A stretch of DNA of 43,534 nucleotides, taken from the NCBI GenBank assembly GCA_017553685.1, contig JAFZKH010000009.1:100945-144478 (forward strand), in the 5' to 3' direction. The position numbers and the translations under genes are program-made. The stretch is from Bacilli bacterium. Its GTDB lineage: Bacteria; Bacillota_I; Bacilli_A; RF39; UBA660. Shown here one piece after another: positions 1 through 43,534 of this stretch (within the stretch, counting starts at the first letter, position 1; the number at the start of each line of letters is the position of its first letter). The notes below the pieces were generated by a model. That model saw only the letters and a list, made by a program, of their open reading frames with translations, had not been told where the DNA came from and made no database searches.

Positions 1-694
1 CTGCTTTTCTAACATCCATTCTAATAGTTGAATAGAATTTTAAAGCTCTACCACCAGTAGTAGTTTCAGGATTTCCAAATAATACTCCTACTTTTTCTCT
101 TAATTGGTTAATAAATATAGCTATAGTATTAGTTTTATTAATAGTACCAGCAAGTTTTCTTAAAGCTTGAGACATAAGTCTTGCTTGAAGTCCAACATGA
201 GAATCTCCCATTTCACCTTCAATTTCAGCTTGTGGAACTAATGCTGCTACTGAGTCTATAACAATTATATTAATAGCAGAACTTCTAACTAATGCATCAC
301 AAATTTCTAATGCTTGTTCTCCAGTATCTGGTTGAGAAAGAAGTAATTCATCTATATTTACTCCTAAATTTTTAGCATATACAGGATCTAATGCATGTTC
401 TGCATCTATAAATGCTGCTCTACCACCTAATTTTTGAACTTCTGCAATTGCATGAAGAGCAAATGTAGTTTTACCAGAAGACTCTGGTCCAAATATTTCT
501 ATAATTCTTCCTTTAGGATATCCACCTACTCCTAAAGCTATATCTAATGCAAGTGATCCACTAGATACAGTATCTATTTCCATCTTGGAATCAGCTCCAA
601 GTCTCATTATTGATCCTTTACCAAATTGTTTTTCTATATCTTGCATAACTTGATTCAAGATTTGCTCTTGATCTTTATTTATATCTTTTGCCAT
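1..694 (-). CDS. recA: RecA recombinase (3' end outside window)
   Basis: RecA is the ATP-dependent DNA strand-exchange protein of homologous recombination and the co-protease that triggers the SOS response. The reverse strand reads [16 protein letters not shown] from an ATG at 694, with an AGGAGG Shine-Dalgarno just upstream. The Walker A motif GPESSGKTT follows the run [12 protein letters not shown]. The second conserved block, [22 protein letters not shown], and the L1/L2 loop region ([21 protein letters not shown]) are present. About 231 codons are visible; the frame is still open at base 1, so the C-terminal third is missing from the window, not from the gene. It has its own promoter and follows the terminator of pgsA, so it is probably transcribed alone. 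The order rodZ/ymfM-pgsA-recA matches B. subtilis except that cinA is absent. Confidence 0.97.
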
Positions 695-726
695 TTAATA
701 TCCTCCTATTAACTGAATACATTATC

Positions 727-755
727 ATTATAATATGCAAATAAATATAAGTCAA
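727..755 (-). promoter_or_regulatory. recA sigma-A promoter
   Basis: On the minus strand a -35 TTGACT (750-755) and a -10 TATAAT (727-732) are separated by exactly 17 bases. The start codon is 32 bases downstream of the -10 with a strong AGGAGG between them. Confidence 0.85.
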
Positions 756-763
756 TAGTTTTT

Positions 764-777
764 CAAACATTTGTTTG
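764..777. promoter_or_regulatory. Putative LexA/DinR-type operator upstream of recA
   Basis: The 14-mer CAAACATTTGTTTG has perfect 6-base inverted arms. It differs from the known B. subtilis LexA consensus CGAACRNRYGTTYG at two positions. It lies just upstream of the recA -35. A second arm ACAAACA (785-791) forms a further inverted repeat with TGTTTGT (772-778). The assignment to LexA is inference; no lexA gene lies in the window. Confidence 0.5.
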
Positions 778-817
778 TTATTTTACAAACATAACTAAAA
801 CCCTTATTTTATATAAT

Positions 818-847
818 AAAAAAAGAATTTCTAACAAGAAATTCTTA
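818..847 (-). terminator. Terminator after pgsA
   Basis: The minus strand reads AAGAATTTCT, loop TGTT, AGAAATTCTT, then a run of seven T. It is a 10-bp stem just past the pgsA stop and separates pgsA from recA. Confidence 0.85.
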
Positions 848-856
848 CAAAAATCA

Positions 857-1465
857 TTATTTTGTTATAAACTTTTTAGCTCCATTAAAATACTGAATAC
901 CAGATATTACTGATAATAATGTAGCAGCTATTATTAAGAAATCAGCTATTGGTAAATTCCATAAACTAAATGGTAGTCCACCTACTAATTTTAGTGTTAT
1001 ACCAATCATTAAAAATGCAGTTTTGAACTTACCTAGTTTTCCAGCTGGTAATACTTCACCTTGTTCAGTTAAAAGCATTCTAACACCATCTACTATAATA
1101 TCTCTACTAATAATAATTACAGGAATAATTGTAGGAATAAATCCTTCTCCAGCAAGTATTATTAATAAACTATTAGTAAGCATCTTATCAGCAATAGGAT
1201 CCATTAATTTACCAAAATTACTAACGTAATTATATTTTCTAGCTATTTTACCATCAAAGAAGTCAGTTATACTTGCTACGATAAATAATACTGCACATAT
1301 AGCTAGTTTCACATCAAGGATTGCAATTCCATTAATTAGATACTTTGGAAAATTATATCCAATCATATCATATGGAAATAAGAATATAATAATTACTATT
1401 ACTGCTAATATTAATCTAATAACTGTTAAAGTATTAGGTAATTTAGGACTTGGTTTTTTACTCAT
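857..1465 (-). CDS. pgsA: CDP-diacylglycerol-glycerol-3-phosphate 3-phosphatidyltransferase
   Basis: This membrane enzyme makes phosphatidylglycerol phosphate, the committed step to phosphatidylglycerol and cardiolipin. The 202-residue protein has the CDP-alcohol phosphotransferase signature D-G-x2-A-R-x8-G-x3-D-x3-D, seen as DGKIAR then GKLMDPIAD, at roughly residues 69-94. Several hydrophobic helices cover most of the chain, starting near residue 13. The N-terminus KLPNTLTVIRL is typical of PgsA. Its ATG overlaps the TGA of the upstream RodZ-like gene (ATGA), so the two are translationally coupled. A terminator follows. Confidence 0.95.
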   Translation of the reverse strand: MSKKPSPKLPNTLTVIRLILAVIVIIIFLFPYDMIGYNFPKYLINGIAILDVKLAICAVLFIVASITDFFDGKIARKYNYVSNFGKLMDPIADKMLTNSLLIILAGEGFIPTIIPVIIISRDIIVDGVRMLLTEQGEVLPAGKLGKFKTAFLMIGITLKLVGGLPFSLWNLPIADFLIIAATLLSVISGIQYFNGAKKFITK

Positions 1466-1947
1466 AGATTAACCCTTTCTATATATCCAACATCAAAGTT
1501 GTTATTACTATTTCTACTGTCTACTATCATATTAATAACAAATATAGATGCACATACAAATAATATAGCTAATAAACCAATTATTATATATTTTAAATAA
1601 CTCTTTCTATTAGTTTCTGTATTTGTATATGGAGATGCTATTTTATTACTATCCATTTTTTCTAATTTTTTACTAGCTTTAGCTATTTCATTTAATGGAA
1701 TCTTAGATGTAGATTCAAATACAAAGTCATTAAACTCATCTATAATATCTTCTGTTTCTAATCCTAAGTATTTAGCATAGTCAACAATTATAGTTTTAAG
1801 TAAGAATTTATCTTTAAAGTCTTTGAAGTTACCTTCTTCTATAGCTTGTAATTGAGATGCTTTATAATTAATATCTCCAGCAGCTTCTTCTAAAGATAAT
1901 CCCATACCTTCTCTTTTTTCCCTTAATTCTTCTCCTATTTCTTTCAT
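1462..1947 (-). CDS. RodZ/YmfM-like helix-turn-helix membrane protein
   Basis: The 161-residue protein has an N-terminal Cro/CI-type helix-turn-helix of the RodZ kind (residues about 3-75, LREKREGMGLSLEEAA onwards). A charged linker and one transmembrane helix near residues 115-140 follow. RodZ proteins link MreB to the cell-wall elongation machinery. Only about 20 residues follow the membrane helix, so the extracellular RodZ domain is reduced to a stub, as in small-genome Firmicutes. The position directly before pgsA matches ymfM of B. subtilis. The Shine-Dalgarno is AAGGAG, and the start lies just below the 3' end of rnpB. Confidence 0.8.
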   Translation of the reverse strand: MKEIGEELREKREGMGLSLEEAAGDINYKASQLQAIEEGNFKDFKDKFLLKTIIVDYAKYLGLETEDIIDEFNDFVFESTSKIPLNEIAKASKKLEKMDSNKIASPYTNTETNRKSYLKYIIIGLLAILFVCASIFVINMIVDSRNSNNNFDVGYIERVNL

Positions 1948-1970
1948 ATAATCTCCTTATAAAATAAAAA

Positions 1971-2321
1971 AATAATTTTTAATAAGCCATGTTCTGTACC
2001 ATAAAGGTGGTAAACATTTATCTATGATTTCTCATCCACTCTTAAATTCAATTCTTCTTAAGTGGTTCCTCTACCAAATTTGAGTTTCTCGCTTGCGGGG
2101 TTTACCTCGTTTCATTCTATATTTTTCAATATAGATTCGTCACTGTGGCACTTTATAAAAATATATCCATAGAAATCCTTAGGATATATTTTTGCCGTTA
2201 GCATAAAGCTACTATAGGTTATTTTTTCCTATACACAAACACTACTGTCATCGCAGAACAGTGCGAGCATGGACTTTCCTCTACATTACGTTTAAAATGC
2301 AGCGTTTACCTAAAAATTATT
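1971..2321 (-). ncRNA. rnpB: RNase P RNA, type B
   Basis: This is the catalytic RNA that trims the 5' leader of pre-tRNAs. On the minus strand the conserved GAGGAAAGTCCATGCTCGCA (CR-I) is followed by AAAGTGCCACAGTGACG, then GGTAAACCCC and GCGAGAAACTCAAATTTGG, and near the 3' end by ACAGAACATGGCTTA. These blocks match the Bacillus type B architecture. Terminal arms AATAATTTTTA (2311-2321) and its complement (from 1971) form helix P1 and set the ends; a T-run follows. It lies just downstream of gpsB, as in B. subtilis, and probably shares that transcript, because only 25 bases separate them. Confidence 0.95.
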
Positions 2322-2346
2322 TAACCCTTTTTATTACTTAATCTAT

Positions 2347-2673
2347 TTATTCCTTTTTATCACCATAAATTATTTTTTCAAGTTGTGATACTCTTCTTAA
2401 TAAATCAACATTAGATACTTCTTTATCAGTACTTTTTACAATTTCAATACTTTCTTTAGCATTTCTTAGTTGATGTTTTAAACTTAGTATTTCATTGTTA
2501 AGTTCTTCTATTTGATTTTCAAGATTTCTTCTTATTCTTTCATATGTTCTATAGTCACTAATAACTATATCTAAGGCTTTATCTACTTCTTGAGGTCTAT
2601 ATCCCCTAGCATCAATCTTAAAATCCCAATTAAGTAATGTATCTGGAGTTAAAACTATTTCGTCGTTTTTCAT
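2347..2673 (-). CDS. gpsB: GpsB/DivIVA-family cell division protein
   Basis: GpsB is a cytoplasmic hexameric adaptor that shuttles penicillin-binding proteins between septum and side wall. The 108-residue protein opens with LTPDTLLNWDFKIDARGYRP and EVDKALD, the membrane- and PBP1-binding DivIVA-type module. A heptad-like coiled coil follows at about residues 40-75, then a short C-terminal helix (LLRRVSQLEKIIYG) typical of the GpsB trimerisation domain. I chose the ATG at 2673 over one 12 bases earlier because GGTGAT sits at Shine-Dalgarno distance from the inner one. It is divergent from recU-ponA, and PonA (PBP1) is the known GpsB partner. Confidence 0.85.
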   Translation of the reverse strand: MKNDEIVLTPDTLLNWDFKIDARGYRPQEVDKALDIVISDYRTYERIRRNLENQIEELNNEILSLKHQLRNAKESIEIVKSTDKEVSNVDLLRRVSQLEKIIYGDKKE

Positions 2674-2689
2674 AAATATCACCATAATA

Positions 2690-2718
2690 ATTATTACATT
2701 TTATAGGTTTTTTGTCAA
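2690..2718 (-). promoter_or_regulatory. gpsB(-rnpB) promoter
   Basis: The minus strand has TTGACA (2713-2718), a 17-base spacer, and AATAAT (2690-2695) preceded by TGT, so the -10 is of the extended type. Confidence 0.7.
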
Positions 2719-2827
2719 TTTACAAGTATTTGAAATACCATTTACAATTACTTTAATAGTAGATTTTTTTATAAATAAAACTACCATAAAATTGAAAATT
2801 ATAGTATAATTAATTAAGGTGAAGTAT

Positions 2828-3358
2828 ATGAATTATCCAGACGGCATCAAAAGAAATAACAAAACTATATATTCTGGTAAAAGAGGTATGACTTTAGAAA
2901 GTGATATTAACGAAACTAATAAATATTACTTAGAAAAAGATATTGCTTTAATATATAAAAAGCCTACTCCTACTAAAGTAATTAAATTAGATGGCAATAG
3001 AATTAAAGATGGATTCTATGAAATACCTTCTACTACAGATTACAATGGAATATATAAAGGTAAATATATTGATTTTGAAGCTAAGGAAACAAGAAGTAAA
3101 ACTTCGTTTTCATTAAATAATATACATGATCATCAAATAAAACATTTAGATAGTGTTTTAAGACATGGTGGTATATCTTTTTTAATTATTAGATTTACTA
3201 CTTTAAATGAAACATATCTATTAATGACTAAAGATTTTATGGAATATATTAATAATCATGAAAGAAAATCTATTCCATATGAATATATAAAGAATAAAGG
3301 GTATTTAATTAAAATAAAATTAAATCCAAGATTAGATTATTTGGAGGTTCTTAAATGA
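2828..3358 (+). CDS. recU: RecU Holliday junction resolvase
   Basis: RecU resolves Holliday junctions in Firmicutes. The 176-residue protein carries the family signature: Y-S-G-K-R-G near the N-terminus, then TTDYNGIYKGKYIDFEAKET with the metal-binding Asp and the E-x-K pair, then the block NIHDHQIKHL. The C-terminal part (IPYEYIKNKGYLI) is also typical. The ATG at 2828 is preceded by AAGGTG at good distance; an in-frame GTG nine bases earlier lies inside that Shine-Dalgarno. A TATAAT at 2805-2810 is a possible -10 without a good -35. The TGA overlaps the ATG of ponA, a coupling also known in B. subtilis. Confidence 0.93.
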   Translation: MNYPDGIKRNNKTIYSGKRGMTLESDINETNKYYLEKDIALIYKKPTPTKVIKLDGNRIKDGFYEIPSTTDYNGIYKGKYIDFEAKETRSKTSFSLNNIHDHQIKHLDSVLRHGGISFLIIRFTTLNETYLLMTKDFMEYINNHERKSIPYEYIKNKGYLIKIKLNPRLDYLEVLK

Positions 3359-6168
3359 AAAAAATCATAAGAAAGAAAAAGAGTACGGGTTCTAAACCTA
3401 AGTTAAAACTAAAATTTTTAAATAGAGAAAAGAAACAATTAACTAAAGATCAAAAAAGAAGAAGAAATAGAAAACTACTTAAAGGATTATTTAATCTATG
3501 TTTAGTGGGTATACTATTAATACTTACTCTAAGTATAGTATTCTCAATATATATAGTTATTAAAGCTCCTGATTTTGATCCAGAAAAACTATATAGAGCT
3601 GAATCATCTATTATATATGATAAAGATGGTAAAGAAATAGCTAAACTAGGTATAGAAAAGAGAAAGAAAGTTACTTATGATGATCTACCTGAAGTATTAG
3701 TAGATGCTATAGTAGCAACAGAAGACTCTAGATATTTCCAACATAATGGATTTGACTTACCTAGATTTACTAAAGCTGCTTTAGGACAAGTTGTTAATAA
3801 ATTACTTGGTAGAGGTGGTAATGCTGGTGGTGGATCTACTATCACAATGCAGGTTAATAAGAATAACTATACTACATCTGAAGTATCTATAACAAGAAAG
3901 TTTACTGATATATACATGGCTATCTTTAAAATAGAAAAGAATTATTCTAAAGAAGAAATAATGGAATATTATGTTAATACATCATTCCTTGGAAATGAAT
4001 CTTATGGTGTTGAACAAGCATGTCAAACTTACTTTGGTAAATCAGTTTCTGATATAGGACTTGCTGAAGCATCTATTATAGCTGGTTTATTCCAAGCACC
4101 TTCTGCATATGATCCATATAGACATCCAGAAGCAACTGAAAGCAGAAGAAATACAGTTTTATATCTAATGAAAATGCATGGATATATAACTCAAGAAGAA
4201 TACGATATAGTTAAGGCTATGCCTGTAACTGATATAGTTATGAAAACTAATCCAATGATTGAAGATAATGAATATCAATCATATATAGATATAGTTATTG
4301 ATGAAATAGAAGAAAAAACTAAGAAGAGTCCTTATACAACTGCTATGAAGATTTATACAAACTTAGATACTAGAAAGCAAAAAGAAATCCAAGATATCAT
4401 GGACGGTGAAACTTGGGAATGGAAAGATGATAAGATACAAGCTGGTATTGCAGTTGTAGATATTAATTCAGGTAAATTAATAGCAGTTGGTGGTGGTAGA
4501 AATAGAACTGGTGAAAGACAGTTTAACTATGCTACTATGATTAATAAACAAATAGGATCTACTGCTAAACCATTATTCGATTATGGACCTGCTATTGAAT
4601 ATAATGGATATTGTGAAAATACACAATTCTTTGATGGACCTTATTCATATAATAGTGGTGGTGCTTTAAAGAACTGGGATGGAAGATTTGAAGGTAACTT
4701 AACATTAAAGGTTGCTCTTGGAGAATCAAGAAATATACCTGCTGTTAAAGCATTCCATTCAGTAGAAAATAGTAAAATAAAAGAATTCGTTATGGGTCTT
4801 GGTATAGAACCTGAAATAGATGAAAATGGTTATATTCATGAAGCACATGCTCTTGGAGCATTTAATGGATCTAATCCAGTACAAATGGCTGGAGCTTATG
4901 CTGCATTTGGTAATGGTGGTTACTATACTAAACCATATACAGTAACTAAAGTAGAATATATTGATACTGGTAAAACAGTTAGTTTAAAGAATAAAACAGA
5001 AAAAGCTATGTCTGATTCAACAGCATTTATGATTACAGATTCATTAATCTGGGCAGTTGAAGGATATGGTAATATTGGTGGTAGAGTTAGAGGAGTTAAA
5101 ATAGCTGCTAAAACTGGTACTACAAACTTCACTTATTCAATTATGAAACAATATAACTTCCCATCATCAGCTGTTAATGATATGTGGACAGTTGGATATA
5201 CTCCTGAGTATTCAGTAGCTATTTGGTATGGTTATGATACCCTAGAAGAAGGATATTATAATACTAATGCTGGTGGTAGAGCTAAGAACCAAATATTCTT
5301 AAAAGTAATTGATATTGTATCTGATGATAAGTCTGGAAATAAGGGATTTAAAGTACCCTCCAGTGTTACAAGAGTAACTATTGAAAAAGAAACAATGCCT
5401 GCTTTATTACCAGGTGAAAATACACCAGATGATATGAAAGTAACAGATTACTGTGCTAAGAAATCATTACCTGGCGGAACATCAGAAAGATTTAATAAGT
5501 TACCTAATGTTACATCATTAACTAGTAGTGCTACTAATACATCAGTAGTACTAAAATGGGATGCTGCTAGTGTTCCTGGATATTATGATGATGCTAACTT
5601 AAAGAAATTAAATGAAATCTACTTTGCTAAACATGTAGATGAAAACTTAGAAGAAAGAAAGAATGCTTTAGGACCTTGGGGTTATGAAGTAATAGAAAAG
5701 AATAATAAAACTGGTGATGAAACATCACTTGGATTTACAACTAGTACAACTATGACTGTAACAAGAAAAGATTATGATGCAACATATATAGTTAAAACAG
5801 CATGGCAAAATGACTGGATAGTTAGATCTACTGGTACTTCAGTAGAAGTTAAATCTAATAAACCAGAAGAAGCTACATTTACTAATACATTTGGATATAA
5901 TCCTGTAAGATATAGTAAATCAACAGATGCTTTCTTTGATAACTCAGATAATCAAATATCTAATGTTAAAGATGATATAGTTGTTAAAGGTACTGATGGT
6001 ACTATAGCAAATCCTAGTTTATCATTAACTTGTTCTATTCCATGTAATGCTGATGGTACTCCAAAGAACTTTGAAGCAATTACAAGTTATACAATAACTT
6101 ATACATTAACTTATGAAGGAAAAACATATAAATTACCTTCATATAGAACAGTTAATATAGTAGATTAA
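3355..6168 (+). CDS. ponA: Class A penicillin-binding protein (PBP1A-like)
   Basis: This is a bifunctional peptidoglycan synthase of 937 residues. A basic cytoplasmic N-terminus precedes a membrane helix at about residues 43-70. The GT51 glycosyltransferase domain follows, with catalytic Glu123 in VATEDSRYFQHNGFD and the motifs GGSTITMQVNKN and EIMEYYVNTSFLG. The transpeptidase has S402-T-A-K405, S458-R-N460 and K586-T-G588. The last 250 residues are beta-rich, with a fibronectin-III-like stretch (TNTSVVLKWDAASVPGYYD). The start overlaps the recU stop and follows GGAGG. It ends in a bidirectional terminator shared with gmk. The wall-synthesis gene shows the cell has peptidoglycan despite the Mollicutes-like composition. 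Confidence 0.96.
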   Translation: MKKIIRKKKSTGSKPKLKLKFLNREKKQLTKDQKRRRNRKLLKGLFNLCLVGILLILTLSIVFSIYIVIKAPDFDPEKLYRAESSIIYDKDGKEIAKLGIEKRKKVTYDDLPEVLVDAIVATEDSRYFQHNGFDLPRFTKAALGQVVNKLLGRGGNAGGGSTITMQVNKNNYTTSEVSITRKFTDIYMAIFKIEKNYSKEEIMEYYVNTSFLGNESYGVEQACQTYFGKSVSDIGLAEASIIAGLFQAPSAYDPYRHPEATESRRNTVLYLMKMHGYITQEEYDIVKAMPVTDIVMKTNPMIEDNEYQSYIDIVIDEIEEKTKKSPYTTAMKIYTNLDTRKQKEIQDIMDGETWEWKDDKIQAGIAVVDINSGKLIAVGGGRNRTGERQFNYATMINKQIGSTAKPLFDYGPAIEYNGYCENTQFFDGPYSYNSGGALKNWDGRFEGNLTLKVALGESRNIPAVKAFHSVENSKIKEFVMGLGIEPEIDENGYIHEAHALGAFNGSNPVQMAGAYAAFGNGGYYTKPYTVTKVEYIDTGKTVSLKNKTEKAMSDSTAFMITDSLIWAVEGYGNIGGRVRGVKIAAKTGTTNFTYSIMKQYNFPSSAVNDMWTVGYTPEYSVAIWYGYDTLEEGYYNTNAGGRAKNQIFLKVIDIVSDDKSGNKGFKVPSSVTRVTIEKETMPALLPGENTPDDMKVTDYCAKKSLPGGTSERFNKLPNVTSLTSSATNTSVVLKWDAASVPGYYDDANLKKLNEIYFAKHVDENLEERKNALGPWGYEVIEKNNKTGDETSLGFTTSTTMTVTRKDYDATYIVKTAWQNDWIVRSTGTSVEVKSNKPEEATFTNTFGYNPVRYSKSTDAFFDNSDNQISNVKDDIVVKGTDGTIANPSLSLTCSIPCNADGTPKNFEAITSYTITYTLTYEGKTYKLPSYRTVNIVD

Positions 6169-6197
6169 AAAAAGACTGATTACTCAGTCTTTTCTTT
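6166..6197. terminator. Bidirectional terminator between ponA and gmk
   Basis: The hairpin AAAAGACTGA, loop TTAC, TCAGTCTTTT has A-rich and T-rich flanks, so it works on both strands. The loop base at 6180 belongs to the gmk stop codon, and the ponA stop lies at its left edge. Confidence 0.88.
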
Positions 6198-6737
6198 TTG
6201 TACTATTTTTTCTAGTTCTTCTACAGCCATATTAAGGTCATCATTAACAATATTATAATCATATCTAGTAGATATCTCTATTTCCTTTTTAGCAGTATTT
6301 AATCTATCTTCTATGTCTTCTAAAGATACATTACCTCTTTTAATTAATCTTTCTCTTAGAATGTCCATAGATGGTGGTAATAAGAATATAGATACTGCAT
6401 CAGGATACATTCTTTTAATGTTGGCTTCTCCTTCTACTTCTATAATCATTATTACATCTTTACCATTATTTAATTGTTCATCTAAAGTATTCTTTAAAGT
6501 ACCATAATAATTATGATTATAAATAGTGTATTCTAGAAATTCACCATTTTTAATCTTATCTTCAAATTCTTCTTTAGTAATAAAATGATATGTCTTATCA
6601 GGTATATCTCCTTCTCTTATTTCTCTAGATGTACAAGATACACTCTTATAAGCATCATTTCTTTTTAAGTATTCAGATACAATAGTATCCTTTCCTATTC
6701 CAGAAGGACCACTTACTATTATTAATTTTCCTCTCAT
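6180..6737 (-). CDS. gmk: Guanylate kinase, divergent
   Basis: Guanylate kinase converts GMP to GDP with ATP. The 185-residue protein has the P-loop GPSGIGKDT near residue 9. The GMP-binding segment SCTSREIREGD corresponds to the usual S-x-T-T-R-x-P-R-x-G, and NYYGT is conserved, as is the lid RLIKRGNVSLEDIEDRL. Several normally fixed positions differ: GKDT for GKGT/S, and IIEVEGE in place of EIDVQGA, so the guanine-binding Asp is replaced by Glu. The fold assignment is safe; strict GMP specificity is less so. It is the last gene of the four-gene unit starting at 8886, starts eight bases after the 83-aa ORF, and ends in the shared terminator. Confidence 0.85.
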   Translation of the reverse strand: MRGKLIIVSGPSGIGKDTIVSEYLKRNDAYKSVSCTSREIREGDIPDKTYHFITKEEFEDKIKNGEFLEYTIYNHNYYGTLKNTLDEQLNNGKDVIMIIEVEGEANIKRMYPDAVSIFLLPPSMDILRERLIKRGNVSLEDIEDRLNTAKKEIEISTRYDYNIVNDDLNMAVEELEKIVQKEKTE

Positions 6738-6745
6738 ATTAACTC

Positions 6746-6997
6746 CTATTTATTAGTATTATGATAATAATTAAACTCTGCTAATTCAGATGATAGTTTA
6801 TCTAATTCTTCATTTTCTTCATAGTTTAATATATCTTCTAATTCAAATATTAATTGATCTATAGATTTACTAGAATACTCAATATCATTTCTTTTAAGTA
6901 TATCTATTTGTCTTTTAGTTAAATATAACTTATCATTTATTTTTTCTAATTGATTTTCTTCAAATACATCTTGTATTATCTTATCTATTTCATTCAT
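6746..6997 (-). CDS. Small acidic helical protein, function unknown
   Basis: I do not recognise a family. The 83-residue product is acidic and predicted helical, with repeating Leu/Ile positions in DQLIFELEDILNYEENEELD, no cysteine, no signal peptide and no membrane helix. It begins inside the end of the PLP-lyase gene (8-base overlap) and precedes gmk by eight bases, so it is translated from the same message. The tight coupling supports it as a real gene. rpoZ follows gmk in Bacillus, but this sequence lacks omega-subunit motifs. Confidence 0.7.
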   Translation of the reverse strand: MNEIDKIIQDVFEENQLEKINDKLYLTKRQIDILKRNDIEYSSKSIDQLIFELEDILNYEENEELDKLSSELAEFNYYHNTNK

Positions 6998-8219
6998 TAT
7001 CTAACTCCATTAATGCACTAAGTAAACCAAGTTTGCCATATTCATATGTTAATGCTCCTTGTTGATATGCTGAAAATGGTTCTCTAAGTGGTCCATCACA
7101 ACTAAGTTCTATTGATGATCCTTGTGTAAATGAACCAGATGCCATTATAACATCATCTTCATAACCTGGCATATAAGCTGGTATTGGAACTACATTAGAA
7201 TCAATTGGAGACCCTTTTTGAATTCCTTGGCAATACTTAATTAATTTATCTCTATCATGGAATATAATATTTTGAACTATATCCACTCTTTCTTCATTAT
7301 ATTTAGGATCTACTTCATATCCAAAACTTTCCATTACTTTAGCAGTAAGTATTGCTGTTTTTAAAGCATTTCTAACTACTGAAGGTGCTAAGAATAAACC
7401 TTTTAATATATCTCTATTTGAGTTCCCTGTAGGTCCTACTTCTTTACCTTCTCCAGGAAGAGTTAATCTTTCACCACATAATTTAATTAAATCACTTCTT
7501 CCTACTATATATCCACCATTAGATGCTATACCAGCACCTAGATTCTTAATAAGAGATCCACATGCTATATCTACACCTACTTCAGTTACTTCTTTCTTAT
7601 TAACAAATTCACAATAACAGTTATCCACCATAATAATAGTTTCAGGAGATACTTCTTTAATTAATTTAGTAACCTTTTCTATCTTACTTATAGAAATACT
7701 TTTTCTAGTAGAATACCCTTTACTTCTTTGAATTTCTATAACCTTTACTTTATTATTTTCTAAGTATTCTTTAACTCTATCATAATCAAAATCATTTTCT
7801 ACCAAATCTATTTGATCATATTTTACTCCATAACTCTTTAAGGAACTATCGTTATCTCTAATACCTATTACTTCATGTAAAGTATCATATGGAGTTCCTG
7901 AAATACTTAAAAGTATATCATTTGGTCTTAAAAGAGCAAATAAACAAACAGTTAAAGTATGAGAACCTGATACAAATTGAGTTCTTACTAATGCATCTTC
8001 TGTTTTAAATATATCTGCATATACTTTTTCTATGGCTTCTCTTCCTATATCAGAATATCCATATCCAGTAGTACTATTAAAACAGTTTTCAGATATATTA
8101 TTCTTTTTAAATGCCTTTAATACTTTATTAGAGTTATAAAAACATATATTATCTATTTTATTAAATTCTTCTTTTAATAGAGATTCTTCTCTATCTACTA
8201 TAGTTTCATAATCAATCAT
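6990..8219 (-). CDS. PLP-dependent aluminium-resistance / methionine gamma-lyase-like protein
   Basis: This is a fold-type I PLP enzyme of the family often annotated as aluminium resistance protein or methionine gamma-lyase (Met_gamma_lyase family). The 409-residue length is typical. Lys225 in CGSLIKNLGAGIASNGGYI is the likely Schiff-base lysine, Asp199 in IIMVDN is the residue that contacts the pyridine nitrogen, and the segment QFVSGSHTLTVCLFALLRP is the family's phosphate-binding region. The C-terminus PLREPFSAYQQGALTYEYGK is highly characteristic. The true substrate of this family is poorly known. The start overlaps the SDR stop by eight bases. Confidence 0.88.
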   Translation of the reverse strand: MIDYETIVDREESLLKEEFNKIDNICFYNSNKVLKAFKKNNISENCFNSTTGYGYSDIGREAIEKVYADIFKTEDALVRTQFVSGSHTLTVCLFALLRPNDILLSISGTPYDTLHEVIGIRDNDSSLKSYGVKYDQIDLVENDFDYDRVKEYLENNKVKVIEIQRSKGYSTRKSISISKIEKVTKLIKEVSPETIIMVDNCYCEFVNKKEVTEVGVDIACGSLIKNLGAGIASNGGYIVGRSDLIKLCGERLTLPGEGKEVGPTGNSNRDILKGLFLAPSVVRNALKTAILTAKVMESFGYEVDPKYNEERVDIVQNIIFHDRDKLIKYCQGIQKGSPIDSNVVPIPAYMPGYEDDVIMASGSFTQGSSIELSCDGPLREPFSAYQQGALTYEYGKLGLLSALMELDNE

Positions 8220-8886
8220 AATCCACCTCTATTATACTTCCTGTAGGAGTTTCACTATTAACTATATCATATATATAATTAGATACATATTCAGTAGTTA
8301 ATAATTTAGTTTGTCCATATCTATTCATTTCTTCTTTTAGATAATCAGGATTCATTTCTCTAATAGATGAAGTATCTATCCATGGAAATAATAAACTAAT
8401 AAATCTAATATTTGGATAAGATAAACTAAATGTTTTAGCAAATGTATTTATAGCTGCTTTAGAAGCTATATAATCTACTCCATCTTTAGTAGGTGTTTTA
8501 GTAGAATCTAAAGAAGACATAAATATAACATTTCCTTTAATTAATGGAAGTAAATACTTAGTAATTAAGAAAGTACCTACTACATTGACCTCTAATACAT
8601 CCATAAATTCTTCTTTAGTTTTATCCTCAATAGAATTATCTTTACATAAACAAGCAACATTTATTAAAGTATCTATTTCTTCATCTTTAACACATTCATA
8701 TAACTCTTTAATAGATTCTTCATCTTTTAGATTACATCTATATACTTCATAGTTATTTATAACATCCAAATAATCTATTTCTTTATTATTATATGTAAGT
8801 AATAAATCATAACCTTCATTATAAAATTTTAATGCTAAAGCTTTTCCTATAGAGGAAGCAGCTCCTGTAATTAAAACTGTTTTCAT
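8212..8886 (-). CDS. Short-chain dehydrogenase/reductase
   Basis: This is a classical SDR of 224 residues with a Rossmann fold. The cofactor loop is TGAASSIGKA near residue 7, the NNAG-equivalent is INVACL, the catalytic Ser lies in FMSSLDS, and the active-site pair is Y-I-A-S-K. The substrate cannot be told from sequence. It is the first gene of a four-gene minus-strand unit with the PLP lyase, the 83-aa ORF and gmk. The Shine-Dalgarno AAAGGAG and an extended -10 precede it. Confidence 0.85.
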   Translation of the reverse strand: MKTVLITGAASSIGKALALKFYNEGYDLLLTYNNKEIDYLDVINNYEVYRCNLKDEESIKELYECVKDEEIDTLINVACLCKDNSIEDKTKEEFMDVLEVNVVGTFLITKYLLPLIKGNVIFMSSLDSTKTPTKDGVDYIASKAAINTFAKTFSLSYPNIRFISLLFPWIDTSSIREMNPDYLKEEMNRYGQTKLLTTEYVSNYIYDIVNSETPTGSIIEVDYD

Positions 8887-8905
8887 ATAAAACTCCTTTC
8901 ATGGT

Positions 8906-8914
8906 ATTATATCA
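8906..8914 (-). promoter_or_regulatory. Extended -10 promoter before the SDR-gmk unit
   Basis: The minus strand has TGATATAAT, an extended -10, about 20 bases before the start codon of the SDR gene. No good -35 is seen. The site lies just past the phosphoketolase terminator. Confidence 0.55.
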
Positions 8915-8921
8915 TAATATT

Positions 8922-8947
8922 AAAAAAAGATATTAAATATCTTTTTT
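8922..8947 (-). terminator. Terminator after phosphoketolase
   Basis: This is a near-perfect palindrome, AAAAAAGATATT then AATATCTTTTTT, around one central base, with A and T tails. The phosphoketolase stop (8933-8935) is inside the hairpin. Confidence 0.8.
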
Positions 8948-11245
8948 ATTATTCCATTTAAAGTTCTCTACTTCAGGTAGATCTGTTCCAAATTCTACTA
9001 TATGTTTTTTATGTTTCTCTAAACAATCTAAACAATATTTTCTAAGTTCTTCCTCTTTTTCATCATTTGGAACATATCTAAGAGCATCTAATACTAAATG
9101 ATATCTATCTATTTTATTTAGAACTCTCATATCAAATGGAGTTGTAATAGAACCTTCTTCTAAATATCCATGTACATGGAAGTCATTACATCTTTTATAT
9201 ACTAATTCATGTATTAGATTAGGATATCCATGGAATGCAAATATAACAGGTCTATCTTTAGTAAATATTTCTTCAAATTTAGTATCACTTAAACCAAATT
9301 TATACATTGGAGATAATTTCATTAAATCTACTATATTTACTACTCTAACCTTTATATCTATGTTTTCTTTTAATAATTGATAAGCTGCAAATACTTCTAA
9401 AGTAGGAGTATCTCCAGATGCGCATAGAATAACATCAGGATCATCATCAGATGCAAATGGTACTATCATAATACCGTCTTCTACTAATTTAATAGCAAGT
9501 TCTTTACTAAACCATTGCATTCTTGGATGTTTAGAAGCTACTATAGCATTTATCATATTTTGAGATTCTAATGCTTTATTAGTGCATGCTATTAATGTAT
9601 TAGTATCTGGTGGTAAATAAATATTTACCATATCAGTTTTCTTAGTTACTAAGTGATTTAAGAAACCTGGATCTTGATGAGTAAACCCATTATGATCTTG
9701 TTGCCATACATGTGATGTAAGTATAAAGTTAAGAGATGATATTTCTTTTCTCCAAGGTATTTCAGAGGCCATTTTAAGCCATTTAGCATGTTCAGAAACC
9801 ATTGAGTCTACTACTCTTATAAATGATTCATATGAGTCAAATAAACCATGTCTACCAGTTAATAAATAACCCTCTAATAAACCTTCACATATATGTTCTG
9901 ATAGATATGAATCAAATACCATTCCATCAGGAGATAAGTTCTCATCAGTAGGAAGTATTTTACTATTCCATTTTCTATCTGTTGCCTCAAATACATAATT
10001 AAGTCTATTAGAATTATTCTCATCTGGTGAGAATAATCTAAAGTTATCTCTATTAAGAATAATTGTATCTCTTAAATATCTAGATAACTCTAACATATCT
10101 TGTTTAACTAATGTACCTGGTAAAAAGTCATATAAATATTCTTTATAATCAGGTAAATTAAGTCTTTTTATAATACCAGGATTACTATGAATATTCATAC
10201 CTATTCTTTTATTACCTTTAGGTATTATTTCTTTAATGTCTTCCATTAAAGAACCATTATCATCAAATAATTCATTAGGTTTATAACTATTAAGCCATAT
10301 ACTTAAACTAATTAAATTACTAGGATTATTCTTATCTATTTGAAGTGGTACTTGATGTGATCTAAATGAGTTTTCTACTTCTTTACCATCAACCATTTTA
10401 GGACCAGTCCATCCTTTAGGAGTCCTCATAATAATCATAGGTAATTTATTATTATCACCATTTTTATATTCAAATATTCTTTTAACTATTATATCCATTA
10501 ATGCAGCCATTCTATCATGCATTTCAACTGGATCAGTTCCTTCTATATAATATGCCTCATATCCATATGAGTTAAACATATTTATTAGATCATCATTATC
10601 CATTCTAGATAGTATAGTTGGACTATTAATCTTATATCCATTTAAATGAAGTATAGGTAAAACTATACCATCACTCTTTTTATTCATAAATTTATTTAAA
10701 TGCCAAGATGTAGCTAGAGGTCCAGTTTCTGCTTCTCCATCACCAACTACACATGCACATATTAAATCAGGATTATCAAGTACTGCTCCATAAGCATGAA
10801 CTAAACTATAACCTAGTTCTCCTCCCTCATGAATAGAACCTGGTACTTCAGGTGATGCATGAGAACTAACTCCTCCAGGAAAAGAAAATCTCTTAAAGAA
10901 CTTTTTCATTCCCTCTTCATTTTGTCCTATTTCAGGATATAGTTCTGTATATGAACCCTCTAAATATGTATTAGCAGTAAAAGCATTACCACCATGACCA
11001 GGGCCTGCTATAAACATAACATCTAAATCATATTTAGTTATAATTCTATTTAAATGAGTATATATAAAGTTTTGTCCTACAACAGTTCCATAGTGTCCTA
11101 CTATTCTAGGTTTAACATCATTAATAGTTAAAGGTCTCTTTAAAAGTGGATTATCAACAAGATATAATTGTCCCACAGATAAATAATTAGCCGCTCTAAA
11201 ATATCTATTAATTATATTTAATTCTTTATCTGATAGATATCCCAT
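8933..11245 (-). CDS. xfp: Phosphoketolase (xylulose-5-P / fructose-6-P)
   Basis: This TPP enzyme cleaves xylulose 5-phosphate and often fructose 6-phosphate with phosphate to acetyl phosphate plus a triose or tetrose phosphate; acetate kinase can then make ATP. The 770-residue protein is near the usual family length of about 790-820. Visible motifs are GHYGTVVGQNF with His51, GPGHGGNAF with His84, SHASPEVPGSIHEGGELGYS, and the TPP-binding GDGEAETGPLATSW at 168-181. The C-terminal part has TSHVWQQDHNGFTHQDPG. It appears to be transcribed alone between two terminators. It points to a fermentative sugar metabolism through the phosphoketolase pathway. Confidence 0.97.
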   Translation of the reverse strand: MGYLSDKELNIINRYFRAANYLSVGQLYLVDNPLLKRPLTINDVKPRIVGHYGTVVGQNFIYTHLNRIITKYDLDVMFIAGPGHGGNAFTANTYLEGSYTELYPEIGQNEEGMKKFFKRFSFPGGVSSHASPEVPGSIHEGGELGYSLVHAYGAVLDNPDLICACVVGDGEAETGPLATSWHLNKFMNKKSDGIVLPILHLNGYKINSPTILSRMDNDDLINMFNSYGYEAYYIEGTDPVEMHDRMAALMDIIVKRIFEYKNGDNNKLPMIIMRTPKGWTGPKMVDGKEVENSFRSHQVPLQIDKNNPSNLISLSIWLNSYKPNELFDDNGSLMEDIKEIIPKGNKRIGMNIHSNPGIIKRLNLPDYKEYLYDFLPGTLVKQDMLELSRYLRDTIILNRDNFRLFSPDENNSNRLNYVFEATDRKWNSKILPTDENLSPDGMVFDSYLSEHICEGLLEGYLLTGRHGLFDSYESFIRVVDSMVSEHAKWLKMASEIPWRKEISSLNFILTSHVWQQDHNGFTHQDPGFLNHLVTKKTDMVNIYLPPDTNTLIACTNKALESQNMINAIVASKHPRMQWFSKELAIKLVEDGIMIVPFASDDDPDVILCASGDTPTLEVFAAYQLLKENIDIKVRVVNIVDLMKLSPMYKFGLSDTKFEEIFTKDRPVIFAFHGYPNLIHELVYKRCNDFHVHGYLEEGSITTPFDMRVLNKIDRYHLVLDALRYVPNDEKEEELRKYCLDCLEKHKKHIVEFGTDLPEVENFKWNNKKDI

Positions 11246-11289
11246 AATAATCCCTTCCTATTCTAATAATAATTATACTATAAAAGAAT

Positions 11290-11322
11290 AAAAAAATATA
11301 GTTCATTGAACTATATTTTTAT
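11290..11322. terminator. Terminator after the VirD4-like gene
   Basis: A 14-bp stem AAAAATATAGTTCA / TGAACTATATTTTT around one central base has a T-run on the minus strand. The VirD4 stop codon (11319-11321) lies in the arm. This is the distal end of the secretion locus. Confidence 0.88.
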
Positions 11323-13556
11323 TCTTCATCAAAGAAATCATCAAAGAAATCATCATATTCTTCTTTTTCTTCTTTAACCTCTGTATTCTTAGATTCTTCA
11401 TTTTCTTTCATAGTAAAGTTTTCTAAGTCAACCATATTACTGTGAACAACTTCTGAAGTTTTAGGACCACCATCTTCAATATGAGTAGCTTCTTTAACTT
11501 CTAATTCTTCACTAGGTTTTTCAGGAGTTAAATCAAGAGGTTCTGGAGTAAATGGAGTTTCCGCTTTACTTTCAGATTCCTTCTTTGCTTTCTCTTCTGC
11601 TTCTTCCTTTTCTAATGCTGCTATTTGAGCATCTATCTTCTTAATAATATCATCTAATTCAGATTCAGATGGCATATTACCACCAGCAAATGGATTAGGA
11701 ACTGGACTAGGTTCAGGTCTTTGATTTAGGAATGGATTTTGATTCATTCCTCCACCCATAAATGGATTAGATCCTCCAAATGGATTACCACCTGGAACTC
11801 CTCCTCCAAAATCTAAATTAGGTCTATTTTCTTGTTTCTTCTTTTGAACATATTCTTTTAAATTGAATACTGCTATATCAGATAAATCTCTTTCTGGATA
11901 TATAACATTCTTACCAAAGTAATCTTCACCTTTACCAAATCCAAAGTCATTATTAAATCCTTGTCTTATAGTACCTTTATAAGGTGAACATCTTTGTTTA
12001 ATAAGTATAAATGTTCCAAAAGGTAATGTTTGAAGTTCTGTAACTGTTATTAAAGGTCTTGTTTCTTCTTTCTTATCTTTACCTACTCTAATAATCTTAT
12101 CACCACATAATTTAGAGATTTCTTCTAAGGCTTGTAATTCTCCAGTAAGTAAATAAATTAAGTTACCACAGTTACCTCTAATAGTTTCAGCTTCTTCTTT
12201 ACCATATGTTTTATTAATTTGTGCAAAGTTTTGAATGATAAATGTGAATCTAATTCTTCTAGAACGAGCAGCTGTAACCATTGTAGTAATATCTTTAAAT
12301 TTAGGCATGTTAGCAAACTCATCTACTATGAAGTTTGTTCTAACAGGAAGTGCTCCACCATGTTTATGAGCTACTGTAATTAATGATTCATAACATTGTT
12401 TAATAAAGATTGTAGCAAGTGAGTGATATGTTGTTTTTTCATCTTGTATTATTAAGAATACTGCTGTTGGTTTTTCACCAATTGATGACATATCAAAGTC
12501 ACTCTTAGAAAGCATTTCTGATAAGTTTTTAGTAACCGCTAATGTTTTAACTTTTTGTTGTAAAACTGTTAATACTCCAGCTTTAGTATCTTGTGCAGTA
12601 TTAACAACAGCAGCCATATTAACTGCTATAGGTGATGTAGGATCTTGCATATTAAAGTATTCTTGCATATATGTTTTAGGTCCTATTCTTTCTTCACCTT
12701 GATTAATCATTAAGTTAACTGAATTAATATTAATAGTATCTTTAGGAGCATCTTTGAATAATGCTAATCCAATACCTGTTAAATAGTCTGCAGCAGCATT
12801 TTGCCAGAATGGATCATCACCTTGTCCATCTACAACTATATTAGTAGCTAAGTCATTTAATAACTCGTTAGCTTTATCAAAATTTCCTTCTTGATGGTAT
12901 GAATATGGTAAATCATATGGATTCCAACAATTACCTTTTTGAGGTTCACGGAAATTAAGTATTATTATTTGATAACCTAATTCTCTAAGTTTACCAGAAT
13001 GGTGTTCATATATTTCACCTTTAGGGTCAGTAATAATCATTGATTCTCTACCCTTCATTAAGTGAACCATAGCAGGATCTACGAATCCAGATGTTTTACC
13101 TGAACCAGTAGCACCAATAACTAAAGTATGACTTTCACCATTATCTACATATGCTGCATCTTTTCCATATACTAGTGGAACACCTCCACCTTCAGATTTA
13201 GATACAGAATAAGGAACTTCTAAAACTCCTCTTTGAGCAATAATATCTTTATCTTTAAACCATCTAGAATATCCATTAGTTTTCTTTTCATCTGAATATC
13301 CAAAACCTTTTTCCATGTCAAAGAAATATGAAGAAGTAGTAGCAAATAAAGCTGCTATAATAGCTATCCAAACACCAAATGTAATTAATATATTATTAGG
13401 ATAAAAAGCTATTATGAAATTTATACCAGCCGGACTACCATATTCCATTATAGATTTAACATTTGAAATAACAATTGCAATTAAAAAAAGTAAAAAGAAA
13501 CATAACGTAGCAAATATAATAACGTCTTTCTTTTCAGCAACAAATTTTAGTCTCAT
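11319..13556 (-). CDS. VirD4/TraG-type T4SS coupling ATPase
   Basis: The 745-residue protein has two N-terminal membrane helices (about 12-31 and 52-75). A cytoplasmic coupling-protein ATPase follows: Walker A GATGSGKT at 148-155, MIITDPKGE at 173-181, and Walker B FIVDEFANMPKF ending at 420. Coupling proteins bring substrates to the secretion channel and dock on VirB4. The last 180 residues are disordered: a Gly/Pro/Asn stretch with four NPF motifs, a Glu/Lys-rich part, and an acidic aromatic end DDFFDDFFDEE. A hairpin separates it from the upstream gene, so it may be expressed separately; a TGATATAAT at 13582-13590 could serve as its -10. The Shine-Dalgarno is CGGAGATG. Confidence 0.9.
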   Translation of the reverse strand: MRLKFVAEKKDVIIFATLCFFLLFLIAIVISNVKSIMEYGSPAGINFIIAFYPNNILITFGVWIAIIAALFATTSSYFFDMEKGFGYSDEKKTNGYSRWFKDKDIIAQRGVLEVPYSVSKSEGGGVPLVYGKDAAYVDNGESHTLVIGATGSGKTSGFVDPAMVHLMKGRESMIITDPKGEIYEHHSGKLRELGYQIIILNFREPQKGNCWNPYDLPYSYHQEGNFDKANELLNDLATNIVVDGQGDDPFWQNAAADYLTGIGLALFKDAPKDTININSVNLMINQGEERIGPKTYMQEYFNMQDPTSPIAVNMAAVVNTAQDTKAGVLTVLQQKVKTLAVTKNLSEMLSKSDFDMSSIGEKPTAVFLIIQDEKTTYHSLATIFIKQCYESLITVAHKHGGALPVRTNFIVDEFANMPKFKDITTMVTAARSRRIRFTFIIQNFAQINKTYGKEEAETIRGNCGNLIYLLTGELQALEEISKLCGDKIIRVGKDKKEETRPLITVTELQTLPFGTFILIKQRCSPYKGTIRQGFNNDFGFGKGEDYFGKNVIYPERDLSDIAVFNLKEYVQKKKQENRPNLDFGGGVPGGNPFGGSNPFMGGGMNQNPFLNQRPEPSPVPNPFAGGNMPSESELDDIIKKIDAQIAALEKEEAEEKAKKESESKAETPFTPEPLDLTPEKPSEELEVKEATHIEDGGPKTSEVVHSNMVDLENFTMKENEESKNTEVKEEKEEYDDFFDDFFDEE

Positions 13557-13581
13557 ATTTCATCTCCGTATAACTAAATAC

Positions 13582-13590
13582 ATTATATCA
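13582..13590 (-). promoter_or_regulatory. Possible extended -10 before the VirD4-like gene
   Basis: TGATATAAT lies on the minus strand immediately after the upstream terminator and 26 bases before the start codon. No convincing -35 is present, so this is a candidate only. Confidence 0.4.
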
Positions 13591-13592
13591 AA

Positions 13593-13619
13593 AAAAAGGT
13601 ATTTTATAAATACCTTTTT
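13593..13619 (-). terminator. Terminator after the 1304-aa scaffold gene
   Basis: A perfect 12-bp stem AAAAAGGTATTT / AAATACCTTTTT with loop TAT is followed by a T-run on the minus strand, seven bases past the stop of the large gene. Confidence 0.85.
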
Positions 13620-13625
13620 ATTATT

Positions 13626-16600
13626 CTAGTATGAAAATAAACTTGATTTAGAAGTTAAGAATCTCATAGAACTATTATTAGTTTTAGATATAGGTCCATA
13701 TTGTTTTTCATAGTCATATCTATATACAGCAGTATAAGATAATGTCTTATCAAATGCAGAGATTAATACTTCTGTACCATCAGCATCTCCAGAATCAGCA
13801 TTTTCTTTAGAAGGATCTGCCCATACTTGTTTTTCTTCACCTATATATATAATAGCAATCTTCTTAGAATCCTTTTCATAAACAAGGATATCTCCTTTTT
13901 TAATCTCAGCTTCTTTATATTCAGATTTAGTAAAATAATGCTCAGTTAGTACTTTTTCCATCTCATCAATAGTAAATACACTTTCTTGACCATCCATAAC
14001 ACCTGAATTAACAACACTATAATATATGAATGATGCATTATCTACATCTGGATTCATAGATCTCTTAGTTACATCATTAGTATTACCAATAGCATCATTA
14101 TTAGCTATTTCAATAGCTTTATTAGCTATAGCACCAGTCTTATTACCAACATACATTGAATCACATAATTTAACTCCACTTGCAGTTGATTGTGAAGATG
14201 ATGAACCACCTTTAAGATCAAATGTACCACTATGAATATTACCGTTATTAGTAAACATTAATACAGGGTTATTTGAAGATTCCCACTCAATACCCCAACC
14301 ACTTGTTGTTACATTTCCTGTTGGGTGACCTAATTCAACTTCAAACTCGATTACATCAGTAGCTCCAGAAAGAGGATGACCCCATCCAGTAGAATCAACA
14401 CCTTCACCTTTGGTATCCATAACAACCAATGGAGCTATACTACCATCTTTAAACTTAGCATTTAATACATCTCCTGGTAATCCAATATCAGGTACAACTG
14501 CGGATAAATACCTATCAACACCATCTACAGTGATATAAGCAATACCATTTTTAAATCTACTACCTTGAGAAACCCATACTTCATATGTTGCTCTTTGTCC
14601 CTGACCTTCTCCCCAAGTTCTTTCATCACTTGATTTGCATCCATAATACCAACCTTTTCCACCATAACATGTAAATGAATACTCATTAGCTTGTGTAAAG
14701 GTTTGAGGTATAGTAATAGTAGTAGCTCCAGGATAATCTCCTACATGAGCAGTACACTTAACAATCATATTAGTTGGATCTATTGCTGTTCCATCTAGTT
14801 TTCTAAATTCTAGATATAATGACGGAACACTTAATCCCTCAGATTCAGCAGCAGTACCAATAGTACCTACTTCTTGTCTATCAGTTACTGTATCTCCAGT
14901 TTTAAGTTTTACACTACTCTTACTTAATCCTTTATATATAATACTAAAGTCATATTGACTCTTTACAGCCGTTCCATCCATAGTATATTTATACTCTATT
15001 TCTATACATCCACCTGTACATTCCATAGTACTATCCGCAGAAGAAGCTTTAACAGTACCACCATCCATAACAGCATATACTTTATCGCCTTCTACGTTAC
15101 CAGTTGAATCTTTATTTAATTCAATACCATTATGTAATTTACCATCAGTAGTATATCCATATCCATTTTTATCAAGAAATTCAATACAATTAGAAGTATT
15201 AATATCAACTGGATCACTTAATGAACTAGCTAATTTTCTATCAATAGCTCCTATACATAATTGATTATAATCTTCAGAATCATCTTCATCTTGAATAGTA
15301 AATAATCTATCAAAATAATCTTTATATGCGAATATTTCATCTATAATATTATCTATTGATTCTTCTATAACTTTACCATCTTTATCATAACTTAAATATG
15401 GTTTAAAATCTGGATTATTTGGAATAAATTTTTCTTTTAAATATTTTCTATAGTTTTCTTCACTATATTTATATGAATAATATGTAATCGTAATTTCATC
15501 TAATACATTATTAGTAAATATATTTGAAGGCAGTTTTATACTTTGAACTGACATACATCCAAGGAATAAACAATTTATCAGAATTTTTGCATCTAATACA
15601 CTTTTTTGAGAAATAATAGGTATAGGAATACCCGTTAATAATGTTATAGCTGCACTTTTACCAACATCCGATAAAACATCTTTCATCATTTGTATAACAG
15701 CATCTTGATAATCTCCACCATAAGTAACTATCCATTCAGATAATGACATTTCATGCTGAGTATAACTACTTGCAGTTCCTAAAAATGTTGAATCAAACAT
15801 AGCATTTGCTAATAATTTTAATCTATATACTTTACCTATAGTGTACCAATAACCCGTTTCAGGATCATATGTACCTCCAGCTTCTTTTTCAACTTTTTCT
15901 ATTTCTGATTGTATTAATTGAGAAAAATTAGCCATATATGCATCTGTATCAGTGTCATCATCAAGACTACCAGCAGCCTCAATACCGAGAGATTGCATTC
16001 CGTAATTCTCATTTACACTTAAACTAGAATAATCTGTTTGATAGCCACTTTTCATCTCAGAATAAAATGTAGTAGCAAGTAATAGTGTGGAATCTAATTC
16101 TTCCCCATAAATACTACCAAGTCTATCTAGTTCTGCATAGAATGTTTCTTTTGAATCAGCAAAATTACCATTTGCATATAAGTTAGCAATCTTTTCAGCA
16201 GTATTAGCCACATTTAATGCAATTTTTTCAGCATTCATTAATGCATCTAACATAGGTGCAAATATCATATAAATACCTAAAGCCAAAAATATTATAGGTA
16301 ATAATAAACTAATAAGGCCCATTATTAAACCTGCAGCAGCAGATTTTAATGCACTCTCTCCTAGTTTATCTAATAACTTATCTGTGTTTTCTTTACCAAT
16401 TAATTTATCTAAAACTTTAACAGCTGTAGCACCTGCTTTAGAATATGCATTTGTATTTTCTGAAGCAGCTAATGCAGCTCTTATACCAGGAGCACCTGAT
16501 AATCCTTTAGGACCTTGTTTTAAGGCATCTTTTGTATTCTTAGCTATTTCAGCTTTATCAGCTGCAGGATTATCTTTTGCAGCATCCTTAGCTAAATCTT

Positions 16601-17540
16601 TAGCACCCTCTTTTGCTGCATCCTTTGCTGCATCTTTAGCAACATCTTTTGCTGCATCTTTTGCAGTGTCTTTAGCAGCATCCTTTGCTGCATCTTTTGC
16701 AGTATCTTTAGCAGCATCCTTTGCTGCATCTTTTGCATTATCACCTGCATTCTTAGCAGCATCCTTGCCATCAGGTTTTCCATCTTTTTTATCTTTGGTT
16801 TCATCTTTTTTATCAGATTTACCACCATTTTTATCTGAACCTTCTTCAGGTTTAGTTTGTTCATTAGATGAACCACTATCAGATGATGAACTCTTAGATT
16901 CTTCACCTGTAGATTTATCATCAGTAGCACTTTCTTTACTTGAAGTATCCTCAGATGATGTATCTGAACCACTATCTTTTGTATCACTAGTTTCAGTAGA
17001 ATCACTAGTATCACTAGAAGTATCTGAAGTAGGTTCTGAAACTGTTTCATTTGATGAGTCTTCAGTTGCTGATTCACTATCATCAGAACTACTTTCAGTA
17101 GGTTCACTTTCCTCACTTGTAGATTCAGAAGGCTCTGATGATTCAGTAGATTCTTCAGCAGATTCACTTGATGTTTCTTCACTTGGAGTATTATCCTCTA
17201 CAGGATTTTCATCTACTGAATTATCTCCATTATCTAATGATTCTTCTTCATTACCAGATTCATCATCAAGTATTTCCTCAGTATCATCATCATTAATAGG
17301 TTCTTCTTCACCTACTTCATCATCACCAAGTTCTTCAATACCTTCATCATCTGGTATTTCTTCTACATCATCATTTTGATTTATATTTTCTTCTTTTTTA
17401 TCACTACTAAAAGATGGTTCTGACACTGAACCATCATCTAAATCTAGGTCAGAAAGATCTAATTCTATCTCTCCTTCAATGACACCTGAAACAGGTATAC
17501 CATCTTTTCCTATATTCTCTTTTTTATCGTCCAATGCCAT
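13626..17540 (-). CDS. Large T4SS-associated membrane protein with degenerate M23-like and NlpC/P60-like domains
   Basis: The 1304-residue protein starts at the ATG at 17540, which follows AAAGGTGG. Residues about 25-250 are Asp/Glu/Ser/Thr-rich. Residues 260-325 are a repeat of A-A-K-D units. One hydrophobic segment lies near 402-432. Residues 795-930 resemble an M23 LytM domain, but the first site is HNGIE (Asp to Glu) and the HxH site is SLYLE, with both His lost. Residues 1000-1070 form a beta-rich module (ITVDGVDRYLSAVVPD). The C-terminus looks like NlpC/P60, with DNASF in place of DCSGF and IAIIYIG in place of HVGIYIG, so Cys and His are lost. By topology the acidic part is probably cytoplasmic and the rest outside. 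It takes the place of the VirB1-type hydrolase of Gram-positive systems. No Pfam search was possible; the domain calls are by eye. Confidence 0.7.
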   Translation of the reverse strand: MALDDKKENIGKDGIPVSGVIEGEIELDLSDLDLDDGSVSEPSFSSDKKEENINQNDDVEEIPDDEGIEELGDDEVGEEEPINDDDTEEILDDESGNEEESLDNGDNSVDENPVEDNTPSEETSSESAEESTESSEPSESTSEESEPTESSSDDSESATEDSSNETVSEPTSDTSSDTSDSTETSDTKDSGSDTSSEDTSSKESATDDKSTGEESKSSSSDSGSSNEQTKPEEGSDKNGGKSDKKDETKDKKDGKPDGKDAAKNAGDNAKDAAKDAAKDTAKDAAKDAAKDTAKDAAKDVAKDAAKDAAKEGAKDLAKDAAKDNPAADKAEIAKNTKDALKQGPKGLSGAPGIRAALAASENTNAYSKAGATAVKVLDKLIGKENTDKLLDKLGESALKSAAAGLIMGLISLLLPIIFLALGIYMIFAPMLDALMNAEKIALNVANTAEKIANLYANGNFADSKETFYAELDRLGSIYGEELDSTLLLATTFYSEMKSGYQTDYSSLSVNENYGMQSLGIEAAGSLDDDTDTDAYMANFSQLIQSEIEKVEKEAGGTYDPETGYWYTIGKVYRLKLLANAMFDSTFLGTASSYTQHEMSLSEWIVTYGGDYQDAVIQMMKDVLSDVGKSAAITLLTGIPIPIISQKSVLDAKILINCLFLGCMSVQSIKLPSNIFTNNVLDEITITYYSYKYSEENYRKYLKEKFIPNNPDFKPYLSYDKDGKVIEESIDNIIDEIFAYKDYFDRLFTIQDEDDSEDYNQLCIGAIDRKLASSLSDPVDINTSNCIEFLDKNGYGYTTDGKLHNGIELNKDSTGNVEGDKVYAVMDGGTVKASSADSTMECTGGCIEIEYKYTMDGTAVKSQYDFSIIYKGLSKSSVKLKTGDTVTDRQEVGTIGTAAESEGLSVPSLYLEFRKLDGTAIDPTNMIVKCTAHVGDYPGATTITIPQTFTQANEYSFTCYGGKGWYYGCKSSDERTWGEGQGQRATYEVWVSQGSRFKNGIAYITVDGVDRYLSAVVPDIGLPGDVLNAKFKDGSIAPLVVMDTKGEGVDSTGWGHPLSGATDVIEFEVELGHPTGNVTTSGWGIEWESSNNPVLMFTNNGNIHSGTFDLKGGSSSSQSTASGVKLCDSMYVGNKTGAIANKAIEIANNDAIGNTNDVTKRSMNPDVDNASFIYYSVVNSGVMDGQESVFTIDEMEKVLTEHYFTKSEYKEAEIKKGDILVYEKDSKKIAIIYIGEEKQVWADPSKENADSGDADGTEVLISAFDKTLSYTAVYRYDYEKQYGPISKTNNSSMRFLTSKSSLFSY
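16583..16760 (-). repeat. Tandem AAKD-coding minisatellite
   Basis: The minus strand encodes about 15 imperfect 4-residue units (AAKD, TAKD, VAKD, LAKD), that is, a 12-bp period with many units identical at DNA level on the motif GCAGCAAAAGAT. It sits between the acidic N-terminus and the membrane segment of the 1304-aa protein. The period makes it a candidate for length variation between strains. Confidence 0.85.
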
Positions 17541-17569
17541 CACCACCTTTCATTAATTATTAATTAAAA

Positions 17570-19360
17570 TTATAGACCGCCTTTTGTACCAAATGAATCA
17601 AGTTCTGCATCAGTAACAACTACACTAACTTGTAGTCTCTTACTACCACAGATAAATAATGCTTCACCTTGGTTATAACCTTTAATACTTTCAATCTCAT
17701 TTTCGTTGATATCAAGTAATTGAGCAAGGTCTTCAGCAGCTTGTTTTCTAAGTCCCATTATTAAATAATAAGACGAGTTATCAAATATTGCTTTACCTTG
17801 AGTAATTACATTAGGATCAGTAAAGTCACTTGGTTGTTGTGTAATTACTATAGTACCAGTATTATATTTTCTTGCTCTTCTTTGAACATTTGCTAAGAAG
17901 TCTGCTCCTAAAGTATTATTTTGACCAAGTAACATATGTGCTTCATCAACCATTAATACTGTATTAATATTTGGATCAAGACATAATCCCCAAGCATGTT
18001 TTAATATGTTAAAGAATAAAGCATTCTTAATATTTACTTCAGCATTCATAAGTTCTCTTATGTTGAAAACTATGAAGTTTGATTTTGGTTCAATGGTAGT
18101 ATGACCATTGAAGAAATATTCAAGTCCACCAGAAACTAGTGGTCTTATTTTCATTTCAAGTCTTTCCATTATACTTCTTTCAGCTGTAGCTTCACCATAA
18201 GAAAGTATTTTACCTCTAACAGTTTCATATACATCTGAGAATGTAGGAAAGTCTTCTTTTTTAAATGTAGTAAAATCTGTATTAATATTAACATTAAATC
18301 TTTGATATGTTTCCATAACAACTTCATTAAATAAGTTTAATACATCTTCTTCTATAGATGGATCATAGTATCTCATGAAAGCCTTTAATGTTTGAAGAGT
18401 ATTAGTTAGAATTGAATATCCAATACCTCTTCCAGTTTCATCATCTATTCCATCTGCAACAACTTCTAGTGGGTTAATCATACCATATTCGCCGCCTAAT
18501 CCTAGGTTAATGAAATCTCCACCAAATTGTCTAGTCATATCTTCTAATTCACCTTCAGGGTCAATAGCAACTATCTTATAATTATTTCTTATATGAGATC
18601 TAAGTAATAATTTAGCTGCAGTAGATTTACCTGAACCAGAAGATCCTAACATAATCATGTTAGCATTATTTCTATTATGTTCTTTTCTTTGTTGATATAA
18701 GAATTGGTTAAATAATACTACACCACCTGAGAAATCTACACCAAATAAACAAGATAATCCAGGATCTTTAATACTATCAAAGATAAATGGATACATTGCT
18801 GCAAGTGTAGGAGATGGTATTGGAGTACCAATTCTATCTTCAACATCTTGTTTTTCAAATATTGGTAGCATTGATTTAAATATTTTTTCTTGTTCAAATC
18901 TAAGTGGAACTGCTCTCATAAGCATTCCTTCCATTAGATTCTTAACTTGAACTTTTTTACTTTCAAGTTCTTCTTTAGTATCTGCTACTATCATTACATG
19001 TAATTGAAAATTAAATACTTTTGATTGGTCTCTAGTAATTTCAGAAATGAAATTATTAAGAGAATCATAGTCATTTCTTAATTTTTCTTGCATTGTTACA
19101 TCACGTTCTTTTTGATATCTTTCTTGAACATCAACTAATTGCTTATTAAGCATTTTAGCAAGAACTGAGAATGCAATAGGAATATGTTTAGCAACAATTC
19201 TAACACCAGATAAACCAGTAGATAGATTTGCTAAATATCCAGGTTGAATAGCACCAGGATAAGATACAACTGTAAGTATAGTTGAATACTTATCACTAAT
19301 GTAGAAATCACTAGTATTAAAAGTAATGCCCTTAGGAGCTAATTCTTTCTTTATACTCAT
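17570..19360 (-). CDS. VirB4-type T4SS ATPase, main part
   Basis: VirB4 is the conserved ATPase at the cytoplasmic base of type IV secretion systems. The 596-residue protein has Walker A GSSGSGKS at 239-246, AIDPEGELEDM shortly after, and Walker B VLMVDEAHMLLG from 468, followed by RRARKYNTGTIVITQQPSD, the usual sensor region. The first 200 residues are the C-terminal part of the usual VirB4 N-domain (DTKEELESKKVQVKNLMEG). The ATG overlaps the TGA of the 181-aa ORF (ATGA), and the two together give about 777 residues, the length of one typical VirB4. The gene precedes the large scaffold gene by about 30 bases. Confidence 0.92.
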   Translation of the reverse strand: MSIKKELAPKGITFNTSDFYISDKYSTILTVVSYPGAIQPGYLANLSTGLSGVRIVAKHIPIAFSVLAKMLNKQLVDVQERYQKERDVTMQEKLRNDYDSLNNFISEITRDQSKVFNFQLHVMIVADTKEELESKKVQVKNLMEGMLMRAVPLRFEQEKIFKSMLPIFEKQDVEDRIGTPIPSPTLAAMYPFIFDSIKDPGLSCLFGVDFSGGVVLFNQFLYQQRKEHNRNNANMIMLGSSGSGKSTAAKLLLRSHIRNNYKIVAIDPEGELEDMTRQFGGDFINLGLGGEYGMINPLEVVADGIDDETGRGIGYSILTNTLQTLKAFMRYYDPSIEEDVLNLFNEVVMETYQRFNVNINTDFTTFKKEDFPTFSDVYETVRGKILSYGEATAERSIMERLEMKIRPLVSGGLEYFFNGHTTIEPKSNFIVFNIRELMNAEVNIKNALFFNILKHAWGLCLDPNINTVLMVDEAHMLLGQNNTLGADFLANVQRRARKYNTGTIVITQQPSDFTDPNVITQGKAIFDNSSYYLIMGLRKQAAEDLAQLLDINENEIESIKGYNQGEALFICGSKRLQVSVVVTDAELDSFGTKGGL

Positions 19361-19902
19361 TCTGTAATCACACTCCCACTCTTAAATGTAACCCCACCGT
19401 TTAAGAAATTATCTAATATTGATCTTAAATCTTCATTAGAAGTTTGAGTAGCAATTAATCCAGTACCAGCCATGTTGTTAATTAATCCTCTAACTTTTTT
19501 AGTTAAAGCATCACTATTAGTATCTTTAACTAGAATGTAGTATTCTGTATCAACAACATTGTTCATTGAGAACATTTCTGCCTTTTCAATGTCATCAGCT
19601 AAAAGTTTTCTTCTAGCAGGACTTTGTTCATTAGACATTTGTAGTTCTAGTTGTGATACATATAGATTAATATCAACTGGTCTATCTGCTACAACTAACC
19701 AAAATTCATATTCAATTAAATTATAAAATTCTTTTAAAGAATTAATAATTCTATTTTGTTCTCCTTCAGTTAATATGAATATATTTCTAGGACTAATCTT
19801 AACTCCTGAAACAATACTCTTATCATCTAGAAAAATCATTCCATTATTAATTTCTTTAACTTGAATCCAGTTTTCAGTTAATGAACTATCCTTTGTATTC
19901 AT
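19357..19902 (-). CDS. Separate N-terminal segment of VirB4-like protein
   Basis: The 181-residue cytoplasmic protein has no membrane helix. Its layout (ISPRNIFILTEGEQNRIINS, then EFWLVVADRPVDINLYVSQL and TEYYILVKD) looks like the first beta-alpha part of a VirB4 N-domain. It lies directly upstream of the ATPase part with a 4-base ATGA overlap. There is no sign of decay: the end is a clean in-frame TGA with coupled restart. Either the family is natively split or a frameshift separated one ORF. It overlaps the PrgI-like gene upstream by 17 bases. The assignment rests on position and pattern. Confidence 0.65.
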   Translation of the reverse strand: MNTKDSSLTENWIQVKEINNGMIFLDDKSIVSGVKISPRNIFILTEGEQNRIINSLKEFYNLIEYEFWLVVADRPVDINLYVSQLELQMSNEQSPARRKLLADDIEKAEMFSMNNVVDTEYYILVKDTNSDALTKKVRGLINNMAGTGLIATQTSNEDLRSILDNFLNGGVTFKSGSVITE

Positions 19903-20191
19903 CTAGATAACACCATCCTTCCCACTTATAATTTCTTCTATGATAGAAGAAGTTTATTCCTTCCTTTATTACAGTCCTAATATTATGATAATTAGGAACA
20001 GGAACACATAATCCACAACATATTAGTCCAGGAGCTAAACACATTAGAGCTCCAAACATACCATGTGGTTGCACTATCAGTAAAGCAAGTAATGTTACTG
20101 CCACACCAGATATTGCAATAATCAAATCTATTGGTAAAAATATATTAAATATTAATTTACCATTATTTGTATTTGCAGGTATTATATACAT
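19886..20191 (-). CDS. PrgI-like T4SS membrane protein (VirB3 position)
   Basis: The 101-residue protein has two closely spaced membrane helices (about 17-38 and 43-63). Its basic C-terminus ends in YHRRNYKWEGWCYLDEYKG, which resembles the Y-K-W-x-G end of the PrgI family of Gram-positive conjugation systems. PrgI proteins are placed before VirB4 and are thought to take the VirB3 role next to the ATPase; this gene has exactly that position. AGGAGTG precedes the start. The end overlaps the next gene by 17 bases. Confidence 0.7.
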   Translation of the reverse strand: MYIIPANTNNGKLIFNIFLPIDLIIAISGVAVTLLALLIVQPHGMFGALMCLAPGLICCGLCVPVPNYHNIRTVIKEGINFFYHRRNYKWEGWCYLDEYKG

Positions 20192-20209
20192 CTAATATCA
20201 CACTCCTTT

Positions 20210-22768
20210 TTATTCATTTTGATCCATTTTATTGTTAGTATCTTTAGTTGCTTTCTTAATATCACCTAAGGCATCATTAATATTTTCAATGCCAGTATTC
20301 ATCTTACCTAATGTCTCATTAGTAGTTCTTAAGTTACTATTAATTTTTTCACCACTAGTTCTAACTTGATTAGCAACATTCTTGCTACCAGTTTGAACAG
20401 AAGTATTTATTTCATCTAATTTTTGTTCTAATCTGCTTGTATCAATATCAGCTTGAACTGTTCCACCGTTTCCAACTTGTGTAGTACCAGTTTGTGAAGG
20501 CTCAGTAGTTCCATTTGCTTGATTTGATGAAGATTGTTGAGTTGATGAATTTTGTGATATTGATTCATTATTAGTAGGCGAATAAATTATAGCACTATTA
20601 ATATTTTGAATGTCTTCTCTTCTTTGTCTCTCCTCAAGTGCAGAAATAGACTTATCAATAGTATCCGATACCGCTTTAAATGCTGCTTTTACGCTTTCAT
20701 CGCCAATGTTTTCTTCAACAGTTTTAACTTTACTTTGTTGATCATTATAATCTTTTTCTGCTTTTTCCTTATCTTTTTTAAGAGTATCTACATCCATATC
20801 CAAAGCACCACTATTAGAAGCATTTTCATGTGCTTTAAGTGTCATATCTTTCATTTGACCAAACGTACTAGCATCTATTGTTCCAGTTCCTTTTATATCT
20901 CCTATTTCTTTAAGAACAGCATTCATGGAATCATCAGTACCTAGCTTACCAGCATGTAATAAATTTTGAGCTCTAGTTATAGCACCACGTTGTTCTTGAT
21001 TATCTGTGCTTTCAAGCATTTTTTTAAACATAGAATCTACATCATTAAATTTGTCTAATTTATCTTTAGCAGCACTATAATTACTTCTCTCAGAATTAAG
21101 TTTATTTAAGGCATCTCTTTGCATTTCGGTAAAGCCACCCATATTTTTGACAATATCATTATTCATTCCTTTTATATTACTTAAATTCTTTCCTCTAACA
21201 GTTTCACCATAATCAATCTTGCTCTTATCATCAGCTTTCAACTTTATTGCACTTCCAGAAGCATTTTCAATTTTAGCAGTAATTTTAGCTTTAGCTTTCT
21301 TCTCTTGTGCTTGCTTATCTTCATATCTCTGAGTTTTATAATTTTCATCAAGAGCCTTATTAACTGCACCTTTAGCATCTTTTCCTTGAGATTTATATGC
21401 AGCACCAACTACTTTTCCAACTTTAGTAGCAGAAGTTAAAGCACCTTTTGAAACACTTCCAACTTTTCCTGCAACATTTCTTACTTTGTTAAATTTTTCA
21501 TTGCTATTAAGTTTATCAGAGACACTATCCTTTAATCCTGATATTTTATGGCCTAAGCCCTTATCTCCTAATTTATTATCAAGTTTTCTAAATCCTCTTC
21601 CTACGCCTCTTCCTGCAGCAGCTAATAATTGTGGAGATGCTTTAGCAATACCACCTAAGCCTGCCCAGGCATTTTGAGCCATCTTACCAATACCAGCCAT
21701 TTCACCAAGTTTATCTTTGATACCACCCATTTTAATGTTAGCACCAAATAACTTACCAAATAAATCAGGTAATTCTTTAATCATTCTAAGTAAACCAATT
21801 ATTAAGAATACTTTAAACCAGAATGAAACACTATCGTTATTAAATATACTGTTAGGATCATTCATTAATTTGAATCCTAATACCATAAAACATAGTCCTG
21901 CAATTCTTATAAGAATACTTGTAAATTCTTGAACTGTCATCTTAGCCCATTTAGATAAATGATCTGTTCCTGCAGCTATATATGAAACAATTACTACTGG
22001 AGCAAGTATTTCAAGTAATCCAAGTTTTACTAACCTTAATCCTGCATCCATACATAAAATAATTATTTGATATAAAATAAATATTCCTACTGCTACTAAA
22101 GCAAGTCCATTAATTTGATATATTGGTTTTCCTTTTTCCCATACTTTATCAACATTAATACTATTTAAATTTTCATACTTAGGATCTCCTCCTAAGAAAG
22201 TAACAAATGGTTCATAATCAGCATTAGTATCTAATAATTTTTGTGCATAGTTACAATTAGTATCTCCATCACATAAAGCAGATTCTGTTAATGCTACTCC
22301 ATTTGGATCTATTGGTATTATGAAACTTGTAATAATTGTAGAAGTTAATTCTCCACCAGCACCTTCAACACCAGATTCAGAATCACTATCTACATAACCA
22401 AGCATTAATTTTTCTACTACTCCACCAACAATTATTTCAGCTTGTAAATAATACACAAAATTAAATATTGCTGGAACAGCTACTATTAAAAGTAAACCAA
22501 TAATAGTTCTCTTTAATACTCCTGTTACTCCTTTTTTAGCATCAGTTAATAAATCAGGATTAACAATTGCCTCTATTAACTTAACTGAAAAAGCAAATAA
22601 TATTACAACGCTTACTAAAATATAAATTCTATTACTTACTTCCTGAATTGTATCTGCTCTAAATAATCTAGTTGTAGCAAGTCCATAAAATAATGAATAT
22701 ATTCCACTAACAGCACTAAATATCCAGTTTGAAAGTCCTAAAAAAATCATATTTAAAAGTTTGCCCAT
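20210..22768 (-). CDS. VirB6/TrbL-like T4SS channel protein with long hydrophilic tail
   Basis: The 852-residue protein begins with a membrane part: hydrophobic segments near residues 5-30, 47-66, 85-110, 215-240, 250-275, 280-300 and 315-335, with an extracytoplasmic loop at about 115-210. This pattern and the block LRLVKLGLLEILAPVVIVS match VirB6/TrbL polytopic proteins of the inner-membrane channel. The last 500 residues are hydrophilic: first Gly/Ala/Lys-rich (AAGRGVGRGFRKLDNK), then helical and Lys/Asp-rich with likely coiled coils, then Ser/Gln/Asn-rich, and finally a helical end. It is the first gene of the main secretion operon, with its own promoter and AGGAGG. Confidence 0.75.
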   Translation of the reverse strand: MGKLLNMIFLGLSNWIFSAVSGIYSLFYGLATTRLFRADTIQEVSNRIYILVSVVILFAFSVKLIEAIVNPDLLTDAKKGVTGVLKRTIIGLLLIVAVPAIFNFVYYLQAEIIVGGVVEKLMLGYVDSDSESGVEGAGGELTSTIITSFIIPIDPNGVALTESALCDGDTNCNYAQKLLDTNADYEPFVTFLGGDPKYENLNSINVDKVWEKGKPIYQINGLALVAVGIFILYQIIILCMDAGLRLVKLGLLEILAPVVIVSYIAAGTDHLSKWAKMTVQEFTSILIRIAGLCFMVLGFKLMNDPNSIFNNDSVSFWFKVFLIIGLLRMIKELPDLFGKLFGANIKMGGIKDKLGEMAGIGKMAQNAWAGLGGIAKASPQLLAAAGRGVGRGFRKLDNKLGDKGLGHKISGLKDSVSDKLNSNEKFNKVRNVAGKVGSVSKGALTSATKVGKVVGAAYKSQGKDAKGAVNKALDENYKTQRYEDKQAQEKKAKAKITAKIENASGSAIKLKADDKSKIDYGETVRGKNLSNIKGMNNDIVKNMGGFTEMQRDALNKLNSERSNYSAAKDKLDKFNDVDSMFKKMLESTDNQEQRGAITRAQNLLHAGKLGTDDSMNAVLKEIGDIKGTGTIDASTFGQMKDMTLKAHENASNSGALDMDVDTLKKDKEKAEKDYNDQQSKVKTVEENIGDESVKAAFKAVSDTIDKSISALEERQRREDIQNINSAIIYSPTNNESISQNSSTQQSSSNQANGTTEPSQTGTTQVGNGGTVQADIDTSRLEQKLDEINTSVQTGSKNVANQVRTSGEKINSNLRTTNETLGKMNTGIENINDALGDIKKATKDTNNKMDQNE

Positions 22769-22815
22769 ATATACATCCTCCTAACCCTAATTTATACTAT
22801 ACTATCATAAATTTA

Positions 22816-22844
22816 ATTATATCATTTGTTAATAGATTTTTCAA
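22816..22844 (-). promoter_or_regulatory. Promoter of the VirB6-PrgI-VirB4-scaffold unit
   Basis: The minus strand has TTGAAA (22839-22844), a 17-base spacer, and TATAAT (22816-22821) with TGA before it (extended -10). It lies between the terminator of the 224-aa gene and the VirB6-like start. Confidence 0.75.
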
Positions 22845-22852
22845 TAAAACAT

Positions 22853-22886
22853 AAAAAAAACATAATGTTTTTATTATGTTTTTTTA
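22853..22886 (-). terminator. Terminator after the 224-aa cysteine-rich gene
   Basis: On the minus strand the stem AAACATAAT / ATTATGTTT with a 6-base loop is followed by a T-run. The stop codon of the 224-aa gene (22884-22886) lies at its edge. Confidence 0.75.
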
Positions 22887-23558
22887 TTCTTTTCCTGTAA
22901 CAACACATTTAAGTAAACTAGAATCTTTAATTGCACTATTTTTAGATAGTGTATCTACTAAAATACTAATAAGAATTGGTAATACCATTAAGATAAATAA
23001 TGCTATTATTCTTCTAGTTAATTTTGATCTAAATTTACTCATTTTCTTAGTATCTCCACTCATAATAGATGCTACTAAATCAAACGTTGCAAATAATATT
23101 GTTAATATAGGTGCCATTATAGTAGCAGTCTTATAAATAATATGAAATGGTTTTACATTACTACATGTTACATTTCCACTTTTCTTCTCACTAAAATCAT
23201 AGAAATCAGGTGTACCATTAAATCCACTATGAGTTATTGTTCTACAATAATCATTCTTACATTGTTTATATGTAACACTTAAATTAGAACTTTTACAACT
23301 TTCATAATCCCAATCTGTTTTCTCAAATCCACATCCAAGTGTTTTATTTGTCCAAACAGTAGTATTATACATTGGATGAACTCCTGGTAAAAATGTATAT
23401 CTATAGCAATAATATGATCCAGCATCACCTGTTTCACATGCTTTTATTGCTTCTTTTTTAGATGATTTATCTACTTTTTCAGAAAAATCCTCTGCTTTAA
23501 CAGTTAATGGAAAAAGTACTAATAGACATGTAATTATTAATAATATATACTTCTTCAT
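22884..23558 (-). CDS. Secreted/membrane cysteine-rich pilin-like protein
   Basis: The 224-residue protein starts with a signal peptide (MKKYILLIITCLLVLFPLTVKA). An extracytoplasmic domain with seven Cys follows (residues about 24-135), then two membrane helices joined by the basic loop SGDTKKMSKFRSKLTRR, then LLKC near the end. The loop and the following hydrophobic helix with its LP match those of the 125-aa and 418-aa neighbours, so the three share one hairpin module. A positive cytoplasmic loop between two helices, with both ends outside, is the VirB2/TrbC pilin topology. Start signal GGAGATG. It follows the 418-aa gene by 20 bases and shares its transcript. Confidence 0.65.
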   Translation of the reverse strand: MKKYILLIITCLLVLFPLTVKAEDFSEKVDKSSKKEAIKACETGDAGSYYCYRYTFLPGVHPMYNTTVWTNKTLGCGFEKTDWDYESCKSSNLSVTYKQCKNDYCRTITHSGFNGTPDFYDFSEKKSGNVTCSNVKPFHIIYKTATIMAPILTILFATFDLVASIMSGDTKKMSKFRSKLTRRIIALFILMVLPILISILVDTLSKNSAIKDSSLLKCVVTGKE

Positions 23559-23578
23559 TTAATTACATCTCCAGCAAA

Positions 23579-24835
23579 CTATTTATTCTTATCTTTTATT
23601 ATTAGAATAGCATTTTCTGCAAAATCATCATAGCATGCAGTTCTTGCAGCCTCTGTAGAAGCAGTATCAGTCTTTCCTACTATACCAGCATCATAACAAT
23701 TAATACTAGATTCCCAGTATGTATTCATGCATAATTCTTTACAATTAGTAATATTTTTTCCGTGGCATTGAGTAGTACAAGAATAATTAATGTATTTTTT
23801 CTCTTTACTTTGGTCATGGACAGAATTGACATATCCACTACCTTTATAATCATCATCAGTACGAGAATAAGTATATCTATTGTTCTTCCAACAAACTAAC
23901 CAGTCCGCATTAGACGAGAAATTGTTAACAATTGTAGAAACTAACCAAGGAACTAAGAATATTGCAGCTGCTGAAATAAACCTTTGAATAATTGGCTTTC
24001 TCATTTCAACAATTTTCTTTTCGTCTCCAGCAATCATTGACTTAAATAAATCTATTGATGCCCAAATAATTAATATTATTGGTGCAGTTATTTGAATAAT
24101 TTTAATTACTAAAGATGTGTAATATACTATTTCACCAAAGCCAAAACAGTTCTTAACAGTAATTTTTGAAATATAATCTAAGTCTTCAGTTATAGATCCT
24201 TTTGTACCATTTTTACCGGCACCATAAGAATAATTAACATCTTTATTAGAATTTTCTTTTAACTTGCAAAAGTTTTCAGAATCAATTGAAGTTTCACAAA
24301 AAACATTTCCTTTATATGTTGTTTCACATAATTTATTACCACAAGTAGTAAATGTGTCACAATTTACATTTGTAGCCATACAATTACTATATGTATTATT
24401 ATATATTTGTTGTTCAGGAGATCCTCCGTTTGTCCCAGCAAAACAGCCTGCTATTGCTTTACAAGCAGAATCCATTGCAGCTTCGTGTTTATTCTTAGTT
24501 TCATCACCTGTTGCTTGTCCAATAGTTTTACCCCATGTTTGTTTTTCCATAAGATTTAATAAGCCTGCTTTATAGCATTCATCACCCGCACCATTTTGCT
24601 TAACTTTTGTACAATAACAATCCTTATCTATTTGTTTACCAAGTCCAGTAGCAGTATATTTACAAGCCGCTTTATTTTCCTTATAAATTACCTCACAAAC
24701 ATAGTTTTTCATACTTTCAAAATATTGTGATGGAAACATTGAATCTTGATAAGTACAAGTATCAGCTTTAACACCATATCCAAACGATAAAATAACTACT
24801 AATAAAGCAATTAAAAATAATATTTTTTTCTTCAT
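23579..24835 (-). CDS. Large cysteine-rich protein with pilin-like two-helix module
   Basis: The ATG at 24835 follows GAAGGTG and opens a clear signal peptide (MKKKILFLIALLVVILSFGYGVKA); an upstream in-frame start would add eight unlikely residues. The mature part has 22 Cys, fourteen of them in the roughly 190-residue domain before the membrane part. The module IIQITAPIILIIWASIDL, SMIAGDEKKIVEMRKPIIQR and AIFLVPWLVS is nearly identical to the 125-aa protein, including the C-terminal NADW and C-W-K. A second Cys-rich stretch with six Cys follows. No enzyme motif is visible. A surface-exposed T4SS component or tip subunit is an inference. It has its own promoter. Confidence 0.65.
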   Translation of the reverse strand: MKKKILFLIALLVVILSFGYGVKADTCTYQDSMFPSQYFESMKNYVCEVIYKENKAACKYTATGLGKQIDKDCYCTKVKQNGAGDECYKAGLLNLMEKQTWGKTIGQATGDETKNKHEAAMDSACKAIAGCFAGTNGGSPEQQIYNNTYSNCMATNVNCDTFTTCGNKLCETTYKGNVFCETSIDSENFCKLKENSNKDVNYSYGAGKNGTKGSITEDLDYISKITVKNCFGFGEIVYYTSLVIKIIQITAPIILIIWASIDLFKSMIAGDEKKIVEMRKPIIQRFISAAAIFLVPWLVSTIVNNFSSNADWLVCWKNNRYTYSRTDDDYKGSGYVNSVHDQSKEKKYINYSCTTQCHGKNITNCKELCMNTYWESSINCYDAGIVGKTDTASTEAARTACYDDFAENAILIIKDKNK

Positions 24836-24860
24836 AAATACACCTTCTATCATACACATA

Positions 24861-24890
24861 ATTATATCATTTTATAAATAAAAAAATCAA
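24861..24890 (-). promoter_or_regulatory. Promoter of the cysteine-rich gene pair
   Basis: The minus strand has TTGATT (24885-24890), an 18-base spacer, and TATAAT (24861-24866) with TGA before it. The -35 lies inside the 3' arm of the preceding terminator. Confidence 0.6.
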
Positions 24891-24908
24891 CTTAATAAGT
24901 TGATTTTA
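24878..24908 (-). terminator. Terminator after the 125-aa pilin-like gene
   Basis: On the minus strand, AAAATCAACTTA and TAAGTTGATTTT form a strong stem followed by a T-run, so the pilin-like gene is monocistronic or mostly so. Confidence 0.85.
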
Positions 24909-24917
24909 TATTTTATA

Positions 24918-25295
24918 TTAGTTCCAAATATCATCAAAAGTATCGTCAAATGAAATTGGACCAGCTTTCCAAGCAGCTTTCCAACAAGTTTTCCAATCTG
25001 CATTTGCATCATCTGAAGCAAATCCGATTACTAAACTTACTAACCATGGTAATAAGAATACTAATACTGCAGAAAGAAGTCTTTGAATAAATGGTTTTCT
25101 AGCTGCAGAAATTTTCTTTTCATCTCCAGATATAATTGATCTTAATAAGTCAATTGATCCCCAAATAATTAATGCAATAGGAACAATGATTTGAATAACT
25201 TTAACGATGTAAACACCATAATAAACTAATGCAGATACACCAGCACAAGGACCAGTTCCTTCACCAATTCTGTCTAAGAAATTAATAAATTCCAT
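24918..25295 (-). CDS. VirB2/TrbC-like T4SS pilin candidate
   Basis: The 125-residue protein has no cleavable signal peptide. A short N-terminus with one Cys (GPCAG) leads into a first helix (about 28-55), the basic loop SGDEKKISAARKPFIQR, and a second helix ending LLPWLVSLVIGFAS; then come NADWKTCWK and an acidic aromatic tail (SFDDTFDDIWN). Two helices with a positive cytoplasmic loop is the VirB2/TrbC layout, also seen in the T4SS pilin families of Gram-positives. The Cys before helix 1 and after helix 2 are both outside and could pair. A consensus promoter and AAGGAGG suggest high expression, as expected for a major subunit. The terminator follows closely. Confidence 0.7.
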   Translation of the reverse strand: MEFINFLDRIGEGTGPCAGVSALVYYGVYIVKVIQIIVPIALIIWGSIDLLRSIISGDEKKISAARKPFIQRLLSAVLVFLLPWLVSLVIGFASDDANADWKTCWKAAWKAGPISFDDTFDDIWN

Positions 25296-25324
25296 ACTTT
25301 TTCCTCCTTTTATATTATAGATTT

Positions 25325-25353
25325 ATAATACTATTTTATAAAATCTTTGTCAA
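25325..25353 (-). promoter_or_regulatory. Strong promoter of the pilin-like gene
   Basis: The minus strand has consensus TTGACA (25348-25353), 17 bases, and TATTAT (25325-25330). An AAGGAGG follows at the start codon. Confidence 0.82.
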
Positions 25354-25374
25354 TAGTTTTAAAATACTTTACAC

Positions 25375-25884
25375 TTAGTCTTCTATAATAAAATCTTCAG
25401 ATTTAAAGTGCTCTGTTCTAAGTAAATCATTATAATCTTGTTGTCTTAAAACTTCATATACTGCTATAGCAGCAGTATTAGATAAATTAAGTGCTCTAAC
25501 TTTATCACTCATAGGCATTCTAATACATCTATCTAAATCATTTCTAAGTATTTCTTTAGGTATTCCTGTACTCTCTTTACCAAAGATTAAATATATATTT
25601 TCTTCTTTATTAGAAAAATCAAAATCTGTATGAGGTTTCTTACCATACCTAGTAAAGTAATAATATGTTCCATCATTCTTAGATTTGAAATCATCCCAGT
25701 TTTCATATACTTCATATTCTAAATAATCTAAATAATTAGCAGAACTTCTCTTTAAATATTTTTCATCTAATGAAAATCCAAGTGGTTTTATAAGATGTAA
25801 CTTAGTATTAGTAGCTACACAAGTTCTCATTATATTTCCAGTATTACCAGGTATTTCTGGTTCAAATAATACAATATTAATCAT
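25375..25884 (-). CDS. trmL: tRNA (cytidine(34)-2'-O)-methyltransferase
   Basis: This SPOUT enzyme methylates the ribose of the wobble base in tRNA-Leu species. The 169-residue protein has all three SPOUT motifs: GNTGNIMRTC, YLIFGKESTGIP, and RMPMSDKVRALNLSNTAAIA, which forms the SAM-binding knot. FEPEIPGNTG at the N-terminus is typical of TrmL. I use the ATG at 25884, four codons inside the longest frame, because GGTGAT precedes it. It is divergent from the LemA-like gene. Its short upstream region has a TATAAT-like stretch but no clear -35. Confidence 0.92.
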   Translation of the reverse strand: MINIVLFEPEIPGNTGNIMRTCVATNTKLHLIKPLGFSLDEKYLKRSSANYLDYLEYEVYENWDDFKSKNDGTYYYFTRYGKKPHTDFDFSNKEENIYLIFGKESTGIPKEILRNDLDRCIRMPMSDKVRALNLSNTAAIAVYEVLRQQDYNDLLRTEHFKSEDFIIED

Positions 25885-25935
25885 TTTTATCACCAAGATA
25901 TATTATATTATGTTTTATTATTTTTAACAATATGA

Positions 25936-25941
25936 TATAAT
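25936..25941 (+). promoter_or_regulatory. Extended -10 of the LemA-like gene
   Basis: TGATATAAT (25933-25941) lies 20 bases before the ATG at 25962, with GAGGTAAG as Shine-Dalgarno between. No -35 of note. Confidence 0.5.
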
Positions 25942-25961
25942 TTAAAATAGAGGTAAGATAT

Positions 25962-26483
25962 ATGAATATTGTATATATTATATTAATAGTTTTAACAGTT
26001 TTATTTTTTATATTCCTATTCTTTGATATAACTTTATATAAGTTAAAATATTATGCTAGTAAAATATCTTTAGTAGAAGAAAAAATAGATACTATACTTA
26101 ATAGAAAATATGAAAATATTATAAAAATACATGATATTATTAAAGATAAAATAGGAACTGAAAAAGAAATAATAGATGATATATCTTCATTAAAGGATGA
26201 AGGAAAAAGTAAATCTGAAATAGATTCAGTTTTAGTAGATTCTTTAGGTAAAATAGAATACATCAAAGAACAATATGATGAATTAGATGATGAAGAAGAA
26301 TTAAATAATTTATTTAATGATATTAAAAAAGATGATGAATCATTAAATGCATATAAGAAATTCTATAACGATAATGTTAATGATTATAATTTATTAGTTA
26401 GTAAATTTCCATATGTTATAACTGCTAAATTATTTAAACATAAACCAAAAGAATTCTTTGATGACACAAATATAGAAGAATAA
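25962..26483 (+). CDS. LemA-family membrane protein
   Basis: The 173-residue protein has one N-terminal membrane helix (about 5-25) and then a long helical region. The C-terminal pattern YNDNVNDYNLLVSKFP, followed by KHKPKEFFD, matches the LemA hallmark Y-N-x7-N-x7-FP with Phe-Phe near the end. LemA proteins are N-out helical-bundle membrane proteins of unknown biochemical role. It is the only plus-strand gene between recU-ponA and 33005, and ends in a bidirectional terminator shared with ung. Confidence 0.75.
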   Translation: MNIVYIILIVLTVLFFIFLFFDITLYKLKYYASKISLVEEKIDTILNRKYENIIKIHDIIKDKIGTEKEIIDDISSLKDEGKSKSEIDSVLVDSLGKIEYIKEQYDELDDEEELNNLFNDIKKDDESLNAYKKFYNDNVNDYNLLVSKFPYVITAKLFKHKPKEFFDDTNIEE

Positions 26484-26510
26484 AAGAGATCACCAATTGA
26501 TCTCTTTTTT
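26482..26510. terminator. Bidirectional terminator between the LemA-like gene and ung
   Basis: The hairpin AAAAGAGATCA, loop CCAAT, TGATCTCTTTT has A/T tails on both sides. The stop codons of both convergent genes lie at or in it. Confidence 0.87.
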
Positions 26511-27140
26511 ATTATTCTTTTTTAAAAATTCATTTGTTTTAGAAAACGGTTTACTTCCAAAGAATCCATTTTTAGCAGAAAATGGAGATGGATGAGCAGA
26601 CTCAATTACTAAATGATTTTTATTAGTAATTAATTTAGCTTTTTCTCTAGCAAAATTACCCCATAATATAAATACTAAAGGGTCTTCTCTTTCATTTAAT
26701 TTACTAATTACTTCATCAGTAAATATATTCCACCCTAAATCTTTATGAGAATTAGGTTTATCTTTTTCCACAGTTAAACCTGCATTTAAAAGCATAACTC
26801 CTTGATTAGCCCATGGAGTTAAATCTCCATTAGTCATATCTTTTTCTATTCCTAAATCACTATATAATTCTTTATAAATGTTTTTAAGTGATGGAGGAAT
26901 AGGTTTCTTCAAACATGAAAAAGCATAACCATGAGCTTCTCCTTCTCCATGATATGGATCTTGTCCTAATATAACTACTTTAACATCTTTATATGGTATC
27001 TTAAATGCATTAAAGATATCTTCTCTCTTAGGATATATTTCTTTTTCTTTATATAGATTATCCACAGTATTAATTATATTAACAAAGTATTCTTTTTTTA
27101 TTTCTTCATTTAATATATTATCCCAATCATTATTAAACAT
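26490..27140 (-). CDS. ung: Uracil-DNA glycosylase
   Basis: Family 1 UDG removes uracil from DNA to start base-excision repair. The 216-residue protein has the catalytic water-activating motif VVILGQDPYHGEGEAHGYAF, FILWGNFAREK, and the leucine-loop motif HPSPFSA, in which Phe replaces the usual Leu, with GFFGSKPFSKTNEFL at the end. Length and spacing are normal. It is the last gene in the run dnaB-M23-walJ-rlmH-ung. Confidence 0.96.
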   Translation of the reverse strand: MFNNDWDNILNEEIKKEYFVNIINTVDNLYKEKEIYPKREDIFNAFKIPYKDVKVVILGQDPYHGEGEAHGYAFSCLKKPIPPSLKNIYKELYSDLGIEKDMTNGDLTPWANQGVMLLNAGLTVEKDKPNSHKDLGWNIFTDEVISKLNEREDPLVFILWGNFAREKAKLITNKNHLVIESAHPSPFSAKNGFFGSKPFSKTNEFLKKNNKKEINW

Positions 27141-27148
27141 AATATCAC

Positions 27149-27601
27149 CTACTTATGATATGTTTCGTTATTATTTATTTTAAATGCTCTATAGATTTGT
27201 TCTAAAAGTATAACTCTAAATAATTGGTGAGGAAAAGTCATCTTAGAAAATGATAATTTATAGTTACTTAATGCTTTTATGTCATCATGTAATCCATAAG
27301 AACCACCAATTATAAATACTATATTACTATTAGTAGATTGAATAGAATCAAGTTTATTAGCAAATGTAACAGAATCTAATTCATTACCATCTATTTCCAT
27401 AGTAATAACATAATCTTTATCAGTTACATACTTCATAATACTATCTCTTTCCTTTAATAGAGTCTTACTTTCATCAAAGTTCTCATCTTTAACCTCTATT
27501 ATTTCTAATTTACAGTATTTGCCGATTCTTTTCTCATATTCTAGAATAGCATCTTCAAGGTATTTTTCTTTTATTTTACCTACACATATTATTTTTATCA
27601 T
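27149..27601 (-). CDS. rlmH: 23S rRNA pseudouridine(1915)-N3-methyltransferase
   Basis: RlmH methylates pseudouridine 1915 of helix 69 in 23S rRNA. The 150-residue protein shows the SPOUT features of the family: MIKIICVGKIKEKYLEDAI at the start, FIIGGSYGL (SAM loop), SFSKMTFPHQLFRVILLEQ, and the characteristic C-terminal YHK. The ATG overlaps the stop of walJ (ATGA). The walJ-rlmH pairing is common near the Firmicute origin. Confidence 0.96.
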   Translation of the reverse strand: MIKIICVGKIKEKYLEDAILEYEKRIGKYCKLEIIEVKDENFDESKTLLKERDSIMKYVTDKDYVITMEIDGNELDSVTFANKLDSIQSTNSNIVFIIGGSYGLHDDIKALSNYKLSFSKMTFPHQLFRVILLEQIYRAFKINNNETYHK

Positions 27602-28350
27602 ACTTCTATCACCTCTGTAGGTTCATTTTGATATGAAAGAGTTATATTTTTATTATAATCATTATATTTTTTAAATGTTTCTAAAGCTAATTCTGGAGTA
27701 TTATTCTTTTCACTTAAGTGAATAAATATAATATTCTTTGTTTTAGGTCCTATTACTTTCTTTAAATACTTACTTGTTTGCATATTAGATAAGTGACCTC
27801 TATCAGATATTACTCTTTGTCTTAAAAAGTATGGATATGGTCCATTTTCTAACATTTCTTCATCATGATTACTTTCTATAACATACATATCTTTATTACT
27901 TGTTAATTCTATATATTTTCTATTTATATAACCAGTATCTGTTATATATACTAATTCCTTTTTATTCTCTTTTATTATGAATCCATTACATATAATAGAA
28001 TCATGGCTCATCTTCATTACATCAATTTTTAAATTTCCGATTAAGATATTATCATCATATAATTCATATCTAAAATCCTTAAGAGATTTATTTAGTACAT
28101 CATATAGTTTAGTGTCTACATATAAAAGAGGATCATATTTTGAGATTAATTTTCTTAATCCCTTAATATGATCATCATGTTCATGTGTAATTAATATTCC
28201 ATCTAAATCATTAATAGAGATTCCTAATTCTTTTAAAGAATCCTCTATATAAGGAAGTTGCATTCCATCATCTATTAATAACTTTGTTTTATCAGTTATT
28301 ACAATAGATGAATTTCCTTTAGATCCAGATGATAATATACATATCTTCAT
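27598..28350 (-). CDS. WalJ/YycJ metallo-beta-lactamase-fold protein
   Basis: The 250-residue metallo-beta-lactamase-fold protein has the zinc motif THEHDDH, preceded by SSGSKGNSS and LLIDDG, the layout of YycJ/WalJ/VicX. Members are thought to be exonucleases that affect coordination of cell division and wall stress. The usual walR-walK genes are not next to it here. The ATG shares one base with the TAA of the M23 gene (TAATG), and the end overlaps rlmH, so it is tightly coupled on both sides. Confidence 0.85.
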   Translation of the reverse strand: MKICILSSGSKGNSSIVITDKTKLLIDDGMQLPYIEDSLKELGISINDLDGILITHEHDDHIKGLRKLISKYDPLLYVDTKLYDVLNKSLKDFRYELYDDNILIGNLKIDVMKMSHDSIICNGFIIKENKKELVYITDTGYINRKYIELTSNKDMYVIESNHDEEMLENGPYPYFLRQRVISDRGHLSNMQTSKYLKKVIGPKTKNIIFIHLSEKNNTPELALETFKKYNDYNKNITLSYQNEPTEVIEV

Positions 28351-29945
28351 TAGTATAAAGATAGTGGATTAAATGATTTACCTCCACCATACCTTCCGTA
28401 TTGTGTTCCACCATAATATGTACCAAAATGTAAGTGAGTTCCTGTTGATGAACCAGAATCACCCATATAACCAAGTAATTGGCCTTTTTTAACTGTTTGT
28501 CCTTCAGAAACAGTTATAACACCTCTTAAATGGGCATATACAGCATAAACATTTTCATTATGTCTAATCCATACAGCATTACCATAACCACCACCACAAG
28601 AACTTCCATAATAACCATGGTCAGCACATCCTGTAGTAACAGTTAAAACTGTACCTTCACCAATAGAATATATTGGAGATCCAAATCCACAACCAGATAT
28701 ATCTATACCTTGATGGAAACTGCCCCATCTACTTTCATAGTATGATGTAATCTTATATGGTGATATTGTTGGCCATCCCCAAATACCAGTTGTAACAGCA
28801 GGTGCACCACCACCTTGATAATAAGAATCAATCTTAGTACCTACTAATACAACTTTATTTACAGGTTCTTTAATAGTAGTAGCGTTAATAATGTAAGCTG
28901 GTTGTTCATCACCATTAACATATTGTACTTTAGATGTTACTCTTTGAACACCATCAACACCTTCAGTTTTTACTTTAGTTCTACCCATATACATTGTATT
29001 ATCTTTTTCTTCTACTGTATCAAACTTCTTAGGCATATCTTCAACAACTGTCTTTTCAACAACAACTTTTATTTGTGGTGAAATTAAAGCAACGTTAACA
29101 GTTTGACCTATAGTAAGTAAATTATTTTTACTAGTAAACTCAGGATTAACTATTAAAAATTCAATAACATTTAAATTATGAGCATTTGATATTGATTCAA
29201 TAGTATCTCCTCTTTGTACAGTATAGTTCTCCTCAGAATTAGAATCACCAAATAATAAGTATTTAGTTAATTCTGAAGAATTAACATATATTTGTTCATC
29301 TGTAGATATAAACGCTTCTTTAATATTAATATCTTGGTCAACATAAATATTGTCTATAATTGCCCCTGTTGTTTCTATTTTATCCTGTTTCTTTCTGACA
29401 TATTTAGATACGCTATCTTTATTCTCAAATACATATAAAACATTTTTAACAGCTTCATCGAAGTCTTTTTCTCTTAAAATATAAATTGTTATTTCATCAT
29501 CAAATGATAATCCAGCTTCATTTAACTCTAATTCATCTGTAGTACTTTCTTCATCAGATTCCTTTTTTTGCTTTTTAGGAGATATAGTTACTATATAACC
29601 TTTAATAGAGAAACTTTTCTTAGATTTAATCTCTTTATATATTTCTTTTTCAGATACAAGTTTACTATCATATCTAATTACTTTTTGAATATCTATACCA
29701 TTAGGAATATATACTTTTTTAACACCATATTCTCTTTTTAAATCTGTTTGTTCACTGTCTATATATTTTTCTAATTTCTTTTTTGATTTTATTGTTCCCA
29801 TTAATTCACCATCAAGGTAAACATCATATACTTCATTAGCTTTATTATCATTTAATAATAAATGAGTAATAGTAAGACCTACTATTAAAGCCGCAGAAAC
29901 TATAAGACAAACAATAACAATCATAATTGCTTTTGCTTTATTCAT
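28350..29945 (-). CDS. M23 peptidoglycan endopeptidase with LysM and G5 domains
   Basis: The 531-residue protein has an N-terminal membrane anchor (about 5-30). A long charged region follows, then one LysM (YTVQRGDTIESISNAHNLN, about 240-285), a G5-like region (VVEKTVVEDMPKKFDTVEEK), and a C-terminal M23 domain. All zinc ligands are present: FHQGID, and THLHFG near the end. It should cut cross-bridges of the cell wall on the outer face. The intact active site contrasts with the degenerate copy in the secretion locus. The gene lies directly behind dnaB, five bases apart. Confidence 0.92.
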   Translation of the reverse strand: MNKAKAIMIVIVCLIVSAALIVGLTITHLLLNDNKANEVYDVYLDGELMGTIKSKKKLEKYIDSEQTDLKREYGVKKVYIPNGIDIQKVIRYDSKLVSEKEIYKEIKSKKSFSIKGYIVTISPKKQKKESDEESTTDELELNEAGLSFDDEITIYILREKDFDEAVKNVLYVFENKDSVSKYVRKKQDKIETTGAIIDNIYVDQDINIKEAFISTDEQIYVNSSELTKYLLFGDSNSEENYTVQRGDTIESISNAHNLNVIEFLIVNPEFTSKNNLLTIGQTVNVALISPQIKVVVEKTVVEDMPKKFDTVEEKDNTMYMGRTKVKTEGVDGVQRVTSKVQYVNGDEQPAYIINATTIKEPVNKVVLVGTKIDSYYQGGGAPAVTTGIWGWPTISPYKITSYYESRWGSFHQGIDISGCGFGSPIYSIGEGTVLTVTTGCADHGYYGSSCGGGYGNAVWIRHNENVYAVYAHLRGVITVSEGQTVKKGQLLGYMGDSGSSTGTHLHFGTYYGGTQYGRYGGGKSFNPLSLY

Positions 29946-29950
29946 TTAGA

Positions 29951-31297
29951 TTACTCCTTTTTACTCTCCCCTTGATAATTAGCAAATGTAACAGTACTTC
30001 CTTTAAATAAGAATTCAATTGTTTTAGTAGGACCATTACGGTTTTTACCAATTATGAATTCTGATACACTAACATCTTTATTCATAGCTTCTTTATTATA
30101 GTAATCATCTCTATATAAGAAACCAACCATATCAGCATCTTGTTCTATTGAACCTGATTCTCTTAAGTCACTCATTAAAGGTCTCTTATCAGGTCTACCT
30201 TCAACAGCACGAGATAATTGTGCTAACGCAATAACTGGAACATGTAATTCCATTGCCATCATTTTAAGACCTCTAGAAATATCAGATACTTCTTGTTGTC
30301 TATTATTTTGATTAGATTTATTTGTACCATTAATTAATTGTAAGTAGTCGATTACTACCATTGCAAGTCCTTCTTTAGAACTAGCTAGTCTTCTACATTT
30401 ACTTCTTATATCTGAAATAGTAGAACCTGCTGTATCATCAATTTTAATATTAGTATCAGCAAGTATACTAACGCCTTCTCCTAACTTTTTCCAATCATCA
30501 TTATCAAAGTTACCATTTCTAAATTTAGAAAAGTTAATTTGACCAATAGATGAAAGCATTCTGTTAACTAATTGTTCAGCGCTCATTTCGAAGTTGAATA
30601 TGGCAACATTCTTATTAGTAGCTCTAGCTACATTAGTCGCAATATTAAGTGCAAATGCAGTTTTACCCATACCAGGACGAGCTGCTATTATTATTAACTC
30701 GTTTTCGTGGAAACCACTAGTTAATTTATCTAAATCATAAAAACCAGTAGCTACTCCAGTAATTTCATTATTATTTTCACTTAGTTTTTCTAAATCACTT
30801 TGTGCTTTATATACAACATCTTGAATATTTCTAAATTCAGATGTTTTTCTTTTATTAACTATATTAAATATTTTACTTTCAGCACTATCAAGTGCATTAT
30901 TAATAGGACCATCAAATGTATAAGAGTCAGCGCTTATTTCATTTGATACTTCTATTAACTTTCTTAAAACTGATTTATCATGAACAATATTTATATAATA
31001 TTCTAGATTAGCAGCAGATGGAACAAAATTAGCTATTTCTACTAAGTAATCAATATTACCAATCTTAGTTAACTCTCCAGCACTTTCTAATCTATCAGTT
31101 ACTATTGTTATATCTACTGGGATACCTTCATCATGAAGATCCTTTAATACATTATAAATAATCTTATGAGAATCTAAATAGAAATCATCTTCATTTAAAT
31201 CATCACAAATCTTAGTTAAAGCATCTTTTGATAAAAAAGCAGATCCAAGTACTGATTGTTCAGCTTCTAAGCTGTATGGTACTTCTCTTCTTTCCAT
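29951..31297 (-). CDS. dnaB: Replicative DNA helicase
   Basis: The hexameric replication-fork helicase; 448 residues from the ATG at 31297, which follows GGAGG. An upstream in-frame TTG lies inside that site and is rejected. The N-terminal domain begins MERREVPYSLEAEQSVLG. The RecA-like domain has Walker A IIAARPGMGKTAFALN, Walker B MVVIDYLQLI, and the later motifs LSRAVEGRPDKRPLMSDLRE and GSIEQDADMVGFLYRDDYY. It starts two bases after the rplI stop. Confidence 0.97.
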   Translation of the reverse strand: MERREVPYSLEAEQSVLGSAFLSKDALTKICDDLNEDDFYLDSHKIIYNVLKDLHDEGIPVDITIVTDRLESAGELTKIGNIDYLVEIANFVPSAANLEYYINIVHDKSVLRKLIEVSNEISADSYTFDGPINNALDSAESKIFNIVNKRKTSEFRNIQDVVYKAQSDLEKLSENNNEITGVATGFYDLDKLTSGFHENELIIIAARPGMGKTAFALNIATNVARATNKNVAIFNFEMSAEQLVNRMLSSIGQINFSKFRNGNFDNDDWKKLGEGVSILADTNIKIDDTAGSTISDIRSKCRRLASSKEGLAMVVIDYLQLINGTNKSNQNNRQQEVSDISRGLKMMAMELHVPVIALAQLSRAVEGRPDKRPLMSDLRESGSIEQDADMVGFLYRDDYYNKEAMNKDVSVSEFIIGKNRNGPTKTIEFLFKGSTVTFANYQGESKKE

Positions 31298-31298
31298 T

Positions 31299-31739
31299 TT
31301 AATCCTCCACAATTATTTTTATTTCAGCAATTACTTTTTTATGTAATTCTATTTTTATAATATGATGTCCTAAAGTAGTTATAGAATCATCCATTAATAT
31401 TTTCTTTTTATCTATTTTAAATCCTTGATTATTAAGTTCATCACTTATTTGTTTAGAAGATACAGAACCAAATACTTTTCCTTCTTTACCAGATTTAACT
31501 TTAAAAGTATATGATTTACTTTCTAATTTCTTTTTAATTTCTTCACATTCTTTGATTAATTCTTGCTCTTTTATATTTCTATCTTCTATTTGATTATCAA
31601 GAATTTCTTTACTTCTATTACTATATTTAATAGCATATCCATTCTTAATTAAGAAATTTTCTGCATATCCATCTTTTACTTCTTTAATATCGTCTTTTTT
31701 GCCTTGCCCTTTTACATCTTTTAAGAAAATAACCTTCAT
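31299..31739 (-). CDS. rplI: 50S ribosomal protein L9
   Basis: The 146-residue protein begins [20 protein letters not shown] and continues [17 protein letters not shown], the conserved N-domain of L9; the long connecting helix and the C-terminal domain with [12 protein letters not shown] follow. The longest frame is 35 codons longer, but the ATG at 31739 with GAAGG upstream is right. A terminator lies between rpsR and rplI, so rplI-dnaB probably has its own start in the AT-rich spacer at 31740-31798. Confidence 0.96.
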
Positions 31740-31794
31740 ATGCGTACCTTCTTTCTCATTATATATTATACTATAATATAATATTTTAATAAAT

Positions 31795-31822
31795 AAAAAA
31801 ATGTTCTTTTTAAGAACATTAT
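31795..31822 (-). terminator. Terminator after rpsR
   Basis: On the minus strand the stem AATGTTCTT / AAGAACATT with a 3-base loop is followed by seven T. The rpsR stop (31819-31821) overlaps the arm. The proximal rpsF-ssb-rpsR unit may end here, at least in part. Confidence 0.8.
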
Positions 31823-32037
31823 TTTGTGAATGGTAGAAGTGCAATCATACGTGCTCTTTTAATTTGTTTAGCTACTTCTCTTTGATGTTTAGCACAAGTA
31901 CCAGTTACTCTTCTTGGTAAAATTTTACCTTTTTCATTTATATATTTTTTTAAATCTTCTGCATTTTTATAATCAAGTACATGTCCTTCACACATAGCAC
32001 ATACTTTTTTTCTTCTTCTTGGTTTAAATTCTGCCAT
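31819..32037 (-). CDS. rpsR: 30S ribosomal protein S18
   Basis: The 72-residue protein reads [19 protein letters not shown], then [19 protein letters not shown] and the end [14 protein letters not shown], all typical of S18. The four cysteines (CAMC, TC) give a partial zinc-type pattern. The ATG at 32037 follows GGAGG; the longer frame would include that site. It follows ssb by about 20 bases. S18 pairs with S6, whose gene opens the operon. Confidence 0.96.
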
Positions 32038-32057
32038 TTTTATTTCCTCCTTTTTCA

Positions 32058-32513
32058 TTAAAATGCGATATCATCATCGCTTATTTCTATAGAGTCACCA
32101 AAATTAGCAAATACTTCATCTGACATATCACTACCAGCATTTGAACTATCACTTGATTCAAAATCTGAAATAGATACATTATCTCTATTAGCACTTTGTG
32201 CTTTAGTTTCTAGGAATTGAACATTATCTGCTACAACATCTGTAGTATAAATAGTTCTTCCATCTTTTTCATAACTACCAGTTTGAATTCTTCCTGTAAC
32301 AGCTACTAAACTACCTTTAGCAATATATTTTTTAACGTTTTCTGCTTGCTTATTAAATACAACTATACTTATAAAATCAGTTCCTTGTTCACCATTTTGT
32401 GATTGGAATGTTCTATTAACAGCTAATGTGAATCTACAATTAGCTAAGTTGTTACTTGAATATCTTAATTCTGGATCTCTAGTTAATCTTCCGATTAGTT
32501 CTACTCTATTCAT
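32058..32513 (-). CDS. ssb: Single-stranded DNA-binding protein
   Basis: The 151-residue protein has an OB fold at about 1-105 with [26 protein letters not shown], and [14 protein letters not shown] Ser/Asp-rich linker and the acidic tip DDDIAF follow. Most bacteria have DDDLPF or DDDIPF, so Ala replaces Pro. The tip recruits repair proteins. The order rpsF-ssb-rpsR is standard in Firmicutes. Confidence 0.96.
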
Positions 32514-32534
32514 ATTATTATTTATCCTTTCCTA

Positions 32535-32816
32535 TTATAGTTTAATTATAATGTGTCTTAAAACGTCTTCACTAAGTGTTGCTAAACGATTAAACTCATT
32601 AATAGCATCATTATTAGATTCTACGTTAATTAAATAATAATATCCAGTCTTATGACCATTAATTTCATAAGCAAGTTCTTGACCACCTATTTCTTTAGAT
32701 GAAAGAATATTAGCTTTCTTACCAGTTAATACTTTTTCAAAATCTTTTACAACTTTAGCAGTTGCATCTTTTTCTAGGTCAGGTCTTACGATAAACATTA
32801 TTTCGTATTGATTCAT
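32535..32816 (-). CDS. rpsF: 30S ribosomal protein S6
   Basis: The 93-residue protein begins MNQYEIMFIVRPDLEKDA and has the GGQELAYEINGHKTGYYYLI core and a C-terminal LRHIIIKL, as in S6. It opens the rpsF-ssb-rpsR group behind a clear promoter and a leader that looks like the S6:S18 autoregulatory element. GGAGGTG precedes the start. Confidence 0.96.
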   Translation of the reverse strand: MNQYEIMFIVRPDLEKDATAKVVKDFEKVLTGKKANILSSKEIGGQELAYEINGHKTGYYYLINVESNNDAINEFNRLATLSEDVLRHIIIKL

Positions 32817-32824
32817 TACTTACA

Positions 32825-32882
32825 CCTCCCTTTGGACTTCGGTCTATATCAAAGTATAGACAGAGAGAATTAAATTCTCAAA
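32825..32882 (-). promoter_or_regulatory. Putative S6:S18 autoregulatory leader
   Basis: The rpsF 5' leader has a hairpin GAGAAT / ATTCTC, then a 7-bp hairpin GTCTATA / TATAGAC, whose 3' side continues into CCGAAGTCC. The S6:S18-binding leader known in Firmicutes carries a CCG element next to a stem, as in the 16S rRNA binding site. The match here is by eye. Confidence 0.5.
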
Positions 32883-32886
32883 AAGT

Positions 32887-32915
32887 ATTATAACAAACAT
32901 ATATATAATTGTAAA
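32887..32915 (-). promoter_or_regulatory. rpsF-ssb-rpsR promoter
   Basis: The minus strand has TTTACA (32910-32915), exactly 17 bases, and TATAAT (32887-32892), placed before the leader hairpins. Confidence 0.8.
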
Positions 32916-33004
32916 CGGTTTTTTGTATATTTTACATACTATTATATGTAGTTATATTGATTTTATTTTCAAACAATTTTATAATGTATTTAGGTGATAA
33001 AAAA

Positions 33005-33286
33005 ATGGCTAAAAGTAGTAAAAAAAGTAAATTATTAATTCCTGCAATAATTATTATTGTAGTTCTATTAGCAGTAGGAATATTATTTGGAGTATCTAAA
33101 TATAAACAAAGTACTGAATTAAACCTTAGTAATGCTAATAATACACTTAGTAATTTTGCTACTGAAGCAGGTATTGTTGATAAAAGTGAAGGATCTTCTT
33201 ATATTACATTATATGTTACAGCAGGTGTAATTATAGTGATAGGTGTAGGAGTATTTATTTATGTACATAAAAAAGCAGATGAATAA
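33005..33286 (+). CDS. Small two-helix membrane protein, function unknown
   Basis: The ATG at 33005 follows AGGTGAT; the longer reading frame is not needed. The 93-residue protein has a basic start (MAKSSKKSK), a hydrophobic helix at about 10-31, an extracytoplasmic-looking segment of about 30 polar residues with Ser/Asn, and a second helix near 65-87 ending HKKADE. I do not recognise a family. The stop codon lies in the loop of the convergent terminator with ychF. It is a lone plus-strand gene between two minus-strand operons. Confidence 0.7.
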   Translation: MAKSSKKSKLLIPAIIIIVVLLAVGILFGVSKYKQSTELNLSNANNTLSNFATEAGIVDKSEGSSYITLYVTAGVIIVIGVGVFIYVHKKADE

Positions 33287-33303
33287 TTCATCTGTTTTTT
33301 TAT
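33271..33303. terminator. Bidirectional terminator at 33.3 kb
   Basis: The hairpin CAGATGAA / TTCATCTG has loop TAA (33284-33286), which is the stop codon of the plus-strand gene. It is flanked by A- and T-runs. The ychF stop (33300-33302) lies in the T-run. Confidence 0.88.
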
Positions 33304-34397
33304 ACATTAAATCTAAAATAAACTATATCTCCATCTTGCATAACATAGTCTTTACCTTCAAGTCTCATTTTACCGGCTTCTTTAGCAGCTTTTTCAGATC
33401 CATATTGTAAGTAGTCTTCATATGATGTAACTTCTGCTTTAATGAATCCTTTTTCAAAGTCTGTATGGATAAGACCTGCACATTCAGGAGCTTTCATACC
33501 TTTTTTAAATGTCCATGCTCTACATTCATCTTTACCAGCAGTAAAGAATGTTTGAAGTCCTAATAAATCATATGTAGCATAAACTAATTTATCTAGTCCA
33601 GAACCACTAAGACCTAGGTCTTCTAAGAACATTTTTCTATCTTCATCATTAAGTTCACTAAGTTCACTTTCTATTTTAGCAGATAACATAATAACTCTAG
33701 CAGTTTCTTTAGAAGCATATTCTTTTACTCTTTCTACATATTCATTACCTGTTAAAATATCATTTTCTGATACATTTGCCATATAAATAATAGGTTTTTT
33801 AGTAAGAAAATGAAAGTTTTTTAGTATCTTTTCTTCTTCTTCAGTATATTCTACTCTTCTAAGTGGAATATTCTTTTCTAAGGCATCTATTGTCTTTTTT
33901 AATACTGCTACTTCTGCTAAAGCATCTTTATCTTTAGTAGTAGCAGCTTTTTTCTCTATTTTTCCTATTCTTGTTTCAGCAATCTCTAAATCTGACATAA
34001 TTAATTCAAGATTAATTATTTCTATATCTCTTATAGGATCTATTCCACCTTCAACGTGAGTAATGTTTTCATCAACGAAACATCTAACTACTTCACATAT
34101 AGCATCGCATTCTCTTATATGAGATAAGAATTTATTACCAAGTCCTTCACCTTTTGAAGCACCCTTAACTAATCCTGCTATATCAGTAAACTCATATGTA
34201 GCAGGCACAACTCTTTCTGGTGTTTCTCTTTCTTCTAGTACAGAAAGTCTTTCATCAGGAACAGTTACCATACCAACATTAGGATCTATAGTAGCAAAAG
34301 GATAATTAGCGGCTAATATATTCTTTTTAGTTATTGCATTAAATAAAGTAGACTTCCCTACATTTGGAAGTCCTACTATACCAGCTGTTAAACCCAT
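33300..34397 (-). CDS. ychF: YchF/OLA1-family GTP/ATP-binding protein
   Basis: This ribosome-associated P-loop NTPase has 365 residues. G1 is [16 protein letters not shown]3 is [20 protein letters not shown], and the G4-equivalent reads YMANVSEND, the non-classical form that lets YchF use ATP. A helical insert (about 130-180) follows, then the C-terminal TGS domain ([20 protein letters not shown] to [11 protein letters not shown]). It is the last gene of the parA-to-ychF run, 15 bases after the abgT stop. Confidence 0.96.
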
Positions 34398-34412
34398 TTT
34401 ATTTCCCCCTAA

Positions 34413-35921
34413 CTAAATATTTGGAAGTGTACCAGGTCCAATAGGAATATTTAATAAATACCATCCAAATATTATAACTAATACTAATATAAATACAGTT
34501 GTGAAATAAGGCATAATTACTTTGTAACACTTTCTAACTGTAAAATCATTCTTATTATATAATCCAACATATCCCATAAATACTGAGAAATAAGGGAATA
34601 ATGGAGTCATCATGTTTGTAGCACTAGATGATAATCTATATATAGCTCCTGCAAATTCAGGTGTAATATTAGATTTCATAAATAAACTTATAGTTGCTGG
34701 AGCAAATGATTGCCACTTATTAGCAACTGAAGTTAAAAATACATTTGCAAGCATTATAAATATAATTGAAACTACTATTAATAATGCAAGTGATAAATTC
34801 ATTGATCTAATCCATCCAAATAATATTGATGTAACTACAGTACCAATATTAGAATACTTAAATAATGATATAAATTGTGATGCAAAGAATATAAGTATTA
34901 ATATTTCACCAATACCATTTAAACTATTAGTAAATAGTTTAATAACAGATTTATTATTTTGAATTTGCTTTGTACTAGCAGCATATATAATACCACAAAT
35001 TACTAAAGCAAGTACAACAATATATAAAATACCATTTACAAATGGAGAATTAGCTCCAAATAACTTATTAACATAGAACATTTGAGTATTATCTAATAGT
35101 ACTCCAGAGAATGGTAATCCTGGAATAATTTCATATGTAAATAATGCTACCATTGCTAAGAATACAATAGCTACTCTTTTTAATGCTTTCTTATCTAATT
35201 TAGGATCAATTTCTTCTTCATCTTCATTGATTCTAACAGGTTTCTTTCTTGTAATAAATTCAGTTAATATAGCAAGTGCAGCAGCTAATACTAATGAAGC
35301 AAATGCTATGAAATATAGGTTACCAGTATATCCATATGTATAACCTTTATTAACTTCCATAACAGCATTCTTAGCAAGTTCTATAATACTATAATCAAGT
35401 GATGTAATAAATAAGTTAATATTTGAACCAGCAGCAACAGATGCAAAAGCAAATGCCATACCATATAATTGATTTCTTCTATAAGAAGTAAATAATACTA
35501 CTGATACTGGAATTGTAATAACAAATGCCATATCAGTACTAAATCCCATTATTATACATAATAATGAAAATAAGAAGAATGTAACAGTTCTAGGAACTTT
35601 CTTAGCAATCTTATCAAATATACTATCAAGTAATCTTGATTTAGAAGCAACTCCTACACCTATTAAACCAATAAGTAAAGATCCTAGTGGTAAGAATGTA
35701 ATAAAGTTACTAGTTGCATTACTAAACATATATCTAATACCAGTACCACTAATTAAATTATTAACAGTAACTACTGATGTAGATGACTTTAAACTAGATG
35801 AAACATTATATGCTGTTCCATGAAAGTTTAGTAATGATAATAGAAAACTACCAACTATAGTTCCAAAACATAATAAAATATAGAACCATACAGGATGCAA
35901 ACTTTTTTTCTTTTCATCCAT
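34413..35921 (-). CDS. AbgT-family transporter
   Basis: The 502-residue polytopic protein has about 11-13 membrane segments. It matches AbgT (p-aminobenzoyl-glutamate / antimetabolite transporter): NFITFLPLGSLLIGLIGVGV, then the charged RKKP cytoplasmic loop, and the C-terminal block NVFLTSVANKWQSFAPATIS with RLSSSATNMMTPLFPYF. The family includes folate-precursor uptake and sulfonamide efflux members, which sequence does not separate. The ATG shares a base with the TAA of DUF951 (TAATG). Confidence 0.88.
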   Translation of the reverse strand: MDEKKKSLHPVWFYILLCFGTIVGSFLLSLLNFHGTAYNVSSSLKSSTSVVTVNNLISGTGIRYMFSNATSNFITFLPLGSLLIGLIGVGVASKSRLLDSIFDKIAKKVPRTVTFFLFSLLCIIMGFSTDMAFVITIPVSVVLFTSYRRNQLYGMAFAFASVAAGSNINLFITSLDYSIIELAKNAVMEVNKGYTYGYTGNLYFIAFASLVLAAALAILTEFITRKKPVRINEDEEEIDPKLDKKALKRVAIVFLAMVALFTYEIIPGLPFSGVLLDNTQMFYVNKLFGANSPFVNGILYIVVLALVICGIIYAASTKQIQNNKSVIKLFTNSLNGIGEILILIFFASQFISLFKYSNIGTVVTSILFGWIRSMNLSLALLIVVSIIFIMLANVFLTSVANKWQSFAPATISLFMKSNITPEFAGAIYRLSSSATNMMTPLFPYFSVFMGYVGLYNKNDFTVRKCYKVIMPYFTTVFILVLVIIFGWYLLNIPIGPGTLPNI

Positions 35922-36106
35922 TATTCTTCCACCACCTTTTTAAGCTTCTTTTCAAACTCTATTCTATCAAGCATAATCTCACGACCACACTTATCACATT
36001 TAATCTTAATATCGACTCCTACTCTCGTAATAGTCCATAGATTACTTCCACAAGGATGATCTTTTTTCATAATTACCTTGCTTCCTAATTTATAATTATT
36101 TTTCAT
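35921..36106 (-). CDS. DUF951 zinc-ribbon-like protein
   Basis: The 61-residue protein is of the DUF951 (YyzM) family: MKKDHPCGSNLWTITRVG, then IKCDKCGREIMLDRIEFEKK. One Cys in PCGS and a C-x2-C pair suggest a metal site. The ATG at 36106 sits behind GAGGTG, which itself overlaps the end of the mscS coding region (11-base overlap); the longer frame starts inside that gene. The family is common beside parB and ychF in Firmicutes. Confidence 0.9.
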   Translation of the reverse strand: MKNNYKLGSKVIMKKDHPCGSNLWTITRVGVDIKIKCDKCGREIMLDRIEFEKKLKKVVEE

Positions 36107-36893
36107 TATGCACCTCAACTTGCATATATGGAATCTTAATCTTTTGTTTATCAAACTCTGTTTTTACATGTTTAAGTACATTTCTTTTAATAACAGGCGC
36201 ATCTTCTGCATCAGCTATTACTTTAATACTATATACAACTGAAGAATCATCTAATGCTTCAATACCATCAAGTAATATATATTCAAGTTTATCTTCAGTT
36301 TCTTTAGTCATCTTTTCACATACTTTTCTAAGTATTTCTTCTACTTTGTCATTATCTTCTTCATATGCTACATTTATTTTAGTAATAATACTATTTTTGT
36401 GAACACTATAATTTGTAACAGCAGTTATTTCTCTATTAGCAATAATTCTAACTTCACCAGTTAATGCTTTTATTTTAGTAGATTTTAAACTGAAGTTTAC
36501 TACTTCACCTTTAAAGTCACCTACTTTAATAATATCCCCAATATTAAATTGGTCTTCAAATACTATAGCCATACCTACTAACATATCTTTAAGTAAATCT
36601 TGGAATGCAAGACCAATAACTAATGATACAGCTCCAATACTTGTTACTAAAGCAGTAGTATTAATCTTAAATGTATTTAATATAAATACAGCACATAAAA
36701 CTATAATTATATACTTAATTATTTTTCTAACTAAGATTAGTAATGTTGTTCTTCTTTTATTACCTTTTTTCTTTTCTTTTTTATTAATTCTACTAATTAT
36801 TATAGAGGTAACAATATATAAGAATAAACTTACTAATACAATAATTATTGAAACGAATATATTCTTTGGAATATGGTATCCAAATATATCCAT
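36096..36893 (-). CDS. MscS-family mechanosensitive channel
   Basis: The 265-residue protein has three N-terminal helices (about 8-30, 50-75 and 80-105); the pore helix carries SIGAVSLVIGLAFQDLLKD. The beta domain follows with FEDQFNIGDIIKVGDFKGEV and IIANREITAVTNYS, both diagnostic for MscS. The cytoplasmic vestibule is compact. It releases turgor under hypo-osmotic shock. The ATG at 36893 follows AGGAG at eight bases. It sits between parB and DUF951. Confidence 0.92.
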   Translation of the reverse strand: MDIFGYHIPKNIFVSIIIVLVSLFLYIVTSIIISRINKKEKKKGNKRRTTLLILVRKIIKYIIIVLCAVFILNTFKINTTALVTSIGAVSLVIGLAFQDLLKDMLVGMAIVFEDQFNIGDIIKVGDFKGEVVNFSLKSTKIKALTGEVRIIANREITAVTNYSVHKNSIITKINVAYEEDNDKVEEILRKVCEKMTKETEDKLEYILLDGIEALDDSSVVYSIKVIADAEDAPVIKRNVLKHVKTEFDKQKIKIPYMQVEVHNEK

Positions 36894-36904
36894 ATATATC
36901 ACTC

Positions 36905-37789
36905 CTAATCTTCAATATTACAATCTAATATTTCTAATATTCTATTTAAATCTTGTACAGAAGAAAACTTAATAGTTATCTTATTGTTAGAAACTTTAAC
37001 ATCACTACCTAGTTTTTCTTTTAGGTTTCTTTCAATTACTTTATATTCACTATTAGATGTAGTTCTAACTACTTTAACTTTCTTTTCAACTTTTTCTTCT
37101 TTAACTAGATCTTCTAATTCTCTAACAGATAATCCTTCAGATATAACTCTATTAGCTAATTCTTTAATCTTATCTTCATCTTCTATTTTACTAAGTACTC
37201 TTGCATGTCCCATAGATATTTTATTATCTAAAATATCATTTTGAATAGATACTGGTAATGTAAGAAGTCCAAGTATATTAGTAATATAACTTCTACTTTT
37301 ACCTACCTTCTTAGCAAGTTCTTCTTGTGTTAAATTAGATGCATCAATTATTGCTTTATAAGCTTTAGCTTCTTCAATTGAAGTTAAATTTTCTCTTTGA
37401 AGATTCTCTAATAAAGAGATTTGCATCATTTCATCATCAGTAAAATCTTTAATAATAGCAGGTATCTTTTCTAAACCAAGCATTTTAGATGCTCTATATC
37501 TTCTTTCACCTGCAACTATTTCATAACCTTTAATAGATTTCTTAACTATTATTGGTTGAAATACTCCATGTTCTTTGATTGAATCAGCAAGTTCATTTAA
37601 TGCTTCTTCATCAAATTTCTTTCTAGGTTGGTAAGGATTTGGTCTTAATTCATTTAAATCTAATTCAACAACTTCATCATTTTTCTTAGCTTCATCAACA
37701 ATAGTAGTTTCTAACTCTTCAAAAGTCATTGCATCATCAGAAAATAATTGCTCTAGACCTTTACCAAGTGCATTTCTTCTTTCACTCAT
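36905..37789 (-). CDS. parB: ParB/Spo0J chromosome partitioning protein
   Basis: ParB is a CTP-switched DNA clamp loaded at parS sites. The 294-residue protein has the Spo0J-type start MSERRNALGKGLEQLFSDD, which contacts ParA. The N-domain follows with ELRPNPYQPRKKFDEEAL and VAGERRYRASKMLGLEKIP (CTP site), then the HTH TQEELAKKVGKSRSYITNIL and a C-terminal dimer domain. The ATG overlaps the parA stop by eight bases. An upstream TTG is possible but is too near GGAGG. No parS was found nearby. Confidence 0.95.
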   Translation of the reverse strand: MSERRNALGKGLEQLFSDDAMTFEELETTIVDEAKKNDEVVELDLNELRPNPYQPRKKFDEEALNELADSIKEHGVFQPIIVKKSIKGYEIVAGERRYRASKMLGLEKIPAIIKDFTDDEMMQISLLENLQRENLTSIEEAKAYKAIIDASNLTQEELAKKVGKSRSYITNILGLLTLPVSIQNDILDNKISMGHARVLSKIEDEDKIKELANRVISEGLSVRELEDLVKEEKVEKKVKVVRTTSNSEYKVIERNLKEKLGSDVKVSNNKITIKFSSVQDLNRILEILDCNIED

Positions 37790-38567
37790 TTCTCTCAATA
37801 ACCTCCTTTGCCAAATTTAAATAAGCAGCTGTCCCTTTACTTTTATAGTTATAGTCTGCTATAGGTTTACCATGACTTGGTGCTTCTGCAAGTACTACAA
37901 GTCTTGGAATAATTGTATCGTAAACTTTTTCTTTAAAGTAACTTCTAATATTTTCAACAACTTCTAATCCAAGTAATGTTCTTGAATCAAGCATTGTAAG
38001 AACAACACCTTCAATATCAAGATTTGGATTTAAATTCTTTCTTGCCATTCTTACTGTATTTAATAATTGCATAATTCCTTCTAGTGCATAGAATTCACAT
38101 TGAACTGGAATTAATACTGAATCACTAGCAGTTAATGCATTAGTTGTAAGAATACCTAATGAAGGAGGACAATCAACTAAAATATAATCATAATTCTCTT
38201 TAACTTCATCTAATATTCTTTTTAATTGTTTTGCTCTAGCAAATGTAGGATCTTCTTTTTGCTTATTTAAGAAGTCTATATCAATACCTGCTAGATTAAT
38301 GCTAGATGGTAATATAGATAAATTTTTAAACTTAGTTTTAATAATAGATTCCTCTACTTTTTTAGTATCAAGTAATGCTTCATATAAAGATGCACTAAGT
38401 CCACCTTTTTCTATTCCTACACCTGTAGTAGCATTTCCTTGAGGATCTATATCTACAAGTAAAACTCTTTTACCAAGTAATCCTAATGATGAAGCTAAAT
38501 TAATACTTGTTGTTGTTTTACCTACTCCACCTTTTTGATTAACTAAAGATATAATTTTGCCCATCAT
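37782..38567 (-). CDS. parA: ParA/Soj chromosome partitioning ATPase
   Basis: The 261-residue protein is of the chromosomal Soj type. It has the deviant Walker A KGGVGKTTTSINLASSLG near residue 12, the A' motif VDIDPQGNAT, and Walker B YILVDCPPSLGILTTNAL. There is no N-terminal HTH, which marks it as chromosomal type Ia-short rather than plasmid type. It opens the parA-parB-mscS-DUF951-abgT-ychF run. The spacer upstream is AT-rich with no clear promoter. Confidence 0.96.
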   Translation of the reverse strand: MMGKIISLVNQKGGVGKTTTSINLASSLGLLGKRVLLVDIDPQGNATTGVGIEKGGLSASLYEALLDTKKVEESIIKTKFKNLSILPSSINLAGIDIDFLNKQKEDPTFARAKQLKRILDEVKENYDYILVDCPPSLGILTTNALTASDSVLIPVQCEFYALEGIMQLLNTVRMARKNLNPNLDIEGVVLTMLDSRTLLGLEVVENIRSYFKEKVYDTIIPRLVVLAEAPSHGKPIADYNYKSKGTAAYLNLAKEVIERNE

Positions 38568-38641
38568 TTAACACTTCCTTTTACCATCAATTGCTATAAT
38601 ATATTTTACCAAAAAATACTAAAAAATAGAAGAAAAATACA

Positions 38642-38676
38642 AAAAAAACTCAAGATTATTCCTGAGTTCTTTTTTC
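38642..38676 (-). terminator. Terminator after the 133-aa unknown gene
   Basis: The minus strand folds AACTCAGG / CTTGAGTT (one G-U pair) with a 6-base loop and a run of T. The stop of the gene (38656-38658) is in the loop. Confidence 0.8.
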
Positions 38677-39057
38677 TATATCTAAATAACCATTAAACTC
38701 CATTTTTATATCATCGTCTATATTAATATTTGCCTTGATTTTATTATCTACTACTTTACCTAGTTTAATAACTGCAGAGCCACATAAATCAGGGCATATA
38801 AATACTTCAGTATCATAGGCTTCAATAGTCATAACACTTGTGTCATCTTCATGATATTCTCTATTCTCGAAAGCAAAAATATCATTTGCTTGTTCAAACC
38901 CAACATTTATATCTACATATCCCCTATCGTTAGTTTCTTTATTAACAAAATCAAAACGAATAAACAATCCATATCCAGACATTTCATTCATTATAGATTT
39001 TATAACAGTTACTTTTTGAGAAACTAGTTCTACATTTTGATTATTAATATTAAACAT
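38656..39057 (-). CDS. Hypothetical cytoplasmic protein
   Basis: I do not recognise a family. The 133-residue protein has no signal peptide or membrane helix. It is predicted beta-rich, with alternating hydrophobics (GLFIRFDFVNKETNDRGYVD, then TSVMTIEAYDTEVFICPD), one C-x4-C pair (CPDLC) and an acidic net charge. The start at 39057 follows AGGTGAT; a GTG three codons earlier is inside that site. It is a single-gene unit: a TGTTATAAT element (39075-39083) lies upstream and a terminator spans its stop. Confidence 0.7.
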   Translation of the reverse strand: MFNINNQNVELVSQKVTVIKSIMNEMSGYGLFIRFDFVNKETNDRGYVDINVGFEQANDIFAFENREYHEDDTSVMTIEAYDTEVFICPDLCGSAVIKLGKVVDNKIKANINIDDDIKMEFNGYLDIEKRTQE

Positions 39058-39074
39058 AATTATCACCTATACCA

Positions 39075-39083
39075 ATTATAACA
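39075..39083 (-). promoter_or_regulatory. Extended -10 before the 133-aa gene
   Basis: TGTTATAAT on the minus strand lies 17 bases before the ATG, directly past the rpsI terminator. Confidence 0.5.
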
Positions 39084-39085
39084 TA

Positions 39086-39112
39086 GAAAAAAGACCTATT
39101 AAATAGGTCTTC
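39086..39112 (-). terminator. Terminator of rplM-rpsI
   Basis: On the minus strand the perfect stem AAGACCTATT / AATAGGTCTT has a one-base centre and a T-run. It closes the L13-S9 unit. Confidence 0.87.
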
Positions 39113-39123
39113 AATAAAGCATA

Positions 39124-39537
39124 TTATCTCTTTGAGAATTGTGGAGCTTTTCTTGCTTTCTTTAATCCTGGTTTCTTTCTTTCTTTAATTCTAGAATCTC
39201 TAGTAATAAATCCTTTAGCTTTTAGAATCTTTCTGAAAGATGAATCAGAGTTAGGATCTGTATTTTTATCATATTCAAGTAATGCTTTTGTAATACCATG
39301 TCTAGCAGCACCAGCTTGTCCTGCTTTTCCACCACCACTTACGATAATTTCGATATCGAATTTATCAACAGTGTTAGTAGCTTCTAATGGTTGTTTTAAA
39401 TCAAGAACTAATGTTGGAAGTTCAAAATATTCATTAACATCTTTACCATTAACAGTTATGTTACCTTTACCAGATACCATAGTTACTTTAGCAATAGATG
39501 TTTTTCTATGACCTGTACCTATAAATTTAGTTGCCAT
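39124..39537 (-). CDS. rpsI: 30S ribosomal protein S9
   Basis: The 137-residue protein has KFIGTGHRKTSIAKVTMVSG at the start, IIVSGGGKAGQAGAARHGIT in the middle, and the C-terminal tail KKPGLKKARKAPQFSKR, whose final Lys-Arg reaches the P-site tRNA. AGGAGG precedes the start. It follows rplM by nine bases, as in most bacteria. Confidence 0.97.
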   Translation of the reverse strand: MATKFIGTGHRKTSIAKVTMVSGKGNITVNGKDVNEYFELPTLVLDLKQPLEATNTVDKFDIEIIVSGGGKAGQAGAARHGITKALLEYDKNTDPNSDSSFRKILKAKGFITRDSRIKERKKPGLKKARKAPQFSKR

Positions 39538-39546
39538 TTAAACCTC

Positions 39547-39978
39547 CTACTTAATTTCCATAGTGATAGGTTTTTGAGCTTCATGTTTATGTTCACTACC
39601 ACGATAAACGAATAGTTTTTTACCCATTGCTCTACCTAATCTACCTTTTGGAAGCATTCCTTTGATTGCTCTTTCCATCATTTCTTCTGGATAGTTTTCA
39701 ATCATTTCTCTAGCATTTCTTTCTCTTAATCCACCTGGATATCCACTATGATTATAATACATTTTTTGATCTAACTTATTACCAGTTAAATTAACTTTTT
39801 CAGCGTTGATTATTATTACATAATCACCACAATCAACATGAGGTGTATAAATTGCCTTATGTTTTCCACGTAATACTGAAGCAGCTTTAGTTGCTACACG
39901 TCCTAAATTTTTACCTGCAGCATCTATAACATACCAGTTACGTTTTACATCTGACTTCTTAGCCATAAATGTGTCCAT
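39547..39978 (-). CDS. rplM: 50S ribosomal protein L13
   Basis: The 143-residue protein reads [19 protein letters not shown], then [38 protein letters not shown], and [20 protein letters not shown], all conserved in L13. The first ATG fits the usual N-terminus, in which F-M-A-K follows a few residues later. It is preceded by the L13 leader and a consensus promoter, and heads the unit with rpsI. Confidence 0.97.
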
Positions 39979-39999
39979 AAAATTTTTCCCTTTCTTAAA

Positions 40000-40058
40000 T
40001 CTTAAACTAACCTTCCCGCAGTTAATTTAATATTTGTGGGTTTTTAAATGTACCAGTA
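40000..40058 (-). promoter_or_regulatory. L13 ribosomal leader element
   Basis: The rplM 5' leader contains CTGGTACATTTAAAAACCC, then CACAAATATTAAATT, AACTGCGGGAAGG and TTAGTTTAAG. The pairing CCCAC / TGCGGG and the GGAAGG tail match the known L13 leader of low-GC Firmicutes, thought to bind L13 and repress the operon. Confidence 0.75.
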
Positions 40059-40061
40059 GTA

Positions 40062-40090
40062 ATTCTACTAAAAAATAGTAGAATTGTCAA
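40062..40090 (-). promoter_or_regulatory. rplM-rpsI promoter
   Basis: The minus strand has consensus TTGACA (40085-40090), 17 bases, and TAGAAT (40062-40067). The spacer and -10 also form a 9-bp inverted repeat, ATTCTACTA / TAGTAGAAT. Confidence 0.83.
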
Positions 40091-40121
40091 TAATTATAAC
40101 AGTTTTTTTACATTTATAAAC

Positions 40122-40156
40122 AAAAAAGCAAATTGCTATTTATCAGCAATTTGCAC
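40122..40156 (-). terminator. Terminator of cdaA-cdaR
   Basis: The stem GCAAATTGCT / AGCAATTTGC has a 7-base loop and a T-run on the minus strand. The cdaR stop codon TAG (40136-40138) lies at the stem-loop junction. Confidence 0.87.
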
Positions 40157-41467
40157 TTTTACTTTTGTAGTCTTTGGTGTATATTGAACTTTTTCGTCAT
40201 TACCTTCAACTATAACATTAACATCATGTTCACCAGGTCCTAAATTATTAAGATCTATATATGCATTAATATCTGAAGGAGATATCTTATCAATAACAGA
40301 TGATACACCTTTTAATATTACTGAAATTGTTGTAGTATCAACATTTTCAATAGCATAGTTTTCACCTAAGTTGATATAACTTAATCTTACATCAGATAAT
40401 TCTGTTGACGATTCATCACCAAGTGATATTTCAATAGTAACTGTCTTAACAGAAACTTCTCTAATACCAGCTGGTTTCTTAATAGTTTTAGTATACTTTT
40501 TATTTGTCTTAATATCAGATACATCTACTTTAACATCAATTGATGATACTTTAGATAATGCCTTTTCAGAGCCATAAATAGTTACTTCACTAACTGAACT
40601 TGTAATAGATTCAACAGATTTACCAAATACAATTCTATCTAATCCTACAGGAACTACTTTTAATGGAACTGTTTTACTAGGAGATTCTATTTCTACCTTA
40701 GCATCTACCTTATTTGGAACTAATTCCACATTAAGGATTTTACCATTTTCATCATAAGCAACTACTTGATTATCTTTAATAGTATTTTCTCCAACAGCAG
40801 GATCAGTTAAATTATTAACATTAATTAAAGCCTTAATAGTAGCTATTTTATTTAATTTATCTTCAGTACCTTTAGCAATAACACTATTTGTACTTAATTC
40901 AATATCTTTTATAGACATCTTACTATCTAATGAAGTTAAATTTAATACTTCATAAGAAATATCTTTAGTAGCAGATTGTTTAGTACTTACTACTACTGTT
41001 ACTATTGAAGGATCAAGTTTATATTCAACAGCTGTTATAGCTTGTTTATAGTTTAATTTAACTTCATGTACTCCAGGAGTTAAATCACTTAAATCCACAG
41101 TAACATTTTGTGATGGTAATTGTTTTGCTAAATATAAGTTAGCTTTTGTACCAATCATAGTAATATCTACTTTATCAGGTAGACCTTCAACTACATATTC
41201 TTCATCATTATAGTTAGCAGTAACAGGTTGATTATATAATACTTCAGCTTCTGTTTCTACAAGTGTAGTACTTGCTCTATCTACCACAAAGAATATAACA
41301 ATAGCAAATACTAAAGAAAGGATAATAATACTTCTTTTAGTTCTTAAAATGCCTTCTAAAGGTTTATTAATTATTTTTAATTTTTTACCAATAGAAACAA
41401 AGAATCTAGTTATTGGTATAATTAAATGTCTATCAAAGAACTTAATAATTCTCTTAATTAATTTCAT
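40136..41467 (-). CDS. cdaR: YbbR-domain regulator of CdaA
   Basis: CdaR is the extracytoplasmic regulator of the diadenylate cyclase CdaA. The 443-residue protein has an N-terminal cytoplasmic part, one membrane helix near 45-65 (IIILSLVFAIVIFFV), and then a chain of YbbR repeats, seen in recurring P-x-x-V-D-I / V-x-V-x-D-L patterns (VDLSDLTPGVHEVKLNY; IDVKVDVSDIKT; AYIDLNNLGPGEHDVNV). The ATG at 41467 follows AGGAGG at nine bases and overlaps the cdaA end by 14 bases. It ends in a terminator. Confidence 0.88.
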   Translation of the reverse strand: MKLIKRIIKFFDRHLIIPITRFFVSIGKKLKIINKPLEGILRTKRSIIILSLVFAIVIFFVVDRASTTLVETEAEVLYNQPVTANYNDEEYVVEGLPDKVDITMIGTKANLYLAKQLPSQNVTVDLSDLTPGVHEVKLNYKQAITAVEYKLDPSIVTVVVSTKQSATKDISYEVLNLTSLDSKMSIKDIELSTNSVIAKGTEDKLNKIATIKALINVNNLTDPAVGENTIKDNQVVAYDENGKILNVELVPNKVDAKVEIESPSKTVPLKVVPVGLDRIVFGKSVESITSSVSEVTIYGSEKALSKVSSIDVKVDVSDIKTNKKYTKTIKKPAGIREVSVKTVTIEISLGDESSTELSDVRLSYINLGENYAIENVDTTTISVILKGVSSVIDKISPSDINAYIDLNNLGPGEHDVNVIVEGNDEKVQYTPKTTKVKVQIADK

Positions 41468-42278
41468 CAATGTCATCCTCCTCTTCTTCTTTTTCTACAA
41501 CAAAAGTTTCAGATTTTGGCATTAATTCTTCTAAGATGATAGATTTTACTTCGTCTATAGATAAGTTATAGTTTAATTTTCCATCAATAGCAACAGATAC
41601 TCTACCTGTTTCTTCTGAAACAATAATAGCAATTGCATCACTTTCTTCAGAGATACCAATAGCAGCTCTATGACGAGTACCTAATCTCTTACTAAATTTC
41701 ATATCAACAGTTGTTGGAAAAACAGCACCTGCACATGTAATTTTATTACCTTGAATAATTACACCACCATCATGAAGTGGATTATCTGGGAAGAATATAG
41801 AACATAGTAATTCATTAGATATATCAGCATATATTTTCTTAGCTTTTTCAATATAATTAAGTAATGACGTATCTCTTTCAATTACTATAATAGCTCCAAT
41901 TCTATTCTTCTTTAAATATTCTAAAGCTCCTCCTATTTCAGTAACCATCTTTTCTCTTTCACTAAGAGATAAAGTTTTATGACTACCAAGTAATTTAGCC
42001 TTACCTAACTGTTCTAACGCAGATCTTATCTCTGGTTGGAATATAATTATTAAAGCTATTGGAGCCCATGAAATAACATATTCAAATAATAAACCAATAG
42101 TTACTAAACCAAAATAATCACTTACTAGTTTAATAATAACTATTATTACTATTCCTTTTAAAATCATAGAAAATTTAACATTTTTTCTAACATTTTTTAA
42201 TATATAGTATAGAATTAACCATACTAAACATATATCTACTATTTTTTTAATTATCGATAATACACTATCTAAACTCAT
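41454..42278 (-). CDS. cdaA: Diadenylate cyclase CdaA (DAC domain)
   Basis: CdaA makes the second messenger c-di-AMP, which controls potassium and osmolyte balance and the wall. The 274-residue protein has three N-terminal membrane helices (about 10-95) and then the DAC domain. The conserved region reads PLHDGGVIIQ, KRLGTRHRAAIG and IIVSEETGRVSVAI. The RHR motif is intact, but the classical DGA is DGG. Family length is normal. AGGAGG precedes the start. It lies between an upstream lipoprotein and cdaR in one operon; the usual glmM is not next to them. Confidence 0.9.
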   Translation of the reverse strand: MSLDSVLSIIKKIVDICLVWLILYYILKNVRKNVKFSMILKGIVIIVIIKLVSDYFGLVTIGLLFEYVISWAPIALIIIFQPEIRSALEQLGKAKLLGSHKTLSLSEREKMVTEIGGALEYLKKNRIGAIIVIERDTSLLNYIEKAKKIYADISNELLCSIFFPDNPLHDGGVIIQGNKITCAGAVFPTTVDMKFSKRLGTRHRAAIGISEESDAIAIIVSEETGRVSVAIDGKLNYNLSIDEVKSIILEELMPKSETFVVEKEEEEDDIDEIN

Positions 42279-42286
42279 ATATCCTC

Positions 42287-42994
42287 CTACATCCTGTTAT
42301 TCTTTTTATTCTTAATATATACTACTACAATTACAATAATTATTGCTAGTACTGCTGCAACAATAAATAAATATTCATATCCAATACTAAATGCTTTATC
42401 ACCAAATTTAATAGCAGCACTATTTTTAGGTCTATTACCATCAAATTCAATCATTATATTCTTATATTCATCAGTATCTGCTTTAACATACCATGTATAT
42501 TTATTATTAACAACTTTATCAGCATTATGATCACTAACTTCAAATGGTACTTCTATTACTACTTCTATTTCATCATATACATATCTATTTGATGCTTTAG
42601 TATTTATTAAACCAAATTGATCAAATTCTATTCTTATATGATTCTTATCTTTACAAACTATTTTTTCTTCAAAAATATCAGTTTTAAAATTCTTTGAATA
42701 TTCTTCAATACTACTATAACTATTATTAACAGTAGCTGAAGTAGTACTATCAGCAGATATAATTGAGTAATTATCATCACCCATATAACTTGTTTTATAT
42801 ATCTTATATAAATAACTAACAGATTGACTTATATCAAGATTAGTTCTTGATTTCATTCTATTAGTATTTTCAGTAGCAGTTACCTTCTCGTTAACTGATA
42901 AATCTTTATTAATTTGTAACTCGTAGTTAACTTTACAACCAGAAATCATTATAACAAAAAATAATATTATTAATACTCTTTTTATATACTTCAT
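42287..42994 (-). CDS. Lipoprotein with C-terminal membrane helix (LppM-like)
   Basis: The 235-residue protein has a lipoprotein signal peptide with lipobox MISGC (Cys20). A beta-rich extracellular part follows (YELQINKDLSVNEKVTATEN, and IEVVIEVPFEVSDHNADKV), then a C-terminal helix near 208-230 with a basic cytoplasmic end KNKKNNRM. This layout resembles LppM-type proteins, named with low confidence. It starts the operon with cdaA-cdaR, only eight bases before cdaA, which suggests a link to c-di-AMP or wall sensing. The Shine-Dalgarno is GGAGA. Confidence 0.65.
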   Translation of the reverse strand: MKYIKRVLIILFFVIMISGCKVNYELQINKDLSVNEKVTATENTNRMKSRTNLDISQSVSYLYKIYKTSYMGDDNYSIISADSTTSATVNNSYSSIEEYSKNFKTDIFEEKIVCKDKNHIRIEFDQFGLINTKASNRYVYDEIEVVIEVPFEVSDHNADKVVNNKYTWYVKADTDEYKNIMIEFDGNRPKNSAAIKFGDKAFSIGYEYLFIVAAVLAIIIVIVVVYIKNKKNNRM

Positions 42995-43014
42995 AACTAA
43001 TCTCCGTAAAATAA

Positions 43015-43023
43015 ATTATATCA
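43015..43023 (-). promoter_or_regulatory. Extended -10 before the lipoprotein-cdaA-cdaR operon
   Basis: TGATATAAT on the minus strand lies 20 bases before the lipoprotein start, just past a terminator. Confidence 0.5.
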
Positions 43024-43031
43024 TATTCTTA

Positions 43032-43066
43032 TAAAAAAATATATAGCATGAATGCTATATATTAAA
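43032..43066 (-). terminator. Terminator after the acidic membrane protein
   Basis: On the minus strand a 12-bp stem AATATATAGCAT / ATGCTATATATT with a 2-base centre is followed by seven T. The stop (43062-43064) is in the arm. Confidence 0.85.
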
Positions 43067-43534
43067 ATGTATTACTAAAATCTGTTGTTTCTTCTAATGT
43101 TTTATCAGCATCATTATTATTAATAGTTTCTTTTTTCTTAGCTAATATTTCAGATAAAGATTTTTTATTAGTAAACTTACTTTCTTCAGGTTTTTCTTCA
43201 ACTTTAATTTCTTCAGAAGGAATGTCTTCAGATTTAATTTCTTCTTGAACATTTGAAGGAGCAACTGGTTCATCAACTTCAGTTTCTTCTTCATATTCTT
43301 TATCTTCATCAACTAAAGAAATACTATCAAACTCTGGTTCAGTTTCTTTTTCTTCATCTTTAATATGGATATCAACAGGAGTATCATCTTCAGGTACTTC
43401 ATCATTTAAGTTACTATCAATAACTTTATCCTCAACCTCATCCATTTCTTTAATTGCTTTTTGCATTTTCTTTGTTTTAATGCTGTTATCAATTAGATAA
43501 ACAATTAATACTATAATAAGAAACGCACATATAC
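43062..43534 (-). CDS. Acidic single-helix membrane protein (5' end outside window)
   Basis: I do not recognise a family. The frame is open to the window edge, so the start is missing. The visible part begins with a hydrophobic stretch (ICAFLIIVLIVYLIDNS), which looks like a membrane helix, followed by IKTKK and then about 135 very acidic, Glu/Asp-rich residues with no obvious fold (VPEDDTPVDIHIKDEEKE). A basic patch (TNKKSLSEILAKKK) lies near the end, possibly a short helical binding motif. The order helix-basic-acidic suggests an anchored cytoplasmic disordered tail. A terminator follows. Confidence 0.7.
   Translation of the reverse strand, partial: ICAFLIIVLIVYLIDNSIKTKKMQKAIKEMDEVEDKVIDSNLNDEVPEDDTPVDIHIKDEEKETEPEFDSISLVDEDKEYEEETEVDEPVAPSNVQEEIKSEDIPSEEIKVEEKPEESKFTNKKSLSEILAKKKETINNNDADKTLEETTDFSNTF

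Follow-up and report, generated by a model that had tools for sequence, protein, structure and literature searches.

Introduction

The closest described counterparts of the locus analyzed here are the T4SSs of Patescibacteria (e.g., that of Ca. Southlakia epibionticum, PMC12102498); in one species, the T4SS is required for growth as an epibiont (PMC12102498, PMC12857230). The Patescibacteria systems and the one that we describe in the order RF39 are both chromosomal, derived from MPF_FATA and mostly relaxase-less; both have a separate gene for the N-terminal part of VirB4 (TrsD), PrgI, VirB6 and several divergent VirB2-like pilins, and both belong to hosts that are reduced and auxotrophic. The likeness is one of gene content, and Patescibacteria are a different phylum. 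There, VirD4 is mostly encoded remotely and is non-essential in S. epibionticum, whereas in RF39 it is always encoded within the locus. A tail on VirD4 and the fusion of the locus with a Tad operon are RF39 features, not described for Patescibacteria T4SSs.

Other relatives share parts of this set. The best VirB4 and VirB6 profile matches are to the T4SS of mycoplasma-type ICEs (Mbov_0397, a VirB4, and Mbov_0396); ICEs, however, are mobile, and those of the RF39 family itself have an unsplit VirB4 and a VirD4 without a tail, whereas the RF39 T4SS is split and tailed. Gram-positive MPF_FATA conjugation systems (pCF10, pGO1, CD1115-type) have VirB4, VirD4, VirB6, PrgI and a wall hydrolase in common with the RF39 block but carry relaxases, which the block lacks. 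Gram-positive T4SSs are said to universally lack VirB11 (PMC12857230); unlike the systems so described, the T4SS locus of most RF39 genera includes a VirB11/TadA-type ATPase. The hallmarks of a Tad/Flp (type IVc) pilus, namely a TadA/VirB11-type ATPase, CpaB/RcpC and TadB/C/E-like genes, lie upstream of the T4SS in other genera but not in the genome studied here. Finally, ComB-type uptake T4SSs lack VirD4, whereas the RF39 block encodes it.

RF39 is a widespread order of gut Bacilli without any cultured member; its genomes are reduced and its auxotrophies numerous (PMC6784871, PMC9606305). The RF39 papers that we consulted make no mention of this T4SS. A core secretion machine kept by nearly all members would be a lead to their lifestyle and partners. 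It also provides a clear family for asking whether Gram-positive T4SSs do more than DNA transfer, a long-standing open question (PMC12857230).

Gene content of the locus

The window, that is the whole stretch of 43,534 nucleotides analyzed, is G000:C9:100945-144478 (strand +), from a genome of 0.95 Mb in 9 contigs that is 95% complete. A 14-kb block on its minus strand had been read in a preliminary description as encoding VirD4, VirB4, a PrgI-like and a VirB6-like protein, three pilin-like proteins and a wall protein, and our searches recovered all of these at the positions stated. The order of transcription is: three pilin-like genes, VirB6-like, PrgI-like, VirB4 N-terminal part, VirB4 ATPase part, wall protein and VirD4.

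Strong matches to curated profiles point to VirB4 and VirD4. VirB4 is predicted to be made as two polypeptides whose genes overlap by 4 bases: an N-terminal part with its own gene, a TrsD-like arrangement (19357..19902, minus strand; NF045975 positions 99-276, E-value 1.2e-15), and a 596-aa ATPase part with the Walker A motif GSSGSGKST (17570..19360, minus strand), which matches positions 294-891 of the same profile (1e-106) and has a solved homologue (4ag5, 1.5e-63). The predicted VirD4 coupling ATPase (11319..13556, minus strand) matches T4SS-DNA_transf (1.3e-56) and conju_CD1115 (306 bits, cut-off 250). Curated hits are of moderate strength for the putative VirB6/TrbL-like channel protein (20210..22768, minus strand; NF045848 5.6e-15, NF045889 4e-11), whose C-terminal part is long and variable. 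The candidate PrgI and pilins are assigned through weak or indirect homology. The PrgI/VirB3-like membrane protein (19886..20191, minus strand) had no match in the profile libraries; its position is kept in 93 loci, and its family profile weakly matches PrgI-type genes of ICEs (3e-6 to 1e-11). The first gene of the block (24918..25295, minus strand) encodes a 125-aa VirB2-like pilin hairpin (T4SS_pilin PF18895, E 0.0016, below the cut-off), in which C17, G46, D49 and R72 are invariant across a 73-row family alignment; it is predicted to fold as a helical hairpin (pLDDT 78), and a structure search with this model returned no informative PDB match. It is followed by a 426-aa pilin-like protein with a Cys-rich ectodomain (23579..24859, minus strand), whose hairpin is homologous to those of the neighbouring pilins, and by a 224-aa one, also with an ectodomain (22884..23558, minus strand; weak T4SS_pilin match, E 0.006). 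A 166-nt repeat at 23940 and 25039 is shared by two of the pilin genes.

A putative wall-spanning protein occupies the VirB1 position (13626..17546, minus strand). Its M23 domain is degenerate (Peptidase_M23 28.0 bits against a cut-off of 28.7) and lacks the HxGxD and HxH metal-site motifs; the gene contains a 12-nt tandem array. On inspection, a 331-aa plus-strand ORF within this gene proved to be low-complexity antisense sequence, and we discarded it as a gene. No VirB8 homologue was recognised in the block, a Pfam search being empty; in the loci of other genera one-TM proteins occupy the corresponding position. With a monoderm-class VirB4, a VirD4 and a VirB6 recognised by profile, and a candidate VirB3/PrgI by position and weak profile matches, the system is classed as an MPF_FATA-type T4SS. 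The nearest plasmid VirB4s are from Bacillota and Mycoplasmatota, the closest being 29% identical.

The system exceeds the 14 kb initially ascribed to it, as a lipoprotein and further pilin-like proteins are encoded elsewhere in the genome. A lipoprotein of the T4SS-locus family, probably an accessory component, is encoded away from the block at 42287..42994 (minus strand); it matches at 8e-40 a profile built from the T4SS-locus lipoproteins of 52 related loci, and its model (pLDDT 85) resembles LppM (2nc8, E 1e-6). A second lipoprotein is found near C2:62.5-63.2 kb. A profile search of the window's own genome also revealed four additional pilin-hairpin proteins: one with a Peptidase_C39_2 domain (C9:10776-12500, 1.9e-7), one whose C-terminus is NlpC/P60-like on motifs alone (C9:7868-10687), one with a weak C39_2 match (C2 near 59.6-60.9 kb; 2e-4, below the cut-off) and a fourth on C6 near 117.4-118.3 kb. 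Among these paralogues of the pilin at 22884..23558, two or three carry C-terminal peptidase-like domains. Two genes next to them (C9:7085-7864, and one on C2 near 61 kb) share homology with a gene of ~260 aa that, in many other genera, lies immediately upstream of VirD4. Since the M23 domain of the wall protein lacks metal-site motifs, we suggest that wall cleavage may be supplied by the pilin-fused enzymes.

Distribution and descent

The core VirB4 is present in about 70 of the 88 genomes of the family (f1 among the searched genomes), at one copy per genome and with 61-98% identity, its ATPase part being a frame of about 600 aa. In other families, and in second copies, VirB4 identity does not exceed about 30%. 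The separation is also clear by score: in a sample of 392 Bacillota genomes, family VirB4s score above 1060 bits and all others at or below 395 bits. A scan of GTDB contigs yielded at least 563 contigs encoding VirB4 relatives, of which the best 80 were used. The named records with this VirB4 are MAGs of uncultured Bacilli, Erysipelotrichaceae and Tenericutes, mostly from animal guts where a source is given, and include Candidatus Coprosoma intestinipullorum. Since Coprosoma is placed in the order RF39 in GTDB R95 (PMC8035907), we infer that the family corresponds to RF39. The T4SS is a chromosomally inherited system common to hundreds of uncultured gut bacteria with small genomes.

The gene order (pilins, VirB6, PrgI, VirB4 N-terminal part, VirB4 ATPase part, wall genes, VirD4) is constant in about 95 loci, with the exception of L121, where VirB6 is displaced, and the N-terminal part of VirB4 is a separate gene in 94 of the 95 loci with an ATPase part. 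The VirB4 tree is congruent with that of RpoB (patristic r 0.80, reached in 0 of 5000 permutations; 20 of 31 splits in common, against a mean of 0.2 when shuffled), so the T4SS was passed down vertically from the family ancestor; it was lost several times. Most genomes without the core VirB4 are scattered over the RpoB tree. Some of these are incomplete, and some absences may be assembly gaps; as several family genomes lack the T4SS, it is not a strict requirement throughout the family. The initial proposal of a fixed machine rather than a mobile element thus agrees with the presence of the same block in most relatives, with the congruence of the VirB4 and RpoB trees and with the lack of a tied relaxase; the block is, however, family-wide and not species-level as then supposed.

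Relaxases and family ICEs

In line with the preliminary description, we detected no relaxase, integrase or VirB11 among the genes of the window, nor a pair of direct repeats bracketing the block. The relaxase classes searched in the genome were MOB_P, MOB_T and MOB_V. The absence of a relaxase extends to the whole genome for MOB_P and MOB_T but not for MOB_V: a MOB_V relaxase lies at C9:57643-58125, beside a large serine recombinase and 54 kb from the T4SS. It belongs to a small mobilizable element unrelated to the T4SS; similar MOB_V/serine recombinase pairs have inserted at sites with different neighbours in G006, G010 and G005, and of 25 family genomes searched, 14 have MOB_V matches. Three family genomes (G014, G036 and G062) have separate ICE-like loci with an unsplit VirB4, in which a gene of ~480 aa lies between the M23 gene and VirD4; in G036 this gene overlaps a weak relaxase-profile match. 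We also considered a location near the replication origin, as in Patescibacteria, and set it aside: a search of the contig gave no DnaA signature, and its GC skew does not clearly change sign.

Neighbouring genes and the Tad operon

The preliminary description had placed the block between ordinary chromosomal genes, including trmL. While the block itself is present in most relatives, adjacency to trmL is restricted to the genus, in whose loci trmL lies next to the block wherever this flank was available and matched. In other genera, rhodanese-like, DedA-like, RmuC-like and RNase R-like genes (named by sequence reading) recur downstream. The same-genus locus L056 retains DedA-like and RmuC-like neighbours, so that the arrangement in the window probably arose by rearrangement within the genus. 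The window also contains parA/parB.

Upstream of the block, most other genera have a conserved Tad operon. It encodes a CpaB/RcpC protein (PF16976 5e-8; TIGR03177 1e-11), an ATPase that among curated profiles matches VirB11 best (TIGR02788, 4e-33) and TadA next (3e-29), TadB-, TadC- and TadE-like proteins recognised by position, and an unassigned protein of ~330 aa. Of the 76 family genomes outside the window's genus, 67 carry the ATPase; of the 12 within it, none does. The noted lack of VirB11 thus stands for the window's genes but does not extend to the loci of most other genera. Where this ATPase and VirB4 are on one contig (n=27 genomes), they are 8.5-13 kb apart in 26. Outside the window's genus, 60 genomes have both, 3 only VirB4, 7 only the ATPase and 6 neither, a correlation with a Fisher p of 5e-4 (not corrected for phylogeny). 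Family profiles detected no core Tad genes in the window's genome, one 263-aa frame scoring 0.002 with TadE-like profiles, and a relocated operon was rejected on the same search; we therefore take the operon as lost in this genus. The directly upstream Tad operon with a TadA/VirB11-type ATPase appears to be an unreported feature.

The C-terminal tail of VirD4

VirD4 ends in an acidic-aromatic tail, YDDFFDDFFDEE (11322..11357, minus strand), marked by conservation of FFDDFF. This motif is found within the last 25 residues in 77 of 78 complete family VirD4s, and [FY][FY]DDFF in 78 of 78; the linker before it is poorly conserved. It was not found in the VirD4s of the family's ICEs examined (one cut by a contig end). 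FFDDFF occurs once in the window's genome, at VirD4. We rejected the motif as a signal common to other proteins, as its translated in-frame occurrences in the family were all VirD4 and the rest short frames; it had no match in viral contigs. In F TraD, the last residues (710-717, with a Phe end) bind TraM (PMC7555446), and the tails of R388 TrwB and Legionella DotL recruit the relaxosome or adaptors (PMC12857230). By analogy, the conserved tail, which appears to be unreported, suggests that VirD4 has a dedicated cytosolic partner, and would be a handle for finding the substrate or adaptor.

Proposed function

We consider the locus to be a vertically inherited, chromosomal MPF_FATA-type T4SS of RF39 that has been separated from conjugation and repurposed as a contact-dependent exporter, with a probability of roughly 0.55. 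The two VirB4 polypeptides, VirB3/PrgI and VirB6 would build the membrane channel; the VirB2-like hairpins, some with Cys-rich or peptidase-like ectodomains, would with the wall protein cross and extend beyond the cell wall; and VirD4 would deliver to the channel a cytosolic substrate or adaptor bound to its FFDDFF tail. The Tad pilus beside the T4SS would probably give attachment in most genera, the window's genus having presumably lost it. The T4SS has lost its plasmid-moving enzyme, which suggests use on other cells rather than the spread of DNA, and by comparison with Patescibacteria T4SSs it may export protein or nucleoprotein on cell contact. A more specific and rather tentative proposal is that the RF39 ancestor had a composite Tad-pilus/T4SS with a VirB11/TadA motor, a tail-docked VirD4 partner and peptidase-armed pilins, serving epibiotic or antagonistic contact; this would represent a second, independent origin of a Patescibacteria-like system, in Bacilli.

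Contact-dependent export seems the most likely role; its serious competitors are DNA uptake and resident conjugation. Retention of ComEC and the presence of a mobilizable MOB_V element make DNA a possible cargo. As an uptake machine, the T4SS would bring DNA across the wall to ComEC, like ComB in Helicobacter, or import it from neighbours in the manner of archaeal Ced/Ted. Indeed, ComEC is kept in the window's genus, where the T4SS is the sole recognised appendage: no T2SSE-family ATPase scored above the cut-off in this genus, hence no Tad, type IV pilus or ComGA motor is recognisable. Ced, Ted and ComB are, moreover, relaxase-less T4SS relatives that serve import (PMC12102498, PMC12857230). 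However, ComB lacks VirD4 (PMC12857230), which is always encoded here and bears a conserved putative docking tail, other genera retain Tad/type IV pilus-type ATPases together with the T4SS, and ComEC is also found in family genomes without the T4SS (G012, G034 and G040), so we regard uptake as unlikely.

Conjugation by a resident machine, which would move DNA through MOB_V relaxases acting in trans or transfer chromosomal DNA, strikes us as no more probable than uptake. The frequency of MOB_V matches in the family, the MOB_V gene beside a serine recombinase gene in the window's genome, and the fact that the block carries the sole VirB4 found in that genome are compatible with it. Nevertheless, relatives without a MOB_V or MOB_P match also have the T4SS (e.g., G001, G015, G016 and G018), MOB_V elements need not depend on it, and vertical fixation, constant content and Tad linkage are unexpected for a machine kept by its passengers. 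That the locus is a recently integrated or decaying conjugative element is very improbable: its proteins are homologous to those of mycoplasma-type and CD1115-type ICEs, and the family has true ICEs, but inheritance is vertical, gene order constant, and the ATPase frames are intact and under strong purifying selection. We found at the block neither a relaxase with the T4SS, nor an integrase with att repeats, nor a patchy distribution with a horizontal phylogeny, and rejected an ICE or ICE remnant given its vertical descent and the lack of bracketing repeats.

Evolution of the parts

Rates were computed for G000 and its sister species G010. The ATPases had low dN/dS values (VirB4, 0.06; VirD4 ATPase, 0.03), against 0.69 in residues 1-400 of the wall protein and 0.54 in the C-terminal part of VirB6. 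Within the pilin at 23579..24859, the hairpin had 0.03 and the ectodomain 0.46. The faster-changing parts are likely those that face outwards. The dS was also higher in the divergent parts of the wall protein, VirB6 and pilin (0.6-1.2) than in the ATPase genes (0.2-0.3), which suggests that divergent alleles of these parts have been exchanged. The same pattern was seen when rechecked in a second species pair, G003 and G008.

In the T4SS loci of the family, the interval between the VirB4 ATPase part and VirD4, which holds the wall protein, carries domain combinations that vary by genus (sequence stretches L043, L045, L049, L066, L125 and L126). Pfam identified SpoIID, M23, and glucosaminidase with CHAP across these stretches; a C39-like domain matched weakly, and a lysozyme-like assignment was judged by eye. 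The protein encoded immediately downstream of VirD4 in genome G008 (L037:3410-15001) contains Listeria-Bacteroides repeats and is at least 3864 aa long; a homologue in G003 starts at the same position. Upstream of the Tad operon, G041 has giant Cys-rich predicted surface proteins of 1242 and 988 aa (L048:2162-9647).

The window's own genome (G000) also contains satellite loci of pilin-hairpin proteins on contigs C9 and C2 (L168:7085-12500, and L268:19579 to L269:3158). These proteins have C39-like or NlpC-like domains at the C-terminus, and in each locus they are followed by a membrane-anchored protein of ~260 aa. A T4SS-family lipoprotein is also found in one of the two loci.

T4SS loci with a split VirB4 were detected in other Bacilli families (L180-L182; G136 plasmid CP074574.1 and G092), at ~30% identity, with a VirB11/CpaF-type ATPase on the same stretch. 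On the plasmid, small pilin-like genes follow.

Outside the window, a large serine recombinase adjoins a MOB_V relaxase in a small putative mobilizable element (G000:C9:57013-60609; L170/L171), and similar pairs were found in G005, G006 and G010. Within the window, a Class B RNase P RNA gene lies at 1978-2317 on the minus strand.

Follow-up and report, generated by a model that had tools for sequence, protein, structure and literature searches.

Pilin-like hairpin proteins heading a chromosomal type IV secretion locus of gut Bacilli: putative VirB2-like subunits with enzyme-bearing relatives

What machine do three adjoining genes for pilin-like hairpin proteins serve in the genome of an uncultured gut Bacilli bacterium, and what might that machine do? 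The window analysed here, a stretch of 43,534 nucleotides (contig JAFZKH010000009.1 of assembly GCA_017553685.1), carries this trio as genuine open reading frames, all on the minus strand. The three genes, together with the cysteines that flank each hairpin (clasp cysteines), are the following:

24918..25295, minus strand: S, small pilin-like protein of 125 aa without signal peptide
25247-25245 and 24986-24984, minus strand: clasp cysteines Cys17 and Cys104 of S
23579..24835, minus strand: L, 418 aa, with signal peptide, cysteine-rich ectodomain, S-type hairpin and cysteine-rich C-terminal extension
24148-24146 and 23893-23891, minus strand: clasp cysteines Cys230 and Cys315 of L
22884..23558, minus strand: M (H type), 224 aa, with signal peptide, ectodomain and C-terminal hairpin
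23165-23163 and 22907-22905, minus strand: clasp cysteines Cys132 and Cys218 of M

The initial annotation had proposed that the trio shares one pilin-type hairpin module, present as a small probable major subunit and as large decorated forms with their cysteines outside, and our analyses bear this picture out. A recount of the open reading frames agreed with its details: the 418-aa form of L (426 aa if started at an upstream ATG) contains 22 cysteines, none of them within the signal peptide, and the mature part of M eight; the loops read GDEKKI in S and L and GDTKKM in M; NADW...CWK is common to S and L; and in all three proteins one cysteine precedes helix 1 and another follows helix 2. Pairwise alignment of the hairpins, a check that the annotation had suggested, yielded Z values of 22 for S versus L, 8.6 for S versus M and 10.2 for L versus M relative to 500 shuffles keeping the hydrophobic/polar pattern, none of which reached the real score for any pair. 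Such values, far above those of pattern-keeping shuffles, indicate that the likeness is not generic transmembrane similarity. In its AF2 model (pLDDT 76), S folds as a simple two-helix hairpin with helices at about 21-56 and 59-93; the model of L, with a pLDDT of 42, is unusable and provides no ectodomain fold. Foldseek returned no significant PDB match for the S model, a weak test for a two-helix hairpin; the S profile had no match among PDB sequences, nor S among plasmids.

S, L and M are the first genes of a chromosomal type IV secretion system (T4SS) operon, whose machine genes follow directly downstream on the same strand:

20210..22768, minus strand: VirB6/TrbL-like polytopic protein, 852 aa (NCBIfam MMCAP2_0566 5.6e-15 and Mbov_0396 4e-11, both below cut-off)
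19886..20191, minus strand: VirB3/PrgI-like membrane protein, 101 aa, named by position, size and conservation, with no significant Pfam or NCBIfam match
19357..19902, minus strand: VirB4 N-terminal part as a separate open reading frame, 181 aa (NCBIfam VirB4_plasma 1.2e-15, profile positions 99-276)
17570..19360, minus strand: VirB4 ATPase part, 596 aa (VirB4_plasma 1.1e-106, below cut-off; P-loop_TraG over cut-off)
13626..17546, minus strand: VirB1-like wall hydrolase, 1306 aa (Peptidase_M23 28.0 versus a cut-off of 28.7 bits)
11319..13556, minus strand: VirD4 coupling ATPase, 745 aa (NCBIfam conju_CD1115 306 bits versus a cut-off of 250)

The two VirB4 frames overlap by ATGA, and the VirB1-like protein consists of a low-complexity N-terminal part, a transmembrane segment and a C-terminal part with M23 and NlpC/CHAP-like domains. 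VirB4 and VirB6 gave strong but sub-cut-off matches to the mycoplasma-ICE models Mbov_0397 and Mbov_0396, respectively. With VirB4 and VirB6-like, VirB3-like and VirD4-like proteins together, the locus is a type IV secretion system.

The pilin type assigned at first sight stood as far as pilin-like character is concerned and had to be corrected to a T4SS/VirB2-like one, since the hairpins head a T4SS operon that had gone unnamed. Identity with type IV (Tad/com) pilins was considered and rejected, as neither Pfam nor NCBIfam gave a match to such families. None of S, L and M passes the curated T4SS_pilin cut-off (PF18895, 26.6 bits), S scoring 18.9 bits, M 17.0 and L having no match; relatives with the same hairpin exceed it (39.1 bits in L032, 32.7 in L131 and 33.9 in L187), and the model matches 13 of 38 S types at E<=1e-3. 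The pilin-like ICE family of Mbov_0395 (NF045849, cut-off 40 bits) is not reached, with 30.2 bits (2.7e-7) in L187 as the best match and 20.4 bits as the best in the window genome. The hairpins share with VirB2-like pilins the two-helix architecture, the basic loop and a gene beside virB6/virB3/virB4, and their best reading is that they belong with the VirB2-like T4SS pilins, as putative pilins. A shared origin with the N-terminal hairpin of VirB6 was also considered and set aside, given pairwise scores near chance; an iterated hairpin profile drifted into VirB6, yet VirB6 formed a separate clade lacking the cysteines, and homology is not claimed.

Regarding the history of the trio, a single expansion had been suggested, and this stands only in part. 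The hairpin tree groups the small proteins in a well-supported S clade, the remaining lineages being mostly of the H type, that is, signal peptide, ectodomain and C-terminal hairpin, to which M belongs. H-type genes adjoin virB6 across the whole family and, to judge from the sequences, S and H types are ancient family-wide paralogues. The hairpin of L groups inside the S clade, beside the S proteins of its genus, and on this placement L is a recent local duplicate of S that gained ectodomains; comparable S duplications occur in other species (L040, L041 and L042).

Two sequence signals accompany the S gene, besides an AAGGAGG ribosome site that precedes its ATG:

25325..25353, minus strand: promoter-like TTGACA-17-TATTAT (11/12) upstream of S, a consensus match only
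24880..24904, minus strand: terminator-like stem (ATCAACTT/AAGTTGAT) in the S-L gap, with a T run behind it

A stricter terminator scan requiring three G-C pairs lists no stem between S and L. Across the family, a terminator-like stem with a T run follows 42 of 58 S genes; among H genes the count is 10 of 45, and among random sites the share is about 6%. This combination of near-consensus promoter, ribosome site and terminator-like stem suggests that S could be synthesised in greater amounts than the rest of the machine, and S is probably the major subunit.

The expected conservation of the cysteines was confirmed for the flanking pair, nearly invariant among 113 aligned homologues (present in 105 and 111 of them), and failed for the ectodomains, whose cysteine number ranges from 0 to 24 among the large hairpin proteins of relatives, so that cysteine richness appears as a lineage-specific decoration. 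In a larger set, both flanking cysteines occur in 163 of 166 hairpins, neither in two and only one in a single case, a protein truncated by the end of its contig, with no single-cysteine hairpin among the full-length proteins. The coincidence of both double losses by chance has a probability of about 7e-5 (two losses per position, 165 full-length hairpins). That the two cysteines are kept together and lost together indicates a predicted extracellular intramolecular disulfide clasp. The pair is absent from the VirB6 hairpins and from the mycoplasma-ICE pilin-like homologues. An even number of cysteines was discarded as proof of full disulfide pairing, since 99 of the 166 proteins have even and 67 odd counts; the latter imply that some cysteines are unpaired. 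The search for a thiol oxidoreductase, proposed at the outset, found neither DsbA/BdbD (PF13462) nor VKOR in the window genome; more widely, VKOR was found in none of 38 genomes and PF13462 exceeded its cut-off in 2 of 40. The window genome does encode a secreted thioredoxin/glutaredoxin-like protein with CPHC, to which a polytopic membrane domain is fused, matched in 49 of 59 family genomes and hence common but not universal. As a dedicated oxidase it was rejected because it also occurs in both genomes that lack hairpins, and thus shows no specific link. Overall, disulfides in the hairpin proteins are plausible. Some VirB2/TrbC pilins are covalently closed by cyclisation, and by analogy the predicted clasp would be a disulfide route to hairpin stability, functionally comparable to that closure.

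The family was surveyed in 59 genomes, each at least 90% complete and all of them draft metagenome-assembled genomes. The window VirB4 is matched in 51 of them, nearly always by a single ortholog (61-100% identity), and the hairpin profile A1 finds members in 57. Genomes G064 and G070 lack both the hairpins and VirB4, and six genomes have hairpins with no VirB4 match in their draft assemblies. Across the class Bacilli, the hairpin profile was positive in 18 of 19 genomes of the family versus 0 of 130 others. The named relatives are uncultured Bacilli of the rumen, rabbit gut and chicken gut, Candidatus Onthousia among them. Within the genus the locus adjoins trmL at a fixed chromosomal site; the typical gene order is S-[X]-H-B6-B3-B4n-B4c, in which VirB6-VirB3-VirB4n-VirB4c adjoin without interruption in 50 of 59 loci, and VirB4 is split in 58 of 59, whereas divergent VirB4s of the same family are single frames of about 770-870 aa. 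For PF03432, the sole relaxase family searched, there was no member in the window genome (G000); 10 of the 59 family genomes exceeded its cut-off, six of them with an additional divergent VirB4, and 41 of the 51 VirB4-bearing genomes had none over cut-off. Neither relaxase nor integrase was seen in the window. Given the near-universal single ortholog, the trmL site, the general absence of PF03432 and the lack of relaxase and integrase genes in the window, the T4SS looks vertically kept rather than a conjugative element, the relaxase evidence being that of PF03432.

The two decorated forms noticed initially do exist, and they turn out to be a small part of the matter, since these genomes also join the module, at other sites, to many wall-active enzymes. 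Near-copies of M (65% and 61% identical) at the rplQ locus of the window genome are extended by enzyme domains: a 575-aa protein by a C39 peptidase (Peptidase_C39_2, 32.1 versus 24 bits), and a 938-aa protein by an NlpC/CHAP-like domain, which has no Pfam match and was named from motifs and weak PDB profile matches. In the third such protein, an orphan encoded between hpf and secA, a hairpin exceeding the T4SS_pilin cut-off is joined to a C39-like domain that narrowly misses its own (21.6 versus 24 bits), and a hairpin-enzyme is kept at this one site in 11 of 11 genus members in which that region was read. Family-wide, hairpins are fused to domains exceeding their Pfam cut-offs that include M23, NlpC/P60, GDSL, CHAP and C39_2, as well as VanY, S9, S11, Amidase_3 and endolysin domains; in L187, T4SS_pilin and Amidase_3 both exceed cut-off in one protein. 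In G087, one T4SS coexists with 16 hairpin proteins carrying about ten enzyme types. The orphan hairpins keep the proline, the loop and both cysteines. A conserved carrier with an exchangeable C-terminal enzyme is a description that holds for the orphan hairpin proteins, not for S, L and M.

Exchange of the C-terminal domain is seen at the hpf-secA site of three sister species, where hpf is 99-100% identical and the carrier parts 70-77%, whereas the C-domains agree at 76% of positions in one pair and at 20-23% where the C39-like domain is replaced by an NlpC/CHAP-like one. With this swap, the identity of the gene just downstream drops from 68% to 44-48%, the next two genes remaining at 68-79%; the clean evidence for a swap consists of this one triplet and one event. 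Over 55 species pairs, partner identity does not clearly track enzyme class (30% versus 28%). A membrane-anchored, single-anchor partner follows 20 of 27 hairpin-enzyme genes, usually 6-16 nt away and mostly of 200-260 aa, against a background of 33% among open reading frames of 150-300 aa at the same loci. Immunity was rejected as a proven role of the tm244/257 partners, given that over all pairs their identity is not coupled to the class of enzyme. Lipoproteins of the lp214 family are encoded both in T4SS loci and immediately behind hairpin-enzyme genes (7/50 versus 30/1114, p = 7e-4), a double setting that ties the orphan hairpin-enzymes to the T4SS machine.

On balance, we consider it reasonably probable that S, L and M are VirB2-like pilins of a vertically kept chromosomal T4SS with enzyme-bearing relatives, and that the machine probably serves antagonism or feeding and not conjugation. 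To judge from charge and signal peptides, the hairpin would be inserted in the membrane such that its basic loop faces the cytoplasm and its two ends the exterior, and the co-conserved flanking cysteines would clasp these ends by a disulfide. By analogy with VirB2, VirB4 with the VirB6 platform may pull hairpins from the membrane into a pilus-like fibre, of which S would be the abundant shaft subunit and M, encoded beside virB6, an ancient minor or initiating/tip subunit; L would be a species-group-specific copy of S exposing a fast-evolving cysteine-rich domain. Since the hairpin C-termini are predicted to face outward, the enzymes fused to them would be displayed outside, and the anchored partners might confer immunity. 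That elsewhere the carrier bears wall enzymes and is followed by a membrane-anchored partner makes it most likely that the machine acts in contact-dependent antagonism, or feeding, on neighbouring bacteria; the mostly envelope-directed enzyme set likewise fits better with these activities than with conjugation. We put forward more tentatively, as an idea falling somewhat short of probable, that a conjugation machine has been converted to a weapon, or a device for predation, borne on a pilus, in which the clasped pilin carries swappable wall enzymes with anchored immunity partners and the toxin is itself the pilin.

A serious rival to antagonism is self-directed wall remodelling, the hairpin proteins being anchored accessories that open or rebuild the cell's own wall, around the T4SS in the manner of VirB1 or elsewhere, with neither pilus nor target. 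It draws on the fact that Gram-positive VirB1 proteins are themselves membrane-anchored wall hydrolases (PMC12857230), on the housekeeping-like permanence of the hpf-secA hairpin-enzyme in the 11 genus members and on the mainly envelope-directed enzyme types; we nevertheless deem it unlikely, because the locus has an M23/CHAP VirB1-like protein of its own, C-domains are swapped on a retained carrier, the enzymes extend beyond classical wall hydrolases (S9-type, GH99-like and GDSL) and a single T4SS in G087 faces 16 hairpin proteins of about ten enzyme types. The fixed trmL site in the genus, the single ortholog per genome, the want of an adjoining integrase in the window and the distribution of PF03432 (absent from the window genome, none over cut-off in 41 of 51 VirB4-bearing genomes) speak in turn against conjugation or DNA uptake, by which the locus would be an immobile ICE remnant or a Ced-like DNA importer with the hairpins as mating pilus. 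This second alternative, which appears still less likely to us, accounts for the closeness of the machine to the mycoplasma ICE proteins Mbov_0395/0396/0397 and for the presence of VirD4, and DNA transfer is the rule for Gram-positive T4SS (PMC12857230). Finally, the hairpin could be just a handy two-helix membrane anchor, functionally unlinked to the T4SS outside the operon, as anchors of two helices are widespread and the orphan copies lie distant from the T4SS locus. This reading appears very improbable, considering that the profile finds no member in the 130 other Bacilli genomes, that orphans retain the proline, loop and both cysteines, that hairpins and VirB4 are missing together in two genomes and that lp214 shares both settings (p = 7e-4).

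The hairpin-enzymes and their partner genes provide concrete candidate effectors and partners, making directly testable the long-standing question of whether Gram-positive T4SS act as dedicated effector translocators (PMC12857230). According to the same review of 2025, Patescibacteria are the exception among Gram-positive bacteria, whose T4SS otherwise have no VirB2 pilins (PMC12857230); with the present locus, VirB2-like pilins would be found in a second Gram-positive lineage, where they are apparently fixed throughout a family of gut Bacilli with genomes of about 1 Mb. No published description of this family's system was found in a search that excluded preprints and most subscription papers. 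The occurrence of wall-degrading enzymes on relatives of the hairpin module suggests that in the hairpin-enzyme carriers Gram-positive bacteria have a hitherto undescribed means of displaying enzymes, or of delivering them, against their neighbours.

Compared with known systems, the hairpins resemble VirB2/TrbC/TraA of Gram-negative bacteria in their two-helix form, short basic loop and gene adjoining the VirB6/VirB3/VirB4 block, and differ in the predicted cysteine clasp, the outward fusions and the lack of a detectable PDB sequence match. Among the best NCBIfam matches, all sub-cut-off, Mbov_0397 ranks first for VirB4 and Mbov_0396 is among the best for VirB6, pointing to the mycoplasma ICE, whose pilin-like copies of the Mbov_0395 type, unlike the hairpins described here, have no flanking cysteine pair. 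Polymorphic toxins (LXG/T7SS, RHS/T6SS and CDI; PMC3482391, PMC5555719) likewise join a conserved carrier to an exchangeable C-terminal enzyme with a linked partner, whereas the carrier here is a T4SS pilin-like hairpin and the toxin and immunity roles are putative. A close parallel lies in Patescibacteria, where relaxase-less chromosomal T4SS with arrays of VirB2-like pilins are known (T4SS_pilin, PF18895; PMC12102498). Those systems likewise belong to monoderms and are chromosomal and mostly relaxase-less, several divergent hairpins of the VirB2-like kind being encoded close to virB4 (PMC12102498). Set against what is described there, the present locus stands out by its occurrence in a Bacilli family, its split VirB4, the nearly invariant pair of clasp cysteines and the fusion of hairpins to ectodomains and wall enzymes.

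The hairpin module recurs outside the T4SS operon, fused to further domains, for instance at three loci of the compared family:
L173:3255-8936 (G087:C1), four hairpin-enzyme genes in tandem
L033:7865-12500 (G000:C9, source genome), the 224-aa module in two near-identical-type copies lying in tandem, adjoining rplQ
L031:9455-10342 (G000:C6), hairpin of S type, like that of the 125-aa protein, with a C-terminal domain

The four-gene run is apparently a cassette array, its carriers being very alike and its C-domains differing (SGNH-like, NlpC+C39 and a CHAP-like pair). At the rplQ site of the source genome, one copy bears a C39 peptidase and the other an NlpC/CHAP-like domain, and the pair is followed by a 257-aa TM-anchored protein; sister genome G002 keeps just one copy, which stops short of the enzyme part. 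The C-terminal domain of the S-type fusion begins KPVIYIYPEEE and gave no significant Pfam match.

Further features were recorded in the window itself:
19357-19902 and 17570-19360, VirB4 as two ORFs overlapping by ATGA
13626-17546, VirB1-like protein, 1306 aa
42287-42994, lp214-family lipoprotein

The two-ORF VirB4 with its ATGA overlap was present in 58 of 59 family loci, whereas the divergent VirB4s of the same genomes form one unbroken frame (~770-870 aa). N-terminal to its TM segment, the VirB1-like protein carries a long acidic/Ser-rich and Ala-Lys-Asp repeat stretch, accompanied by long antisense ORFs. The lipoprotein stands by itself among conserved housekeeping genes, its family otherwise occurring in T4SS loci and after hairpin-enzymes.

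A candidate redox partner of the surface cysteines is encoded elsewhere in the source genome:
L122:2778-3986 (G000:C7), fusion of a secreted CPHC thioredoxin/glutaredoxin-like domain and a polytopic membrane domain

This protein was matched in 49/59 family genomes; its membrane part, without Pfam match, presumably resembles CcdA/DsbD.
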